The notes beneath the pieces were generated by a model. That model was not told the origin of the DNA. It saw only the letters and a list, made by a program, of their open reading frames with translations, and made no database searches. A DNA stretch of 64,000 nt, taken from Ectobacillus sp. JY-23. GTDB taxonomy: Bacteria > Bacillota > Bacilli > Bacillales > Bacillaceae_G. The stretch lies in assembly GCF_023022965.1 (NCBI RefSeq), contig NZ_CP095462.1, forward strand, positions 1,550,001 through 1,614,000, in the 5' to 3' direction. Positions 1-64,000 of the stretch are shown here, piece after piece (positions within the stretch are counted from its first letter, which is position 1; every line of letters begins with the position of its first letter). A program made the position numbers and the translations under genes.

Positions 1-424
1 CAAGCTTGTTGACCAATGAACCGTCTGCTTTTCCTTTTGTTTTCGGAATCACAGCACCCATCACTTTACCCATATCAGCTTTGGATGACGCACCTGTAGC
101 CGCAATTACGTCACGGATAATCGCTGTGAGCTCTTCTTCCGTAAGTTGCTTTGGCATATACGTTTCCAAAACTTTCATTTCGTCTTTTACTTTATTCACA
201 AGGTCTTCACGACCCGCTTTTTCAAATTCGAGGAGGGAGTCTTTTCGCTGCTTAGCTTCACGACTTAATACCGTAAGCTCTTCATCTTCATTCAGAGTAC
301 GTTGCATTTTAATCGCTTCATTTTGCAAAGCAGCCTTTACCATGCGAATGACGGAAAGTCTTTCTTTTTCCTTATTCTTCATCGCTTGTTTCATATCATT
401 GTTTAAAGTTTCGAGAAGACTCAT
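1..424 (-). CDS. yqeY: GatB/YqeY domain protein, partial (C-terminus outside window)
   Basis: The reading frame begins with ATG at 424 and gives 141 codons ([20 protein letters not shown] at the N-terminus) before the window edge, so only the last few residues of a protein of about 147 residues are missing. It matches the YqeY family, which resembles the tail domain of the GatB amidotransferase subunit; its exact role in Bacillus is not established. A purine-rich AGAGGG precedes the ATG. The gene lies 14 bases behind rpsU and should be co-transcribed with it, an arrangement common in Firmicutes. Identification is confident; function is open. Confidence 0.9.
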
Positions 425-438
425 ACTTACACCCTCTC

Positions 439-612
439 TTAGAATTTACGTTTTCTCGCTGCTTCGGATTTCTTCTTGCGCTTTACGCTTGGCTTTTCGT
501 AAAATTCGCGTTTTCTTGCTTCTGCAAGAGTACCAGTTTTAGAAACTGAACGCTTGAAACGGCGAAGTGCATCCTCTAAAGACTCGTTTTTACGAACGAC
601 TGTTTTAGACAT
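439..612 (-). CDS. rpsU: 30S ribosomal protein S21
   Basis: A 57-residue basic protein starting [20 protein letters not shown] and ending in a lysine/arginine-rich tail, the full length of bacterial S21. S21 is a small-subunit protein near the anti-Shine-Dalgarno end of 16S rRNA. A strong ribosome binding site (GGAGGGAGG) precedes the ATG. It heads an operon with yqeY under a sigma-A type promoter at 698-727. It is too short for many gene callers, but sequence and context leave little doubt. Confidence 0.97.
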
Positions 613-697
613 TATTCTTTCCCTCCCTCCGAAACATCCACTTACACTAATCTAGGGCATGCAAAAAAAGAAACACTTCTTCAGCATGTCTTTTGAA

Positions 698-727
698 ATT
701 ATAATACATTTTACTCCTATTGGTCAA
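698..727 (-). promoter_or_regulatory. sigma-A promoter of rpsU-yqeY
   Basis: On the minus strand TTGACC and TATAAT are separated by 18 bases, close to the vegetative consensus, about 85 bases upstream of the rpsU start. Confidence 0.75.
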
Positions 728-827
728 CAGTTGCATGAATAAAAGACAAAAACCAGCGTCAACTCCCCCCCACCTAACGTCCTTGTGGACTGTTTGAAAT
801 GGGAGGATCCTTGCTGATTTTAGATGA

Positions 828-983
828 ATACCAGACAAAAAGATATTTTTGGATAAGAGAGAAGCACGGGCGTTGTTTATTGAGGTTAAGACTGACGACC
901 CGATCACGCTTTGCAAAACTAAATCTAACAAGGAAGGTACTCTTGGTATGGAAATTTTCCATCTACCTATTAAAAAACTGTCC
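828..983 (+). pseudogene. possible decayed coding fragment between rpsU and deoC
   Basis: The 388 bases between rpsU and deoC hold the rpsU promoter and, on the plus strand, an open stretch whose codons look protein-like (it reads EARALFIEVKTDDPITLCK from 861, then continues to HLPIKK near 974). It has no start codon with a ribosome binding site, is shorter than 60 residues, and its 3' end runs into the deoC terminator. I do not recognise the family. It may be the tail of a lost gene or chance; confidence is low. Confidence 0.25.
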
Positions 984-1002
984 CAAATTGGGACAGTTTT
1001 TT
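972..1002 (-). terminator. intrinsic terminator of deoC
   Basis: A perfect hairpin (ACTGTCCC / GGGACAGT) flanked by A and T runs directly follows deoC; the deoC stop codon lies inside the flanking run, so it can act in both directions. Confidence 0.9.
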
Positions 1003-1663
1003 AATAGTCAGTTGTTGCCGTTTTACCACTCACAAGTAATACGCCGGAGCTTGTTCCGATACGAGTTGCGCCCGCTTCTACCATCGCATCCATACCAGCA
1101 GCGTCACGAACGCCACCAGAAGCTTTTACACCAATATCAGGGCCTACTGTTTTGCGCATTAATGCTACATCCTCCACTGTAGCTCCGCCAGTAGAGAAGC
1201 CAGTAGATGTTTTAACAAAATGCGCGCCTGCTTTTACAGATAGCTCGCATGCGCGAACTTTTTCTTCTTCTGTTAATAAGCATGTTTCAATAATAACTTT
1301 TACTAACGTTCCGTTTGCTGCTTCTACAACCGCACGGATATCACGCTCAACAAGCTCATCATTTTTATCTTTTAATGCACCAATATTAATTACCATATCA
1401 ATCTCTGTAGCACCTTTTGCAATTGCATCTTTTGTTTCAAACGCCTTTGTTTCAGGTGTATTCGCACCAAGAGGGAAGCCGATAACTGTACATACCTTCA
1501 CATCAGTACCTTTTAATAGTTGTGCCGCTGTTTCTACCCATGTCGGATTTACACATACTGATGCGAAATCGTGTTGCTTTGCTTCTGCACAAAGTGTCTC
1601 AATTGCCTCTTTTTTTGTATCTGCTTTTAATAATGTGTGATCAATTAATTTTGCATAGTTCAT
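1001..1663 (-). CDS. deoC: deoxyribose-phosphate aldolase
   Basis: A 220-residue protein (start [20 protein letters not shown]) of the DeoC class I aldolase family, which splits 2-deoxyribose 5-phosphate into glyceraldehyde 3-phosphate and acetaldehyde in deoxynucleoside catabolism. The [10 protein letters not shown] opening and the VKTSTGF motif carrying the Schiff-base lysine are visible, and length matches the family. The gene stands alone here rather than with other deo genes. A GGGG-type ribosome binding site precedes the ATG, and an extended -10 plus a palindrome lie upstream, suggesting its own regulated promoter. Confidence 0.96.
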
Positions 1664-1701
1664 TTTCTTATACCCCTTTCGTATATGTATATCACTTGTT
1701 A

Positions 1702-1714
1702 GTTGTCTGACAAC
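1702..1714. promoter_or_regulatory. palindromic operator candidate upstream of deoC
   Basis: GTTGTCTGACAAC has 6-base inverted arms around one centre base and sits between the predicted -10 and the deoC ribosome binding site. The shape is typical of GntR-type repressor sites, but no regulator is encoded nearby. Confidence 0.45.
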
Positions 1715-1728
1715 CTAATTCGATAGTC

Positions 1729-1734
1729 ATTATA
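1729..1734 (-). promoter_or_regulatory. extended -10 element of the deoC promoter
   Basis: The minus strand reads TGTTATAAT, an extended -10, about 65 bases upstream of the deoC start; no convincing -35 is seen at 17-18 bases. Confidence 0.5.
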
Positions 1735-1895
1735 ACATAAAAAAAAGATATTTCCTATGTTAAGTTTTCCTGTTACAAGCATTTACATGCATATACTTTT
1801 ATAAATTATGCTGGTGAAATCTCAAGTTAATTTTCATTATAGAATTGCACGAAAAGCTTCATTCAAAAATTATTGACGTCTTATACTGCACCCAT

Positions 1896-1927
1896 AAAAA
1901 AGAAGTGTGTCATTAGACACACTTCTT
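1896..1927 (-). terminator. intrinsic terminator of mtaB
   Basis: The stem AAGAAGTGTGTC / GACACACTTCTT with a 4-base loop is followed on the minus strand by a T run; it overlaps the mtaB stop codon. Confidence 0.9.
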
Positions 1928-3263
1928 ATGCGCTGGCAGATTCTGTTGGTGTTTCGTCCAACACGCGCACAAACTGACCTTCGTTGTAAGGATAACCCGC
2001 TTTTGTAATCTTCACTTTTACAAGCTGTCCAATCCATTCTTCCGACCCTTCTAAAAGCACTTTCAAATAGTTATCCGTATAACCAACTAACAATCCATCG
2101 CTATTATATTCTTCCGGTATAATCTCAAGTACTTCACCTTCGAATTGTGAAGCGTATTCCTTTGCTAATTGATCGGATAACGAAATTAAACGATGTACAC
2201 GCTCATTTTTTATTTCTTCATCAATTTGGTCATCCATACGAGCTGCCGGTGTTCCTGTACGCTTAGAATAAGGGAATACATGAAGCTCTGAAAAACAATT
2301 ATCTTTAATAAAGTTATATGTTTCCATAAACTCTTCTTCAGTTTCACCCGGAAATCCCACAATGACGTCTGATGTAACAGCTAAACCCGGTAATGCTTCT
2401 TTTAAACGGTCTAATCTTTCTTTAAAGAATTCCATTGTATATTTACGACGCATACGCTTTAACACAGTGTTTGAACCAGACTGAAGCGGAATATGAAGAT
2501 GGCGTACAACCACTTTGGAATTACGCAATACTTCAATCACTTCATCCGTAATCTGACTTGCTTCAATTGAGGAAATACGAAGACGTTTTAACCCTCTTAC
2601 CTGTGCTTCCATATCGCGAAGCAACATTGCTAAATTATAGTTTTTCATATCTTCGCCATAGCCACCTGTATGAATACCAGTTAATACAATTTCTTTGTAA
2701 CCTGCATCTACGAGCTGCTGTGCCTGACGAATAACCTCTTGCGGGTCACGAGAGCGCATTAAACCACGTGCCCAAGGAATGATGCAGAATGTACAGAAGT
2801 TATTACACCCTTCCTGAATTTTTAAAGAAGCACGTGTACGGTCAGTAAAATACGGTACATCCAATTCTTCGTAAACACGTGTTTTCATAATGTTACGCAC
2901 ACCGTTAATTGGTTGACGCTCTTCTTTAAATTGCTCAATATACCCAAGCATTTTCTCCCGGTCTTGTGTACCTACTACAATATCCACGCCAGGAATGGCC
3001 ATAATTTCAGCAGGAGACGTTTGCGCATAACAACCCGTAACACAAATTACTGCATCTGGATTTTGACGAACGGCACGGCGAATAATTTGACGACTCTTTT
3101 TATCACCTGTATTTGTTACTGTACAAGTATTAATTACATATACATCTGCCGTACGCTCAAACTCTGTGCGCTCATAGCCACCTTCTTTAAACAGCTGCCA
3201 AATCGCCTCTGTTTCATAATGGTTTACCTTACAACCTAACGTATGAAACGCGACTGTTGCCAT
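1926..3263 (-). CDS. mtaB: tRNA (N6-threonylcarbamoyladenosine 37) methylthiotransferase
   Basis: A 445-residue radical-SAM methylthiotransferase that adds a methylthio group to t6A at position 37 of ANN-decoding tRNAs. The N-terminal cluster-binding cysteines are at about C11, C47 and C78, the radical-SAM CNNFCTFC motif is at residues 153-160, and a TRAM-like C-terminal domain follows. The start chosen is the ATG at 3263 (MATVAFHTLGC), because AGGTG lies six bases upstream of it; an upstream GTG in frame overlaps that site. It follows rsmE by a few bases, as yqeV follows yqeU in Bacillus subtilis. Confidence 0.95.
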   Translation of the reverse strand: MATVAFHTLGCKVNHYETEAIWQLFKEGGYERTEFERTADVYVINTCTVTNTGDKKSRQIIRRAVRQNPDAVICVTGCYAQTSPAEIMAIPGVDIVVGTQDREKMLGYIEQFKEERQPINGVRNIMKTRVYEELDVPYFTDRTRASLKIQEGCNNFCTFCIIPWARGLMRSRDPQEVIRQAQQLVDAGYKEIVLTGIHTGGYGEDMKNYNLAMLLRDMEAQVRGLKRLRISSIEASQITDEVIEVLRNSKVVVRHLHIPLQSGSNTVLKRMRRKYTMEFFKERLDRLKEALPGLAVTSDVIVGFPGETEEEFMETYNFIKDNCFSELHVFPYSKRTGTPAARMDDQIDEEIKNERVHRLISLSDQLAKEYASQFEGEVLEIIPEEYNSDGLLVGYTDNYLKVLLEGSEEWIGQLVKVKITKAGYPYNEGQFVRVLDETPTESASA

Positions 3264-3268
3264 CATAA

Positions 3269-4012
3269 TCACCTCATTAATTCAAAATGATAGGACACAG
3301 CGGACAACGCATAAAGCGGCGCTGTTTCTGTCCGTAAAATTCTAGGTCCTAATCCGCACGGAATAAAATTCGCTTCACGTAACTGTGTAACTTCTTCTTC
3401 CGCAAGACCCCCTTCAGGCCCAAAGACAAGCAACGCCTTTTCCCCAGGCTGTAATCGTTCTAATGCGCCTGCAAATCGTGCTTTCTCACCTTGTTTAGAT
3501 TCCTCTTCGTAAGCGACAATGCATATATCATAATCAGCACTCATTGCTAATAGCTCTTTAAACGTTACCGGTGCATATACAGAAGGCACAACGGCACGAT
3601 GCGATTGTTCGGCCGCTTCCTTTGCAATTTTTGTCCAACGTTCCACCTTTTTATCGCCTTTTTTACTATCCCATTTTACAATAGAACGCTTTGCTTGAAA
3701 GGGAAGAAAAGCTGCTGCGCCCAGTTCTGTACCTTTTTGCAAGACAAGCTCAAGCTTATCTCCTTTTGGCAAACCACTGGCAATCGTAACGAAGACAGGA
3801 AGCTCGTTGGATTCCTCCACCCATTGTACAACAGCCGCTTTCACAAATTCATTGGTAATTTCAGCAACTGTACAAAGGGCCGTTTTTCCGTTTGCACAGC
3901 AATACAATACATCGCCTGGCTGCATACGCATTACTTTGACAATATGGTGCGCATCATCACCATTCAATAAAACTTCTTCGTTTTCTATACGTTCAACAAA
4001 ATAGCGCTGCAT
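3269..4012 (-). CDS. rsmE: 16S rRNA (uracil 1498-N3)-methyltransferase
   Basis: A 247-residue SPOUT-class RNA methyltransferase that modifies U1498 of 16S rRNA. The family landmarks ASGLPKGDKLE and VFGPEGGL are present, and the C-terminal GLGPRILRTETAPLYALS segment forms the knotted SAM site. The start is taken at MQRYF because AGGTG lies seven bases before that ATG; two more codons upstream are possible. It lies between prmA and mtaB in the same order as in B. subtilis. A perfect 22-base palindrome separates it from prmA. Confidence 0.95.
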   Translation of the reverse strand: MQRYFVERIENEEVLLNGDDAHHIVKVMRMQPGDVLYCCANGKTALCTVAEITNEFVKAAVVQWVEESNELPVFVTIASGLPKGDKLELVLQKGTELGAAAFLPFQAKRSIVKWDSKKGDKKVERWTKIAKEAAEQSHRAVVPSVYAPVTFKELLAMSADYDICIVAYEEESKQGEKARFAGALERLQPGEKALLVFGPEGGLAEEEVTQLREANFIPCGLGPRILRTETAPLYALSAVSYHFELMR

Positions 4013-4035
4013 GTTTATCACCTGACAATACGGAT

Positions 4036-4057
4036 GCCCCGTTTACGTAAACGGGGC
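4036..4057. repeat. perfect 22-base palindrome between prmA and rsmE
   Basis: GCCCCGTTTAC is followed directly by its reverse complement. No T run follows on either strand, so it is not a standard terminator; it could form an mRNA hairpin within the operon. Confidence 0.5.
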
Positions 4058-4064
4058 AAACCGC

Positions 4065-5000
4065 TTATTTATTTCGAGCTACAATCGCTACCCAATCTTC
4101 AATGCTTAAAACTTCTTCTACAGTGAAACCTGCTTGTGTAAGCGCATGCTCCACTTCTTTTTGTTTCGTTTGAATAATACCGGATGTAATGAATAAACCA
4201 GATGACTTTATTACCTTTGCCGCATCCTCTACAAATAGTAGAATAATGTCTGCTAGTAGATTTGCAACAATCAAGTCCACAGGACCATCAATTCCTTGCA
4301 GCAGGTTTCCCTGCCCCACTGTAACCACATGTTCTGTTTTATTCAGCGTAACATTAGCTTTGGCACTTTCTACTGCCACATAATCTAAATCATACGCTTC
4401 TACCTTTGCAGCACCAAGCTTGGCAGCAGCAATACTTAAAATCCCTGAACCTGTGCCCACATCGATTACATGATCGCCTGGGCGAATCGCTTTTTCCAAC
4501 GCACGAATACACATGACGGTCGTTGGGTGTGTGCCCGTACCGAACGCCATACCAGGATCAAGCTCAATGATGCGCTCTTCTGGTGTTGCATCGTATGTTT
4601 CCCATGTAGGAACAATCGTAAAGGTGTCTGACACCTTCACAGGATGATAGTATTTCTTCCAAGACGTTGCCCAATCTTCTTCGTTTACTTCGTGAAGAGT
4701 AATTGTGTTCGCACCAAGATCAATATCATGAAGCTTTAGGGAATCTACAGCTGCGCGAATATTTTCTACTGTTTGATGCAGCTCATCATTAACAGGGAAA
4801 TATGCTTTAACAAGCACACCTTCCTCTGGATAATCATTGCGATCTAATGCGTAAATTTCGCCAAAAACATTTTCGCGTTCTTTCTTAAAATCTTCAATAT
4901 CTGCGATAGAAACACCGCTTGCTCCCATCTCATGCAGTATATGAGAGATAGGCTCCACAGCTTCTTGCGTTGTATGAATACTAATTTCTGACCATTTCAT
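4065..5000 (-). CDS. prmA: ribosomal protein L11 methyltransferase
   Basis: A 311-residue SAM-dependent methyltransferase that methylates lysines and the N-terminus of ribosomal protein L11. The SAM-binding motif [18 protein letters not shown] is near the middle, with the L11-recognition domain at the N-terminus and [11 protein letters not shown] as the catalytic-loop motif. Length matches the family (about 311). It lies 33 bases after dnaJ, in the dnaK operon tail conserved across Bacillus. Confidence 0.96.
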
Positions 5001-5033
5001 TATGTGACCACTCCTGCGGTTTTTCTACCAGTA

Positions 5034-6143
5034 TTACCCTTTAAAGGCTCTTTTAAGCTTTCCGAACAGGCTGTCATCTTTATGCAATTCTTCATGTCCG
5101 TCCAGTTCTTGTAACAATTCTTTCTGTCTTGCGCTCAAGTTTGTCGGTGTCACCACACGTACGATAACATATTGATCGCCTTGTCCATACCCTCTTACGT
5201 TCGGTGCACCTTTCCCTTTCAATCTGAACTGCTTTCCTGTTTGTGTACCAGCAGGAATTTTCAGTTTTACTTTGCCGTGTACAGTCGGAACCTCCACCTC
5301 TGCGCCAAGCGCAGCCTGCGCAAATGTGAGCGGCATTTCACATACGATATCATCGCCCTCACGCTCAAAGAACTCATGGGAACGTACACGGATTACTACA
5401 TACAAATCTCCTGGAGGTCCGCCGTTTACGCCGGCTTCACCTTTACCAGACACACGAATTTGTTGCTGATCATCAATACCAGCTGGAATTTTCACGTGAA
5501 TCTTTTTGTTTTTTCGGACTTTCCCTGTGCCGTGGCATGTCGTACATTTCTCTTTAATGATTTGTCCGCTACCACCACAATGGTTACATGTGCGGCGATT
5601 TACGATGCGACCAAATGGAGTGTTCTGCTCTACGTTAATTTGACCTGCTCCGCTACAATGCGAACATGTTTCCTTTTTCGTTCCAGGTTTAGCACCCGAG
5701 CCGTCACATGTACCACAATTTTCCTCAGATGGAATCTCGATATCCATCTCCTTGCCAAAAATGGCTTCTTCAAACTCAAGTGTTACAGAATACTGCAGAT
5801 CTGCACCTTGACGTGGCGCATTTGGATCACGTCTTCTGCCTCCACTGCCAAAGAACGTACTGAAAATATCTTCAAAGCCGAAGCCACCTTCAAATCCGCC
5901 TTCAAATCCGCCAAACCCTTGATTTGGACCAGCATGGCCAAATTGGTCATATTGGGCGCGTTTAGTATCATCACTTAACACTTCATATGCCTCTTGTACT
6001 TCTTTAAACTTTTCTGTCGCGTCTGCTTCAGTACTCACATCAGGATGATATTTTTTCGCCAAACGGCGGTACGCCTTTTTTATTTCATCTTTAGAAGCCG
6101 TTTTACTAACACCAAGCACTTCATAATAATCTCGTTTACTCAT
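5034..6143 (-). CDS. dnaJ: molecular chaperone DnaJ
   Basis: A 369-residue type I Hsp40 co-chaperone that delivers clients to DnaK and stimulates its ATPase. The J domain has HPD at residues 33-35. A glycine/phenylalanine-rich linker follows ([13 protein letters not shown]), then four zinc-binding CxxCxGxG repeats ([32 protein letters not shown]) and the substrate-binding C-terminal domains. It sits downstream of dnaK past a probable partial terminator and should be driven largely by the CIRCE promoter upstream of hrcA. Confidence 0.98.
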
Positions 6144-6205
6144 GGCCGTCTCCTTTCACATAAACGTAATTGTAACACCTTGTGAAACTCCTTTGCAACA
6201 CAGAA

Positions 6206-6245
6206 AAAAGCCAAAGTCAAGGCGCGCCTGACTCTGACTTTTTTG
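6206..6245 (-). terminator. hairpin between dnaK and dnaJ
   Basis: An imperfect stem around GGCGCGCC followed by a T run on the minus strand lies just after the dnaK stop. It probably lowers readthrough into dnaJ. Confidence 0.65.
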
Positions 6246-6248
6246 TTC

Positions 6249-8075
<1,827 letters not shown>

Positions 8076-8097
8076 TCATCCTCCTCAATATGTAGTG

Positions 8098-8664
8098 TTA
8101 TTGGTTGACCTTCACCATAGAAGGGCGAATAACACGATCTTTTAATTTGTAACCTTTTTGAAACTCTTCTACTACCGTATTAGACTCATAAGCGCTGTCT
8201 TCTACTTGCATAACAGCTTGATGCAAATGCGGATCGAACGGCTGTCCCGCCGCTTCAATTGCCGCTACACCTTCTTTAGCAAGAGCCTCTGTTAATTGAC
8301 GATATACCATTTCCATACCTTGTAAAAGGGATTGTGCTTGCTCATCACTTACTTCTACCTTCATTGCTCTTTCAAAGTTGTCAAGTGCAGGTAAAATGTC
8401 AGATACAAGACTTTGTGCTCTGTATTTTTCAGCCGCCTCTTTATCAAGTTGAACACGGCGTCTATAATTATCAAAGTCAGCTTGCAGACGAAGCATGCGA
8501 TTCTCTGTTTCAGAAAGCTTTGCTGTGAGCTCAGCTACTTGTTCTTGTAGACCATTCGATTCAGGGCTCGTCTCTTCTAGAACTTCCTGATCTTCCGTAG
8601 CATCAGTATGCTCTTGCTCTGCCATTACTTCTTCTGTTGTATGTTCGTTACGTTCTTCCACCAT
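8098..8664 (-). CDS. grpE: nucleotide exchange factor GrpE
   Basis: A 188-residue exchange factor for DnaK. An acidic disordered N-terminus ([19 protein letters not shown]) is followed by a long coiled coil (about residues 35-85, containing [12 protein letters not shown]) and the compact beta domain ending [11 protein letters not shown]. The start is the ATG at 8664, positioned behind GGGAGGTG; a GTG two codons earlier lies inside that site. It sits between hrcA and dnaK in the class I heat-shock operon. Confidence 0.97.
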
Positions 8665-8696
8665 TTTCACCTCCCTTAAAAATGCGGTTTTATCAA

Positions 8697-9728
8697 TTAT
8701 GATTTATTGTGCTTTGCGTTTTCGAATACACCTGCAAGCTGCCTTGTAAACAATTGCAGCAAGCTAATCACACGCGCATAATTCATGCGGGTTGGTCCGA
8801 GAATTGCGAATGTACCAAGTGTATCCTCACCGATAGAGTACGATGCCGTAATAAGACTACAGTCCTCCATAGCAGATGGGCCATTTTCTCGACCAATCTT
8901 TACCTGCAATCCGGCTGTATTACCCAGTAGGTGGTAGAAATCATGCTCCTTATCAATCATATGAAGCAATGAACGCACCTTTTGAATATCATGGAACTCA
9001 GGCTGCGATAGGATGTTCGTTTTACCACCAAAATAAATTTTTTGCGATGCACTAAACTGGAACGTACCATCAAGCAATTTGATAACCTGATCATAGTTTT
9101 GTACGTGTTGACGCAAGACAGTAATAATTTCTTTAAAAATTTTATTGTGAAGCTCGGAGATTGGTATACCAGTGAGCTTTTCATTTAAAATATTGACCAT
9201 TCGTTCCAAATCCGCAACTTGAATGTATTCGGGAATCGTAATTGTTCTACTTTGTACGTGCCCGGAGTCGGTTACAATGATAGCCACTGCGGTATCGGCT
9301 GCAATTGGAACAATTTGAACGTTCTTCAGCTTATTTTCACTGACCTTAGGACCTAGTACAATCGCTGTGTAACTTGTCAAATCTGATAAAATTTCCGCCG
9401 ACTGCTGTGCAATTTTCTCCATTTCAATCATGCGCTCCGCGAATACGCCTTTTACTTTTACAATATCTTCTGCAGGTAAGCGCTGCGGAGATAGCAAATG
9501 ATCAACGTAAAATCGATAACCTTTCTCAGATGGTACGCGACCAGAAGAACTGTGTGTTTTTTCAATATATCCTTGTTCTTCTAAATCAGCCATCTCATTT
9601 CGGATGGTGGCAGAACTGAACGTAATTTCATCTTTCTTTGACAATGTGCGTGAACCTACAGGTTGCGCAGAACGGATGAAGTCGTCAATGATAATTTGTA
9701 AAATTAAGAGCTGACGTTCTGTAAGCAT
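8697..9728 (-). CDS. hrcA: heat-inducible transcription repressor HrcA
   Basis: A 343-residue repressor of class I heat-shock genes. The N-terminal winged helix ([20 protein letters not shown]; then [20 protein letters not shown]) is followed by the GAF-like domain. HrcA binds CIRCE and its activity depends on GroE in B. subtilis. Here the operator lies just upstream of hrcA itself, so the whole hrcA-grpE-dnaK-dnaJ-prmA-rsmE-mtaB block is expected to be autoregulated. Confidence 0.97.
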
Positions 9729-9743
9729 ATATCATCACCTCTG

Positions 9744-9770
9744 TTAGCACTCTTTTACTTCGAGTGCTAA
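9744..9770. promoter_or_regulatory. CIRCE operator of the dnaK operon
   Basis: TTAGCACTC, nine bases, then GAGTGCTAA: an exact match to the CIRCE inverted repeat bound by HrcA, 16 bases upstream of the hrcA start. Confidence 0.98.
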
Positions 9771-9780
9771 ATCTAATATT

Positions 9781-9810
9781 AAATTACCAAAACTCCTGTA
9801 TCATTGTCAA
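9781..9810 (-). promoter_or_regulatory. sigma-A promoter of hrcA operon
   Basis: On the minus strand TTGACA and TAATTT are separated by 18 bases, placing the transcription start beside the CIRCE operator, as in B. subtilis. Confidence 0.75.
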
Positions 9811-9855
9811 CGCTTATGCATACGTAAGCTAAAAATTTAGTTATACATGTAACGT

Positions 9856-10992
9856 TTATTCCATTAAGAATGTTTGAAATACCTCATTCCCCAATAGCTT
9901 ACCTGCTCTTGTGAGACGAATTGTATGTTCCGTTTCTTCGAGCAAACCACGCTTCACCTGTTGCTGAATTTGTTTTTGAAACACTTTGTGTACAGACGTA
10001 CCATATTTTGAAACAAACTTTGTTTTGTGTACCCCTTTTTCCTTACGAAGTCCCAAAAACATTTCCTCTTCCATTTGTTCATCCTTTGTCACATTATGTG
10101 AAGAAAGGTATGGTAATCCCGCATCATCTATCGTTTCAAAATATTTTTTCAGCGGTCCCACATTTTGAATACGTGTGCCGTCTACATAGCTGTGCGCCCC
10201 GGCTCCAAATCCATAGTAGTACTCATTATTCCAGTAAGTTAAGTTATGTCTGCTTTCATACCCTGGTTTTGAAAAGTTGCTTATTTCATATTGAGAATAG
10301 CCATTACGTGACATCGCATCCATTACCATTTCATACATGTTAGCTTCATTCTCTTCTCCAGGCAAAGGTAGCTTTCCGCGACGCATAAGATTATAAAAGA
10401 CCGTTTTAGGCTCAATAATAAGCGAATACGCGGAGAAATGTTGCACACCAAGCGTAAAAGCTGTTTGCAAGGTATCTTGTAAGTCTTCCAATGTTTGTCC
10501 AGGAAGCGAGTAAATTAAATCTACATTCAGATTTGTAAACCCTACTTCTTGCGCCTCTGTAAGAGCCTTTAATACGTCACGCTTTGTATGCACACGACCA
10601 ATACTTTGAAGTAGCTGGTCATTAAAAGACTGAACACCGAAGCTTAGCCGATTCACGCCTCCGTCAAGCAAAAGCTGTAATTTTTCTTTTGGTAAATCAC
10701 CCGGATTTGCTTCAAATGTCAGTTCGTAATTTACTGTACGTGGTACTAAATGTTTATTAATTACAGAAAGAAGTTTTTCCGTTTGCGTCATATTTAATGC
10801 GGTTGGTGTGCCACCTCCCACAAAAATAGTGTCTAATTGCTGAAATGGCGCAACTTGTAAAGTGTTTACTATTTCTTTTTCTAAATACTCCAAATATAAA
10901 TCAACAGGCTGTCTATCAATAAAAACCTTGTTAAAGTCACAATAATGACAGATATGCTGACAAAACGGAATATGAATATACGCTGCTCGCAT
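9856..10992 (-). CDS. hemW: radical SAM haem chaperone HemW
   Basis: A 378-residue relative of oxygen-independent coproporphyrinogen III oxidase. The radical-SAM cysteines form CQHICHYC at residues 11-18, followed by phenylalanine rather than a fourth cysteine; the CxxxCxxCxF pattern is the HemW signature and argues against a true HemN. HemW proteins are thought to insert haem into acceptor proteins. A C-terminal HemN-like winged domain is present. It lies between lepA and hrcA as in B. subtilis (yqeR). Confidence 0.93.
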   Translation of the reverse strand: MRAAYIHIPFCQHICHYCDFNKVFIDRQPVDLYLEYLEKEIVNTLQVAPFQQLDTIFVGGGTPTALNMTQTEKLLSVINKHLVPRTVNYELTFEANPGDLPKEKLQLLLDGGVNRLSFGVQSFNDQLLQSIGRVHTKRDVLKALTEAQEVGFTNLNVDLIYSLPGQTLEDLQDTLQTAFTLGVQHFSAYSLIIEPKTVFYNLMRRGKLPLPGEENEANMYEMVMDAMSRNGYSQYEISNFSKPGYESRHNLTYWNNEYYYGFGAGAHSYVDGTRIQNVGPLKKYFETIDDAGLPYLSSHNVTKDEQMEEEMFLGLRKEKGVHKTKFVSKYGTSVHKVFQKQIQQQVKRGLLEETEHTIRLTRAGKLLGNEVFQTFLME

Positions 10993-11048
10993 TTGAAGCT
11001 TCCTTTCTTCATACGGTTATACCTTAATAAGAACACAAGCAGATAATA

Positions 11049-11080
11049 AATAAAAAGCCGCGACCGCGGCTTTTTATTTA
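11049..11080. terminator. bidirectional terminator after lepA
   Basis: The stem AAAAAGCCGCG / CGCGGCTTTTT with flanking A and T runs overlaps the lepA stop. Confidence 0.88.
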
Positions 11081-12900
11081 TTATCATCCATACGTAAAAC
11101 TGCCATGAATGCTTCTTGCGGCACTTCAACAGAGCCAACAGATTTCATACGTTTTTTACCTTCTTTTTGTTTTTCAAGAAGTTTGCGCTTACGAGAAATA
11201 TCTCCACCATAACATTTTGCCAAAACGTTTTTACGCATTGCTTTAATGGTAGAACGCGCAACAACTTTGTTTCCGATAGCGGCCTGTACAGGCACTTCGA
11301 ATTGTTGTCTCGGAATAAGCTCCTTCAATTTCTCTACAATTACTTTACCGCGCTCATACGCAGAATCACGATGCACAATAAAGGATAAAGCATCCACGTT
11401 CTCACTGTTTAGCAAGATATCCATCTTTACAAGCTTAGACGGCTTATAACCGATTAACTCATAATCAAATGATGCATATCCTTTCGTACTGGATTTTAAT
11501 TGGTCAAAGAAGTCATATACGATCTCAGACAATGGAATTTCATATGTTAGCGTAACGCGACTTTGGTCTAGGTATTGCATATCAATAAATGTGCCGCGTT
11601 TGCCTTGACAGATTTCCATAACAGCACCGACATAATCATTTGGTACCATTACTGTCGCTTTCACATACGGTTCTTCGATGCGATCAATTGTTTGTGGATC
11701 TGGCATGTTAGACGGATTATCTACAATAATTTCTTCTCCGTTTGTTAAATACACCTTGTAAATAACACTCGGTGCTGTTGTAATCAAGTCAATTTTAAAC
11801 TCGCGCTCAATGCGCTCCTGAATGATTTCCATATGAAGAAGCCCCAAAAAACCACAGCGGAAACCAAAACCAAGTGCCTGTGATGTTTCTGCTTCAAACT
11901 CCAAGGCAGAGTCGTTCAATTGTAGCTTTTCAAGTGCTTCTCGCAAGTCATTGTAACGTGCTGTATCAATTGGATATAAACCACAGAATACCATTGGGTT
12001 TAATTTACGATAACCAGGCAAAGGTGAAGCAGCTGGACGCTTGGCATGTGTAATAGTATCACCTACGCGCGTATCGCCTACGTTTTTAATAGAAGCGGTT
12101 AAGAATCCTACATCACCGACTGTCAATTCATCACGCAGGACTGCCTTCGGTGTGAATACTCCAACTTCTGTGACCTCAAACTCTTTCCCTGTCGCCATCA
12201 TGCGGACTTTATCTCCAACCTTTACTGTACCATTCACAACGCGAATATACGCAATAACACCGCGATATGCGTCGTATAACGAGTCAAAGATAAGAGCTTG
12301 TAGTGGTTCTTCTGGGTCTCCCGGCGGGGCAGGTACTTTTTCTACAATTTGCTCTAAAATCTCTTCAATTCCAATTCCCGCTTTCGCAGAAGCCAATACA
12401 GCTTCTGATGCATCAAGACCAATAACGTCTTCTACCTCTTGACGCACGCGCTCCGGATCAGCACTTGGCAAATCAATTTTATTAATGACCGGCAAAATTT
12501 CCAAGTTATTATCAAGCGCAAGATATACATTCGCTAATGTTTGTGCTTCAATGCCTTGTGCAGCATCCACAACTAAGATTGCACCCTCACAAGCCGCCAA
12601 GCTGCGTGACACCTCGTATGTAAAATCGACATGTCCTGGTGTATCAATCAAATGCATTGTATACGTTTCGCCGTCTTTTGCTTTATAATTCAACTGAACC
12701 GCATTCAGCTTGATGGTAATTCCACGTTCACGCTCTAAATCCATTGAATCCAGTAACTGATCTTTCATCTCACGCTGCGAAAGCGCACCCGTTTTTTCTA
12801 AGATACGATCGGCTAGCGTTGATTTCCCGTGGTCAATATGGGCAATAATAGAAAAATTACGAATTCGAGATTGCCTACTTGCTCTTTCTTCTTTATTCAT
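11074..12900 (-). CDS. lepA: elongation factor 4 (back-translocase GTPase)
   Basis: A 608-residue translational GTPase. The P loop AHIDHGKST is at residues 20-28, with switch motif [16 protein letters not shown] and NKIDLPSA; the EF-G-like domains and the LepA-specific C-terminal domain follow. LepA promotes ribosome assembly and elongation under stress. The ATG at 12900 is chosen because TAGGAG lies eight bases upstream; nine earlier in-frame codons lack a ribosome binding site. Transcription should start at the promoter at 12936-12964. Confidence 0.98.
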
Positions 12901-12935
12901 CTTCTCACTCCTACTGATCTCACACACTAGCCTTG

Positions 12936-12964
12936 ATTATATCAATACGGCAGCGAAGATTCAA
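12936..12964 (-). promoter_or_regulatory. sigma-A promoter of lepA
   Basis: The minus strand shows TTGAAT, 17 bases, TATAAT, about 35 bases before the lepA start. Confidence 0.75.
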
Positions 12965-13062
12965 CGAAAATTGCCAGAAAGCGATCGCATAAAGTATATC
13001 TATAGTTATTGGGCATAAAAACAAGAAGGTATAGTGCCACTATGTATCAACAAATCGGACAA

Positions 13063-13389
13063 CTACCTTGTGTAGACCCACGTTGCAAAGATATCACGAA
13101 TTTTTTGAATCATTCCGTCTGTGACTACGTATGTTAATTGTTCAACTACACTTGTTATCAATTGAGCGCTCCCTGACCATATGTTAAAGGTGTGAACACT
13201 CTCTAACTGCCGCTCTTTTTCCTCTATTCTAAATGGCTCAGATTTCCCCGTAACATGGGCAATATCATCATAGCTGTAGGAATACCCCTTCATACGCTTT
13301 AATCCGTCTCCAGCAAGATGGATGCACGTCGCCGTAATAACAGAGAGCAATACCAACAGAAGTCCGCATTTTTTTACGAACTCCTCCAT
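13063..13389 (-). CDS. yqxA: YqxA family protein (DUF3679)
   Basis: A 108-residue protein with one N-terminal membrane segment (about residues 8-27) and a short extracytoplasmic tail containing GLKRMKGYSYSYDD, matching the small YqxA family encoded near gpr in Bacillus. The function is unknown; its position beside the spore protease gene suggests forespore expression. Its ATG overlaps the gpr stop by one base (TAATG), implying translational coupling. In B. subtilis spoIIP lies between gpr and yqxA; here there is no such gene. Confidence 0.75.
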   Translation of the reverse strand: MEEFVKKCGLLLVLLSVITATCIHLAGDGLKRMKGYSYSYDDIAHVTGKSEPFRIEEKERQLESVHTFNIWSGSAQLITSVVEQLTYVVTDGMIQKIRDIFATWVYTR

Positions 13390-14489
13390 TAATGTGTATA
13401 TGCCCCAACATTATCCTGATCTACCTGGTGATGCAAGGCAGCATTTAATCCCCCAGCTAAAATATTGGCCATATCTTCAATAAACACATCCACTTCTTTA
13501 GGTGTGACCATCAAATTATGCCCAAGAGGTGCTAATACTTCATAAATAAGCTTTCTTTTTTCCTCTTCCTCTAATGTCCCGACAATTCCCATAAACATAT
13601 TACGTTGCTTTTCTCCTGGCATATCATCATCTGTGAATTTTTTCTTTTCTCCAAATGAGAAACCTGCCGGCAGCAAAGATCTTGATGGCTTGTCTCCTTC
13701 TTTCATCTCTCGCCCAAAATGCTTTAAAATAAAATCTATTGTGTCGCTTGTAATGGAAACTGCGTCTACTACAGTAGGAACACCAATCGCTATTACTGGA
13801 ATTCCAAGCGTCTCTTTACTAAGCTCTTTTCTCTTGTTTCCAATTCCTGAGCCTGGATGAATACCTGTATCTGAAATCTGGATTGTTGTATTTACCCGCT
13901 CGATAGAGCGTGCTGCTAATGCATCAATAGCAATTAAAAAGTCAGGTTTTGCTTTTTCAATTACCCCATGAATAATATCACTTGTTTCAAGTCCTGTAAT
14001 CCCCATCACACCAGGACGTAAGGCGCTAACAGAACGAAATCCTTCTTCGACTTGTTCGGGTTGCAATTCAAACAGGTGGCGCGTCACGAGTAAATTTTCT
14101 ACAACGATAGGCCCTAACGCATCAGGTGTTACATTCCAGTTACCAAGACCTACCACCAAACAGCTTGCTTCTCTTCCTACACCGATTTCCTCTAAAAAAT
14201 GTGAGAATTCTCTGGCGAATACCTTTTCTACCTTTTGCTGCAGTTCTGTATCTTGTTGGCGTATTCCCTGTATTTCCAGCGTTAAATAATTGCCTGGCTT
14301 TTTTCCCATCGCTTCCGTTCCTGTATCTGCAATCGTTACCTTTGTAATTATCACCCCGTCTTCCTCACGCTCTTGTATATCAACGCCTGTCACCACACCA
14401 GGAACCTGCTGACGTTCTTGTACCAATTTATGGGCTTCTACCGCTAAATCTGTTCGTACGGAATACTGGCTTAAATCCAGTTCACTCAT
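13389..14489 (-). CDS. gpr: spore germination endopeptidase GPR
   Basis: A 366-residue protease that starts degradation of small acid-soluble spore proteins during germination. It begins [20 protein letters not shown], where the short propeptide is removed near SVRTDLA during spore maturation. The family core [17 protein letters not shown] and [12 protein letters not shown] is intact and length is standard. Expression should be forespore-specific (sigma G in B. subtilis), although I could not place a convincing sigma-G promoter in the 190 bases shared with rpsT. Confidence 0.97.
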
Positions 14490-14594
14490 TATTCATCCTC
14501 CTAATCTATATGAAATGTGCTTATATTTCCCTAAAATAAAGGTGCTCATTCTTAGACAAAATATAGTTTGTAAAAATTTCATTGCCGAACTCTA

Positions 14595-14623
14595 TTGCAA
14601 TTACCTCTTTCGTTTGATAGAAT
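14595..14623 (+). promoter_or_regulatory. sigma-A promoter of rpsT
   Basis: TTGCAA, 17 bases, TAGAAT, 57 bases before the rpsT start. Confidence 0.7.
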
Positions 14624-14643
14624 ATCTCTTGTTCTATGTAAGT

Positions 14644-14658
14644 ATCGAGTTACTCGAT
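14644..14658 (+). promoter_or_regulatory. leader hairpin of rpsT mRNA
   Basis: ATCGAG, a 3-base loop and CTCGAT form a short stem ending seven bases before the AGGGAGGTG ribosome binding site. S20 synthesis is feedback-regulated in other bacteria; a similar role here is inference. Confidence 0.4.
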
Positions 14659-14679
14659 CGCACCAGGGAGGTGAAAGAT

Positions 14680-14946
14680 ATGGCAAACATTAAATCTGCT
14701 ATCAAACGCGCTAGCCTTAGCGAAGAGCGTCGTGCACATAACGCTTCTCTAAAGTCTGACATGCGTACAGCTGTTAAAACTGTAGAAGCTTTACTTAACA
14801 ATAACGATCTTGAAAATGCAAAAACAGCTTTCGCAACTGCTGCGAAAAAGCTTGACAAAGCTGCAACAAAAGGCTTGATCCACAAAAACGCTGCTGCTCG
14901 TAAGAAATCTCGCTTAGCGAAACGTCTTAACGTTACAAACGCGTAA
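14680..14946 (+). CDS. rpsT: 30S ribosomal protein S20
   Basis: An 88-residue basic protein ([20 protein letters not shown]) of the bS20 family, a three-helix bundle that binds the 5' domain of 16S rRNA. Full length is present. The ATG follows AGGGAGGTG by six bases; longer readings start in the leader and lack support. The gene is transcribed alone, divergent from gpr, with its own promoter and terminator, as in B. subtilis. Confidence 0.98.
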
Positions 14947-14950
14947 TGAT

Positions 14951-14980
14951 GAAACGATCCAACTGGGTCGTTTTTTTTTA
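14951..14980 (+). terminator. intrinsic terminator of rpsT
   Basis: A stem AACGAtCC / GGgTCGTT followed by nine T residues immediately after rpsT. Confidence 0.92.
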
Positions 14981-15102
14981 TGGCTTCGCGCAAATTAATA
15001 GTTATCCACTAATTAGGTAGGGAATTTTACATTCCCAAAGGTATGTCACACATTTCATTTAAAAAAACCTCATTATGAACAAGAATTACGCTAACCCCTT
15101 TA

Positions 15103-15136
15103 TACAAAAAACAGGTTGAAGCAAAAGCTTCGACCT
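15103..15136 (-). terminator. intrinsic terminator of holA
   Basis: CAGGTTGAAGC / GCTTCGACCTG stem with a T run on the minus strand, three bases after the holA stop. Confidence 0.9.
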
Positions 15137-15138
15137 GC

Positions 15139-16149
15139 TTATAAAGCATTTAAGTTCATAATAAAAAACTCTAAAACCAGCCGTTTTTCCATTTTCCCTG
15201 TTTTCACATCATAATCTGCATCAGCAAGCTTGCTTGTGATAAAGCGCAACTGCTCAAATGAAAATGAATTTGTTTGCTTCATCGCCAACTTAACACGATA
15301 CGGATGGACACCAATATGAGAAGCAATTTGATTTTGTGCATATCCCTGTTGCTGCAATTCCTTTACTTGATATAATAAACGAAACTGCCCTGCAAGCAAT
15401 GCCAAAATCTTAATTGGTTCTTCTTGATGTACAAGCAACTCGTCCAATATGCGCATAGCTGCGCCAATATTCCGTTGCACCACTTTTTCCACCAACATGA
15501 ATACGTTTTGCTCGATTGATTTAGGAACAAGCTCCGCAACCATACTTGCCGTGACATTCCCCCCAATTTCACAATACAAGCAAAGTTTGTCTATTTCCTG
15601 CGATAAAACCATAATATTGCTTCCTACTAACTCTAGTAGCTGATCAATAGCTGTTTCTTCCATCGTAATTTGATGTTCAACCACTTTTTCATGAATCCAT
15701 TTCCGTACATCCGCCAATTGCATAACGTTAGCTTCCATGACTTCTGATTTTGTTTTTAAGAGCTTAGTAATTTTTTTACGCTCGTCCAATTTTTCAAATG
15801 GAGCCATAAAAACTAGAATAGTAAAGGGAGATGGCTCTTGTAGATATTCCTCAAGCACCTTCACATTTTGTTCAATTTTCTCTTTTTGTGAAGTTAAAAA
15901 CAGCGGTGATTTTATAACAATTACTTTACGCTCTCCAAAAAACGGCAATGTCTTCGCATCTTCCACTACATCTTCTAAATAAGAATCTTCTAAATCATAT
16001 ACGACTGCATTCAACTCCCGATCCTGCTCCTCAAGCGCTTCTGTAAGCAGTATTTCCAGCGTCTCATTTATAAAGTACATTTCAGTGCCGTATAGTAAAT
16101 AAACAGAGGCAAACTCGCCTCTTTTTAACTTCTTATGTATATTGTTCAT
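15139..16149 (-). CDS. holA: DNA polymerase III delta subunit
   Basis: A 336-residue clamp-loader subunit (start MNNIHKKLKRGEFASVYLLY) that opens the DnaN sliding clamp. It has the HolA order: an N-terminal AAA-like domain without a functional P loop, a lid domain, then a C-terminal collar helix bundle (EEPIKILALLAGQFRLLYQ; HPYRVKLAMKQ). It is a little shorter than YqeN of B. subtilis (347). A GGGAG site precedes the ATG. Its position between comEC and rpsT, opposite to yqzM, is conserved. Confidence 0.94.
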   Translation of the reverse strand: MNNIHKKLKRGEFASVYLLYGTEMYFINETLEILLTEALEEQDRELNAVVYDLEDSYLEDVVEDAKTLPFFGERKVIVIKSPLFLTSQKEKIEQNVKVLEEYLQEPSPFTILVFMAPFEKLDERKKITKLLKTKSEVMEANVMQLADVRKWIHEKVVEHQITMEETAIDQLLELVGSNIMVLSQEIDKLCLYCEIGGNVTASMVAELVPKSIEQNVFMLVEKVVQRNIGAAMRILDELLVHQEEPIKILALLAGQFRLLYQVKELQQQGYAQNQIASHIGVHPYRVKLAMKQTNSFSFEQLRFITSKLADADYDVKTGKMEKRLVLEFFIMNLNAL

Positions 16150-16409
16150 AAGTAAACTCTCCCGTAAACAGTTATATCTCTATACTACTTGTAGCACGTA
16201 TCTTTTACAAGCACAGTCAGGACAGGCACCTGTCGTGCCCGCCCCCAATCTATATGAAACGTCAACATGCAAGTCCCGGGATACTTACCTGTTAACGATA
16301 AACGCTTCGCGAACGACTTCCTCACCGACATCATATCTCACAGAGAAATTGTAGATTTTTTTCTGACATTACCTTATACTGAAAGTAATGAGTTGGGAGG
16401 GGTATATCA

Positions 16410-16544
16410 ATGAATGAGTTCGAAAAAAACGTTCAAAGCACACGTAATGATGCAGTAGATTCAGGGGTTGGTTTCATTGTTTCCTTCGGGTTCTTCACTA
16501 CTTTATTTGTCATTGCAACAGTAATTCATTTTATTGCTTCCTAA
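16410..16544 (+). CDS. yqzM: YqzM family small membrane protein
   Basis: A 44-residue protein (MNEFEKNVQSTRNDAVDSGV) with a hydrophilic N-terminus and one membrane-spanning C-terminal half. It is preceded by GGGAGGGG and followed by a strong terminator. It matches the YqzM family found at this same place, between holA and comEC, in many Bacillus species. Function is unknown. It is short enough to be missed by length-filtered gene calling. Confidence 0.9.
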   Translation: MNEFEKNVQSTRNDAVDSGVGFIVSFGFFTTLFVIATVIHFIAS

Positions 16545-16568
16545 GACTGCCACGCGCAGTCTTATTTT
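16543..16568 (+). terminator. intrinsic terminator of yqzM
   Basis: AAGACTGC / GCAGTCTT stem and a T-rich tail overlapping the yqzM stop. The following 230 bases up to comEC show no further gene. Confidence 0.85.
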
Positions 16569-16800
16569 TATCAAATTCTAGTTTTGTAAACACCCGAGAT
16601 ATTCTACGCATTAAAAAGGAGAGAGTTTAGATAATCCCATGTAGGAATCCCAAAGTATAAACAGTAAGAAAACCATTGCACAAGAACCACTTTTCAATAC
16701 TTACGGACTGACTCAGCATGCACTTCCTACAAGGACTCTACAGCGCTTATTATTCTTTCCTGTTTAAACGATTTATGCCTATATCATGAAGTCTCTTTTT

Positions 16801-19104
16801 TTATATGTCATCATATGTGATATACCTTTGAAAGGTTCCCCCTTCAGCTGTAAATGTAAAAATAATTGCGCCATGCTGATCTGTACGCCATATAGAAGTT
16901 TTGTTTGCTGTTAAACGTTGTAATACTTCTGGATGAGGATGTCCGTATCGATTTTGTACACCGGCTGAAATGATAGCAATTGCAGGTTGTACTGCACGGA
17001 TGAACTTGTCGGTTGTAGATGTCTTACTGCCATGATGCCCGACTTTTAAGACGTCTGCTGGAATAGAACCATAACGTTTCACCAAATGCTCTTCTCCATC
17101 CGCTTCTAAATCTCCAGTGAACAACCACCGTTTGCCTCCCATTTCCGTATACAAGACGATGGAAGAATCATTCTCATTTCTCGCCTCGTTTGCTGGTGCT
17201 AAAACAGTAAATCGATATGCTCCACTCTTCCACGTGTCTCCCGTTGTCACAGTCCGCACAGTACTACCTGTTTTTAGCGCCAGTCGCTTGCTTTCTTCCT
17301 CCAGTTCACTATACAGCATCTTTTTCCCCACTATCACTTCTTTTATCGATACCGCTTTTAAGATATCCTTGGCGGCGCCAATATGATCTTGATCTCCGTG
17401 TGTTAGAATGAGCTTATCAATGCGGCGAATGCCCTGACTTCTTAAATACGGCAAGAGCACATCCGTTCCTACAGAGTACTCTCGTTTCCGAATCTGCCAC
17501 GACTCTTTTGGCAATGAAATATTTCCCCCAGTGTCAATTACATAGGTTGCTTTCGAATACGGCAACTGAATAATAATACAATCCCCTTGTCCCACATCTA
17601 GAAATGTAACGGTACCATGCACACGAAAAAATGGTGACACATAATGAAAACCACATAATAAAACTAGCATAAAAATACAATGTACTAGCCATTTACGCCA
17701 TACCCTTCCCTCCCAAGCAATAAAGATTGCAATTATACAAACCACATACAAAACTGTTACATACCTTGGTGACGCACCAAATGTGAGTTGACGAAACGGC
17801 AACTTTTCACACACAGATAGCAACGAATTGGATATATCTAGGAGGTAGTTAAGGAACTGCGCCATTAGCTGTGCTAGAGAAGGGAGTACTACAGATAAAG
17901 AAAGGGTGATAAGACAAAGAGGTAAAATGATGAAGGAAAGGTATGGGACATATACGAGATTTAAAACAAGGCTATACGGGGAGATTTGTCCAAAATAATG
18001 CAAAGTCACAGGAATAGCAGCCAGTTGGGCTACAATGCTCATGTTAAGATACATTTGCCACCATCCGCCCCTAAGCATAGTTTTGGAGGACAGAAGTAAA
18101 ACAGCAGTTGAAAATACAGAATACTGAAACCCAATATCATATAATACATAAGGGTTGTGGAGTAACATGAGTAGAACCGCAATCGATAAGATGTCTAAGC
18201 CGGACATACGAAGCGTGAATAGTGATGCTAATAGTGCACATATTCCCATCAAAGAAGCGCGAATAACTGATGGCGAGGCCCCTGCTAAAAACATATACAA
18301 TGGCACAATTACAACGAATACAGCAGCTGTCATCTCCTTTGTTACACCCAGACGCAATAATATATACCCTCCTATACCAATTAATAAGCTGATATGGGAA
18401 CCTGATATCGCTAAAAGGTGCACAAGGCCCAACTCTTGGTACGCACGCTCTGTCTCCTCTTCTAGCCCGTAACGATCACCGTATACAAGGGCATTTGTAA
18501 AGGCTGCAGCTTGTTCAGGAAGATGAGCATTCACATAGGTTATAGCTGTTTTCCTTATAGAGAATAAACGATGAGTAAACGATGGGTTGGATGTACAAGA
18601 AGAAATTGTGGAGGCACGAAATAAATAATGGATTTGTTGTTTTCTTAAATACTCCCGATAGTCAAATAGACCTGGATTACGAGAAGGTGAAGGAATTTCA
18701 CTTGTACCTGTAAAAAAGCATGTTAGTCCAGGCATTTGCTTCTTCCACTCCTGTTGTTCCTTATAAGTTTTTAACTTATAAACGAGCCGAAAAGACGCAT
18801 TGTCAGCCGTAGCTATAAAAGAGAGTCGATCACCGTCTACAAGAGGGGGAGTTTCAATGGCACCATAAAACGAAGAAAGAGGAACAGAAGGCGTATTTTT
18901 CTTTTCTATATATTGCATATACATAACAGCAATTAGGAAACCGCTTATACTTATAACAAAGCTACGCATAGGAAGCATATAAAACAAATATAGTGTATAC
19001 AACGCAATTACAAGCAGCATATACCAGACAAACTGGGACGACACCGTTACAATTCCTACTGCAACGGATATTAAAATATATATCCATTGACCTTGCAAGC
19101 TCAT
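16801..19104 (-). CDS. comEC: DNA uptake channel protein ComEC/Rec2
   Basis: A 767-residue polytopic membrane protein that carries single-stranded DNA across the membrane during transformation. N-terminal membrane helices flank an OB-like extracellular domain (about 50-170). The competence core is central, including LLAISGSHISLLIGIGGYI, and a C-terminal metallo-beta-lactamase domain carries LTHGDQDHIGAAKD and GHHGSKTS, consistent with an active nuclease site. Length is normal (776 in B. subtilis). Intact comEC, comEB and comEA suggest retained DNA-uptake capacity. Confidence 0.96.
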   Translation of the reverse strand: MSLQGQWIYILISVAVGIVTVSSQFVWYMLLVIALYTLYLFYMLPMRSFVISISGFLIAVMYMQYIEKKNTPSVPLSSFYGAIETPPLVDGDRLSFIATADNASFRLVYKLKTYKEQQEWKKQMPGLTCFFTGTSEIPSPSRNPGLFDYREYLRKQQIHYLFRASTISSCTSNPSFTHRLFSIRKTAITYVNAHLPEQAAAFTNALVYGDRYGLEEETERAYQELGLVHLLAISGSHISLLIGIGGYILLRLGVTKEMTAAVFVVIVPLYMFLAGASPSVIRASLMGICALLASLFTLRMSGLDILSIAVLLMLLHNPYVLYDIGFQYSVFSTAVLLLSSKTMLRGGWWQMYLNMSIVAQLAAIPVTLHYFGQISPYSLVLNLVYVPYLSFIILPLCLITLSLSVVLPSLAQLMAQFLNYLLDISNSLLSVCEKLPFRQLTFGASPRYVTVLYVVCIIAIFIAWEGRVWRKWLVHCIFMLVLLCGFHYVSPFFRVHGTVTFLDVGQGDCIIIQLPYSKATYVIDTGGNISLPKESWQIRKREYSVGTDVLLPYLRSQGIRRIDKLILTHGDQDHIGAAKDILKAVSIKEVIVGKKMLYSELEEESKRLALKTGSTVRTVTTGDTWKSGAYRFTVLAPANEARNENDSSIVLYTEMGGKRWLFTGDLEADGEEHLVKRYGSIPADVLKVGHHGSKTSTTDKFIRAVQPAIAIISAGVQNRYGHPHPEVLQRLTANKTSIWRTDQHGAIIFTFTAEGGTFQRYITYDDI

Positions 19105-19128
19105 TCACCCCTTTATCATAATAGCAAA

Positions 19129-19176
19129 ACGGAAAAACTGACAAAAAATTAAAATGCAGTATGTCAGTTTTTCCGT
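19129..19176 (-). promoter_or_regulatory. long hairpin between comEB and comEC
   Basis: ACGGAAAAACTGACA and its exact complement form a 15-base stem around an 18-base loop. Only four T residues follow, so it may act as an attenuator or RNA-processing site rather than a full terminator. Confidence 0.6.
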
Positions 19177-19185
19177 TGAAATCCT

Positions 19186-19635
19186 TTATTCTTTTTCTGT
19201 AATCGTATAATGCAATGGCACATGCTTTACATTCACACCGGCCTGTTTGAAGAGTTCCAGTGCATATGGATGATTTTTATAGTCCGTTGCATAATATATC
19301 GCTACAATACCACTTTGAATGATTGCTTTACAGCACTGCAGGCAAGGAAAATGGGTGACATATAGCTCCGCCCCTTCCGTTTTCGCCCCAAATTTAGCAC
19401 ATTGTAACAGAGCATTCATTTCCGCGTGCACAGTACGTACACAATGATTGTCAATAACATAACATCCTTCATCAATACAATGTACACCACCGGCAATCGA
19501 TCCGTTATATCCGCCAGCAATAATTCGTTTATCTCTTACAATTGTTGCACCAACCGCTAACCTTGTACAAGTACTACGCAGTGATAGTAAATAACTTTGT
19601 GTCATAAAATATTGATCCCAAGAAATACGTTCCAT
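19186..19635 (-). CDS. comEB: dCMP deaminase family protein ComEB
   Basis: A 149-residue zinc-dependent deaminase. The catalytic motif HAE is at residues 70-72 and the second zinc motif PCLQC at about 97-101. ComEB is encoded in the comE operon but has no essential role in DNA uptake in B. subtilis; it resembles dCMP deaminase and has been linked to polar placement of competence proteins. The protein is shorter than the 189-residue B. subtilis version but holds the whole domain. Start at MERISW, six bases behind AAGGTGAG. Confidence 0.93.
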   Translation of the reverse strand: MERISWDQYFMTQSYLLSLRSTCTRLAVGATIVRDKRIIAGGYNGSIAGGVHCIDEGCYVIDNHCVRTVHAEMNALLQCAKFGAKTEGAELYVTHFPCLQCCKAIIQSGIVAIYYATDYKNHPYALELFKQAGVNVKHVPLHYTITEKE

Positions 19636-19672
19636 CGCTCTCACCTTTTTTGTTTACAGTGTACCATTCGTT

Positions 19673-20230
19673 TTAGGGAACGACAATTTGTTCTTTTATA
19701 TTTGTTAGCGACTTTTCACCAATTCCGTCCACTTCAAGCAAATCTTCTATCGTTTGAAAGGGTCCATGTTCTTCTCGATATCTTATAATACTTTCCGCCT
19801 TTTTGGGGCCGATTCCCGGAATTTTTTCAATTTCTTCTTTCGATGCTATGTTTATAGCAATTTTGTTAGTCTGAGGAGCAACAGGAACTGCTCCTGGATC
19901 TGTTTTATTTGGTACATATAACAACATCTGATCATGTATAAACTGCGCTAAATTGATTTTAGAAGAATCTCCTTCTGGCAGCAATCCTCCTGCCTTGGCA
20001 ATCGCGTCTTTTACACGAGTTCCTTTAGAAAATTCATATACCCCCTCTCGTGCGACAGCTCCCTTAATATCTACGAACAAAACAGTTTGTTCCGCCTCTT
20101 TCATCTGTTCCTGTGGCGTGCTTATAGGTACACTTTCATCTTTCTTTTGATGTACACCCAAAAAAAACAGGCACAATATGACACACACTACAACACCTAG
20201 CACTAACCATTTTTTATAGACTTCTATCAT
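19673..20230 (-). CDS. comEA: competence DNA receptor ComEA
   Basis: A 185-residue membrane-anchored DNA-binding protein. A single N-terminal transmembrane helix spans about residues 8-25. An SLBB-type domain follows (VDIKGAVAREGVYEF), then two helix-hairpin-helix motifs (KIPGIGPKKAESIIRYREEH and VDGIGEKSLTNI). ComEA gathers double-stranded DNA at the membrane and passes it to ComEC. It is divergent from comER across about 90 bases; a canonical ComK box was not convincing there. Confidence 0.96.
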   Translation of the reverse strand: MIEVYKKWLVLGVVVCVILCLFFLGVHQKKDESVPISTPQEQMKEAEQTVLFVDIKGAVAREGVYEFSKGTRVKDAIAKAGGLLPEGDSSKINLAQFIHDQMLLYVPNKTDPGAVPVAPQTNKIAINIASKEEIEKIPGIGPKKAESIIRYREEHGPFQTIEDLLEVDGIGEKSLTNIKEQIVVP

Positions 20231-20323
20231 AAGTACTCCTTTCCGACATGTAAGCCAAAATCATAAAATACATAAATACTTCATATTGTTTAGGAGAAAG
20301 CATTGCAAGGGAGGGACGGGACA

Positions 20324-21142
20324 TTGAACATAGGTATCATCGGAACGGGAAATATGGGACGAATTCTCATTGATTCGTTTATTGAAGCACAGGCAGTCGA
20401 TCCCGCAAATATAACGATTATTAATCGCACATTAACAAAGGCACATCATATTAAACAAAAGTATCCTTCCGTTCATATAGCAAGCTCTATACAAGAAGTG
20501 ATTGCACGCTCTGACCTAGTCTTGATCAGTGTTAAGCCACATGAGATATACCCGATTCTACAAGAGAACAAAGCTGCTTTTACATCAGAGCAATGCTTGC
20601 TTTCTATCACCAGTCCAATCAGCACAACACTTCTTGCTTCTGTTGTACCATGTGGCGTAGCACGCATTATCCCCAGTATTACAAATCGCGCGTTATCGGG
20701 CATTTCACTGTGTACATTCGCTTGCACAAAAGAATGGGAAGAGAAGCTACTTCTCTTATTTCAACATATCTCACACACTGTTCATATTGAAGAAAATGTT
20801 ACAAGGGTCGCTTCTGATATCGTAAGCTGTGGTCCTGCCTTTTTTAGCTACTTATTGCGCCGTTTTATTGATGCTGCAGTTGCAGAAACGCTAATTACGG
20901 AGGAACAAGCAACAGAACTAGCTAGCGGTATGCTAATCGGAATGGGAAAATTAATTGAAAAGCAAGTCTTTACCCTTGATACACTACAGGAAAAGGTTTG
21001 TGTTAAAGGCGGTATTACAGGTGAAGGCATTGCGGTGATGGAGGCAGAGCTCGGAGACATGTTTGCACACGTATTTCAAAAAACACACAGTAAGTATTAC
21101 GAGGATATCGAAATCATTCATAAACAGTTTAAAACCTACTAG
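20324..21142 (+). CDS. comER: ProC-like late competence protein ComER
   Basis: A 272-residue protein of the pyrroline-5-carboxylate reductase fold with an N-terminal Rossmann motif (IGIIGTGNMG) and the ProC C-terminal signature around VSCGPAFFSYL and VCVKGGITGEG. It is encoded opposite to comEA as in B. subtilis, and comER has been tied to sporulation and biofilm control in Bacillus rather than to DNA uptake. The start is TTG at 20324, nine bases behind AGGGAGG; an upstream in-frame TTG would place that site inside the gene. Confidence 0.9.
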   Translation: MNIGIIGTGNMGRILIDSFIEAQAVDPANITIINRTLTKAHHIKQKYPSVHIASSIQEVIARSDLVLISVKPHEIYPILQENKAAFTSEQCLLSITSPISTTLLASVVPCGVARIIPSITNRALSGISLCTFACTKEWEEKLLLLFQHISHTVHIEENVTRVASDIVSCGPAFFSYLLRRFIDAAVAETLITEEQATELASGMLIGMGKLIEKQVFTLDTLQEKVCVKGGITGEGIAVMEAELGDMFAHVFQKTHSKYYEDIEIIHKQFKTY

Positions 21143-21184
21143 AAGATACAATTCGACACAATTCTTGTTTCTCCTTCCATACAA

Positions 21185-21221
21185 CAAAAAAACCGCGATG
21201 AAATCATCGCGGTTTTTTTTG
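21185..21221. terminator. bidirectional terminator between comER and yqeM
   Basis: AACCGCGATGA / TCATCGCGGTT with A and T runs. The yqeM stop codon lies inside the stem. Confidence 0.92.
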
Positions 21222-21947
21222 CGCAGTAAAAAAGATACGTTCTGTTGTATCTGTCAGTTCTTCCGTAAAGTCACCTTCCACACACAATACAGTAAAACCA
21301 GCTTCTTCAAGCCAAGATGCAATATGGTCCGTTTCATACCCTCGCTGCACATGAAGTTCATCAAAGCGCTGATAATATTCACCGTCTTGCACAAAAAATG
21401 TCATTTCATGCTCAACACTGTCTGGCTCTTCACCAGGAAAGCAATTCCAAATTAAAGCGACTTTTTCCTCATTAATTGTATACGTTTCATTCATAAATAC
21501 TTGATGTATTTTATAAAGTGAGTGTACATCAAATAAAAACAAGCCGCCGGGCTTTACATGCTCATATACCTTTTTAAACGTCTGTTTTATACCATCTTCT
21601 GATGTTACATAATTGAGAGAATCACAAAAAATCGTGACACAATCAAATTCCCTGCCAAGTGACAGCTCCCTCATATCCTGTTGATAAAATGCAGCATCAT
21701 AGCCTGCAGACAGCACCTTTTCATGAGCAACAGATAGCATATCATCTGATAAGTCTACCACAGTTACATCATACCCTTTTTGCATAAGGGGCAGGGCAAC
21801 ACTTCCAGTTCCACATGCAACATCTAATAAGGAAGGAGCAGTCAAGTGATATTCGCTCATTTTTCTCTCAACAAACGACACCCATTTCTCATATGGAACA
21901 TCGCTCATGAGTTCATCATAAAGCAACGCGAATTGTTGATAACTCAT
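21204..21947 (-). CDS. yqeM: class I SAM-dependent methyltransferase YqeM
   Basis: A 247-residue methyltransferase (MSYQQFALLYDELMSDVPYE) with the SAM motif LLDVACGTGSVALPL and a Rossmann core. The substrate is unknown; the family is conserved between comER and rsfS in Bacillus. Its ATG overlaps the rsfS stop by one base (TAATG), indicating translational coupling, and its last codons form part of the shared terminator stem. Confidence 0.93.
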   Translation of the reverse strand: MSYQQFALLYDELMSDVPYEKWVSFVERKMSEYHLTAPSLLDVACGTGSVALPLMQKGYDVTVVDLSDDMLSVAHEKVLSAGYDAAFYQQDMRELSLGREFDCVTIFCDSLNYVTSEDGIKQTFKKVYEHVKPGGLFLFDVHSLYKIHQVFMNETYTINEEKVALIWNCFPGEEPDSVEHEMTFFVQDGEYYQRFDELHVQRGYETDHIASWLEEAGFTVLCVEGDFTEELTDTTERIFFTAQKKPR

Positions 21948-22300
21948 TAACGCAACGCCACCTCGATGTCTTCACGCGGTGCATCGCCCCACAGTCTTTC
22001 CAAATTATAATAATCACGATCATCACGATGGAAAATGTGAGCTACAACATCTCCCATATCTACAAGTACCCATTGTGCTTCTTCCATGCCCTCAATACGC
22101 TTTACATCAAATCCGTGCTCATGCGCTTTTTCCTTCATTTCACGAGCAATGGCTTGTACTTGTTTATCAGAATTACCGTGGCAAATAATAAAATAATCTG
22201 CAATCGTAGAAATGCCTTGCATATTTAATGCCACAATATCCTCTGCTTTTTTATCGTCAGCAGCCTTTACTGCTACGTGTAATAGTTCTAATTCTTTCAT
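21947..22300 (-). CDS. rsfS: ribosomal silencing factor RsfS
   Basis: A 117-residue member of the RsfS/YqeL/Iojap family, which binds ribosomal protein L14 and blocks joining of the 30S and 50S subunits under starvation. The family core IADYFIICHGNSDKQVQAIA and DMGDVVAHIFHRDDRDYYNL is intact. It is in the yqeK-rsfS-yqeM cluster with near-zero spacing. Confidence 0.97.
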   Translation of the reverse strand: MKELELLHVAVKAADDKKAEDIVALNMQGISTIADYFIICHGNSDKQVQAIAREMKEKAHEHGFDVKRIEGMEEAQWVLVDMGDVVAHIFHRDDRDYYNLERLWGDAPREDIEVALR

Positions 22301-22305
22301 TCAGT

Positions 22306-22866
22306 CTATTCCTCCTTGAGTAGTGCGTTATACGTATGAAATGTAAGTGGATATACACGCTGATTCTTTTGTAGCAGATACGTAATTGTGTTTTTCAACG
22401 CCTGTAGCAATGCGGCATCCAAATCTTGCTCCGCTAATTCTCTTACTTGCTCAACACCAGGGAATTGCCGGCCCGGCTCAATATAATCAGCTACCCATAC
22501 TACTTTATCTAACAATGTCATCTCTGTATGTCCACTTGTATGATACGCAATCGCTTGTAAAATGTCTTTGTCATAGATACCTACCTCCTCTTGAACAAGG
22601 TAAGCTCCCACCGGTGCATGCCAAAGCTCCTTATTATAATCAAGCAAGTCCTTTGGCATGCTTTCTCTTCCAATAATTTCTTGCATCTCACGAATAGGTC
22701 GGCATTTTGCGTAATCATGAAAAATGGCGGCTAGTTCTGCTTTTTTTTCATCTGCTCCAAACCGACGAGCCAGTTGTATAGCGGTTTCCATAACTCCTAT
22801 CGTATGAACATAACGCTTATCATGAAGTTGTTTTCGAACAATTTCCAGCGCTTCCTTTTGTTCCAT
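22306..22866 (-). CDS. yqeK: HD-domain diadenosine tetraphosphatase YqeK
   Basis: A 186-residue HD-superfamily phosphohydrolase; YqeK proteins cleave Ap4A symmetrically to ADP. Metal-binding residues are visible as H in [12 protein letters not shown] in [10 protein letters not shown], and the later histidines of [10 protein letters not shown] and AYHTSGH. The start is ATG 22866 ([10 protein letters not shown]), nine bases after AAAGGA; that position lies inside the 3' end of nadD, so the genes overlap by 47 bases. Confidence 0.94.
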
Positions 22867-23425
22867 ACAACTCATTCCTTTCAATATAGTTGCGTACGTC
22901 TTCCGGCAACAAGTACGCTGTTGTCTCACCCTTCGCAAAACGCTCTCGCAAAAGAGAAGAAGACACTGCAAACTCTGGAATCTCTAGACGAATGAGCGGA
23001 TATGGAGACGATAGCGAATAACCCGGTCTCGTTACTCCTACGAATGTAATGAGTTTTAATAATTCGTCTATACGGTACCATTTCGGGAGATATTCTACCA
23101 TATCCCCACCGATTATAAAATAAAACTCGCGTTCCGGATACTTACCGCACAGCCTTTTTATTGTATCATACGTATAAGAAGGTCCATTTCCATGTAATTC
23201 CTCTTTACAGATGGCTGTATTGGTAACTCCGTTCAACGCCAACTCTAGCATAGTTACCCGGTGCGCTTCACTGGCAATTTTTCTGTCCTGCTTATGGGGA
23301 GGAACTCGATTGGGCATAAACCAGACTTCCTCCAGCTCTAAAGCATGCCTTACTTCATTTGCAATGAGAAGGTGTCCGTTGTGCGGGGGATCAAATGTAC
23401 CGCCGATGATTCCTATTTTCTTCAT
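22820..23425 (-). CDS. nadD: nicotinate-nucleotide adenylyltransferase
   Basis: A 201-residue enzyme that forms deamido-NAD from nicotinate mononucleotide and ATP. The nucleotidyl-transferase motif [11 protein letters not shown] and the VSSSLLRER motif are present. It is about 12 residues longer than the usual 189: the reading frame passes the normal end (YIERNELY) and continues into yqeK, giving a new C-terminal tail. It overlaps the end of yhbY by four bases (ATGA), so the cluster is tightly packed. Confidence 0.95.
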
Positions 23426-23712
23426 GGTAAAACGATTTGTTTGTTCTCTCTGGATTCTTTGTATAATACAATTGTGCTGCCAATTACTTGTACTAACTCC
23501 GCTCCAGCGCCTTCAGAAAGCGCCTCTGCTACTTCATGACGATCCTCATCACAATTTTGAAGCACGCTCACCTTAATTAATTCCCTCACTTCTAACGCTT
23601 CTTGAATTTGTTTTATCATATTTTCATTTACGCCGCCTTTTCCTACTTGAAAAATAGGAGAAAGATGATGTGCCTGCGCACGTAAATAACGCTTTTGTTT
23701 TCCTGTTAACAT
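23422..23712 (-). CDS. yhbY: ribosome assembly RNA-binding protein YhbY
   Basis: A 96-residue CRM-domain (KH-like) RNA-binding protein, with the family motif [19 protein letters not shown] and a basic N-terminus ([17 protein letters not shown]). YhbY/YqeI associates with pre-50S particles. It sits between aroE and nadD in the conserved order. Confidence 0.95.
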
Positions 23713-23715
23713 ATG

Positions 23716-24534
23716 TCAACCTCCGAGTTTTTGAATTACAAGCTTTTTCATTCGATTAACATCCGGCCATATACCTGTCCATAATTCAAATGCCAACGCC
23801 CCTTGATACACAAACATATCTATTCCGTTTTGCACAATTGCTCCGGCTCGCTTGGCATCTTGAAGAAGTTTCGTTTCAAACGGGTTGTAAATAATATCTG
23901 AAACAACTGCATGTTGTTTTACAGACTGTACAAAAACAGGTGTTTCATTCACCTGCGGGTACATCCCCACTGTTGTCGTATTAATAATGATATCATATGC
24001 TTCAAGATTCACTTTCTGCGGTGTAAATACACGCGAACTCAGCTTTCCAGAAGCTACTATAGCTTGCGCTCGTGCAGTCGTACGATTTGCTATATCTACA
24101 TATTTAGCCCCAACTGAAGCTAATGAAAAGTAAATCGCTTTACATGCACCGCCCGCACCAATCAACAAAATCCGTTTATCGGTAACAGCACCACTCAGTT
24201 CTTGTAGTGCACGAACATAACCAATACCATCGGTGTTATAGCCGATAAGTCTGTTTCCCCTGCGCACAACTGTATTAACAGCTCCGATACGCTTCGCTAA
24301 ATCGTCTATTTCGTCCAAATGTCCCATAATGGTTTCTTTGTGTGGTGTTGTAACATTAAAACCATCAATTTGTTTTACACGCAATTTCTGAATCGCATCT
24401 GCAAGCTCTGCTTCTTTAATATGAAACGCTTCATAATGCGCATCTATGTCTTGATGTAAAAACGCATCGTTGTGCATGGCGGGCGATAAAGAATGCCCGA
24501 TCGGATCTCCAATTACACCATATAAACGTCTCAT
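23716..24534 (-). CDS. aroE: shikimate dehydrogenase
   Basis: A 272-residue NADP-dependent enzyme converting 3-dehydroshikimate to shikimate in aromatic amino-acid synthesis. The substrate motif [17 protein letters not shown] is at the N-terminus, FNVTTPHKE carries the catalytic lysine, and [11 protein letters not shown] is the nucleotide-binding loop. The ATG at 24534 follows AGGGGAG; an upstream in-frame extension overlaps yqeH and is rejected. The gene is in the ribosome-assembly cluster, as usual for Bacillus. Confidence 0.97.
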
Positions 24535-24544
24535 AGCGCTCCCC

Positions 24545-25651
24545 TTAAATAAGTGATTTTCGTAAAGATGCACTGACACCTTTCGGTACATGAACCGCCA
24601 CTTTAGCACCGGCTTCATTTACAGTAATCCAACCGAGACCTGATATAACAATATCCGTTTTCGGTTCGCGAATCATGAACTCATGACGAATCAATTCCGG
24701 AAAGTTAGCAAGCTCCTCAGGTGAAGGCGGACTCAGTAACTCGCCAGCATGTTCACGATACAATTCATCCGCTTTTTCAAGCTTTGTACGATGAATGTTC
24801 ACTTGATTAGATACGTAACATACAAACGGACGACGGCCGCCTTTGATATAGTCAAAACGAGCCATTCCTCCAAAGAATAAAGTTTGCTCTTCATTCAATT
24901 GAAACGTTTTCGCTTTGACTTCCTTCGTCGGAGTAATTATCTTCAAGCTGTGTTTGCCCACAAAATGCGCCATCTGATGATGATTAATAATTCCTGGTGT
25001 ATCATACATAGAAGATGTCTGATCAAGGGGAATGTCAATTAAGTCGAGCGTAGTTCCAGGAAAATGTGATGTCGTAATTACATTGTTCGTTTCTTCGCTA
25101 AATTCTTTAATCATGCGATTGATAAATGTTGATTTTCCTACATTAGTACAGCCAACCACATACACATCTTTACCTTCACGATGCTCATCAATTGCTTGCG
25201 CTAATTCACGAATGCCGTGACCCTTAGCAGAGCTGATTAAGAATACATCTGCAGGCTTTAGCCCCAGTTGTTTGGCGCTATACTTCATCCAATGAATCAT
25301 TTTCTCTGGACGCACAGATTTAGGAATTAGATCAGATTTGTTTCCTACTAGCAACACTTTATTGTTACCAATAAAACGGTGCAATCCTGGAAGCCAGCTT
25401 CCATTAAAGTCGAAGATATCTACGATTTTAACCACAAGAGCATCCGTTTGTCCGATACCATTTAAAATACGTAAAAAATCATCATCAGTTAGCTCCACAT
25501 CTTGAATTTCATTGTAGTGCTTTAAACGAAAACAACGCTGACATATTACTTCTTCTTTCTCAAGTGCAGACGGTGGTGCATAGCCAAGTTTATTTGGATC
25601 CTCTGTTTGAATCGTCACACCACATCCTACACATTTCACTGCTTCTATCAA
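24545..25651 (-). CDS. yqeH: circularly permuted ribosome-assembly GTPase YqeH
   Basis: A 368-residue GTPase needed for 30S subunit assembly. An N-terminal zinc finger uses cysteines 7, 10, 37 and 40. The GTPase motifs are permuted: NKSD (G4) comes before the P loop GCTNVGKST (G1) and DTPG (G3). The start is TTG at 25651, nine bases behind GGGAGG. It is encoded directly after yqeG, with five bases between. Confidence 0.96.
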
Positions 25652-25655
25652 AATC

Positions 25656-26171
25656 TTATTCCTCCCATTGAATCAAGCCCTGTCGTTTTAGGTTACTCAT
25701 GATTCTTCTTTCAATTTTACGATTAAAACGTGTTACAAAACCGTCAGACTGGGCAACAGGCACAACCAAAATGGTATGCAACCCCATCCGATTTCCTCCG
25801 AGTACATCTGTAAGCAATTGATCGCCTACCACCACCACTTCTTCCGGCTTCAGTTCCATTGCTTTTAATGCCCTGCGAAAAGCTTTTCCCATCGGTTTTC
25901 TTGCTTTATAGATAAATGGAATCTGCAGTGGGTCCGAAAAGAAGCGTACTCGTTTTTCATTATTATTAGATACGATTGTGACCTTAATGCCCGCATCTTG
26001 CATTTCTTTAAACCATTGAATTAATTGCGGCGTTGCGCTTGGTCGGTCCCATTCAATCAGAGTATTATCAAGATCGGTAATAATTCCTTTCACACCTCGC
26101 TCTTTTAGAGCTGCTGGTGTGATATGATAAACATTTTTAACATACTCACTTGGTAAAAACAGTTTTAACAT
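25656..26171 (-). CDS. yqeG: YqeG family HAD phosphatase
   Basis: A 171-residue HAD-superfamily (IIIA) protein. Motif I is DLDNTL near residue 34, motif II is TIVSNNN, and VVVGDQLLTDVLGGNRMG is motif III/IV. The substrate is not known; some YqeG homologues are assigned as phosphatidylglycerophosphatase. It heads the yqeG-yqeH-aroE-yhbY-nadD-yqeK-rsfS-yqeM operon. Confidence 0.92.
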   Translation of the reverse strand: MLKLFLPSEYVKNVYHITPAALKERGVKGIITDLDNTLIEWDRPSATPQLIQWFKEMQDAGIKVTIVSNNNEKRVRFFSDPLQIPFIYKARKPMGKAFRRALKAMELKPEEVVVVGDQLLTDVLGGNRMGLHTILVVPVAQSDGFVTRFNRKIERRIMSNLKRQGLIQWEE

Positions 26172-26238
26172 GGTTACACCTCTTATTTATAACAGTTATT
26201 CATAAAAATGTTTCGACAGCATTTTTCGCAACTTGTGC

Positions 26239-26338
26239 TGTGGATAACCTTTTACACATTTTCCACACAGAAATATTAAGCGAATTTCAAATTTACACAC
26301 AACTATCACACAGGTTATCCACTGAGACATGTGGACAA
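26239..26338. promoter_or_regulatory. DnaA-box cluster upstream of sda
   Basis: One exact DnaA box (TGTGGATAA, 26239) and three with one mismatch (TTTTCCACA 26259, TTATCCACT 26315, TGTGGACAA 26330) lie just upstream of the sda promoter. DnaA activates sda in B. subtilis. Confidence 0.8.
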
Positions 26339-26346
26339 ACAAGCGT

Positions 26347-26375
26347 TTGTATTGGTGGGTAAGATTTGGTACATT
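26347..26375 (+). promoter_or_regulatory. sigma-A promoter of sda
   Basis: TTGTAT, 17 bases, TACATT, directly downstream of the DnaA boxes and 49 bases before the start codon. Confidence 0.55.
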
Positions 26376-26423
26376 ATACCCAAGCAGACCCATTCTGCTT
26401 ACCTACTAATCGGAGGTGTGAAA

Positions 26424-26576
26424 ATGATGCAAAGATTATCTGATAAATTACTTACTGAATCTTATTATAAAGCAAAAGAGCTGAAATTAAATCCTGAGTT
26501 CATTTTACTGATTCAACAAGAAATGATTCGTCGCTCTTTACAGGACAAGCCTAAGCAACCTGTACAGCAAGCGTAA
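26424..26576 (+). CDS. sda: sporulation checkpoint protein Sda
   Basis: A 50-residue helical-hairpin protein ([20 protein letters not shown]) matching Sda, which inhibits the sporulation kinases KinA and KinB when replication or DNA integrity is disturbed. It has the conserved core LSDxLLxESYxKAxEL and [19 protein letters not shown] precedes the start; the second ATG three bases later is equally possible. The DnaA boxes upstream fit its known role linking replication initiation to sporulation. Confidence 0.93.
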
Positions 26577-26610
26577 AAAGAGCCCTCCCTAAAATCAGAC
26601 GGCTCTTTCC
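26576..26610 (+). terminator. terminator of sda
   Basis: AAAGAGCC / GGCTCTTT stem with a 16-base loop and a pyrimidine-rich tail right after sda. Confidence 0.65.
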
Positions 26611-26638
26611 CCTTACCATCAAATCATTTTCTCACTAA

Positions 26639-27415
26639 TTATAGCATACGTCCTAAACGCTCGCCCACTCGAATACCTTTGCCTTTGTCCAGATGATCCA
26701 GCACAACAGTATTCTTTTCAAATAATAAAACAACAGTGGACCCAAATGTAAAGTAGGCCATTTCTTCACCTTTCTCAACAGCATCTCGTTCGTGAAGAAG
26801 TTCAATGCTATTTACAAACATGGCACCTACTTTTACCATAGCAATGCGACTGCTTTCTGTTACAAGCTCTGTGACCGAACGATAATTTTTAGAAAGCGGT
26901 TCTTTACCGTAGCGTAAGCCAAGCTGATTTACCGGATATGATTTCCGTCCTAACACAAACCGCTCTCGTACTGTTCCCGATACAGGACTATGGATACGAT
27001 GATAGTGACTCGGACTTAAATATAACACCATATATGTACCGCCGCCATAAGTTTCCGCTCTTTCATTCGTACCAAGCATATCTACAATGGAATACGTCTT
27101 ACCTTTGATTACAAACTGCTTTTCATCTGTAATGGCGCCGTAGTCTTCTAGCATACCGTCTACAGGACTTACTACACTATCCGGTGCGGTGTCAATGGTG
27201 CGTCGCCCAGGCTGCAAACGCCTTGTAAACAATTCATGCAGCGTTTTATATTCTCGTAACTCGCGCTCCATTTCATCCTGTTGAATTCGAAACACACGTG
27301 CGTACGAAGGAATGAGAAATGCACTCAGGCGCGATTGTGTAAACTTGCGCAACAGGTAAGATGTAAAGCGGCCGTTCGTTAATTCAATAAATAAGCGATA
27401 AAATGTGCGTCGCAA
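26639..27415 (-). CDS. psd: phosphatidylserine decarboxylase
   Basis: A 258-residue membrane-associated proenzyme that makes phosphatidylethanolamine. Self-cleavage at the FGST motif near residue 224 generates the pyruvoyl group; HRIHSPVSG and [10 protein letters not shown] are also conserved. The start is TTG at 27415, behind AGGAGG with nine bases of spacing. It lies between sda and sigK; no pssA is adjacent. Confidence 0.96.
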
Positions 27416-27525
27416 TCTGTAAATCCTCCTAAAGGTATTTTATAAATACAATTAAACGTTATTATATGCCAAATTTTATATAGAATCTACTGCAAGTCCG
27501 TCATTTTCTCTCTCATGCAAATAAA

Positions 27526-27551
27526 AAATCCTAACAATAACGTTAGGATTT
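27526..27551 (-). terminator. terminator of sigK
   Basis: AAATCCTAAC / GTTAGGATTT with a 6-base loop and a T run on the minus strand. The sigK stop codon is within the stem. Confidence 0.88.
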
Positions 27552-28259
27552 GCTGTTTTTCTTGTCTTTTTCTGCTCTTACAAATTCATGAAACATCTTC
27601 ATAAGTGCTCGTTTTTCAATACGAGATACGTAGCTCCGCGAAATACCAAGTTCCTTTGCAATCTCACGTTGTGTTTTTTCCTTCTCTAATCCCAATCCAA
27701 AGCGATTTACAATCACCTCTTTTTCTCGGTCATCCAAAATATCAATATACTCTCTAATCTTTTCTAGTTCCATACTAAGTTGAATTGTATCAATGACATC
27801 CTCTGATTCCGATTTTAAGATATCAATTAATGATATTTCATTCCCTTCCTTATCTTGCCCGATTGGATCATGCAAGGATATATCCTTTTTCGTTTTTTTG
27901 AGCGCACGGAGATGCATAAGAATCTCATTTTCAATACACCTTGCTGCGTACGTTGCGAGCTTCGTTCCCTTTCCTTGGGAGTAGCTTTCAATTGCCTTAA
28001 TTAGCCCAATTGTTCCAATTGAGATAAGGTCTTCAGCGTCTTCACCAGTGTTTTCAAATTTCTTAACAATATGAGCCACAAGGCGCAAGTTATGTTCGAT
28101 TAAAATATTACGCGCCTCCGCATCTCCCTGCTCCATCAATTCTAAATATTTTCTTTCATCATCCGGTGACAGCGGCTGCGGGAATGCGTTGTTTTTTACG
28201 TAGGAAACAAACAAGATTAATTCCCGAACTAAGTATCCAATTGCAGCCAATATACTCAC
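27543..28259 (-). CDS. sigK: RNA polymerase sporulation sigma factor SigK (pro-form)
   Basis: A 238-residue sigma-70 family factor, closely like pro-sigma-K of B. cereus. A hydrophobic pro-sequence ([20 protein letters not shown]) tethers it to the membrane until SpoIVFB cleaves it. Region 2 ([20 protein letters not shown]) and the region 4 helix-turn-helix ([20 protein letters not shown]) follow. It directs late mother-cell genes. The gene is continuous, with no skin-type element. The start is GTG at 28259, five bases after GGGGGTG. Confidence 0.96.
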
Positions 28260-28293
28260 TTCTTCACCCCCGTCAAAATCGTGTTCGTTACTA

Positions 28294-28301
28294 AATGTAT
28301 G
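28294..28301 (-). promoter_or_regulatory. sigma-E-like -10 of sigK
   Basis: The minus strand reads CATACATT, a full match to the sigma-E -10 consensus, 35 bases before the sigK start. GGACA just upstream resembles a SpoIIID site. The -35 is weak, as expected for a SpoIIID-dependent promoter. Confidence 0.55.
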
Positions 28302-28331
28302 CAGTTGCAGGAATGTCCTTGTTTGTACCAA

Positions 28332-28650
28332 ATGCGGAAATAAATATATAGCGGTTTATGAGCAGATTAGTTGCGCTAGCGGTGAAGGGGTATGACACAT
28401 GAACGGCAAGTAACATCGTATGACGAAGCAATAAAAAATAAGAATTTTAACCATTCACGTATTTTTTACATCATACTCCTTAAATGTATTTAGGCGGAGA
28501 TACCAACTCCTTTTTTCATATAAGTCTTCATCATAAATTACACCCATGAGACATCTTATTTTTCTTGCGATAAATAAAATATCTGAATTTACTCAAATAT
28601 AGTATAGTTAAGTAGAGTAAGAATTCTATTTCTGTATTAAAGGAGTGACA
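28332..28650. other. gap between sigK and the DUF4259 gene
   Basis: About 320 AT-rich bases. The only open stretch is a 33-codon plus-strand frame at 28392-28493, whose AAGGGG lies one base from the ATG, too close to be convincing. Nothing else is supported. Confidence 0.4.
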
Positions 28651-28654
28651 ATGG

Positions 28655-29017
28655 ATGGGAGCTTGGGGAACCGGCATATTTGATAATGATACAACTTGTG
28701 ATGTGAGAGATGATTTTTTCGAATTCTTAGAAGAAGGATTATCAGTTCAAGAAGCAACACAGCAAGTATTAGATACGCATTTAGAGGAGTTTGAAGAAGA
28801 AGACCTAGAAGTAATTTCCTGGGTATACACCGGACTCGCAGCTGCGCAACTAGAAAAAAATGTGCTGCAAGAAGAAATTCGCGTAAAAGCCATCGACTTA
28901 ATTAATCAAGGCGCAGACTTAGAACTTTGGGCTGAAAGTGGAGAAGATGAAGACTATGAAGAACGAAAAAAGGTTCTGAGTGAACTAAGATCAAAGCTTG
29001 AAGCGACTAATACATAA
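28655..29017 (+). CDS. DUF4259 family protein
   Basis: A 120-residue acidic protein starting MGAWGTGIFDNDTTCDVRDD, the hallmark of DUF4259, a family of small cytoplasmic proteins of unknown function common in Bacilli. The rest is helical and rich in glutamate. The ATG at 28655 is nine bases behind AGGAG; an ATG four bases earlier is in another frame. It is a single-gene unit with its own terminator and marks the start of the accessory region. Confidence 0.85.
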   Translation: MGAWGTGIFDNDTTCDVRDDFFEFLEEGLSVQEATQQVLDTHLEEFEEEDLEVISWVYTGLAAAQLEKNVLQEEIRVKAIDLINQGADLELWAESGEDEDYEERKKVLSELRSKLEATNT

Positions 29018-29019
29018 AC

Positions 29020-29051
29020 CAAAAACGTGGTGGACTATCCCCACGTTTTTT
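29020..29051 (+). terminator. terminator of the DUF4259 gene
   Basis: AAACGTGG / CCACGTTT stem and T run three bases after the stop codon. Confidence 0.9.
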
Positions 29052-29115
29052 CATATTTTAAATCGAATTCGTTTCTTTGAACGACCTTGCCATTTCTAAT
29101 GATTCTTTATTCTTT

Positions 29116-29296
29116 GGCTGTGTTAAAGCCCAATGTTGATTATTTGTACTTGTTGATGGGAGTGAAGGGGTGAGACTCCTACGGGAAAAGCGAGTCAAGG
29201 GGAGACCTCGCAGGCGCATAGCGCTGAGGAGGTTCCCTGACCGCCCGCGGAAAGCGCACCCTGTAACAGAAATCAACAACGAACTTTAACACAGCC
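29116..29296. mobile_element. MITE-like repeat, copy 1 (complete, 181 bases)
   Basis: The ends are exact 13-base inverted repeats (GGCTGTGTTAAAG / CTTTAACACAGCC). TATTCTTT is present on both sides (29108-29115 and 29297-29304), an 8-base target duplication. The inside is GC-rich and partly palindromic and encodes nothing. Three related copies lie at 46254, 50429 and 63869. The ends and the 8-base duplication resemble IS6-family transposition, but this is inference. Confidence 0.9.
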
Positions 29297-29304
29297 TATT
29301 CTTT

Positions 29305-29581
29305 AAGAACATTTCTAAAGAAACAACGCTAATCTTTAGATTTGTTACCTGTTCAAGGACATATATACCCTTTTCTTTTCAGTTACAATGTATTCAGGTC
29401 GAATAGAACTATTTGTAGCCCTTTCCATCTTAATAAGAGTATGCGCAAGAACATCCATATTGCTTTCTATGTACAAAAGGGTTCCTCAACTAGCATATAC
29501 AGTTCGTTTTAGGAAAAACTACTCATATACATAAATACCACGCTACATAATAAAGGAGGATTGTTTCTTTTTCCGAAAAAC
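29305..29581. other. gap between MITE copy 1 and the DUF3231 pseudogene
   Basis: About 280 bases without a supported gene. A 37-codon minus-strand stretch near 29355-29470 looks mildly protein-like but has no ribosome binding site or recognisable domain. Confidence 0.4.
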
Positions 29582-30195
29582 AGATTCATCTTACCTAATC
29601 TGAAATCGCTGTTCTAAGGTATATTTGTGCGTGCGCCCTATATTATGTTACCTATGGAAACTGATTACATTGATAGCAAAAATATTTAAGCGGTAGCAAC
29701 CCTTTTTCCAAACCGAGACCGCTTAATGCCATTGAGATTTCACACCTTTACATGAACATCCCAACCAATTCCATCGGCGCAAAACTGGCAACCAGCCTCG
29801 CTCAAACATCACAAACCCTAAGGGTACAAGAGTATATGTTACAAGGCAAGGAACTGAGCAACAAACATGTGAAAATATTTTCATCAGCTCTCGTTGATAA
29901 CGATACGATTGTTCCAGGTTCACCAGATGTATGCATTACTCATTCAACTACATCCATTTTTTCAGATAAATTAATGATGTTTCATATGTCATTTCTCGGT
30001 GCCGCTGGAATAGGAAACTATGGAACAGCCGCGGCTGCTAGTCAAAGAAGCGATCTTGTTTTAAGTTACGAAAGACTCTCTCTCGAAATCGCCAAGTATG
30101 CAAAAGACGACGCTTATCTTATGATTCAAAATAATTGGCTAGAGCAGCCTCCGGGAACAAAGGATAAAGACAAGTTGGCAAAAGAAAAGGAATAG
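29582..30195 (+). pseudogene. DUF3231 family protein, degraded
   Basis: The 3' part (from 29752) encodes 147 residues matching the C-terminal half of DUF3231 proteins, which are about 330 residues, relate to spore-coat CotF, and have two copies of a four-helix domain. The core FSDKLMMFHMSFLGAAGIGN is intact. Homology continues upstream of the ATG in frame (SKPRPLNAIEISHLY), then shifts frame near 29685 (RAPYIMLPMETDYIDSKN), with a TAA at 29615. There is no ribosome binding site, and the N-terminal half is lost. Confidence 0.8.
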
Positions 30196-30216
30196 AAAAA
30201 AAAAATCGTCTGTTTT

Positions 30217-30768
30217 TTATACAGCAGTGTTCTTTTCTTTTTTAGGAAATACACTGTAGCTAAAACTCCATACAAAGTCTATGGCTAAGAGTAATCCCCA
30301 TAATTGCATAACTTGGTATAATGCCTCTGTCCTCTCTTGATTTCCTACCAACACAATCATGCTCACTAATAAGATGTTTCCAATCGCCCAGCCGATCAGA
30401 TGCCTATACCATCCCTTTCGTTCTCTTGCCGCATGCGCTCGCCCATACTTAGGTTGCCGGGTCGGAAGCGCTCCATCTGCAAATTGATATGCAAATCGTT
30501 CATCCGCCCACCTAATTAACACCTGACCAAACGCCATTGTCATGCCTATATAGTAAGCTGCCGCACCATGAAAAAAGGTTGCCGATTTACCACCTTTTAA
30601 ATCTATTACCGTTAAAGTAAGCAAAACTAAATCAATAACTGGAGTACACCACAAAAGTAAGGCTCCTATTTTCTTTTGCCCTAATATATATCTAAAGCAT
30701 AGTCCCAAAACAACAAACACCCAAAATCCAATTTCACAAGCTATAATAAGCCAGAGTATGTTAACCAC
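30217..30768 (-). CDS. YmcC-like integral membrane protein
   Basis: A 183-residue membrane protein with about four to five hydrophobic segments (near residues 5-27, 33-55, 68-86, 125-142, 152-172). A cytoplasmic loop carries PKYGRAHAARERKGWYRH. It resembles B. subtilis YmcC, of unknown function. The first in-frame codon is GTG at 30768, abutting its AAGGA; the predicted -10 lies only seven bases upstream, so the message may have almost no leader. It is divergent from a TetR regulator and shares a palindromic operator with it. Confidence 0.7.
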   Translation of the reverse strand: MVNILWLIIACEIGFWVFVVLGLCFRYILGQKKIGALLLWCTPVIDLVLLTLTVIDLKGGKSATFFHGAAAYYIGMTMAFGQVLIRWADERFAYQFADGALPTRQPKYGRAHAARERKGWYRHLIGWAIGNILLVSMIVLVGNQERTEALYQVMQLWGLLLAIDFVWSFSYSVFPKKEKNTAV

Positions 30769-30772
30769 TCCT

Positions 30773-30796
30773 TTTTTAATACAATTGTATTAAAAA
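30773..30796. promoter_or_regulatory. 24-base perfect palindrome, probable TetR operator
   Basis: TTTTTAATACAA followed by its exact complement TTGTATTAAAAA. It overlaps the -10 of the minus-strand membrane gene, and a second half-site (TTGTATTAAAAA, 30810) forms the -35 of the regulator gene. Confidence 0.8.
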
Positions 30797-30804
30797 CAAT
30801 GTAA
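30776..30804 (-). promoter_or_regulatory. promoter of the YmcC-like gene
   Basis: The minus strand shows TTACAT, 17 bases, TATTAA; the predicted start of transcription falls at the GTG start codon. Confidence 0.55.
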
Positions 30805-30809
30805 CACAT

Positions 30810-30839
30810 TTGTATTAAAAAAGGCAACAGTGGTATAAT
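30810..30839 (+). promoter_or_regulatory. promoter of the TetR gene
   Basis: TTGTAT, 18 bases, TATAAT. The -10 ends six bases before the ATG, predicting a leaderless transcript. Confidence 0.7.
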
Positions 30840-30845
30840 AAAAAC

Positions 30846-31436
30846 ATGCCAAAAATCGTAGATCACCATAAACAAAAACAAAAGCTAGCCGAGGCCGCCT
30901 GGCGACTTATTAGACGCGATGGTATTGAAAGTGTAACTGTACGAAAAGTGGCCGAAGAAGCAGGTATTTCACCGGGTTCCATGCGATACTATTTTTCAAG
31001 TCAATCTGAATTATTTCAGTTTTCTATGAGGCTCGTCAGTGATCGTGTATATGACAGAGTTGCCGCTATTCGCTTTACAGGTAACCCATTTGAAGATGCA
31101 CAAACGTTATTATTCGAACTATTACCGCTCGATGATGAGCGCCGTGCGGAAATGGAGGTGTGGACTGTTTTTCATCTCAAAGCGCTCACAGATAAAGGCA
31201 TGCAGCCACTTGCTTCACAGGTATATGACGAGACGAAGCGTGCAGTTAGGATGATTATTGATGCATTAGTGGAAAATGGATTTATTAAACGTTCTATTGA
31301 CAGAAACGTAGAAAGTACAATGCTATTTGCACTCATCGACGGGCTAGCTTTACACCGCATTATGCAGCCTGATAAGCTGTCTCCCGATATGATGAAAAAC
31401 ATTGTACTACAGCACCTACATGCGTTATGCAAATAA
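30846..31436 (+). CDS. TetR/AcrR family transcriptional regulator
   Basis: A 196-residue regulator with an N-terminal helix-turn-helix (about residues 10-55; VRKVAEEAGISPGSMRYYF) and an all-helical ligand domain. No ribosome binding site precedes the ATG, and TATAAT ends six bases before it, so translation is probably leaderless; a later start would cut the DNA-binding domain. It probably represses itself and the divergent YmcC-like gene through the palindrome between them. The ligand is unknown. Confidence 0.88.
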   Translation: MPKIVDHHKQKQKLAEAAWRLIRRDGIESVTVRKVAEEAGISPGSMRYYFSSQSELFQFSMRLVSDRVYDRVAAIRFTGNPFEDAQTLLFELLPLDDERRAEMEVWTVFHLKALTDKGMQPLASQVYDETKRAVRMIIDALVENGFIKRSIDRNVESTMLFALIDGLALHRIMQPDKLSPDMMKNIVLQHLHALCK

Positions 31437-31467
31437 GAGCTTGCACACTCGGTGCAAGCTCTTATTT
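31431..31467 (+). terminator. terminator of the TetR gene
   Basis: A perfect 16-base stem (AAATAAGAGCTTGCAC and its complement) around a 5-base loop, overlapping the stop codon. Confidence 0.92.
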
Positions 31468-31499
31468 TATGATTGACTGTTAAAGTCTCATGTTAATAC

Positions 31500-31816
31500 G
31501 TAGCAATTTCTTACTTAGATGAACACGAAGATGCCAATCGAACAAAAACTCGAATTGAACAATTAGGGCAGCGTTGGCGAACAACCTAGTGGATAAAGGC
31601 ATTCGCGTAAACGCCGTAGCCCCCGGACGCGTATGGACTCCATTGATTCCATCGAGCTTTTCGACTGATCAAGTGGCAATTGTCACAAACCCAATGCAAA
31701 GGCACGGACAACCATTTGAACTTGCTCCCACATACGTTTATCTTGCATCAGACGACTCTCGGTACGTAACGGGGCAAACACTGCATGTGAACGGCGGGGA
31801 ATGGACTTCCTCCTAG
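31500..31816 (+). pseudogene. short-chain dehydrogenase/reductase, internally deleted
   Basis: Two pieces of an SDR resembling B. subtilis YhdF/YhxC-type enzymes are fused out of frame. The first (31500 to about 31565) reads YLDEHEDANRTKTRIEQLG, the segment after the cofactor-binding strand. The second (from about 31570) reads NNLVDKGIRVNAVAPGRVWT to VTGQTLHVNGGEW, the C-terminal third. The catalytic serine-tyrosine-lysine region between them and the N-terminus are missing, so no enzyme can be made. Confidence 0.82.
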
Positions 31817-31915
31817 GTGGCTGCGTATAGCCATCTTTTTTGTTGTATGCAACAAGCTTTTCTTTTCTCACCAAGATATAATAAAAGAAAGTTTATATGG
31901 AGAGAGTGAAAAGAT

Positions 31916-32443
31916 ATGAAGCCCTATCGTGAATATGTAGCGTTTGACTTAGAAACAACAGGTTTTCATCCTGCTAGAGGTGCAGAAATCATTGAGATTG
32001 CCGCAGTAAAGGTATTATCAGGTGAACCTGTATCTTTGTTCCAGACCTTTGTAAAACCGAACTCCTACATACCAAGACACATTACAAACTTAACAGGCAT
32101 TACACAAGCGCATGTCGCAAATGCACCCTCTGTACAAGAAGCATTACAAGCATTTTATAGCTTTGTAGAAACGAGTCCACTTATTGCGCACAATTTATCC
32201 TTTGACCTTACGTTCTTAAAACACTACACAGAAGGAGAATGGAATATTCCTGCTGTTGATACACTTGCCATCGCTAGAAAAAGGCTGGCACGCGCGAAAC
32301 AGGAATATAAAATTGCTTCATTCAAGCTAGGAGACGTTGCTTCTTATTTTGGACATACGATTTCAAATGCCCACCGTGCTCAAGACGATGCGCTTGCGGT
32401 ACATGCTATCTATGAAGCGCTTCATCGTATTGAAGCAAAATAA
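31916..32443 (+). CDS. DEDDh 3'-5' exonuclease (DnaQ/PolC-like)
   Basis: A 175-residue stand-alone exonuclease domain of the DnaQ superfamily. Exo I is FDLETTG (D11, E13), Exo II is HNLSFDLTFL, and Exo III is HRAQDDALA, giving the DEDDh metal set. It lacks other domains. Such proteins trim DNA or RNA 3' ends or proofread; the physiological substrate is unknown. A GGAGAGAG site precedes the ATG. Confidence 0.88.
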   Translation: MKPYREYVAFDLETTGFHPARGAEIIEIAAVKVLSGEPVSLFQTFVKPNSYIPRHITNLTGITQAHVANAPSVQEALQAFYSFVETSPLIAHNLSFDLTFLKHYTEGEWNIPAVDTLAIARKRLARAKQEYKIASFKLGDVASYFGHTISNAHRAQDDALAVHAIYEALHRIEAK

Positions 32444-32515
32444 AATGTATTCACTCTTCCCTTCCGCTCTGAAAGTTCGTATAGTAAACAGGTACGAGTA
32501 AGAAGAGGTGACATC

Positions 32516-33520
32516 ATGACAGAACAACTCATAACAGCTACAAAACAAAAACGATTGACCTTTTATAAAGGTATTACAATTACACTTGCCCTGGCAATCA
32601 TGGCAAAATTTGCGGCGCAGCTACCTTTATTGCATATTGTAGGACAACTTGTCATTGCTATGATACTCGGCATGCTTTGGAGAAGTGCAGGGGGCACACC
32701 AAACGTAGGAACAGCTTTTTCCAGCAAGGTATTGCTTCGGTTTGGCATTATTCTCCTTGGCATGCGCCTCGATTTTCAAGACATTGTACAAGCTGGACCT
32801 AAAGTATTCCTAATTGCTGTGATTCATATCGTATTTACAATCGCAATGATATACGCGCTCACTAAATGGCTAGGCGGCGATGAAAAAATTGGCATACTAA
32901 CAGCTTGCGGCACAGCAATTTGTGGCGCGGCAGCGATAGCTGCCATTGCGCCGCAAGTGAAAGCGTCTGAGGAAGAAACAACTTTAGGCATTGCCACAGT
33001 CGCTGTGCTCGGAACAATTTTTACAATTGCATACACGTTGCTGTATCCTATCTTATCCTTGTCTGCCAATGCGTACGGTGTGTTGGCGGGCGGCACGCTT
33101 CATGAAATTGCACACGTTGTAGCAGCAGCCGCTCCGGGTGGAAGCGTAGCCCTAGATACAGCTATTATTGTCAAGCTGACGCGCGTGGCATTATTAATAC
33201 CTGTAGCGCTTCTTATCGGTATATGGTGGACAAGACGCGATTCTGTCACCAACGACGCTAAGCATTCCGTTCCTATTCCTTGGTTTATTTTCGGATTTCT
33301 TGCGATGAGCGGGGTTAACTCACTGCATATAATCCCGAAAGGAATTGTAGATCTGCTTATAACATGCGCTTATCTTCTTATGGCGATGGCGATGGCCGGC
33401 ATGGGAATAAGTGTAAATATAAAGGCTTTTCAGCAAAAAGGGAGCAAGGTGTTTTTAGCCACTTTAATAGGATCCTTACTGTTATCAATGCTAGGCTTTA
33501 CCTTACTACATGTGCTATAA
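32516..33520 (+). CDS. YeiH/UPF0324 family putative sulfate exporter
   Basis: A 334-residue polytopic membrane protein with about nine to ten helices. Family landmarks are LRFGIILLGMRLDF, LTACGTAICGAAAIAA and GTLHEIAHVVAAA. YeiH-type proteins are annotated as putative sulfate exporters, with little direct evidence. It has AGAGGTG before the ATG and a strong terminator shared with lysA. No LysR-type regulator, often next to yeiH, is present. Confidence 0.85.
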   Translation: MTEQLITATKQKRLTFYKGITITLALAIMAKFAAQLPLLHIVGQLVIAMILGMLWRSAGGTPNVGTAFSSKVLLRFGIILLGMRLDFQDIVQAGPKVFLIAVIHIVFTIAMIYALTKWLGGDEKIGILTACGTAICGAAAIAAIAPQVKASEEETTLGIATVAVLGTIFTIAYTLLYPILSLSANAYGVLAGGTLHEIAHVVAAAAPGGSVALDTAIIVKLTRVALLIPVALLIGIWWTRRDSVTNDAKHSVPIPWFIFGFLAMSGVNSLHIIPKGIVDLLITCAYLLMAMAMAGMGISVNIKAFQQKGSKVFLATLIGSLLLSMLGFTLLHVL

Positions 33521-33532
33521 CAAGACACTCTG

Positions 33533-33563
33533 AAAAACCTTACGCATTTTGCGTAAGGTTTTC
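33533..33563. terminator. bidirectional terminator between yeiH-like gene and lysA
   Basis: AAAACCTTACGC / GCGTAAGGTTTT with a 4-base loop, serving the convergent genes. Confidence 0.9.
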
Positions 33564-33569
33564 GTGTAT

Positions 33570-34859
33570 TTATAGTTCGTTTCGTAATAAATCCTCGTAT
33601 GTCTCTCTTCTAATCACTTGCCTTACTTTACCACCGCTGATAAACACAACTGCTGGGCGCGGCATTTTATTATAGTTATTTGACATCGCATACGTGTAAG
33701 CACCTGTACATGAAACTGCCAAAATATCACCGCTTCTTACTTTAGGAAGCAAGATATCCCAAACTAGCATATCTCCAGATTCACAGCACTTGCCCGCAAC
33801 GGAAACCAATTCCTTTTGCTCGTCATTCCGATTGGCAATCATCGCTTCATGCCGTGCTTTATACAGAGCGGGCCGAATATTGTCACTTATGCCTCCATCC
33901 ACCGAAATATATTTGCGAACACCTGGAATTTCTTTGATGGCACCAATTGTATAAAGTGTCGTACCCGCTTCTCCTACAATACTGCGCCCCGGCTCAATCC
34001 AAATAGCAGGTAGATCCTTTTCCTTGTAAAAAGCTTTCTCAACTTCTTTTATCATCGCTTCAATATATTCTTTTATTGGCAAAGGTCCATCATCTTCGTT
34101 ATAGCGAATGCCGAACCCTCCCCCTAAATTTAGCACATGCATGCGATGACCTTCTTCCTGTACACGTTTAAAAAAGCATGTCATAACCTCTACTGCTTTT
34201 ACAAATCCCACTGTTTCAAAAATTTGCGAACCTATGTGGCAATGAACCCCAATCAAATTATAAAAAGGCTGCTTTGCAGCAATACGAGCTGCTTGCATAG
34301 CTTGCCCGTTCTTTACACTAAACCCGAACTTAGAATCGTCCTGTCCTGTCGTTATATATGCATGTGTACTTGCCTCTATTCCCGGTGTGATACGCAGTAA
34401 AATATCAACCTTTTGCCGGCGCTGTTCAGCTAATGTATGCAACAGCTCCAGTTCCCAAAAATTGTCCACCACAAAGCAGCCAATATGCGCTTCTAACCCC
34501 ATCTGCATTTCTTGAACTGTCTTATTATTGCCATGGAAATGGATACGCTCAGCAGGAAAACCGGCTTGCAGTGCGGTATATAATTCTCCTCCTGATACAA
34601 CATCCAGTGCAAATCCTTCTTCTTCAATCAGCTTCACCAGTTGCTTACAAAGAAAGGCCTTACTCGCATATGAAACCTTATACGAAAAACCGCTCTTGGA
34701 AAAAGCCTCCTTATACTTACGACACTGCATACGAATTAGCTCTTCGTCATACACCAAAACAGGTGTACCATATTGCATGGCAATTTCCTCTGCTTCCACA
34801 CCGCCTATCTCTAAATACCCCTGCTCATTGATTTTGCTCGTTCCATGCAAATACATCAT
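33570..34859 (-). CDS. lysA: diaminopimelate decarboxylase
   Basis: A 429-residue PLP enzyme (alanine-racemase fold) making lysine from meso-diaminopimelate. The PLP lysine is in VSYASKAFLC, with HFHGNNKT, GGGFGIRY and the C-terminal CCESGDML motif. The start is one of two adjacent ATGs behind GAGGAGG; the first is used. It is not next to spoVA or other lysine genes here, and no lysine riboswitch is visible in the short leader. Confidence 0.96.
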   Translation of the reverse strand: MMYLHGTSKINEQGYLEIGGVEAEEIAMQYGTPVLVYDEELIRMQCRKYKEAFSKSGFSYKVSYASKAFLCKQLVKLIEEEGFALDVVSGGELYTALQAGFPAERIHFHGNNKTVQEMQMGLEAHIGCFVVDNFWELELLHTLAEQRRQKVDILLRITPGIEASTHAYITTGQDDSKFGFSVKNGQAMQAARIAAKQPFYNLIGVHCHIGSQIFETVGFVKAVEVMTCFFKRVQEEGHRMHVLNLGGGFGIRYNEDDGPLPIKEYIEAMIKEVEKAFYKEKDLPAIWIEPGRSIVGEAGTTLYTIGAIKEIPGVRKYISVDGGISDNIRPALYKARHEAMIANRNDEQKELVSVAGKCCESGDMLVWDILLPKVRSGDILAVSCTGAYTYAMSNNYNKMPRPAVVFISGGKVRQVIRRETYEDLLRNEL

Positions 34860-34968
34860 TCGCCTCCTCTCCCCCTTATATATATGCGAAAGAAACTTTC
34901 AATAGATTGCTTATGTAAAAACCTCTTAACCTAACTTATTAAAAGTTCTTTTTAATGAAACTAAATTC

Positions 34969-35002
34969 AAAAAGAACAGCCTCCCATATGGCTGTTCTTT
35001 TA
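34969..35002 (-). terminator. terminator of the oppA-like gene
   Basis: AAAAGAACAGCC / GGCTGTTCTTTT with an 8-base loop and a T run on the minus strand. Confidence 0.9.
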
Positions 35003-35010
35003 ACATTAAC

Positions 35011-36636
35011 TTAATCAATGTATACGTATTTATACGTATCAAGAGCTGATGCGTAATAAAATCCTTTTACATTAGAGCGAAGAAGATATGAAGCTCCTTT
35101 TTGATAGATTGGTACAATTGCCGCATCCTCAAGCAAGATTTTCTCTGCTTTCTTTAAAGCTTCCCAGCGCGCGGGCAAGTCATACAGTAGTTTCCCTTTG
35201 GCATCCAGAATTAATTGGTCATACGTAGGATTGGTGTATCCAGTTTGATTAAATGCACCGTCCGTTACAAACATATCTAAAAACGTCATAGGATCTGGAT
35301 AATCGTAGCCCCAGCTGGATAAGGACATCTCATAATCCATCTTCTTTTCCTGATCAAGTTTTTGTGCAAATGGTTGCTGAGAAATTGTAATGGTCAGACC
35401 GTTTAGGTTCTTTTCCAATTGCTCTTTTAAGTATTCTCCAATCTTCTTTGCATCTTCATTATCATAATTCAACAGCTGAATTGTGACCTTATCTACTCCC
35501 GTTTCTTTTTTCGCTTCTTCCCATAACTTTTTGCCTTCTGCAATGTTTATCTTGTTATATGTACCTGCAGTGGCACGAAAATCTTTCCCATCCGGCCCAT
35601 TAGACATATTTTTAGGAACAAGATAATCCGACGGAATGGAGCCATTGTTTAAAATAACATCTGTAATTTGCTTTTTATCAATGACCAAGCTGATTGCTTT
35701 ACGGGCATTCGCATTAGCAAATAGTTTATTTTTTTCATTTAAACGCAAAAAGTAGCTTCTGAAATCGAGTTTAGTTTTCAACTCTTTACTACTTTTGTAC
35801 TTATCCACAAACTCAGAGCTTAAATCGACTTTATCAATTTCTTTAGACTGATAAAGATTTACTGCTGCTGATACATCTTTTACGATATTGATATTAACTT
35901 CCTCCAGCTTCACTTCATCTTTATCCCAATAATTAGGGTTTTTTGTAAGTTTTACACTCTGCTCGTGTTTCCACTCTTTTAATACAAACGGTCCATTATA
36001 CAAAACTGTATTGGCTTCCAGACCATGCTTCTGTCCTTGTTGTGTTACAAACTTTTGATTAAGAGGGTAAAACGTTGGTGACGTAATAACATCCAGGAAA
36101 TAAGGAACAGGATTTTTTAGCTCTACTTGGAACGTATAGTCATCTAATGCCTTTACGCCTAATTGATCAACAGGCAATTTTTTATTATTTACTTCTTCCG
36201 CATTTTTAACATCAAACAAAATATAAGCATATTCTGCCGCAACACTTGGATCTACTGCGCGCTTCCATGCATAAACAAAATCATGCGCAGTAAGCGGATC
36301 TCCATTCGACCACTTTGTTTCTCGAAGCTTGAATGTATATGTTTTCTTATCTTCACTAATGTTCACAGACTTCGCAATTGCCGGTTGCGGTTTATTATTT
36401 TGATCTAAACGATATAATCCTTCCAACACATTATTCATTACCCTAAAGGAAACTGCATCTGTTGCCAGAGTAGAATCCATTGAAGGAATTTCTGCGTTTT
36501 CTGTTACATTTAAAATCTGCTTAGGTGTATTTGTTGACGCCTTTTTGACAGAAGCTGTTTCATTTCCACTACATGCTGCTAGTCCTATACTGACAGCTAA
36601 AGTTGTAGACAATATTACTAAACTCATCTTTTTCAT
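35011..36636 (-). CDS. peptide ABC transporter substrate-binding lipoprotein (OppA-like)
   Basis: A 541-residue solute-binding protein of the SBP_bac_5 family. A lipoprotein signal peptide ends in LAAC with C22 as the lipidation site. The body has the OppA signatures YTFKLRETKWSNGDPLTAHD and DYEMSLSSWGYDYPDPMTFL. It should capture oligopeptides at the outer membrane face. No permease or ATPase genes adjoin, so it is an orphan that probably serves an opp system elsewhere. Confidence 0.93.
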   Translation of the reverse strand: MKKMSLVILSTTLAVSIGLAACSGNETASVKKASTNTPKQILNVTENAEIPSMDSTLATDAVSFRVMNNVLEGLYRLDQNNKPQPAIAKSVNISEDKKTYTFKLRETKWSNGDPLTAHDFVYAWKRAVDPSVAAEYAYILFDVKNAEEVNNKKLPVDQLGVKALDDYTFQVELKNPVPYFLDVITSPTFYPLNQKFVTQQGQKHGLEANTVLYNGPFVLKEWKHEQSVKLTKNPNYWDKDEVKLEEVNINIVKDVSAAVNLYQSKEIDKVDLSSEFVDKYKSSKELKTKLDFRSYFLRLNEKNKLFANANARKAISLVIDKKQITDVILNNGSIPSDYLVPKNMSNGPDGKDFRATAGTYNKINIAEGKKLWEEAKKETGVDKVTIQLLNYDNEDAKKIGEYLKEQLEKNLNGLTITISQQPFAQKLDQEKKMDYEMSLSSWGYDYPDPMTFLDMFVTDGAFNQTGYTNPTYDQLILDAKGKLLYDLPARWEALKKAEKILLEDAAIVPIYQKGASYLLRSNVKGFYYASALDTYKYVYID

Positions 36637-36760
36637 ATGTACATTCCCCTTTTTATAAAAATACGTTTTTTTTAATTTTTATATAAGTATTACACTGACA
36701 AAATGAAAAATCAATATACTTTTTTGAAAATTAAGAAAATTAATTACTTAATTCACCACA

Positions 36761-36789
36761 CAAAAGCCCGCCTATAACAAGCGGGCTTC
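36761..36789 (-). terminator. terminator of the amino-acid permease
   Basis: AAGCCCGC / GCGGGCTT with a 9-base loop and a T run on the minus strand. Confidence 0.88.
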
Positions 36790-36799
36790 TACATGTAAT

Positions 36800-38137
36800 T
36801 TATGTTGACCTCTGTTTGGTTAGTACGGAAACAATTATTAATAGGCATAGCACACCTAAACACACACCCATGCTAATTCTATTTTGAGGGTTTAGCATAA
36901 AAATCACACATATAACAGTTAACACAAGTGCTGTAAATAAAGAGATATAAGGAAATCCCCATACCTTAAAGGAGGGTTGCTTTTCATACGTTTTACGCAA
37001 TTTTACTTGAGCCAAACAAATGCTAATCCATACAATTGAAACGGTAAATCCGGGAATTGCCATAAGATAACCAAAAATGCGATCTGGTGAGAGATAAGCA
37101 ATAAAAGAGCCGCCAATTAGTATAACTGCACTACATATTAATCCATATAAAGGAATTCCCTTCTTCGATACATAAGCAAACCACTTAGGTGCTTCTCCTT
37201 CCATTGCTAATGAATGTAACATTCGTGTACATCCATATAAGCCAGAATTTGCTGCTGAGAGAACCGCGGTGATTAATACAAAGTTCATGATGTGGGCAGC
37301 CGAGGAGAAACCTACCGTCGATAATACTTGTACAAACGGGCTACTATCTCCGCTAAGCTGGTTCCACGGAATAAGTCCACAAATAATAAGAATTGGTAGT
37401 GTGTAAAATAATACAATTCTAACAATCACACCTCTTACAACCTTAGGCAACACTTTCTCCGCATTTTTTGTTTCATTTAAAGTAAGACCGATTAATTCTG
37501 AACCGCCATAAGAAAAGATGACAACGAGTAAAGCAGAGACAACACCGCTAAAGCCTTTTGGAAAAAAACCTTCATTTGTATAGTTTTGTAAGTAATCTAC
37601 TTGGTTACTTGGGATAATATCAAATAAAATACCTGCTCCTAATAGAATGAACAACACAATCATCGTAATTTTAATACCTGCAAACCAAAATTCAAATTCT
37701 CCGTAATGCTTAACACTTAAGAAATTAATTGCGACAATCCCTGATGCACATAACACACTTAATGTCCATAACGGTATTGACGGAAACCAGTATTGTAAAA
37801 AGCTTCCCGCAGCAATAACCTCAATAATACAAACAACAAGCCACATAAAACAATACAACCAACCGATAACAAAAGATACACGCGTTCCAAAAGCCTTATG
37901 AATAAAACCTTTCATATTTGTGTCTGGATACGCTATTGCCATTTCCGCAATGGCAGTCATTACCACAAGTAAGAGCAAACCTGCAAATATATAGGACAGT
38001 ACTACAGCCGGCCCAGCGATGGAAACTGTTTCGGAGGTGCCTTTAAAGATCCCTGTTCCTATTGCTCCCCCAAGTGCCATGAAACGAATATGTCTTGGCA
38101 ATAGCTTTTTTTGTAACTCTGTTTGATTTGTGCTCAT
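36800..38137 (-). CDS. APC-family amino-acid permease, probably for phenylalanine
   Basis: A 445-residue polytopic transporter of the AAT group, about twelve helices. The N-terminal motif ALGGAIGTGIFKGT is the unwound substrate-binding helix, and SYGGSELIGLTLNE in the middle is typical of GABA, aromatic and basic amino-acid permeases. The substrate cannot be read from the protein, but two tandem T-box leaders upstream both show a TTC (Phe) specifier, so phenylalanine or aromatic uptake induced by uncharged tRNA-Phe is the best inference. Confidence 0.85.
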   Translation of the reverse strand: MSTNQTELQKKLLPRHIRFMALGGAIGTGIFKGTSETVSIAGPAVVLSYIFAGLLLLVVMTAIAEMAIAYPDTNMKGFIHKAFGTRVSFVIGWLYCFMWLVVCIIEVIAAGSFLQYWFPSIPLWTLSVLCASGIVAINFLSVKHYGEFEFWFAGIKITMIVLFILLGAGILFDIIPSNQVDYLQNYTNEGFFPKGFSGVVSALLVVIFSYGGSELIGLTLNETKNAEKVLPKVVRGVIVRIVLFYTLPILIICGLIPWNQLSGDSSPFVQVLSTVGFSSAAHIMNFVLITAVLSAANSGLYGCTRMLHSLAMEGEAPKWFAYVSKKGIPLYGLICSAVILIGGSFIAYLSPDRIFGYLMAIPGFTVSIVWISICLAQVKLRKTYEKQPSFKVWGFPYISLFTALVLTVICVIFMLNPQNRISMGVCLGVLCLLIIVSVLTKQRST

Positions 38138-38206
38138 GCTGTTTTCTCCTTTACTACAGTTTTTATAAAAAAAGCGGAAACTACACGCCTTTTCTTGTTA
38201 CATAAA

Positions 38207-38475
38207 TAAAAAATCGTCCCTGCCGAATTATATCGGCAGGGACGATAAAACCGCGGTACCACCCTGATTACGGACACTTTATTATCCGTCACTCTTCTTT
38301 GTTAACGATCAACATGACCGTCTTTCCCTTCATGAAATAGCTTCACTACGAAAAAGATGCTCCAGGAGCGAAATTCATGTGTTCATTTGTACCGGTTCGC
38401 ACCCTCCACCGGCTCTCTGCAAACAAAATTATACACACTACTATATAGGTACAAACAAAAAATCAACATCCCTTT
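38207..38475 (-). promoter_or_regulatory. T-box riboswitch, proximal copy (specifier TTC, Phe)
   Basis: In transcript order: AGTA then GTGTGT pairs with ACACAT, ATTTTGT with ACAAAT, and the AGAGAGCCGG distal stem closes with CCGGT. The specifier loop reads GAAT-TTC-G (specifier 38370-38372). The T-box GGGTGGTACCGCGG (38251-38264) and a 14-base terminator stem with T run (38207-38246) follow. The UGGU bulge fits an ACCA tRNA end. The lower stem I is not clear. Confidence 0.88.
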
Positions 38476-38592
38476 TAAACGAGAGAAAAGAGCAAGCTAT
38501 CTTTGCACTTTCGTCCTTTTATCATTGTTATGTTGGAAAATTTGTTGCACTTATAAATTCCCTTCATCACATACAATATAAAATTAAAAAAC

Positions 38593-38866
38593 AAAAAGTC
38601 CCTGCTGATATATCAGCAGGGACTTATAGATATAAGCGGTACCACCCTAATTGCGGAAAAACTCCGCCTCTTTGCTTTGTTAACGATCATATGACCGTCT
38701 TTTTCTTCATGAAATAGCTTCACTACGAAAAAGATGCTCCAGGACTGAAATTCACATTTACCTATATACTGATTTCCACCAACCATCAGCTCTCTAGAAT
38801 AGGGAGGTAAATCCTACTTGTATTCCCTTCATTGCTTTATAAATATTAAAAGTCGTATAAGTATGG
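38593..38866 (-). promoter_or_regulatory. T-box riboswitch, distal copy (specifier TTC, Phe)
   Basis: It starts just below a strong promoter. ATTTACCT pairs with AGGTAAAT above the specifier loop, which reads GAAT-TTC-A (specifier 38747-38749). AGGGTGGTACCGC (38636-38648) and a perfect 15-base terminator stem with T run (38593-38625) follow. It is a second complete T-box in series with the one nearer the permease. Confidence 0.88.
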
Positions 38867-38871
38867 GACTC

Positions 38872-38901
38872 ATTATAAAATGTTCTCTAGTAATCTGTCA
38901 A
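38872..38901 (-). promoter_or_regulatory. promoter of the tandem T-box leader
   Basis: The minus strand has consensus TTGACA, 18 bases, consensus TATAAT, immediately downstream of the M20 hydrolase gene. Confidence 0.85.
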
Positions 38902-38910
38902 CAAGATTTA

Positions 38911-40077
38911 TTATTTTTGCAGTAGGTCAAATGCAGCTTGCACAAATAAAGATGTTCCCATAAGCAATGAATCCTCATCAATGGTAAAGCGTGGATGATG
39001 ATGCGGATATACAATTCCCTTCCTCTCGTTGCGCGCTCCGATGAAGAAAAAACAGCCGGGCGCTTTTTGTAAATATGCCGAAAAATCTTCTCCTCCCATT
39101 GTAGGCTCTGGATAAACAATAGCTTCTTTTCCAAATAACTTTATTGCTGTTTGTTCAATCTGTTTTGTCACCTCGTCGGCATTTACAACAGGTCGATAAC
39201 CGTATATAAAATCAAACGAATAGGAAGCACCATGCGCTTCTGTAATTCCTTTCACAATTTGCTCAATACGCTTTGCAGTTTCTTCCCTCAGCTCTTGTTT
39301 CATCGTACGGACAGTGCCACCAATTGTCGCATGCTCTGGTATTACGTTGTGGGCTGTACCGGCATGAAATTGCGTAACAGATACAACAAGGGGCTCAAAT
39401 GGGTTGGTATTGCGTGAGACAATCTGCTGTAAATTGGATACAATTTGCGTACCAATTGCTAAGCAGTCTACCGTTTCGTGTGGTATACCTGCATGTCCTC
39501 CCTTACCAGACACCGTAATCGTAAATGCATCAGGCGATGCCATCATTTTGCCGTATACGATACCAATTTTACCCACCTCGATGGGAGACCAAAGATGCGC
39601 CCCTATCACATAATCCACGCCATCCATAACACCATTGTCTACCATCTCCTGCGCGCCGCCCGGGAATTCCTCTTCTGCGTGCTGAAACAAAAATCGTACT
39701 TCTCCTTGAAGTTCATCTCGTCTGTACGCCAGCTCTTGCGCTGCTCCAAGTAACATAGCTGTATGTCCATCATGCCCGCAAGCATGCATCACGCCTGGCT
39801 TTTGTGAAACAAACGCAAAATCATTTTCCTCTTGAATTGCCAAAGCATCCATATCAGCTCGGATTGCCAATACAGGCCCTGGTTTGGCGCCAATTAGTCT
39901 GCCCATCACACTATACCTGGTAGGACGCGTTACTTCTACATGCGGAAAAGATTGTAGTGTTTCATATACAAACTGCGATGTATTCTCCTCTTGAAAGGAT
40001 AACTCCGGATTCATATGTAAGTATCTTCGCCATGCAACCAATTGTTCTTTTGTAACACGATTCATTACCGCGCTCAT
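38911..40077 (-). CDS. M20 family amidohydrolase / N-acyl amino-acid deacetylase
   Basis: A 388-residue zinc hydrolase of the M20D family. Metal ligands are in RADMDAL, MHACGHDGHTAMLL and FQHAEEEFPGGA, and GGEDFSAYL is the C-terminal catalytic-domain motif; a dimerisation domain is inserted in the middle. Relatives release amino acids from N-acyl conjugates. The position directly upstream of the Phe-T-box permease is suggestive, but the strong promoter between them makes it a separate unit. Confidence 0.9.
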   Translation of the reverse strand: MSAVMNRVTKEQLVAWRRYLHMNPELSFQEENTSQFVYETLQSFPHVEVTRPTRYSVMGRLIGAKPGPVLAIRADMDALAIQEENDFAFVSQKPGVMHACGHDGHTAMLLGAAQELAYRRDELQGEVRFLFQHAEEEFPGGAQEMVDNGVMDGVDYVIGAHLWSPIEVGKIGIVYGKMMASPDAFTITVSGKGGHAGIPHETVDCLAIGTQIVSNLQQIVSRNTNPFEPLVVSVTQFHAGTAHNVIPEHATIGGTVRTMKQELREETAKRIEQIVKGITEAHGASYSFDFIYGYRPVVNADEVTKQIEQTAIKLFGKEAIVYPEPTMGGEDFSAYLQKAPGCFFFIGARNERKGIVYPHHHPRFTIDEDSLLMGTSLFVQAAFDLLQK

Positions 40078-40135
40078 CTTATTTTCAACTCCTGCCCTTG
40101 TTTTACCTAACTATTTCAAACATACAGAATTATTA

Positions 40136-40450
40136 TTATAAAAACAAGAAGCAAAGACCTATAATCACACCGGAATATAACAAGTTAATAACACAAAAGC
40201 CCATAATATCTCTCGCACCCAAGCCTGCGATTGCTAATGCAGGAAGCGCCCAAAACGGTTGGATGAGATTTGTCCAGGCATCACCCCAAGCAATTGCCAT
40301 CGCTGTTTTTGCAGCAGACACAACAAGCTCTGCACCAGCTGGAATCATAATAGGGGCCTGCACAGCCCACTGTCCCCCGCCGGATGGAACAAACACATTA
40401 ATCAAGCCAGTGCTTAAAAAAGTGAATAAAGGAAATGTTATTTCATTATT
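40136..40450 (-). pseudogene. AtoE-type short-chain fatty acid transporter, C-terminal remnant
   Basis: About 100 residues matching the end of AtoE/TIGR00366 transporters (normally about 440). INVFVPSGGGQWAVQAPIMI and AWGDAWTNLIQPFWALPALA are well conserved. The open frame continues upstream to LPLFTF-like sequence (FPLFTFLSTG) and is closed by a stop near 40451; the first three quarters of the gene are gone. No ribosome binding site is present. Confidence 0.82.
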
Positions 40451-40457
40451 TCATATA

Positions 40458-40489
40458 AATAAAAAGGATGCCAAATTAAGCATCCTTTC
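40458..40489 (-). terminator. terminator of the ABC transporter operon
   Basis: AAAGGATGC / GCATCCTTT with an 8-base loop and a T run on the minus strand. Confidence 0.88.
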
Positions 40490-40492
40490 ACA

Positions 40493-41299
40493 TTACAGCA
40501 GCAGGTCTTTTCGCTGAAACACATATACAGAAGCTACATATCCAAGCATACCTACAAGCAATAAAATCAGTACGGCTACGAGCGTATTTGTGTCCCCCTT
40601 TAAAATTGTGGATGGTTCGTACAAGGAAAAAAGAGAAAACGATTTTGCCACCTCATACGTTTTATTAATGCCCCCTATCATATGAAGCACATAAAACAAA
40701 AAGGTGAAACCACCGGCAACACTGAGCACGCGACGTTCCTCTGTGAACAAAGCTGAGCATAGAAAACTATATCCACCAATTGCAAAAAACAATAAAAAGC
40801 CTAACATATGAAGCTGAAAAAAAAGAATAACATCCAAGTCATACTGAATGATCATAGCTCCCACTACGCTAATTAGAAAATTGCTTGCGATGATAAAAAA
40901 TAGACCGCTCAAATATACAAGAATCATAGCAACAGCTACCTTGCCTCTACTAATTGGCATAGCCAGTATATACGCCATACTGCCCTGCTCCACTAAACGT
41001 GCAAGTAATTTAGAGGCTGTAGTTATTGTAAAGATAGAAAGTAAAATTAAAAATAACATGCTGTAATATTGAACGGACAATAAATCTAATAAAGTTGAAA
41101 TAAACTGCCCCTTTTCAAGACCGAACGCAGCCAGCATTCCTTCAGGCATTGTATTCATAATATCCGCTTTGGCTTTTAAGGCTTCTTGTATGTTTGGAAA
41201 CAACAACGTGATGAACAGCAAAAATAGAGAGGATCCAAGCGCATATCCTAGAAAACCCTTGCTATATTTTTTAAGCATTGTTGTATATAAAGTCATCAT
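40493..41299 (-). CDS. ABC-2 type transporter permease
   Basis: A 268-residue membrane protein with about six helices and no recognised catalytic motif. A cytoplasmic ABC-2 coupling region (LARLVEQGSMAYILAMPISR) is typical of exporters for drugs, lipids or peptides. Its ATG overlaps the stop of the ATPase gene by four bases, so the pair is translationally coupled. Substrate unknown. Confidence 0.88.
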   Translation of the reverse strand: MMTLYTTMLKKYSKGFLGYALGSSLFLLFITLLFPNIQEALKAKADIMNTMPEGMLAAFGLEKGQFISTLLDLLSVQYYSMLFLILLSIFTITTASKLLARLVEQGSMAYILAMPISRGKVAVAMILVYLSGLFFIIASNFLISVVGAMIIQYDLDVILFFQLHMLGFLLFFAIGGYSFLCSALFTEERRVLSVAGGFTFLFYVLHMIGGINKTYEVAKSFSLFSLYEPSTILKGDTNTLVAVLILLLVGMLGYVASVYVFQRKDLLL

Positions 41300-42177
41300 A
41301 CGCTTTCACCTCTTTTATAGTAGTGTAAAAATAACTCTTCTAAGTTCTCCTCCACACCATGAAATGAAACAATATCCAGACCATGAAGCATATCAATCAT
41401 GCTTTTTATATCATGACCTACACAAACTTCACATGTAGCATCAGTTAACTTCTTTACCTGCGGATAGCTTAATAAGCGTTTTATATCTTCTTCGGTTCGT
41501 AAGGTCACATGAAACCGTTGCTTCTTTTCTCTCTGAAATGTTTTCATATCATTTTCTATAACGATACGACCATCCTTAATCATGGCTGCACGGTCGCAGG
41601 TTTTTTCCATCTCACGGAACATATGTGAAGACATAAAGATTGTTTTACCACGTTGCTTCTCTTCTAAAACTAATTCTACAAACCTTTGTTGCATCAACGG
41701 ATCCAAACCTGAAGTCGGCTCATCTAAAATATAAACCTGCGGGTCATGCATAAACGCAGCGACGATTCCTACTTTTTGCTTCATACCCTTTGACATTTTA
41801 CGTATAGGTGTATCTGGATTAAATTCAAATCGCTCAATTAATTCTGACTTACGCTGCGTATCACCTATAGCTCTCATGCCGTCCATCATCATTAAAAATG
41901 AGGTACCGGTCATTCCTTCTATAAATGCAATTTCACCTGGTAAATATCCTACACTCCGTTTCACAGTTGTAGCATCATTCCAACAATCAAGTCCACAAAT
42001 CGTAGCTTTACCCGAATCAGCTTTCATAAATCCCATGAGATGTCTTATGGTTGTAGATTTCCCCGCCCCATTCGGACCTATAAAACCAAACACTTCGCCT
42101 TTTCTCACTTGCAAAGACACATCAAATATGCCTCTTCCATTTGAAAAGCTCCGCGTTACCTGTTCTAAAACAATCAT
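41296..42177 (-). CDS. ABC transporter ATP-binding protein
   Basis: A 293-residue ATPase. The Walker A is GPNGAGKST (about 33-41), the signature loop is MSKGMKQK (a common variant of LSGGQ), and the Walker B is VYILDEPTSG; a C-terminal accessory segment follows. It forms an exporter with the downstream permease. A divergent TetR regulator and two copies of an inverted motif upstream suggest substrate-induced expression, as for efflux pumps. Confidence 0.93.
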   Translation of the reverse strand: MIVLEQVTRSFSNGRGIFDVSLQVRKGEVFGFIGPNGAGKSTTIRHLMGFMKADSGKATICGLDCWNDATTVKRSVGYLPGEIAFIEGMTGTSFLMMMDGMRAIGDTQRKSELIERFEFNPDTPIRKMSKGMKQKVGIVAAFMHDPQVYILDEPTSGLDPLMQQRFVELVLEEKQRGKTIFMSSHMFREMEKTCDRAAMIKDGRIVIENDMKTFQREKKQRFHVTLRTEEDIKRLLSYPQVKKLTDATCEVCVGHDIKSMIDMLHGLDIVSFHGVEENLEELFLHYYKRGESV

Positions 42178-42190
42178 GTCTTCACCCCAT

Positions 42191-42222
42191 TTTTGAAATG
42201 AAAATAAAAACTTATTTCAAAA
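42191..42222. promoter_or_regulatory. TetR operator candidate, ABC-proximal
   Basis: TTTTGAAAT, 14 bases, ATTTCAAAA. It lies just downstream of the -10 of the ABC operon, covering its transcription start. Confidence 0.65.
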
Positions 42223-42224
42223 CT

Positions 42225-42253
42225 AATATACTCCTTTTCATCTTACATGTAAA
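42225..42253 (-). promoter_or_regulatory. promoter of the ABC transporter operon
   Basis: The minus strand shows TTTACA, 17 bases, TATATT, between the two operator candidates. Confidence 0.6.
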
Positions 42254-42256
42254 TAG

Positions 42257-42290
42257 GTTTTGAAATGAATGTTATAAAACATTTCAAAAC
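42257..42290. promoter_or_regulatory. TetR operator candidate, regulator-proximal
   Basis: GTTTTGAAATG, 12 bases, CATTTCAAAAC: exact 11-base arms sharing the half-site of the other operator, next to the regulator's TACAAT (42295-42300). Confidence 0.72.
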
Positions 42291-42319
42291 ATGGTACAAT
42301 AAAAAGGGAGGTGACCGGA

Positions 42320-42916
42320 TTGGACGGTTTTACAAAACGAACACAGCAAAAAATGGAACGCATTGAAAACGTAGCAGCCGCCATGCTTCCACTGCCGCTT
42401 GCAGACATTAAAATAGCCGACATTGCAAAGCAAGCCGGCGTATCTCAAGTAACTATTTATAATTATTATGGAAGCAAAGAAAAATTGTTACAGGTTGCAA
42501 CAGAACGCGTCGTTGATCATCAATTACAACAATTTAAAGAAGTCATTACAGGGGGCCTCTCCTTTGAAGAGAAGTTAAAGCAAATTATTTTATTAAAAAA
42601 ACAAAGCGCACATATAATTGACTTACATACTTTCAACGAACTCATGCAGATGGATGATATATTTCGCGAAAAAATGTTAAAAAAACAGCAAGAGCGATCC
42701 ATGCCACTTTTATTTCAACTCATTGCAGAAGGACGTGATAAGCAGCTTATTCGCCCCTCTGTACGTGATGAAACCTTATTATTTTATCTTAATATGATCT
42801 CACAGGCCTTTACCCAATTGGATACCATTCAAAAAATGCCTTCTCCTCTAGAAACCTTAGTTGAAGACTTCTTAAATATGTTCTTTTACGGGATATTGCG
42901 ACAAAGCGAGGGTTAA
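42320..42916 (+). CDS. TetR/AcrR family regulator of the ABC transporter
   Basis: A 198-residue regulator with an N-terminal helix-turn-helix (IADIAKQAGVSQVTIYNYYG) and a helical C-terminal domain. The start is TTG at 42320, eight bases behind GGGAGG; a GTG nine bases earlier lies in that site. It is divergent from the ABC genes, with two inverted motifs between, so it probably represses both itself and the exporter. Confidence 0.88.
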   Translation: MDGFTKRTQQKMERIENVAAAMLPLPLADIKIADIAKQAGVSQVTIYNYYGSKEKLLQVATERVVDHQLQQFKEVITGGLSFEEKLKQIILLKKQSAHIIDLHTFNELMQMDDIFREKMLKKQQERSMPLLFQLIAEGRDKQLIRPSVRDETLLFYLNMISQAFTQLDTIQKMPSPLETLVEDFLNMFFYGILRQSEG

Positions 42917-42928
42917 CACCTCCTCGCC

Positions 42929-43345
42929 TTATCCTCCATAACCTGGCGAACCGGTTCCAAATCCTTTTTGTGCTGTTCCACCACTTGTACCATATTTAGT
43001 CCGGTACATAGAAGCTGCTGCTAAAGACGTAAAGAACAAACCATTGTGATGTACATAACTGTAATATGGAGAGGATTCGTCTTCACACACCTCAAAATCT
43101 TCTTCTATCTCATAATAACCGCACGCTTCATATGAATCGGAGATACCTTCTTCTTCCTGCGATTCAAGAATCGGATCAGGTTCCGTTATCGGCGCTGGCT
43201 CAATTGGTGTAGATTCCTGTACTGGTGGTGCTGGCTCAATTGGTGCATACGGTTGTTGTACATATTCTGGTTGATTTTCTTCACTGCATGCACCCAAGGT
43301 CATTGTAGCAATTAAAACACCATACATGACGCGTTTTGTTTTCAT
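42929..43345 (-). CDS. putative proline-rich lipoprotein, unknown function
   Basis: A 138-residue protein with a lipoprotein signal peptide ending LGAC (C20). A low-complexity acidic/proline spacer repeats PIEPAP, and a Tyr-rich folded tail contains a Cys pair (YEACGYYEIEEDFEVC) and ends in glycine-rich GTGSPGYGG. The tail could form a disulfide outside the membrane. I do not recognise the family. GGAGGTGG precedes the ATG. It lies 46 bases downstream of the HEAT-like gene on the same strand. Confidence 0.75.
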   Translation of the reverse strand: MKTKRVMYGVLIATMTLGACSEENQPEYVQQPYAPIEPAPPVQESTPIEPAPITEPDPILESQEEEGISDSYEACGYYEIEEDFEVCEDESSPYYSYVHHNGLFFTSLAAASMYRTKYGTSGGTAQKGFGTGSPGYGG

Positions 43346-43391
43346 AGCGCCACCTCCATCTTGAATATTTTAGAAAATATATGTTCTATAT

Positions 43392-44576
43392 TTAAAATGC
43401 TCCTGTACTTGTTTCAGTCTCTATAGCAAAACATGTAAAATCGGTATATACTTCAACTGGCTCATGTTTTAATAATGTAATCTCAGCTATGAGCCATCCT
43501 TTTTGTAACCAATCCGTATGAACGAAACGATAGCGTACTCTTACATTAGTGTGCTCCTCCTGCTTCGTTACACTCATAACTTCTATGTCACCTAGTACCA
43601 TTCCGCACTCTTCATGTTCTAACAAATAGTAAAACAAAAAGCTTTTTACTAAATGTTCCATTTTATTCTCCATTGGATACAGATATGCTTTGTCTTTTCG
43701 GTGTAGCTCTGTGTACAACAAATAAGCTGATTCTATATTGGTTGCACAAGAAAACAAGCATTCTTGCTCCACAGCTACACCTAAATCAATAAGAGTGCAT
43801 ATACCATATGTTCGAATGACAGGGTCGTTCAAACTTAATGTTTGCATGAGCAACACTTCTACTTCTTCTCTTGCACAATGCCCCATTATTCGGATATACA
43901 GACATAGTTCCGTTCGAACAGACAGATAACTTGTGCGCCATGCATGATATACGAACACCGCAGAGTAGGCTTCATTATATTCCATCATGCGGCAGAGAAG
44001 ATTCTTATACTTTTCATATATACGATAACGGGCTTCATGTTCTCGAATAGAAAAAGTGCCTATTTCTAACCCAGCTTCCAGCAATTGATGAAAAGCAAAG
44101 CTATAATAAGGATGATCTATATAAGACATACATATAGGAACTAACTCAGGTAACCAAGATGGTTGAATGATAAGTTCAGAAACAGGAAGGCGGACCTGCT
44201 GTGTTGGAATATACATTTGTAGCATATAAAGCATGCTGCTTTTCGCTTTTTGTGGCCCAAGACGACAAGCATAGAGTATGACTAAATCTTGCCCTGCGGA
44301 ACTGAACCTTGGATAGTATTTTGTAAGCAAAGGCAATAAGGTTTCATCCTCATACTGACAAACGAACTGTAATAATTGTGCACAAGGATCATCCCATGTT
44401 GCAGTCGATTTGGGAAATGACGATGCAGCTTCTTTTATAATACGTCGTAAAATAGACGTGTCGACAACATCAAGATTCAGTCTTTGTATAGCCATTATGG
44501 CTTGTAATCTCACTTGTACATCTTCATTCTTCATTTTTTTTACAATGGTGCGTATGGCTTGCTGTATGTTGTTCAT
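43392..44576 (-). CDS. HEAT-repeat-like protein, unknown function
   Basis: A 394-residue cytoplasmic protein, mostly alpha-helical, with HEAT-like helix pairs near the N-terminus (EDVQVRLQAIMAIQRLNLD) and again around residues 235-265 (SLNDPVIRTYGICTLIDLGV). The C-terminal 80 residues look like a beta-rich domain (VRVRYRFVHTDW). It has no signal peptide or catalytic motif. An AAAGGA site precedes the ATG. It may form a two-gene operon with the downstream lipoprotein. Confidence 0.7.
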   Translation of the reverse strand: MNNIQQAIRTIVKKMKNEDVQVRLQAIMAIQRLNLDVVDTSILRRIIKEAASSFPKSTATWDDPCAQLLQFVCQYEDETLLPLLTKYYPRFSSAGQDLVILYACRLGPQKAKSSMLYMLQMYIPTQQVRLPVSELIIQPSWLPELVPICMSYIDHPYYSFAFHQLLEAGLEIGTFSIREHEARYRIYEKYKNLLCRMMEYNEAYSAVFVYHAWRTSYLSVRTELCLYIRIMGHCAREEVEVLLMQTLSLNDPVIRTYGICTLIDLGVAVEQECLFSCATNIESAYLLYTELHRKDKAYLYPMENKMEHLVKSFLFYYLLEHEECGMVLGDIEVMSVTKQEEHTNVRVRYRFVHTDWLQKGWLIAEITLLKHEPVEVYTDFTCFAIETETSTGAF

Positions 44577-44879
44577 GAAGAATTCCTTTCTTATTTCAAG
44601 ATAAAACCTACTTTGTTATTTCTAAATCATATTCTATATGTGCTTTATTTACTTATACAGAAAAAACAAATATATTCATAGATTTCACCCAGAATTATTT
44701 TCTTAATTTTTACACGATTATACTCTTTAATTATACAAAAAATGTATGATATATTCAATATTTCCATTAGCACTATACGAATATATAACATTTGTTATAA
44801 AATTTGAGTATAGTATTTTTAATTTTATCTCTCTTTATAACGTAACATTCATTATAAAGAACGAAAGCGAGGATTTATA
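44577..44879. other. AT-rich intergenic region with a palindrome
   Basis: About 300 very AT-rich bases between divergent genes. TATAACA, two bases, TGTTATA (44784-44799) is an operator-like inverted repeat upstream of the DUF4097 gene. No coding potential is seen. Confidence 0.45.
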
Positions 44880-45830
44880 TTGAGGATTATACGAGTTATG
44901 ACTACATTGGCTTTCTTCGGTATTGTGGGGTGGATTGTATATTTTCTCTTCTTTGAAGAAATTGCAACGATGTCCACAAACATCCATTCCGTTGAAACCA
45001 CCAAAAGCGTAAATGCAAATCAGGTTACACAAATAGAAGTACATACCGATTCAGCGGATATTCATATTACTCCTACAAACAACCAGGAGCAAATTGTCGC
45101 CACTTTAACGGGGAAGATTTCCGATACATACAAAGATCGCTTCGCTATTCACATGTTGCCATCTGGTGATAAATTGCAGATAAATATTAAAGAAAAAAAG
45201 AAATGGGCCATTGGTTTTCACATCAACAATGTGCAAGTCGAATTACAAATCCCACAAAAAATCTATGAGACCCTTACCCTCAAAACGAATAGCGGTAGCA
45301 TACACGGCGACAGCTTACAGATAAAAAAACTCGTTGCGGTAACAAATACAGGTGATGTTCGTATAAAAAACATTTCAGGGAAAACCATCAATCTCCAAAC
45401 TAAGCAGGGAGATGTTGCTTTAACATCTGCAGTTGCTACAAACACAAAACTTGACACAGAATCAGGCAATATAATTGCTGACTTTATTCAGAATGAGAAC
45501 ATTCATATCTCATCTATATCCGGAGATATCAAACTTCGTGAAATCAAAGGCAGTAGCGTAATCCAAACAAAATCTGGAGATACTCTGTTTAAGCAGCGAG
45601 AGTTAACTAACCCGATTAGTATCTACAGCAAAAGCGGTGATACAGAAATTGCAGCCACCAATGTTCCTGCCGTTCAATTTCATGTTATAAGTAAATCCGG
45701 TACCTACAATGTACAAGGTTCTTCTCTTCAATACCAAGAACAAACTCCCCATCGCCTACGTGCAAGCGCAGGGGAAAACGGACCTGTCATTAAGATAGAG
45801 AGCGATTCCGGCAACTTCTTATTTCATTAA
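44880..45830 (+). CDS. DUF4097 family beta-strand repeat protein
   Basis: A 316-residue protein with one N-terminal membrane helix (about residues 7-26) and a long extracytoplasmic beta-helix-like domain. Repeats of the type SGDIKLREI, SGNIIADFI and SGDTEIAAT occur about every 20 residues, as in DUF4097 proteins such as LiaG. The function is unknown; relatives accompany cell-envelope stress systems. The start is TTG, behind GCGAGG. It is a single gene here, with no two-component system adjacent. Confidence 0.85.
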   Translation: MRIIRVMTTLAFFGIVGWIVYFLFFEEIATMSTNIHSVETTKSVNANQVTQIEVHTDSADIHITPTNNQEQIVATLTGKISDTYKDRFAIHMLPSGDKLQINIKEKKKWAIGFHINNVQVELQIPQKIYETLTLKTNSGSIHGDSLQIKKLVAVTNTGDVRIKNISGKTINLQTKQGDVALTSAVATNTKLDTESGNIIADFIQNENIHISSISGDIKLREIKGSSVIQTKSGDTLFKQRELTNPISIYSKSGDTEIAATNVPAVQFHVISKSGTYNVQGSSLQYQEQTPHRLRASAGENGPVIKIESDSGNFLFH

Positions 45831-45871
45831 TTTTTTATATAATAAGTAGCACGCTTACATATATCCCCACA

Positions 45872-45914
45872 GAAGAAACGCTCCGTTAATATTACTAACG
45901 GAGCGTTTCTTCTA
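45872..45914. terminator. bidirectional terminator between DUF4097 gene and yrhC
   Basis: A perfect 17-base stem (GAAGAAACGCTCCGTTA and its complement) with a 7-base loop. It overlaps the end of yrhC. Confidence 0.88.
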
Positions 45915-46128
45915 CTTCATCCAATTGTTCACGCAGTTTTTTTACTTGATAAAACAAGCCAAATGCACCTGATAAAAACAGGATAATAGCTCCCATCATT
46001 ACATACAGCTGCAATGCTTCCTTATCACCATTTGGAATGAGTAAGCCTGCCAGCAAAATGGTACTTAGCGCTAACAAAACCTGAGCAAAACGAGTATAGT
46101 CATCTATTTTTTGACGCAATTGTTTCAT
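45895..46128 (-). CDS. yrhC: YrhC family membrane protein
   Basis: A 77-residue protein with two membrane helices (about residues 15-33 and 42-62) and a charged C-terminal tail (KKLREQLDEVEETLR). It matches YrhC, which ends the yrrT-mtnN-mccA-mccB operon in B. subtilis; function unknown. Here it is cut off from mccB by about 600 bases holding a MITE copy and an opposite small gene, so it must use another promoter. The start is ATG 46128, behind AGGTGG. Confidence 0.8.
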   Translation of the reverse strand: MKQLRQKIDDYTRFAQVLLALSTILLAGLLIPNGDKEALQLYVMMGAIILFLSGAFGLFYQVKKLREQLDEVEETLR

Positions 46129-46253
46129 CCCTAACACCACCTATATTGGTTCATGTTGTTTTCCACACATGCAAACAGTCAAGGAGCGAAGATACCAAGA
46201 CAACTTACTTCATAATTTATGGTCTGACTCGGTCAGTTCTTCTCTATTATCAA

Positions 46254-46364
46254 GGCTCTGTTAAAGTTCGTTGTTAATTTCCGTTATGGGGAGCGATTTC
46301 CGCGGACGGCCAGGGAGACTCCATCAACAAGTGCCAATTAGCAACATTAGGCTTTAACACAGCC
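46254..46364. mobile_element. MITE-like repeat, copy 2 (111 bases, internal deletion)
   Basis: The ends match the family (GGCTCTGTTAAAG / CTTTAACACAGCC). ATTATCAA flanks both sides (46246-46253, 46365-46372), an 8-base target duplication. It is inverted relative to copy 1 and lacks 70 internal bases. Confidence 0.88.
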
Positions 46365-46516
46365 ATTATCAAAAGAATGCTTGTTCTTCTACTTCTACTG
46401 TAACATACTCTACTATCCTTTTAATCAAGTAAATTCAACCAATATAACCAACTGTTCTCATAGAGATAATAGGACAAATTACAACGTACATATACTGCAT
46501 AGAGGTGGGAAAAGTG

Positions 46517-46729
46517 ATGTACAACCACAGCAAACAAGAGTTTAGAATATATGTAATTCATTTCTCCAAACTAAAAACATTTTTCATTATCGATGTGGCT
46601 ATCGGCACTGCTATTTACTATATACTTGCTTCCTATTTATCAAGTGTATCTTTGGGCAGTATTGGAAGTATAATTATCATTGAAGGATATAAAAGATTGC
46701 AAAAACAAAGCAGAAAAGACACCATGTAA
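46517..46729 (+). CDS. small membrane protein, unknown function
   Basis: A 70-residue protein (MYNHSKQEFRIYVIHFSKLK) with two hydrophobic segments (about 22-41 and 44-58) and a basic tail. GAGGTGG lies nine bases before the ATG; a GTG three bases earlier is possible. It runs opposite to mccB and ends in a shared terminator. No family is recognised. Confidence 0.55.
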   Translation: MYNHSKQEFRIYVIHFSKLKTFFIIDVAIGTAIYYILASYLSSVSLGSIGSIIIIEGYKRLQKQSRKDTM

Positions 46730-46743
46730 GGTGTCTTTTCTGC
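46710..46743. terminator. bidirectional terminator between small gene and mccB
   Basis: GCAGAAAAGACACC / GGTGTCTTTTCTGC with a 6-base loop. Confidence 0.85.
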
Positions 46744-48800
<2,057 letters not shown>

Positions 48801-48844
48801 CTATCCAACCTCCATTATGAAGGAATCCCTCTTCCCGTAAAGAA

Positions 48845-48877
48845 GCAACTGTCCCACCTCTATGTATGAACAGTTGC
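48845..48877 (-). terminator. weak hairpin between mtnN and mccA
   Basis: GCAACTG / CAGTTGC with a 19-base loop and a T-rich tail on the minus strand; perhaps a partial terminator. Confidence 0.4.
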
Positions 48878-48888
48878 TACTCTCACTT

Positions 48889-49581
48889 TTACTTCAATTC
48901 ATTCAGCATATTCACAATAAATGCCGTAGAATGACGTGCTGCTTGATCCAAGAATTGATCGAAGGAAACGTGTGATTCTTTTCCGGCAATGTCAGATAAC
49001 GCACGGACAATTACAAATGGCACATTATATTGGTAACATACTTGCGCTACAGCAGCTGCTTCCATCTCAACAGCATATAAATCAGCAAACTTGCCGCGAA
49101 TACCATCTACACGCACAGGATCATTCATAAAAGAGTCACCCGTTGCAATTGTTCCTTTTACAGCCTGCACACCGCTCATTTTCATGCAACGCTCCGCAAG
49201 TGCTACAAGCTCCTCATCTGCTTTAAAAGCTGCAGGCATACCCGGAACTTGTCCGTATTCATAATTAAAAGCAGTAACATCCACATCGTGATGACGTACT
49301 TCTGTTGAAATAACAACGTCTCCTACATTTAATGCATGATGAAACCCACCTGCTGAGCCGGTATTAATAATCTTTTCAGGTTGATAGCGTTCAAGCAAAA
49401 TTGTTGTGGACATTGCTGCATTTACTTTGCCGATTCCTGATTTAAGCAATACAACTTCATGACCTGCAAGCTGTCCCAATGTGAATTCGCACCCAGCTAC
49501 AACCTCTGTACGAGCCCCTTCCAGCTGCTCACGCAAAATGCGTACCTCTTCTTCCATTGCTCCAATGACTGCAATTTTCAA
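48889..49581 (-). CDS. mtnN: 5'-methylthioadenosine/S-adenosylhomocysteine nucleosidase
   Basis: A 230-residue nucleosidase removing adenine from MTA and SAH. It has the family N-terminus [12 protein letters not shown], the [19 protein letters not shown] loop, [11 protein letters not shown] and the catalytic Asp in RALSDIAG. The start is TTG at 49581, eight bases behind GAGGG. SAH cleavage feeds homocysteine to MccA/MccB. Confidence 0.95.
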
Positions 49582-49598
49582 AACGTGATCCCTCTTTC

Positions 49599-50237
49599 TT
49601 AGTTCTTTACGGCCTCCATAATCCAAACAAAATGATTATATCGTGTAAACGTAACCGTAAATCCATTATTTGTAAATATAGTTTCCATAACCGGGATACG
49701 TGTATAGTATTCCGATTGAAGATCCTTTGCCAAATTATGATATCCTTTCGTGATCGCTTCTTCAACAGTCTTATCAAATGCTTCTTGATTTATGAATATC
49801 GTATCGGCGAATACTATTTTACCACCTTTTTTAAGCATTTGCCCATACTTCTCTACAGCTGTATTCTTCTCTTCATCAAGCAGATGATGAAACGCATACG
49901 TACTTACAATTGTATCGACCTGTTCAGGTACATGAAAATTTAAGAAATCGCCTTCGCTTACAGAAACATGCTTCGGTAATTTTTGTTTAGCGATTGCACG
50001 CATTTCTTTAGATGGTTCAATACCGTATACGAGATGGCCCGCCTCTAATAATTTATTGGTTAAGTTTCCAGTTCCCACACCAAATTCTAATACTGTACCT
50101 GTAGATTTTGCAACAACATCATTTAAAATCGCTTCATAATTAGAAAATACTTCTTTATATTCATCATCTTCTCCCGCAACGAAAGAATCATAAGTATGTG
50201 CCCATTCATCAAATAGTTGATTAAATTCTGTTCCCAT
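49599..50237 (-). CDS. yrrT: SAM-dependent methyltransferase YrrT
   Basis: A 212-residue class I methyltransferase with the SAM motif [15 protein letters not shown]. YrrT heads the CymR-controlled methionine-to-cysteine operon in B. subtilis; its substrate is unknown. The ATG at 50237 is preceded by AGGGG, and an upstream in-frame reading would run through the promoter. A sigma-A promoter and a CymR-like site lie directly upstream. Confidence 0.92.
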
Positions 50238-50258
50238 TATGTTAATTCCCCTTTTTCT

Positions 50259-50270
50259 CATCGGATTTAT
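50259..50270. promoter_or_regulatory. possible CymR-binding site of yrrT operon
   Basis: CATCGGATTTAT resembles the ATCGGAATTTA half of the CymR motif and lies just downstream of the -10, a position suited to repression by cysteine signalling. Confidence 0.45.
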
Positions 50271-50274
50271 CAGT

Positions 50275-50303
50275 ATAATATGCTGATTTGTTTCAAAAGT
50301 CAA
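50275..50303 (-). promoter_or_regulatory. sigma-A promoter of yrrT-mtnN-mccAB
   Basis: The minus strand shows TTGACT, 17 bases, TATTAT, 38 bases before the yrrT start. Confidence 0.75.
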
Positions 50304-50428
50304 CTTATCCCTACTATGAATTCTTTTCCAAATGTGAAAAGTAGAAGCGGCTTGTTCAGATTCATGAGGTAGAATTCCTCTGAATTGAGGAGATAGACAA
50401 CAGCAATTTTATACTTTCTTATCCATTA

Positions 50429-50581
50429 AGCTCTGTTAAACATTGAAGGTCTCTTTCTGCAGGCAGTCAGAGAGTCTACTTAGCACTGCACATCTCCCTT
50501 TGATTCGCTTGTACCGCAGGAGTCTATCCCTTCGATTCCAATCAACAAATGCGGATTATCACATCAGACTTTAACACAGTC
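50429..50581. mobile_element. MITE-like repeat, copy 3 (degenerate)
   Basis: The ends are recognisable with mismatches (AGCTCTGTTAAAC / CTTTAACACAGTC), and internal pieces (GATTCGCTTG, CGCAGGAGTC, CCAATCAACAA) match copies 1 and 4 in reverse. No target duplication remains, so it is an old insertion. It fills most of the 300-base gap between yrrT and yrrS. Confidence 0.72.
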
Positions 50582-50589
50582 AGTAAATA

Positions 50590-50619
50590 AAAAAGACGAG
50601 CAAATCAATTTGCTCGTCT
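50590..50619 (-). terminator. terminator of yrrS
   Basis: AAGACGAGCAAA / TTTGCTCGTCTT with a 4-base loop and a T run on the minus strand. Confidence 0.9.
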
Positions 50620-51236
50620 TACATTAATTTATGAACCAGTGTCGGTTGCCAGCCTTGTCCTTCTACCCATTCAATGTATACTTTAAATCTTTCTTTCGTA
50701 TCCTTTGCCTGCACGGTTCCAATCGCCTTATTTGGACCATTATTGCCAAGGAACAAAATAGTTAATGTGTCTGCAGGAATATCAAGCGCATAAGAAATCG
50801 CTTGGGTCATCTCTTTCCAGTCTTGAGAAGAAGAATCAAACTTGGTAACATGCGGTTCACTTTGTGCAGTACCAATTGGCTTCCAAGACGGATTTGTATA
50901 TGCTTCTGCAACACCAGGACTTTGAGACTCAGGAACTTGTACTTTCTGATCTTCTACGACAGGTGCCGGATTTTCAATTACTTTTTCTTTTGGTTTAGAT
51001 TCAGGTTTTTCAGAAGAAATCTCTTTTTTCATTTTTTGTTCTTTCTTCGGTTCTTCCTTCTTCGTTACCTCTTTTTTAGGGGCTTGTTCTTGTACCGTTG
51101 GTGTCGCAAAAAAGGTTTGGTACGCAACTGTAACAGCTGCAAGCAACACAATTCCGATAAATATGTTTAAAAACCATGCTTTTCGGCGTTTTTGTCTTTT
51201 TGTTTGCAATCTTGAATTGTCTTCTAACTGCGGCAT
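50619..51236 (-). CDS. yrrS: YrrS family protein (DUF1510)
   Basis: A 205-residue protein with a basic cytoplasmic N-terminus, one transmembrane helix (about residues 23-41), a lysine/glutamate-rich linker and a folded C-terminal DUF1510 domain (NPSWKPIGTAQSEPHVTKFD). It is paired with the penicillin-binding protein gene pbpI, as in B. subtilis, suggesting a cell-wall role in sporulating cells. The ATG at 51236 lies nine bases behind GGAGG. Confidence 0.9.
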   Translation of the reverse strand: MPQLEDNSRLQTKRQKRRKAWFLNIFIGIVLLAAVTVAYQTFFATPTVQEQAPKKEVTKKEEPKKEQKMKKEISSEKPESKPKEKVIENPAPVVEDQKVQVPESQSPGVAEAYTNPSWKPIGTAQSEPHVTKFDSSSQDWKEMTQAISYALDIPADTLTILFLGNNGPNKAIGTVQAKDTKERFKVYIEWVEGQGWQPTLVHKLM

Positions 51237-51336
51237 GTTTACAACCTCCATCAACAATCATTCAACGTTCATTGTAGCACTATTTTGAAAGAGGTTGAAT
51301 AAAATTTTGTCGATTGTCATAAAACAAAAACATTTG

Positions 51337-53076
51337 TTACATACCCTTGTTAGCGATTGCTTCTACATAATCTGCAAATACTTTCCCTGCTAAATTGTCA
51401 ACTTCGTTCGTATACAGTTCCACGCTCACCAGTGCATATCGCGGTGCTTCGTAAGGAAAATAGCCTGCAAACCAACGGTTCACATAATTACCCTCCCCCG
51501 TTTCCGCAGTGCCACTCTTACCGGCGACCCCACCAGGAAGACTTTGGTATCGCTTACCGGTTCCCTTTGAGGAAGTAACAACACTTCGCAGAAGCTGCTG
51601 TAATTGTTCCATAACACGTTGACTCAACTGCGAATGTACTTCATGTACAGGAAATTCATGCATAACAGCACCATTTTTATATTGAATTTCTTTAACACCG
51701 GTTACCTCAATTCTCTGTCCCCCGCGTGCAATTGTCGCCATCATATTGGCGATTGCAAGCGGAGATATCCGAACATTTTTTTGACCAATCGCGGTCTGTG
51801 CAATTGCCTTGTTAATATGTTTATCTGATTGCGCCTTCCAAATTTGCATGGCTTCTTCTTCAGGAAATTGTTTAAATTCCGTAAAATGAAAGACATTCCC
51901 CTTCCATCCTACAGTTTGAGACAATCCCAGCATCTTCGCATATCTCTCTAGAACATCCTCGTCCTCTTTGATTAATTCAGAAGCAATCTTTGCAAATGTA
52001 TGGTTACAGCTCTGCGCAAAACTCTCTTTAAATGTTAACATCCCCATTTCGTGTTCTGCCGGACCTTCTCCATATAAATCTTGGTCACAATTAAATGTAC
52101 CGCTTGTTTTTCTTTTATCAATTGCAGCAGCAGCTACTACAGTTTTAAAAACAGAACCCGGAATATGTGCAGAAAGCATTTGATTTTTAGCTCCTGCAGC
52201 GTATGCATGCTGAGAATATGTAGCAAGACTCGGTTTGCTTACCATCGCCAAAATTTCACCACTTTGTACATCCAATAGAACGAGACCGCCTTTTTTCATT
52301 CCAGATTCCTCCACTACTTTCTCAGCTAGCTGCTGCAACTCTTTATCTAAGGTTGTACGAATGACAAGCGGATAGAAAGGGTTAGCCGTACTGCTATACT
52401 TTACTGTTTTTCCAAACATTGGCTCACCGGTTTGGTCCACATGATACAATAACTTTGACTCACCGCTCGTTACTAAAAATTCATCAAAGGCACGCTGAAA
52501 CCCAGATATACCAATAGGAGTATGCGGTGATATAATCCCTTTCTGTATTTTATTCCTATATCGTTTCCGGACCTCAGTCTCATTTTGTCCTGTAATACCG
52601 ATGAGATGGTCTGCAGTTACTGCTCCACCGGTTTTTGCGTAAACAGCCACTACCCCCGGCACTTTTAGATGATTTACATCCTCTATTTGCTTTGCAGATA
52701 ACTGCAGCACCTCTCCATTCTGCTTTAATATAACTGGCTTCTGTGTAAGCTGTAACATAATGTGCTGAGGGGAAATGTCCAGAATATGTGCGAGTTGTTC
52801 CACTGGCCAATCTACATACTTGAGAAAAGGAAATAACACTACACTGCCATGTACATCGTCCACTAACTTTTCACCTGCTCGGTCCACAAAACTACCTCTA
52901 CCATCATGTATAGATACAGCATGTACGCGTTGCATAACACTTTCTTCTAACAAATTTATATTTCTCTTAGAAAATGACTCCGTTTCAAATAGCTGAATTT
53001 GCGCTAGCCTCGCTAGCAAAAACAGCATTCCACCTGCCATACAAACAAGCAATATATATAAACGTTTTTTTTGCAT
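51337..53076 (-). CDS. pbpI: class B penicillin-binding protein PbpI
   Basis: A 579-residue transpeptidase with one N-terminal membrane anchor, a dimerisation/pedestal domain and a C-terminal transpeptidase domain. The catalytic motifs are SVFK (in IPGSVFKTV), SCN (in SFAQSCNHTF) and KSG (in GVAGKSGTAET). It resembles YrrR/PbpI, a sporulation-phase enzyme. The start is ATG 53076; its GAGGTG ribosome binding site is inside a hairpin with the end of the greA spacer. Confidence 0.92.
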   Translation of the reverse strand: MQKKRLYILLVCMAGGMLFLLARLAQIQLFETESFSKRNINLLEESVMQRVHAVSIHDGRGSFVDRAGEKLVDDVHGSVVLFPFLKYVDWPVEQLAHILDISPQHIMLQLTQKPVILKQNGEVLQLSAKQIEDVNHLKVPGVVAVYAKTGGAVTADHLIGITGQNETEVRKRYRNKIQKGIISPHTPIGISGFQRAFDEFLVTSGESKLLYHVDQTGEPMFGKTVKYSSTANPFYPLVIRTTLDKELQQLAEKVVEESGMKKGGLVLLDVQSGEILAMVSKPSLATYSQHAYAAGAKNQMLSAHIPGSVFKTVVAAAAIDKRKTSGTFNCDQDLYGEGPAEHEMGMLTFKESFAQSCNHTFAKIASELIKEDEDVLERYAKMLGLSQTVGWKGNVFHFTEFKQFPEEEAMQIWKAQSDKHINKAIAQTAIGQKNVRISPLAIANMMATIARGGQRIEVTGVKEIQYKNGAVMHEFPVHEVHSQLSQRVMEQLQQLLRSVVTSSKGTGKRYQSLPGGVAGKSGTAETGEGNYVNRWFAGYFPYEAPRYALVSVELYTNEVDNLAGKVFADYVEAIANKGM

Positions 53077-53114
53077 ACAAAACACCTCATCAACAGTGTT
53101 GACGAGGTGTTTTG
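53077..53114 (-). promoter_or_regulatory. hairpin enclosing the pbpI ribosome binding site
   Basis: ACAAAACACCTC pairs with GAGGTGTTTTGT across a 14-base loop that can itself pair (TCAACA/TGTTGA). The GAGGTG of pbpI is in the 3' arm and the ATG follows directly, so the fold would hide it. Confidence 0.65.
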
Positions 53115-53126
53115 TATTTCATACTT

Positions 53127-53603
53127 TTATTTTACAGAAACAATTTTTACTTTCATATCTCCGCCCGGTGTTTGTACCACTACTTCATCACCAATTTGTT
53201 TACCAAGAACACTTCTCGCAATTGGAGAATCATTAGAAATTTTCCCTTCAAACGGATCTGCTTCCGCACTTCCTACAATTGTATATGTTTCTTCTTCTCC
53301 ATCAGGTAACTCTACAAAAGTCACTGATTTACCAAGTGTTACAACAGAAGATGTTTCTGCATTTTCTTCAATAATAACGGCATTGCGAATCATATTTTCA
53401 ATTTGTGTTACACGACCCTCAACAAATGCTTGCTCATCTTTTGCTGCATCATACTCAGAGTTCTCAGAAAGATCGCCGAAGCTTCGTGCGATTTTAATGC
53501 GCTCAACAACCTCTTTACGTCTTACCGTCTTTAAATATTCTAGTTCCTGTTCTAGTTTTTCTTTTCCTGCTTGTGTCATTGGATACGTTTTTTCCATTGC
53601 CAT
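53127..53603 (-). CDS. greA: transcription elongation factor GreA
   Basis: A 158-residue factor that rescues backtracked RNA polymerase by stimulating transcript cleavage. The N-terminal coiled coil carries the acidic tip motif [18 protein letters not shown], and the C-terminal FKBP-like domain ends [13 protein letters not shown]. The start at [10 protein letters not shown] is eight bases behind AAGGAG. It is downstream of udk in the conserved order. Confidence 0.97.
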
Positions 53604-53667
53604 GTTTTCCACTCCTTTTTATGTATGCCGATTCCTCACTCCGAGGAGTTGTTCCATATAAAGACAT

Positions 53668-53689
53668 CCTCACCCGTTTCCGGGTGAGG
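53668..53689 (-). terminator. hairpin between udk and greA
   Basis: CCTCACCCG / CGGGTGAGG with a 4-base loop; the following bases are only moderately T-rich, so termination may be partial. Confidence 0.5.
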
Positions 53690-53758
53690 CTTGTATGCTC
53701 CATTCTATTCGCTATATGGGAATGAAATCCCTTCTAATGGACGTCTTTTTCTATACTA

Positions 53759-54397
53759 TTACAAAACTGTGATTTGTTCAAGGATTGTCCCAATTTTTGT
53801 TACCATTAAATCGATGGCAACATGATTTTGACCGCCTTCTGGGATAATAATATCCGCATATTTCTTGGATGGTTCAATAAATTGATTGTGCATAGGACGT
53901 ACAACATTCACATACTGATCAATAACGGAATCCATGGTACGACCACGCTCTTCTATATCGCGTTGCATCCGACGCAAAATGCGAATATCCGCATCTGTAT
54001 CAACGAACAATTTAATGTCCATTAAATCACGCAGACGTTTATCCTCAAGTACAAGAATGCCTTCTAGAATGATAACATCCTTCGGTTCTACAGGAATCAC
54101 TTCATCCGAACGGGTATGAATTTTATAATCGTATACAGGTTTTTCAATCGGTTTATATTGCAACAATTGTTTAATATGCTCAATCAACAAATCATTATCA
54201 AACGCTAACGGATGATCATAGTTTGTTTTTAATCTTTCTTCAAACGGCAAATTACTTTGATCTTTATAATAATAATCCTGCTCCAGCATTAAAATGGAGT
54301 GGCCTTTGAATTGATCAAAAATGGCTTTTGTCACACTCGTTTTTCCCGAACCAGAACCGCCCGCGATTCCAATTACAACAGGTTTTTTCTTCCCCAT
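53759..54397 (-). CDS. udk: uridine kinase
   Basis: A 212-residue P-loop kinase phosphorylating uridine and cytidine in pyrimidine salvage. The Walker A is GGSGSGKTS at residues 13-21, with [13 protein letters not shown] and the [17 protein letters not shown] lid also typical. The start is ATG 54397. It sits between trhP2 and greA, as in B. subtilis. Confidence 0.96.
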
Positions 54398-54415
54398 TAA
54401 TCGTACCACTCTTTC

Positions 54416-55696
54416 TTATTGAAATCTTTTTCTCATCATGTCATAAGGTCGTACAGGATTCGTTACTTTTATCTTTACAATTTCAAGTGGATGTCTCGCT
54501 GCATCTAACTCAGTTCCTTCTTCATTCCAAATTGTTCCTACCGTTTGTGTAAAGTTATCCATATCTGGTCCAAAAAACTCTACTTCTTGTCCAGGCTTGA
54601 AGTGGTTACGTTGCTGAATTGTTGCAATGCCTGTTTCTTCGTCGTAAGCCAGTACCAGACCTACGAAATCATACGTTGTCTTTTTGCTGTGCTTGCCGTA
54701 CATTTGCTCTTCAAAGCCCGGTACACCTTCAAAGAATGCTGATGCTGTATCGCGGTTTGCACACTTATCAAGCTCCTCAATCCACTCTTGCTTAAATACA
54801 AAGTTATCTGGGTCTGCACAATATGCGTCAATCACCTTGCGATATACGCTTACTACTGTTGCAACATAGTGAATGGATTTCATACGCCCTTCAATCTTCA
54901 AACTATCCACGCCAATTTCAATCATTTTCGGAATAGACTCTACAAGTGTTAAATCCTTCGGGCTCATTGCAAATGGTGCATCACCTTCAGCAAACAGCGC
55001 TGTTTCGGGTGCATTTTTGTCTTGTGACAAGGTTTGAATTAAATCATAGTCCCAGCGGCAAGATTGACAGCATCCGCCACGGTTACTATCTCGTGCTGTC
55101 ATATGGTTACTTAGTGTACATCTGCCGGAATACGCAATACACATCGCACCATGAATGAAAGCTTCAATTTCAACATCTACTTTTTCTTTAATTTCTTTAA
55201 TTTCTTCGTAGCTTGTTTCTCGTGCTAATACAAGTCGATGCAAGCCCTCTTCTTTCCAGTATTGTGCCGCTTTCCAGTTGGATAAGGATTGCTGTGTGCT
55301 CAAGTGAATTTCAATAGAAGGTGCAGCTTCTCGACATGTTTCAATAATAAGCGGATCTGCAACGATAATGCCCGTTACACCAGCACGTTCAATACCTTGC
55401 AAATACTCGCGCAAGCCATCCATATTTTCATTATGTGCAAAAATGTTCGTTGTTACATATATTTTTGCGCCGTATTGCTTCGCAAATGCAACACCTTCTG
55501 CCATTTCCTCTAAGGTGAAATTATCAGCATTGGAACGCAGACCAAACTCTTGCCCGCCAATAAACACTGCATCTGCACCGTAGCGAACGGCAATTTTTAG
55601 CTTTTCTAGATTGCCCGCAGGCGCCAACAATTCCGGCTTTTTCACAATAACACGTTTGCCGTCTACAATTTTTGATATCTCTCGTACAACTGTCAT
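54416..55696 (-). CDS. trhP2: U32 family tRNA hydroxylation protein TrhP2 (YrrO)
   Basis: A 426-residue U32-family protein once annotated as a peptidase. In B. subtilis YrrN and YrrO perform prephenate-dependent 5-hydroxylation of the wobble uridine in certain tRNAs. Conserved features include PELLAPAGNLEKLKIAVRYG and cysteines in YSGRCTLSN and GGCCQSCRW that may bind an iron-sulfur cluster. It is 12 bases behind trhP1 and upstream of udk. Confidence 0.92.
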   Translation of the reverse strand: MTVVREISKIVDGKRVIVKKPELLAPAGNLEKLKIAVRYGADAVFIGGQEFGLRSNADNFTLEEMAEGVAFAKQYGAKIYVTTNIFAHNENMDGLREYLQGIERAGVTGIIVADPLIIETCREAAPSIEIHLSTQQSLSNWKAAQYWKEEGLHRLVLARETSYEEIKEIKEKVDVEIEAFIHGAMCIAYSGRCTLSNHMTARDSNRGGCCQSCRWDYDLIQTLSQDKNAPETALFAEGDAPFAMSPKDLTLVESIPKMIEIGVDSLKIEGRMKSIHYVATVVSVYRKVIDAYCADPDNFVFKQEWIEELDKCANRDTASAFFEGVPGFEEQMYGKHSKKTTYDFVGLVLAYDEETGIATIQQRNHFKPGQEVEFFGPDMDNFTQTVGTIWNEEGTELDAARHPLEIVKIKVTNPVRPYDMMRKRFQ

Positions 55697-55708
55697 GCTG
55701 TCGCCTCC

Positions 55709-56638
55709 TTAATATACTGTTTCCTTATAGAAGAATCCTGTATCAAGCGGTCTGTTTACCGGTTGTAACTCTTCAATTTCTTTATATAAACGATCTTTTA
55801 CATCATAGTAAGCATCGCGATCTTCTACACATAAATCAATTGCTTGTCTGTATTTTTTAGTAACATCAATAATATAAGCAGGACTTTTTAACACACCATC
55901 AATTTTGAAGGAATCCACACCTGCGTCAATAAGTTCTTCCAATTCATCAATGATGCAAATATCATTGGGACTCATAATATGTGTACCATTTACATCTTCA
56001 AATACAGGGTATTTGTTATTGCGCTCTTTGTCATACAAGAACATATTTTTTTCAAGCTTTTTCTTTTCAATTTCCATTTCGCGACCTTGGTATTCAAAAT
56101 AGTTTCCAATTAAGGATCTCTTAGACTGGAACATACATGTCATACCGTGCACTTGTACTTCAATTTCCACTTCTGCGTGCTCTTTAATTTCAAGAATAGC
56201 ATCAAAGCTTAACTCACGCGCCAACACAGCACGCTTTGCTCCTTTACGGCCCCAATAATTGCAAGTAAACCAATTGGTTGCTGTTGTTTCTGTGTTCCAG
56301 TGTAATTTCATATCAGATGCCACTTCACGCGCAGCCATTAACACAGCAGGATCGCCAAATACAATTGCATCTGCACCCACTTCTTTTACAAATGCAGCAT
56401 ATTCTGTTAACGCTTCTACTTTCTCGTTATGAAACAATGCGTTCATCGCAACATATACTTTGACCTTGTTTGCATGAGCTACTTCTACAGCACGCTTCAC
56501 ATCTTCACGTAAAAATTCGCCTGCCAAACGAAGTCCAAATTGTTGTTCCCCAATAATAATTGCATCTGCACCCGCTTTTGCTAATGCTTCTATATCTTCT
56601 ACCTTAGTTGGTGTTACCAATAGTTCAGGTTTTTTCAT
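55709..56638 (-). CDS. trhP1: U32 family tRNA hydroxylation protein TrhP1 (YrrN)
   Basis: A 309-residue U32-family partner of TrhP2, with KPELLVTPTKVEDIEALAKA at the N-terminus and ILEIKEHAEVEIEVQVHG in the core. It lacks the C-terminal extension and most of the cysteines of TrhP2. Both are needed for wobble-uridine hydroxylation in B. subtilis. Its start overlaps the trmR stop by four bases. Confidence 0.9.
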   Translation of the reverse strand: MKKPELLVTPTKVEDIEALAKAGADAIIIGEQQFGLRLAGEFLREDVKRAVEVAHANKVKVYVAMNALFHNEKVEALTEYAAFVKEVGADAIVFGDPAVLMAAREVASDMKLHWNTETTATNWFTCNYWGRKGAKRAVLARELSFDAILEIKEHAEVEIEVQVHGMTCMFQSKRSLIGNYFEYQGREMEIEKKKLEKNMFLYDKERNNKYPVFEDVNGTHIMSPNDICIIDELEELIDAGVDSFKIDGVLKSPAYIIDVTKKYRQAIDLCVEDRDAYYDVKDRLYKEIEELQPVNRPLDTGFFYKETVY

Positions 56639-57276
56639 TTGTGTTCACCTCTTTTTTTACTTACAGCTACACCATCGCCAATGGGAAAAATCGTCGTGTG
56701 ATACCCAGGGTGAGCCATTAACCATTCATTATAGCTCTTTATCTTTTTCACTAAACTTCGCATCCGCTTGTTTTCAATGGTTTCTTCTGCCACAAGACCG
56801 CGAAACAGCACATTATCGGTCAGAATAACACCGTTATCCGTAAGAAGCGGCTCATACATTTCAAAAAAGCGCTGATATTGACCTTTTGCAGCATCTATAA
56901 AAATAACATCGAATTTACCGTATGCCTGCACTTGTTCGCCTGTTTCCAGTGCGTCACCGAACAAAAGGGATATAGAATTTGTTAAATTCGCTCTCTCTAT
57001 ATAAAATACAGCTTTATTGTACCGTTCTTCGTCGCGCTCAATGGTAACTACGCGCGCATCCGTTGCCTTTACCATACAAATGGCTGAATAACCAATCGCC
57101 GCACCAACCTCTAAAATTGCTTTGGGCTGAATGAGTCGAAGCAACTGCAACATAAATTCCATGCCCAACTTGTCCATAATTGGAACGCCGTGCTCTGCTG
57201 CAAATTGTTCCATCTCTTGAAGCAACGCGTCGTCCTGCTTGACTAGCGAAAGCAGATATTCTTGTACTTTGTCCAT
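56635..57276 (-). CDS. trmR: tRNA 5-hydroxyuridine methyltransferase TrmR (YrrM)
   Basis: A 213-residue class I O-methyltransferase of the catechol-O-methyltransferase type. The SAM site is AILEVGAAIGYSAICM, metal-binding residues are in DVIFIDAAKGQYQRFF and LTDNVLFRG. YrrM methylates the ho5U made by TrhP1/TrhP2 to mo5U34, so the three adjacent genes encode consecutive steps of one tRNA modification. It heads the operon behind the promoter at 57352-57379. Confidence 0.92.
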   Translation of the reverse strand: MDKVQEYLLSLVKQDDALLQEMEQFAAEHGVPIMDKLGMEFMLQLLRLIQPKAILEVGAAIGYSAICMVKATDARVVTIERDEERYNKAVFYIERANLTNSISLLFGDALETGEQVQAYGKFDVIFIDAAKGQYQRFFEMYEPLLTDNGVILTDNVLFRGLVAEETIENKRMRSLVKKIKSYNEWLMAHPGYHTTIFPIGDGVAVSKKRGEHK

Positions 57277-57324
57277 ATGAAGAAGCTCCTTTCATCAAGC
57301 ATTGCGTTTGTACACTATAAAGAA

Positions 57325-57344
57325 GCCCGGCAATCAATCCGGGC
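57325..57344 (-). promoter_or_regulatory. leader hairpin of the trmR operon
   Basis: GCCCGG / CCGGGC with an 8-base loop, followed by TTCTTT on the minus strand, lies in the 5' leader between the promoter and trmR; it may attenuate transcription. Confidence 0.45.
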
Positions 57345-57351
57345 AATCTGA

Positions 57352-57379
57352 ATTATACAGGCAAATGTACGATATGCAA
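57352..57379 (-). promoter_or_regulatory. sigma-A promoter of trmR-trhP1-trhP2-udk
   Basis: The minus strand shows TTGCAT, 16 bases, TATAAT, about 75 bases before trmR. Confidence 0.65.
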
Positions 57380-57427
57380 AGATTATATCATGGTTTTTAA
57401 CCCGATATATTTTACCATATATAAATG

Positions 57428-57457
57428 AGAGATGCGAACTTTTTATTTCGCATCTCT
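57428..57457 (-). terminator. terminator of mltG
   Basis: AGAGATGCGAA / TTCGCATCTCT with an 8-base loop just after mltG; the T run is short. Confidence 0.65.
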
Positions 57458-57462
57458 TTGTA

Positions 57463-58542
57463 TCAACGCTGTGATGTAATGTGTTTTTCCTTTAATGCAT
57501 TGTGTTCCTCTAATGTTTTTGCGAAAAACACCTCTCCATTTAAAGCTGCCAAGAAATAATAATAATCCGTTTGTTCCGGATCAAGAGCGGCTTTCATAGA
57601 AGGCTCTCCAGCATTCGCAATAGGACCTACGGGTAAGCCTGTTACAACGTATGTGTTATAGGGTGAAGCTATCTTTAAATCACTGTATAAAACGCGATCC
57701 TTATGCTTTCCGAGCGCATATAGCACTGTTGGGTCAGTTTGCAAAGGCATGTTTGCCTTCAAGCGATTATAAAAGACACTTGCGATTTTACGGCGGTCCG
57801 TCATCGCAGTTGCTTCTTCTTCAATTAACGAGCTCATTGTTAAAAACTGATGTACATCAAAGCCTAACTTTTCAATTGCCGGCTTGTTTGCTGTTACGTA
57901 CTGATTTGTTTTTTCCAGCATTGGTTCTACAATTTCTTGTAACGTATTCTCTTTTTTATAGTACGAATATGTTGCCGGGTACAAATATCCTTCTAATTTA
58001 TACGTGATAGCCGGATTTTGTAGCTTATTGGTTATAAGCTGCGGATAGGTTTTTTGTAGCTCCGCTAGAACGTTTCCATCATTTAACTGTCTCAGCACGT
58101 CATCTTCGTTAAACTTAAATTCGTTGGCAATTATTTTAACAATATCCTTTAGTTGAGAGCCTTCCGGAATGGTTATCTTATATCGCGCAGGATTATATAC
58201 GCTTCCGCTTGTAATAATAGTAGCAATCTCTTTTACACTCATGGAAGGACTCAATAAATAATTTCCTGCCTTTAAGCCGTTTTGGAAATTCGCCTTTACA
58301 TAATATTGAAACACGGTACCATTTTTAATAATTCCATTTTTCTCAAGTAATTCACCAATTCCCGCTGTTGAAGTACCCGATGGAATTTCGATTTCTTTTT
58401 TCTCTGCGGTATCAGCCACCGGCTTTAGGGCAGATGCAATGTATCCATAGCCGCCAATTGTCACTGCAAAAAGCAACAGAATGATTATGGCAGCGATTCT
58501 TCTTCGCTTTTTCTTTTTTGCTTGCTCGTTCCAACTTATCAA
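57463..58542 (-). CDS. mltG: endolytic murein transglycosylase MltG (YrrL)
   Basis: A 359-residue YceG-family enzyme that cuts nascent peptidoglycan strands and sets their length. A very basic cytoplasmic start (KKKKRRR) leads into one transmembrane helix (about residues 16-36), then a LysM-like domain and the catalytic domain with the active-site Glu in SSLIEEEAT. The start is taken as TTG 58542, nine bases behind GGAGG; an ATG seven codons earlier would include the ribosome binding site. Confidence 0.92.
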   Translation of the reverse strand: MISWNEQAKKKKRRRIAAIIILLLFAVTIGGYGYIASALKPVADTAEKKEIEIPSGTSTAGIGELLEKNGIIKNGTVFQYYVKANFQNGLKAGNYLLSPSMSVKEIATIITSGSVYNPARYKITIPEGSQLKDIVKIIANEFKFNEDDVLRQLNDGNVLAELQKTYPQLITNKLQNPAITYKLEGYLYPATYSYYKKENTLQEIVEPMLEKTNQYVTANKPAIEKLGFDVHQFLTMSSLIEEEATAMTDRRKIASVFYNRLKANMPLQTDPTVLYALGKHKDRVLYSDLKIASPYNTYVVTGLPVGPIANAGEPSMKAALDPEQTDYYYFLAALNGEVFFAKTLEEHNALKEKHITSQR

Positions 58543-58704
58543 ATGCCATGCCCTCCTTTTCATTGGTCTTATTATACTACAATTAATCGACCGTTTTCGA
58601 TATTATTCTACACCAAAGGATGATGAAGCTGTCTTTTATACCATTTTAGCCGAGAAAATCTAACCTCAAGCATTATAGATTGTAGACTGCGTATTTTCAC
58701 GGAA

Positions 58705-58735
58705 TATAAAAAACGGACTGTTCTCACAGTCCGTT
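58705..58735 (-). terminator. terminator of yrzB
   Basis: AACGGACTG / CAGTCCGTT with a 6-base loop and a T run on the minus strand. Confidence 0.9.
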
Positions 58736-58739
58736 CCTC

Positions 58740-59042
58740 TTATAACTCTTCTTCATCCATCAATGTGTTAAATAGCTCTTGCACCATTTCCCACTCTTCT
58801 TCGTTTTCAATTGGAGCCAATCTTCCACCTTCTTCATCATCCTCATCTGGCTCTACGATAGCAGCATCGTAAATTGGATCTCCATCTTCATCATATTCAC
58901 CGATTGGTGAGTACACTACATACATTTTGTTACCGAAGCGATCGGATTCAAATGTTGTAATGATATCACATAAATGCTCATTTCCATTTTCGTCTACAAT
59001 TGTAATTTGGTTCTCATCCACGATATCGTGCTTGTCTGTCAT
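58740..59042 (-). CDS. yrzB: YrzB family protein (DUF1292)
   Basis: A 100-residue, strongly acidic DUF1292 protein (TIVDENGNEHLCDIITTFE; EEWEMVQELFNTLMDEEEL). It occurs next to ruvX and ireB throughout Bacillus; function unknown. It is 12 bases downstream of ruvX and ends the alaS-proximal group with a strong terminator. Confidence 0.93.
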   Translation of the reverse strand: MTDKHDIVDENQITIVDENGNEHLCDIITTFESDRFGNKMYVVYSPIGEYDEDGDPIYDAAIVEPDEDDEEGGRLAPIENEEEWEMVQELFNTLMDEEEL

Positions 59043-59054
59043 TGTTCTTCACTC

Positions 59055-59471
59055 CTATTGTTTGCTGTCTAAGTAACCTTGTAAGATGACAACTGCTGCC
59101 ATTTTATCAATTACTTGTTTGCGCTTTTTCCGACTTACATCCGCAGAAATTAAGAACCGCTCCGCTGCCATAGTAGACAGACGCTCGTCCCACATGATGA
59201 CTTCAAGACCGAATAATGCGCGCAGATCCTCAGCGAACTTTTGGCAAGCTTCGCCGCGTGGACCGATTGTGCCGTTCATATTTTTCGGCAACCCTACCAC
59301 TATCTTATCCACATTGTACTGTTTTACTAACTCCTCAATACGATTAAATCCAAATTGATTACGCTCTTCATTGATTTTAATCGTTTCGATACCTTGAGCC
59401 GTCCAGCCCATTTCATCGCTAAGCGCAACGCCGACCGTTTTCGTGCCGACATCTAAACCAAGTATGCGCAT
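59055..59471 (-). CDS. ruvX: Holliday-junction resolvase-like protein RuvX (YqgF)
   Basis: A 138-residue RNase H-fold protein with [16 protein letters not shown] at the N-terminus and [15 protein letters not shown] and [10 protein letters not shown] motifs carrying the acidic active-site residues. YqgF proteins act in 16S rRNA 5'-end maturation and have been proposed as Holliday-junction resolvases. It is two bases from ireB and in the conserved ireB-ruvX-yrzB order. Confidence 0.94.
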
Positions 59472-59473
59472 GT

Positions 59474-59740
59474 TTAGTCCTCACGATGATGCTTTAAATA
59501 CGACTTTACCAACTCTTCAATTAACTCATCGCGCTCAAGCTTACGGATATTGTTACGTGCGTCTTTATGACGAGGTATGTACGCAGGGTCGCCGCTCAAT
59601 AAATAACCCACAATTTGATTGATGGGATTATAGCCTTTTTCTTGAAGTGCATCATACACCGTAAATAATACTTCATTCACTTGGACACTTTGCTTTTCTT
59701 CTTGAAACGTAAACTTCATCGTTTTATCGAACTGGTCCAT
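59474..59740 (-). CDS. ireB: IreB family regulatory phosphoprotein
   Basis: An 88-residue protein ([20 protein letters not shown]) of the UPF0297/IreB family. In Enterococcus IreB is phosphorylated by the PASTA kinase IreK and limits cephalosporin resistance; the Bacillus role is less clear. The threonine-containing N-terminus is conserved. The start is ATG 59740, six bases behind GAGGTG. Confidence 0.93.
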
Positions 59741-59764
59741 AGTAAGCACCTCGCTTTAAATAGG

Positions 59765-59788
59765 GATAGGGAGATTACTCTCCCTATC
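59765..59788 (-). promoter_or_regulatory. hairpin between alaS and ireB
   Basis: GATAGGGAGA / TCTCCCTATC with a 4-base loop; no T run follows, so it may protect or process the message. Confidence 0.5.
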
Positions 59789-59807
59789 ATTGTACACCAA
59801 ACCAGTC

Positions 59808-62447
59808 TTAATTTAAAATAGATTTAACATACTCCGTTGCATATGAAATCGCTTCATCTACTTTATTAGGGTCTTTTCCGCCCGCTTGCGCCATGTCCGG
59901 ACGACCGCCGCCGCCGCCGCCGCAAATAGAAGCTGCGCCTTTCACCAGATTTCCTGCATGGAATTTACCTGTAAGATCTTTTGTAACACCTGCAAGCAAG
60001 TTTACTTTTCCTTCATTAACAGCGGCAAGTAAAATAACGCCGGAACCAATTTTATGTTTCAAATCGTCCATCATCGTACGCAAGTTGTTTACGTCCGCGA
60101 CGTTCACCTTACTTGCAAGAACGCTTACGCCATCAACTACTTGTACTTGATCTGTTAAGTTACCTGCTTCAATATTGCTTAGCTTCGCTGCCAAAGATTC
60201 GTTTTCTTTTTGCAGTTGCTTCACTTCCGCAAACAAGCCGTCTACCCTTGTTAAAATATCCTTTGTGTTCGTTTTCAGCTTGCTTGCTGTTTCTTTCAGA
60301 AGCGACACTTGACTGTTCATCATTTCATAAGCAGCCTTGCCTGTTACTGCCTCAATACGACGTGTACCTGCACCAATACCGGATTCTGATACCAGTTTAA
60401 AGATACCGATTGACGATGTATTTTCAACATGGCAACCACCGCAAAGCTCTAGGCTGTAGTCTCCAACTTGTACAACGCGAACCACATCACCGTACTTTTC
60501 ACCAAACAGCGCCATTGCGCCCATCGCTTTTGCTTCTTCAATTGGCTTTTGAGAAATAACAACCGGAATACTATCCCAAATCTTTTCATTTACAATACGT
60601 TCAATTTTTTCGAGCTCTTCTGCTGTCACTTGACCAAAGTGAGAGAAGTCAAAGCGTAAACGCTCAGATGTCACAAGAGAGCCTGCTTGATTAACATGTG
60701 TGCCTAAAACATCTTTTAACGCCTGATGTAAAATATGCGTCGCTGTATGATTTTTAATTACACTTGCGCGATTTGAAGCATCAACTACAGCCGTTAGTGT
60801 TGCACCTTCTTGCAATGTACCTTCTAGTACAACCACTTTGTGCAGGTTTTGCCCGTTCGGTGCTTTTTGTACATCTTTCACTGCAACCTTGACACCCTCA
60901 GCAATTAATTGACCTTCATCTGCAATTTGACCGCCGCTCTCTGCATAAAACGGAGTGACATCCAAAATAAGTTGTGCCTCTTCACCCGCATTTACAACTT
61001 GTGCGTACTCGCCGTTTTGTAGCAACGCTACAATTGTGCTTGTCGCCTGCAATTCATTGTAACCTACAAATTGACTTTCCACTTTGATTTCTCCAAGAAC
61101 ACCACCTTGTACTTGCATGGAATCTACATCTTGACGGGCTGCTCTCGCGCGTTCACGCTGCTGTTCCATCTCTGCTTCAAAGCCGCTGTGATCTACTGTC
61201 ATGCCTGCTTCTTCTGCATATTCATCCGTTAATTCAATTGGAAAGCCGTATGTGTCATACAATCGGAATGCATCTGCACCAGAAAGAACCGTGCTACCTG
61301 CTGCTTTTGCCTTTTCAATCACTTGCGCTAAAATCGCTTCTCCTTCGTGAAGTGTTTCGTGGAAGCGCTCCTCTTCGTTTTTCACAACGCGTTGAATAAA
61401 TTCTGTCTTCTCTTTCACTTCTGGATAGAAGTCTTGCATAATCTCACCAACAACCGGTACTAGCTCATACATGAAAGGACGATTAATATTCAATTTCTTC
61501 GCATATCGTACTGCACGGCGCAATAAGCGACGCAGTACATACCCGCGACCTTCATTAGAAGGCAGTGCTCCGTCCCCCACTGCGAATGTTACCGTACGAA
61601 TATGGTCAGCAATTACTTTGAATGCTGTGTCCTTCTCTACATCGCCGCCGCGGTATTTCTCACCCGAGATAGATTCTGTTGCGCCGATGATTGGCATAAA
61701 CAAATCTGTATCGAAGTTTGTCGGTACGTCTTGTACCACAGAAGCCATACGCTCAAGACCCATGCCTGTATCGATGTTTTTCTTTGGAAGCGGCGTATAC
61801 GTACCGTCTGGATTATGGTTGAATTGGGAGAATACCAAGTTCCACACCTCAAGATAACGCTCGTTTTCACCGCCTGGATATAACTCTGGATCAGACGGGT
61901 CGTTACCATAGGCTTCACCGCGATCATAGAAGATCTCTGTATTCGGGCCACTTGGACCTTCGCCAATATCCCAGAAGTTTTCTTCTAAGCGAATAATACG
62001 CTCTTTCGGAACACCCATCTTTTCATTCCAAATTTGGAACGCTTCATCGTCTTCTGGGTGAATCGTAACAGAAAGCTTTTCTTTATCAAAACCAATCCAT
62101 TTTTCGCTTGTTAAAAACTCCCAAGCCCATGTAATTGCCTCTTCTTTAAAATAATCGCCAATGGAGAAGTTCCCCATCATTTCAAAGAATGTATGGTGAC
62201 GTGCTGTTTTTCCAACGTTTTCGATGTCGTTTGTACGAATGGATTTTTGTGCATTTGTGATACGTGGATTTGCTGGAATTACACGACCGTCAAAGTACTT
62301 TTTCAATGTTGCTACACCGCTGTTGATCCATAGTAGCGACGGATCTTCATGCGGAACAAGAGACGCGCTCGGCTCTACAGCATGTCCTTTTTCTTGGAAA
62401 AAATCTAAAAACATTTGGCGAATTTCTGCTGCTTTTAACTTCTTCAT
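59808..62447 (-). CDS. alaS: alanyl-tRNA synthetase
   Basis: An 879-residue class II synthetase in full domain order: a catalytic domain from the N-terminus (motif around [18 protein letters not shown]), a tRNA-recognition helical domain, an editing domain with [11 protein letters not shown] and CGGCHV for zinc, and a C-Ala/DHHA1 domain ending in a glycine run ([17 protein letters not shown]). It charges tRNA-Ala and clears mischarged serine and glycine. Expression is controlled by an alanine T-box upstream. Confidence 0.98.
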
Positions 62448-62475
62448 GTATACTTCCTCCTTATTTTTTGGACAA

Positions 62476-62705
62476 ATAAAAAACTCCCGCCCCCATAGCA
62501 GGGACGAGAGTATACTCGCGTTACCACCCTGATTATGGACCGGAGTCCATCACCTCAAGTTGCCGTAACGTGGCAAGACGGCAGGTGTTAGCTGCTCTCA
62601 GGATTAGCGTTCCGTCACTCTTCATCTGAAAGTCCTTTCAGCCTACGGGACCTCTCTCTGGAAAATGGGCTGTGACGTACTCGATCCGTCATGGATTTAT
62701 GTATT
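62476..62705 (-). promoter_or_regulatory. T-box riboswitch of alaS (specifier GCT, Ala)
   Basis: The leader shows the AGTA motif, AGAGAG, and the pairing CGTCAC/GTGACG below it. The specifier loop GAAC-GCT-A has its specifier at 62606-62608. AGGGTGGTAACGCG (62518-62531) and a GC-rich terminator with T run follow. It raises alaS when tRNA-Ala is uncharged. Confidence 0.95.
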
Positions 62706-62712
62706 CAAGCGA

Positions 62713-62742
62713 ATTATAGCCTACAATTCATAGCCTTGTCAA
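62713..62742 (-). promoter_or_regulatory. promoter of alaS
   Basis: TTGACA, 18 bases, TATAAT on the minus strand; the -35 overlaps the stop codon of yrrI. Confidence 0.85.
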
Positions 62743-63800
62743 CGTCTTGCGAGCAGTCTTTTGGAATGAATAATGATAGTACGTAATACTGCAAGTACTG
62801 GCACCGCAAGCAGCAGCCCCGGCAATCCGGCAATCTCACCGCCTACTAATAAAGCGAACATAATTACAACCGGATGCATCCGAAGGGATTTGCCCACGAT
62901 ATACGGTGATAATATATTACTTTCTAAGAACTGCAAGATAGCGAGCGCTACCCCAGCTTTGATTACCATGTTGACCGATACGGTTGCGGCAACGATCAGA
63001 GTTGGAATTGCTCCTAAAATAGGACCAAAGTACGGAATAATATCCGTAACACCTATGAGAATTCCAAGTAACAATGGATATTTTAAGCCAATAATCCAAA
63101 ATGCAAATGCAGCAACTCCAGCCAATACGGCACACACAAATAGTTGACCACGAATATAGTTTCCCAGTGATTTATCAATATCATCTACAAGCTTTCTCCC
63201 CTCTGCACACCACTTCCCCGGGACACATCGCCAAAAAAAGTGATACATGCGATCATAGTCTTTAAGCAAGTAGAATACGATGAATGGAATGAGTACAATG
63301 ATTAACAGAGAATCCAATATTCCCTGTGCCGTACTCATCATCCGATCCAAAAAAGATTGTAGCTTAGCTTCAACACCAAGAAACGCCTCTCTTAGCTTGT
63401 CCGTCACAAATTCCGGAAAATTGGCTGTTCTTGTTTCTACCTGCTTGGTCCAGCTTTCGTACATATTAATAAATTGCGGGAAATTACGGTTCATGTCCTT
63501 TAATTGAGAGATTGCTGCAGGAACACCTTTATATACCCCATAACCTACCCCTCCAAAAAATAAGATATATATGAGTAAAATAGCGAGAACACGCGGCATT
63601 CCTCTTTGATGTAGCTTCTCCACAAGTGGATGCAATAAGTAAGCAATAAAATAAGCTGTTAAAAACGGAATTATCACCAATTTCATTAATTGCAAAAGAG
63701 GAAACCACATTGGCCTTAGCTTCCAAAATACAAGCAAACATAAAAACAACAGTAAAAGCAGGGCCAAACGGTAAATCCAAATTAGCTTAATATTTTTCAC
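62739..63800 (-). CDS. yrrI: AI-2E family transporter YrrI
   Basis: A 353-residue polytopic membrane protein with about seven to eight helices, a large central soluble loop (about residues 95-150), and the family segment GVTDIIPYFGPILGAIPTLIV. AI-2E proteins include Na+/H+ antiporters and exporters; the substrate here is unknown, and the AI-2 link is doubtful for most members. It lies directly upstream of the alaS T-box, the normal Bacillus arrangement. Confidence 0.9.
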   Translation of the reverse strand: MKNIKLIWIYRLALLLLLFLCLLVFWKLRPMWFPLLQLMKLVIIPFLTAYFIAYLLHPLVEKLHQRGMPRVLAILLIYILFFGGVGYGVYKGVPAAISQLKDMNRNFPQFINMYESWTKQVETRTANFPEFVTDKLREAFLGVEAKLQSFLDRMMSTAQGILDSLLIIVLIPFIVFYLLKDYDRMYHFFWRCVPGKWCAEGRKLVDDIDKSLGNYIRGQLFVCAVLAGVAAFAFWIIGLKYPLLLGILIGVTDIIPYFGPILGAIPTLIVAATVSVNMVIKAGVALAILQFLESNILSPYIVGKSLRMHPVVIMFALLVGGEIAGLPGLLLAVPVLAVLRTIIIHSKRLLARR

Positions 63801-63868
63801 CGCACATCCCTCCGTTTCTCTAGTGTGAGAAACATATGGACTCTTTATGCAAAGTCATCAAATACAAT

Positions 63869-64000
63869 AGCTGTGTTACAGTCAGAAGTTAATGATCGAC
63901 CCTTGTTGATTGGAGGTGATAATCCTGCTGGAAAAGCAAGTCAAAAGGCGACCTCGCAAACGCATAGCGCCGAGGAAACTCTCTGCCGAGGAAACTCTCT
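63869..64000. mobile_element. MITE-like repeat, copy 4 (runs off window)
   Basis: The left end AGCTGTGTTACAG and internal blocks (CTGCTGGAAAAGCAAGTC, GCGACCTCGCA, CGCATAGCGC) match copy 1 in the same orientation. A 16-base segment (GCCGAGGAAACTCTCT) is repeated in tandem at the window edge. The right end is not visible. Confidence 0.75.

Follow-up and report, generated by a model that had tools for sequence, protein, structure and literature searches.

The closest described relatives of the leader reported here are the tandem T-boxes of the Bacillota, a phylum in which such tandems are enriched and for which a digital response has already been proposed (PMC12452182); a 2020 review gave their mode of action as unknown (PMC7583486). 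These statements, like the others drawn from the literature below, refer to the accessible parts of the sources. In the trp, ilv-leu, thrS and met ABC operons (PMC12452182) and at trpE of Bacillus methanolicus (PMC4342826), two complete T-boxes with their own terminators share one leader, much as at our locus, and the digital or pseudo-cooperative response proposed for the Bacillota tandems is the one we would expect here. Our locus differs in that the available passages of these two reports mention neither a phenylalanine pair on an APC permease nor a repeat within a unit. The pneumococcal trp leader is likewise a tandem with a small interspersed repeat in one composite transcript, but in the excerpted text (PMC3049150) the BOX repeat lies between the T-boxes, whereas in our case Stem I of the second unit is interrupted by a repeat. 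Control of an amino-acid transporter by a phenylalanine T-box, as here, has been described in the Bacillus cereus group, where re-aiming from tyrosine to phenylalanine was proposed; the accessible text mentions one T-box and a transporter of the NSS family, whereas we find a pair and an APC permease (PMC2494555). The two T-boxes of the Clostridioides difficile homoserine dehydrogenase gene, presumed to bind two tRNAs, are a precedent for the Phe/Tyr orthologues described below, albeit on another gene and, in the portion of that paper at hand, with no mention of an orthologue series with changing codons (PMC11477304). Serial ON/ON attenuators were predicted to form an AND gate in the T box-Leu/ppGpp arrangement, similar to what we expect here, but the second sensor is there a ppGpp riboswitch, and Table 2, within the accessible part of that report, has no T box/T box gate (PMC9481103). 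A steeper tandem response of the p-squared type has also been proposed in two of these reports (PMC12452182, PMC9481103).

Our literature search returned no phenylalanine pair on this permease, no Phe/Tyr pair (earlier T-box surveys may list such pairs) and no report of a repeat element within a T-box. A same-codon tandem is an established type of control; the interrupted second unit and the codon series in relatives are what goes beyond it here.

We analysed a window of 64,000 nt, positions 1550001-1614000 of the 3.89-Mb single-contig genome of Ectobacillus sp. JY-23, in which the leader and the permease gene both lie on the minus strand. Judged by its permease, 98% identical to that of Ectobacillus antri, the host is probably a near relative of that species. 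According to our reading, to which we assign a probability of about 0.75, a serial pair of T-boxes sensing tRNA-Phe would act by transcription attenuation on the gene of a permease that probably takes aromatic amino acids; the second unit would be functional despite a MITE-like repeat within it, and in relatives one or both units have been re-aimed to tRNA-Tyr.

Anatomy of the leader and its specifier codons

A first-pass annotation of this DNA had claimed two T-boxes in series, both specifying phenylalanine, each with its own specifier, T-box sequence and terminator, behind a single consensus promoter and ahead of an amino-acid permease. All of these parts were located on the minus strand (Table 1), and the Rfam covariance search it had proposed gave three RF00230 matches in the window, with both units of the leader above the gathering score of 93. 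Two sensors, each with a terminator of its own, thereby follow one promoter matching the consensus at 12/12 positions, and no strong promoter lies between them. A scan of the 3.6-kb region returned 9 promoter-like sites against 10.6 expected by shuffling, and we consequently place weight only on the 12/12 match; terminators numbered 7 against 2.9 by shuffling.

Table 1. Features of the tandem T-box leader and its surroundings, in window coordinates.
Feature	Position	Strand	Basis
Sigma-A type promoter TTGACA-18-TATAAT, ahead of unit 1	38872..38901	-	12/12 consensus match
T-box unit 1, Rfam match	38841-38615	-	RF00230, 147 bits, E 6e-33
T-box unit 1 including terminator	38596..38841	-	Rfam, terminator stem and compensatory changes
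Specifier UUC (Phe) of unit 1, GAAU-UUC-A	38747..38749	-	strand reading; frame from orthologues
T-box sequence AGGGUGGUACCGC of unit 1	38636..38648	-	read from strand
Terminator 1 stem	38625-38596	-	terminator scan
Unit 2 Stem I 5' strand AUGUGAUGAAGGGAAUU (lower helix and kink-turn strand)	38556..38572	-	homology to other unit 2s
Inserted repeat element, 114 nt	38442..38555	-	copies elsewhere in genome; end-to-end hairpin
T-box unit 2, Rfam match	38458-38235	-	RF00230, 116.8 bits, E 3.6e-25
Unit 2 loop-E AGUA	38442-38439	-	first A at 38442
Unit 2 remainder, loop-E strand AGUA to terminator 2	38213..38441	-	Rfam, terminator and conservation
Specifier UUC (Phe) of unit 2, GAAU-UUC-G	38370..38372	-	UUC or UAC here in 16/16 orthologues read
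T-box sequence AGGGUGGUACCGC of unit 2	38253..38265	-	read from strand
Terminator 2	38246-38213	-	terminator scan
Permease, APC superfamily, 445 aa, regulated gene	36800..38137	-	Pfam PF00324, E 4.9e-100
Third T-box of the window (the alaS T-box of the first-pass annotation)	62701-62497		RF00230, 94.9 bits

The reading frame of the specifier, which had been fixed by alignment with the alaS T-box, is backed by the orthologues. Both units of Bacillus sp. 165 (L037, L154) have GAAA-UUC, where the fourth base differs and UUC is retained, and within the Gottfriedia group the triplet switches between UUC and UAC; together these two observations identify the codon as the triplet following GAAN. The alternative frame GAA-UUU was rejected, since the base following GAA is U or A and UUC remains unchanged in Bacillus sp. 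165. UUC is the specifier in 99% of the phenylalanine T-boxes in TBDB, according to the accessible text of its description (PMC7778990). The genome contains tRNA-Phe genes with anticodon GAA; in the two that were read the discriminator position is A and CCA is not encoded, and as the discriminator base is A in both, the UGGU of both T-boxes fits tRNA-Phe.

Covariation supports the predicted folds of both units, with compensatory changes in 10/57 consensus pairs of unit 1 and 11/59 of unit 2 (10 sequences each), counted on a consensus predicted by RNAalifold in which some pairs lie outside the T-box model (e.g. A2 columns 77-80/181-184). The two alignments (A2 and A3) each hold 10 of 16 orthologues; 11 were prepared, and unit 2 of G012 and unit 1 of G009 were omitted. 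Unconstrained minimum-energy folds of units 1 and 2 were no better than those of shuffles (z -0.10 and -0.62), nor was the unconstrained fold of the Ectobacillus antri stretch with the element described below (z +0.79). The two units of the window are identical at 179/236 aligned positions. Long identical stretches occur in the Stem III regions (38760-38680 in unit 1, 38380-38300 in unit 2), and unit 1 of E. antri differs in this region, as if unit 1 of the window had recently been copied from unit 2.

A repeat element within Stem I of the second unit

Both T-boxes had been described as complete. This is true of unit 1, whereas unit 2 is not a plain T-box, since a repeat is inserted in its Stem I. 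Within Stem I the element occupies the strand that faces the specifier codon, where it separates the loop-E AGUA from the lower-helix and kink-turn strand at 38572-38556. The kink-turn strand, with the sequence UGCAAUGAAGGGA or close to it, stands 40-41 nt before AGAGAGC in 14/14 other unit 2s; its counterpart in the window, UGUGAUGAAGGGA, stands 153 nt before it, some 113 nt further away. Position 38458, at which the Rfam match starts, was rejected as the beginning of unit 2, given that the homologue of the 5' strand was found at 38572-38556, and the true span of the unit is likely to be 38572-38213 rather than 38458-38235. The extra segment was also considered as a third, degenerate T-box; this was ruled out by the existence of copies of the repeat elsewhere in the genome.

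At E 0.001 or better, copies were found at three further sites of the same genome and one in E. antri, and at none in 18 other relatives. A model of the right end of the element (63 positions, built from 6 copies) had, at E up to 0.1, at least 53 matches in the same genome and at least 85 in E. antri, among the best 150 of 2321 and the best 150 of 2309 candidates, respectively. Weaker matches in Ectobacillus G003 (at least 133, best 2.2e-6) and in G002 (at least 3, best 0.026) may belong to another family or be due to chance. Twelve of the stronger further matches were read by eye, with both exact ends present in 7, the right end only in 3 and neither in 2; both ends were present in 2 of the 4 copies first found. 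The ends, TATATAAGT and ACTTATATA, are inverted and, judged by eye, compatible with a TA target, and 7 copies span 162-186 nt. Family members lie, for example, at G000:C1:3114680-3114742, 1531539-1531601, 1289628-1289689 and 2751586-2751649 (G000 being the genome of the window). Dispersed copies, in the numbers given above, combined with terminal inverted repeats are the features of a MITE-like repeat; the copies in the leaders of the window and of E. antri (L031) gave no Rfam match at or above gathering score. The copy in the E. antri leader measures 171 nt, and 57 nt from its middle are absent from the window copy, the ends of which are degenerate and still paired in the predicted fold. Most likely, a MITE-like repeat was inserted into Stem I of unit 2 in a common ancestor of the two species.

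Does the second unit still work? It could be hypothesized that the repeat broke it, so that tRNA no longer binds, transcription is held back almost constantly at terminator 2 and unit 1 alone regulates a nearly silent permease. The base of Stem I is split by 114 nt, and in the Rfam alignment, where unit 2 scores below unit 1, it appears broken and with mismatches. Moreover, the predicted energies favor another structure: with the element included, a T-box fold of Stem I with an extruded hairpin reached -43.0 against -48.3 for the free optimum, a forced fold 5.3 kcal/mol less stable in which the base of Stem I can pair, by a model that leaves the kink-turn and loop-E contacts out of account. 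However, the pattern of conservation points the other way. Between the window and E. antri the stretch from AGUA to the terminator, specifier and T-box sequence included, has remained identical at 225/229 positions since the insertion, and the 5' strand with its spacer (38556-38595) at 38/39. Unit 1 (227/246, p 0.0024 against unit 2), the element itself (104/114 plus the 57-nt gap, p 0.0033) and the fourfold sites of the permease gene (169/198, p 5e-7) are all less conserved, figures that come from this one species pair; the promoter flank is identical at 56/64 positions and the stretch before the start codon at 65/74. The permease has likewise been kept, at 98% identity with 8 amino-acid differences. 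Since unit 2 is better conserved than unit 1, the element and the fourfold sites, it probably retains its function, selection on it after the insertion being the simplest reading, and we regard a broken unit as unlikely.

A structural route to a functional unit 2 is suggested by the element, which is predicted to form one hairpin over its full length in both species (-24.0 kcal/mol in the window, z -1.93, 13/200 shuffles as good; -41.0 kcal/mol in E. antri, z -2.07, 5/200 shuffles as good), with modest support from the shuffles. Owing to this fold the two strands of Stem I would be brought together: the transcribed repeat would most likely extrude as a hairpin, the halves of Stem I would meet, and unit 2 would function. 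The inserted element can be seen as a natural test of what Stem I of a T-box tolerates.

The element could also bear on the leader in another way, by supplying an internal promoter from which unit 2 and the permease would in addition be transcribed independently of unit 1, with no series logic. A promoter between the units was what the first-pass annotation had named as speaking against its claim. No strong site was found there, the best being a 9/12 match with a 15-nt spacer (TTGATT-15-TATAGT) at the right end of the element; E. antri has TTGATT-16-TATAGT and two more 9/12 sites in or beside its element. The 3.6-kb scan of the window sequence, with spacers of 16-18 nt, however, gave no site at the element, and RNA starting at the element site would begin within Stem I, lack its 5' half and be expected to stop at terminator 2. 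A 9/12 site within unit 2 (38305-38276), returned by the 3.6-kb scan, would likewise face terminator 2. Furthermore, the pair is kept without the element, at a spacing of 267-282 nt, in 14 orthologues, namely that of Ectobacillus G003 and 13 from outside the genus. We find an internal promoter highly improbable as an explanation, and favor two units acting in series from the promoter ahead of unit 1.

Conservation of the pair and re-aiming of its codons

The pair is conserved yet not universal. Two sets of permease loci were compared, which overlap (G004=L033, G007=L036, G006=L037, G001=L031, G011=L034) and are not independent. From the named genomes the best 80 permease loci were taken and 20 checked with Rfam: five carry a pair (L031, L033, L034, L036, L037), three a single T-box (L035, L038, L107) and 12 none, and a looser motif scan of all 80 pointed to the same eight T-box-bearing loci. 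Three orthologues of this set lack the pair at 75% identity or more, two with one T-box (L035 at 76%, L038 at 75%) and one with none (L032 at 78%). The second set, chosen by kinship, consists of 29 permease loci of related genomes, scanned on both strands; 20 have the pair, one has a single T-box (L160, GAAA-UUC), and eight have none, among them those of G040 (68% identity) and G002 (57%). At 75% identity or more, the pair is present in 16/16 kinship orthologues, and so is the 12/12 promoter TTGACA-18-TATAAT ahead of unit 1. These 16 comprise three Ectobacillus genomes (that of the window, G001 and G003), one of another genus (G006) and 12 of a single genus, taken as Gottfriedia since G011 is Gottfriedia acidiceleris (L034); a thirteenth genome assigned to it, G016, has no orthologue at this identity.

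Specifier codons in all 16 pairs are UUC or UAC, that is, aromatic. Seven orthologues are Phe/Phe (G000, G001, G003, G004, G006, G007, G009), seven Phe/Tyr (G008, G010, G011, G013, G014, G017, G018) and two Tyr/Tyr (G012, G015). Mapped on a tree of permease DNA, the codons require a minimum of two changes in unit 1 and three in unit 2, at least five in total, a count that should be taken as rough since 7/13 inner branches have support below 80. The orthologue series displays how a tRNA sensor can be re-aimed by one base, UUC to UAC. On the basis of these codons, the Phe/Tyr orthologues should behave as two-input Phe-AND-Tyr gates and the Tyr/Tyr orthologues as gates for tyrosine only.

It might be argued that the pair is plain redundancy left by a tandem duplication, with no steep response under selection. 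The long identical stretches in Stem III (179/236 positions overall) suggest duplication or gene conversion, and the single T-boxes of L035 and L038 demonstrate that one unit can serve. Against this, both units with aromatic specifiers have been kept in every one of the 16 kinship orthologues at 75% identity or more, and the specifiers of units 1 and 2 have changed separately. We therefore hold redundancy to be improbable and prefer a pair maintained as a serial switch. A stronger proposition combines both novel features: that a transposon-derived hairpin is accepted in a working unit 2 that binds tRNA-Phe, its specifier-loop strand interrupted by a MITE-like element of 114-171 nt, and that the tandem of the sister genus is now a natural Phe-AND-Tyr gate, reached by the single-base change from UUC to UAC along a series of Phe/Phe, Phe/Tyr and Tyr/Tyr. 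We rate the chances of this combined proposition as even. Since gene, promoter and architecture are fixed in this natural series and two codons vary, it renders the AND-gate claim testable.

Tyr/Tyr pairs were also seen at permeases of lower identity (49-54%) in G001, G003, G016 and G031, at loci L116 (E. antri), L119 (Ectobacillus G003), L161 and L164. In the genome of the window no second permease was found at this level, the next best being about 34-35% identical.

The permease and the expected response

As the first-pass annotation had stated, the gene downstream encodes an amino-acid permease (Table 1). No NCBIfam family reached its cut-off among 25 of 28 families, for which reason the substrate is not assigned by homology; among solved structures, the closest in sequence is that of a lysine-specific permease (E 4.8e-68). 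The permease probably takes aromatic amino acids, a class suggested by the aromatic specifier codons, and the specifiers thus hint at a substrate class where the curated models (25 of 28) assign none.

How would such a leader respond? RNA from the promoter would run into two independent terminators, both of which would form when tRNA-Phe is charged. Uncharged tRNA-Phe bound to a unit, by its anticodon (GAA:UUC) and its 3' end (to UGGU), would prevent the terminator of that unit, and the permease would be reached only by transcripts that capture uncharged tRNA-Phe at each unit in turn. With a passage probability p per unit the output would approximate p squared. Consequently, as read-through needs both binding events, resting output should be low and the response steeper than with one T-box. 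An AND-like, pseudo-cooperative response, as had been proposed for this leader along with read-through only when tRNA-Phe is uncharged, is borne out as an expectation, and a serial pseudo-cooperative switch is our best reading, with the dependence on tRNA inferred from the leader sequence.

First-pass annotation had also taken tandem T-boxes to be uncommon. This is not supported, since they are enriched in the Bacillota (PMC12452182) and four other pairs occur in the genome of the window. Among its 30 T-box matches these pairs lie at G000:C1:1390333-1390975, 3099164-3099634, 3449741-3450417 and 641092-641529, the last one below the Rfam cut-off. Their target genes, named from a reading of the translations, are in the same order an NhaC-like transporter (UAC/UAC), an aromatic-pathway gene (UAC/UAC), trpE and a second threonyl-tRNA synthetase-like gene. 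Megablast returned no plasmid relatives. Upstream of the leader, the window contains a gene of the M20 peptidase family (38911-40077), and beyond it an 89-codon frame (40136-40405) that looks by eye like a terminal fragment of a transporter gene.
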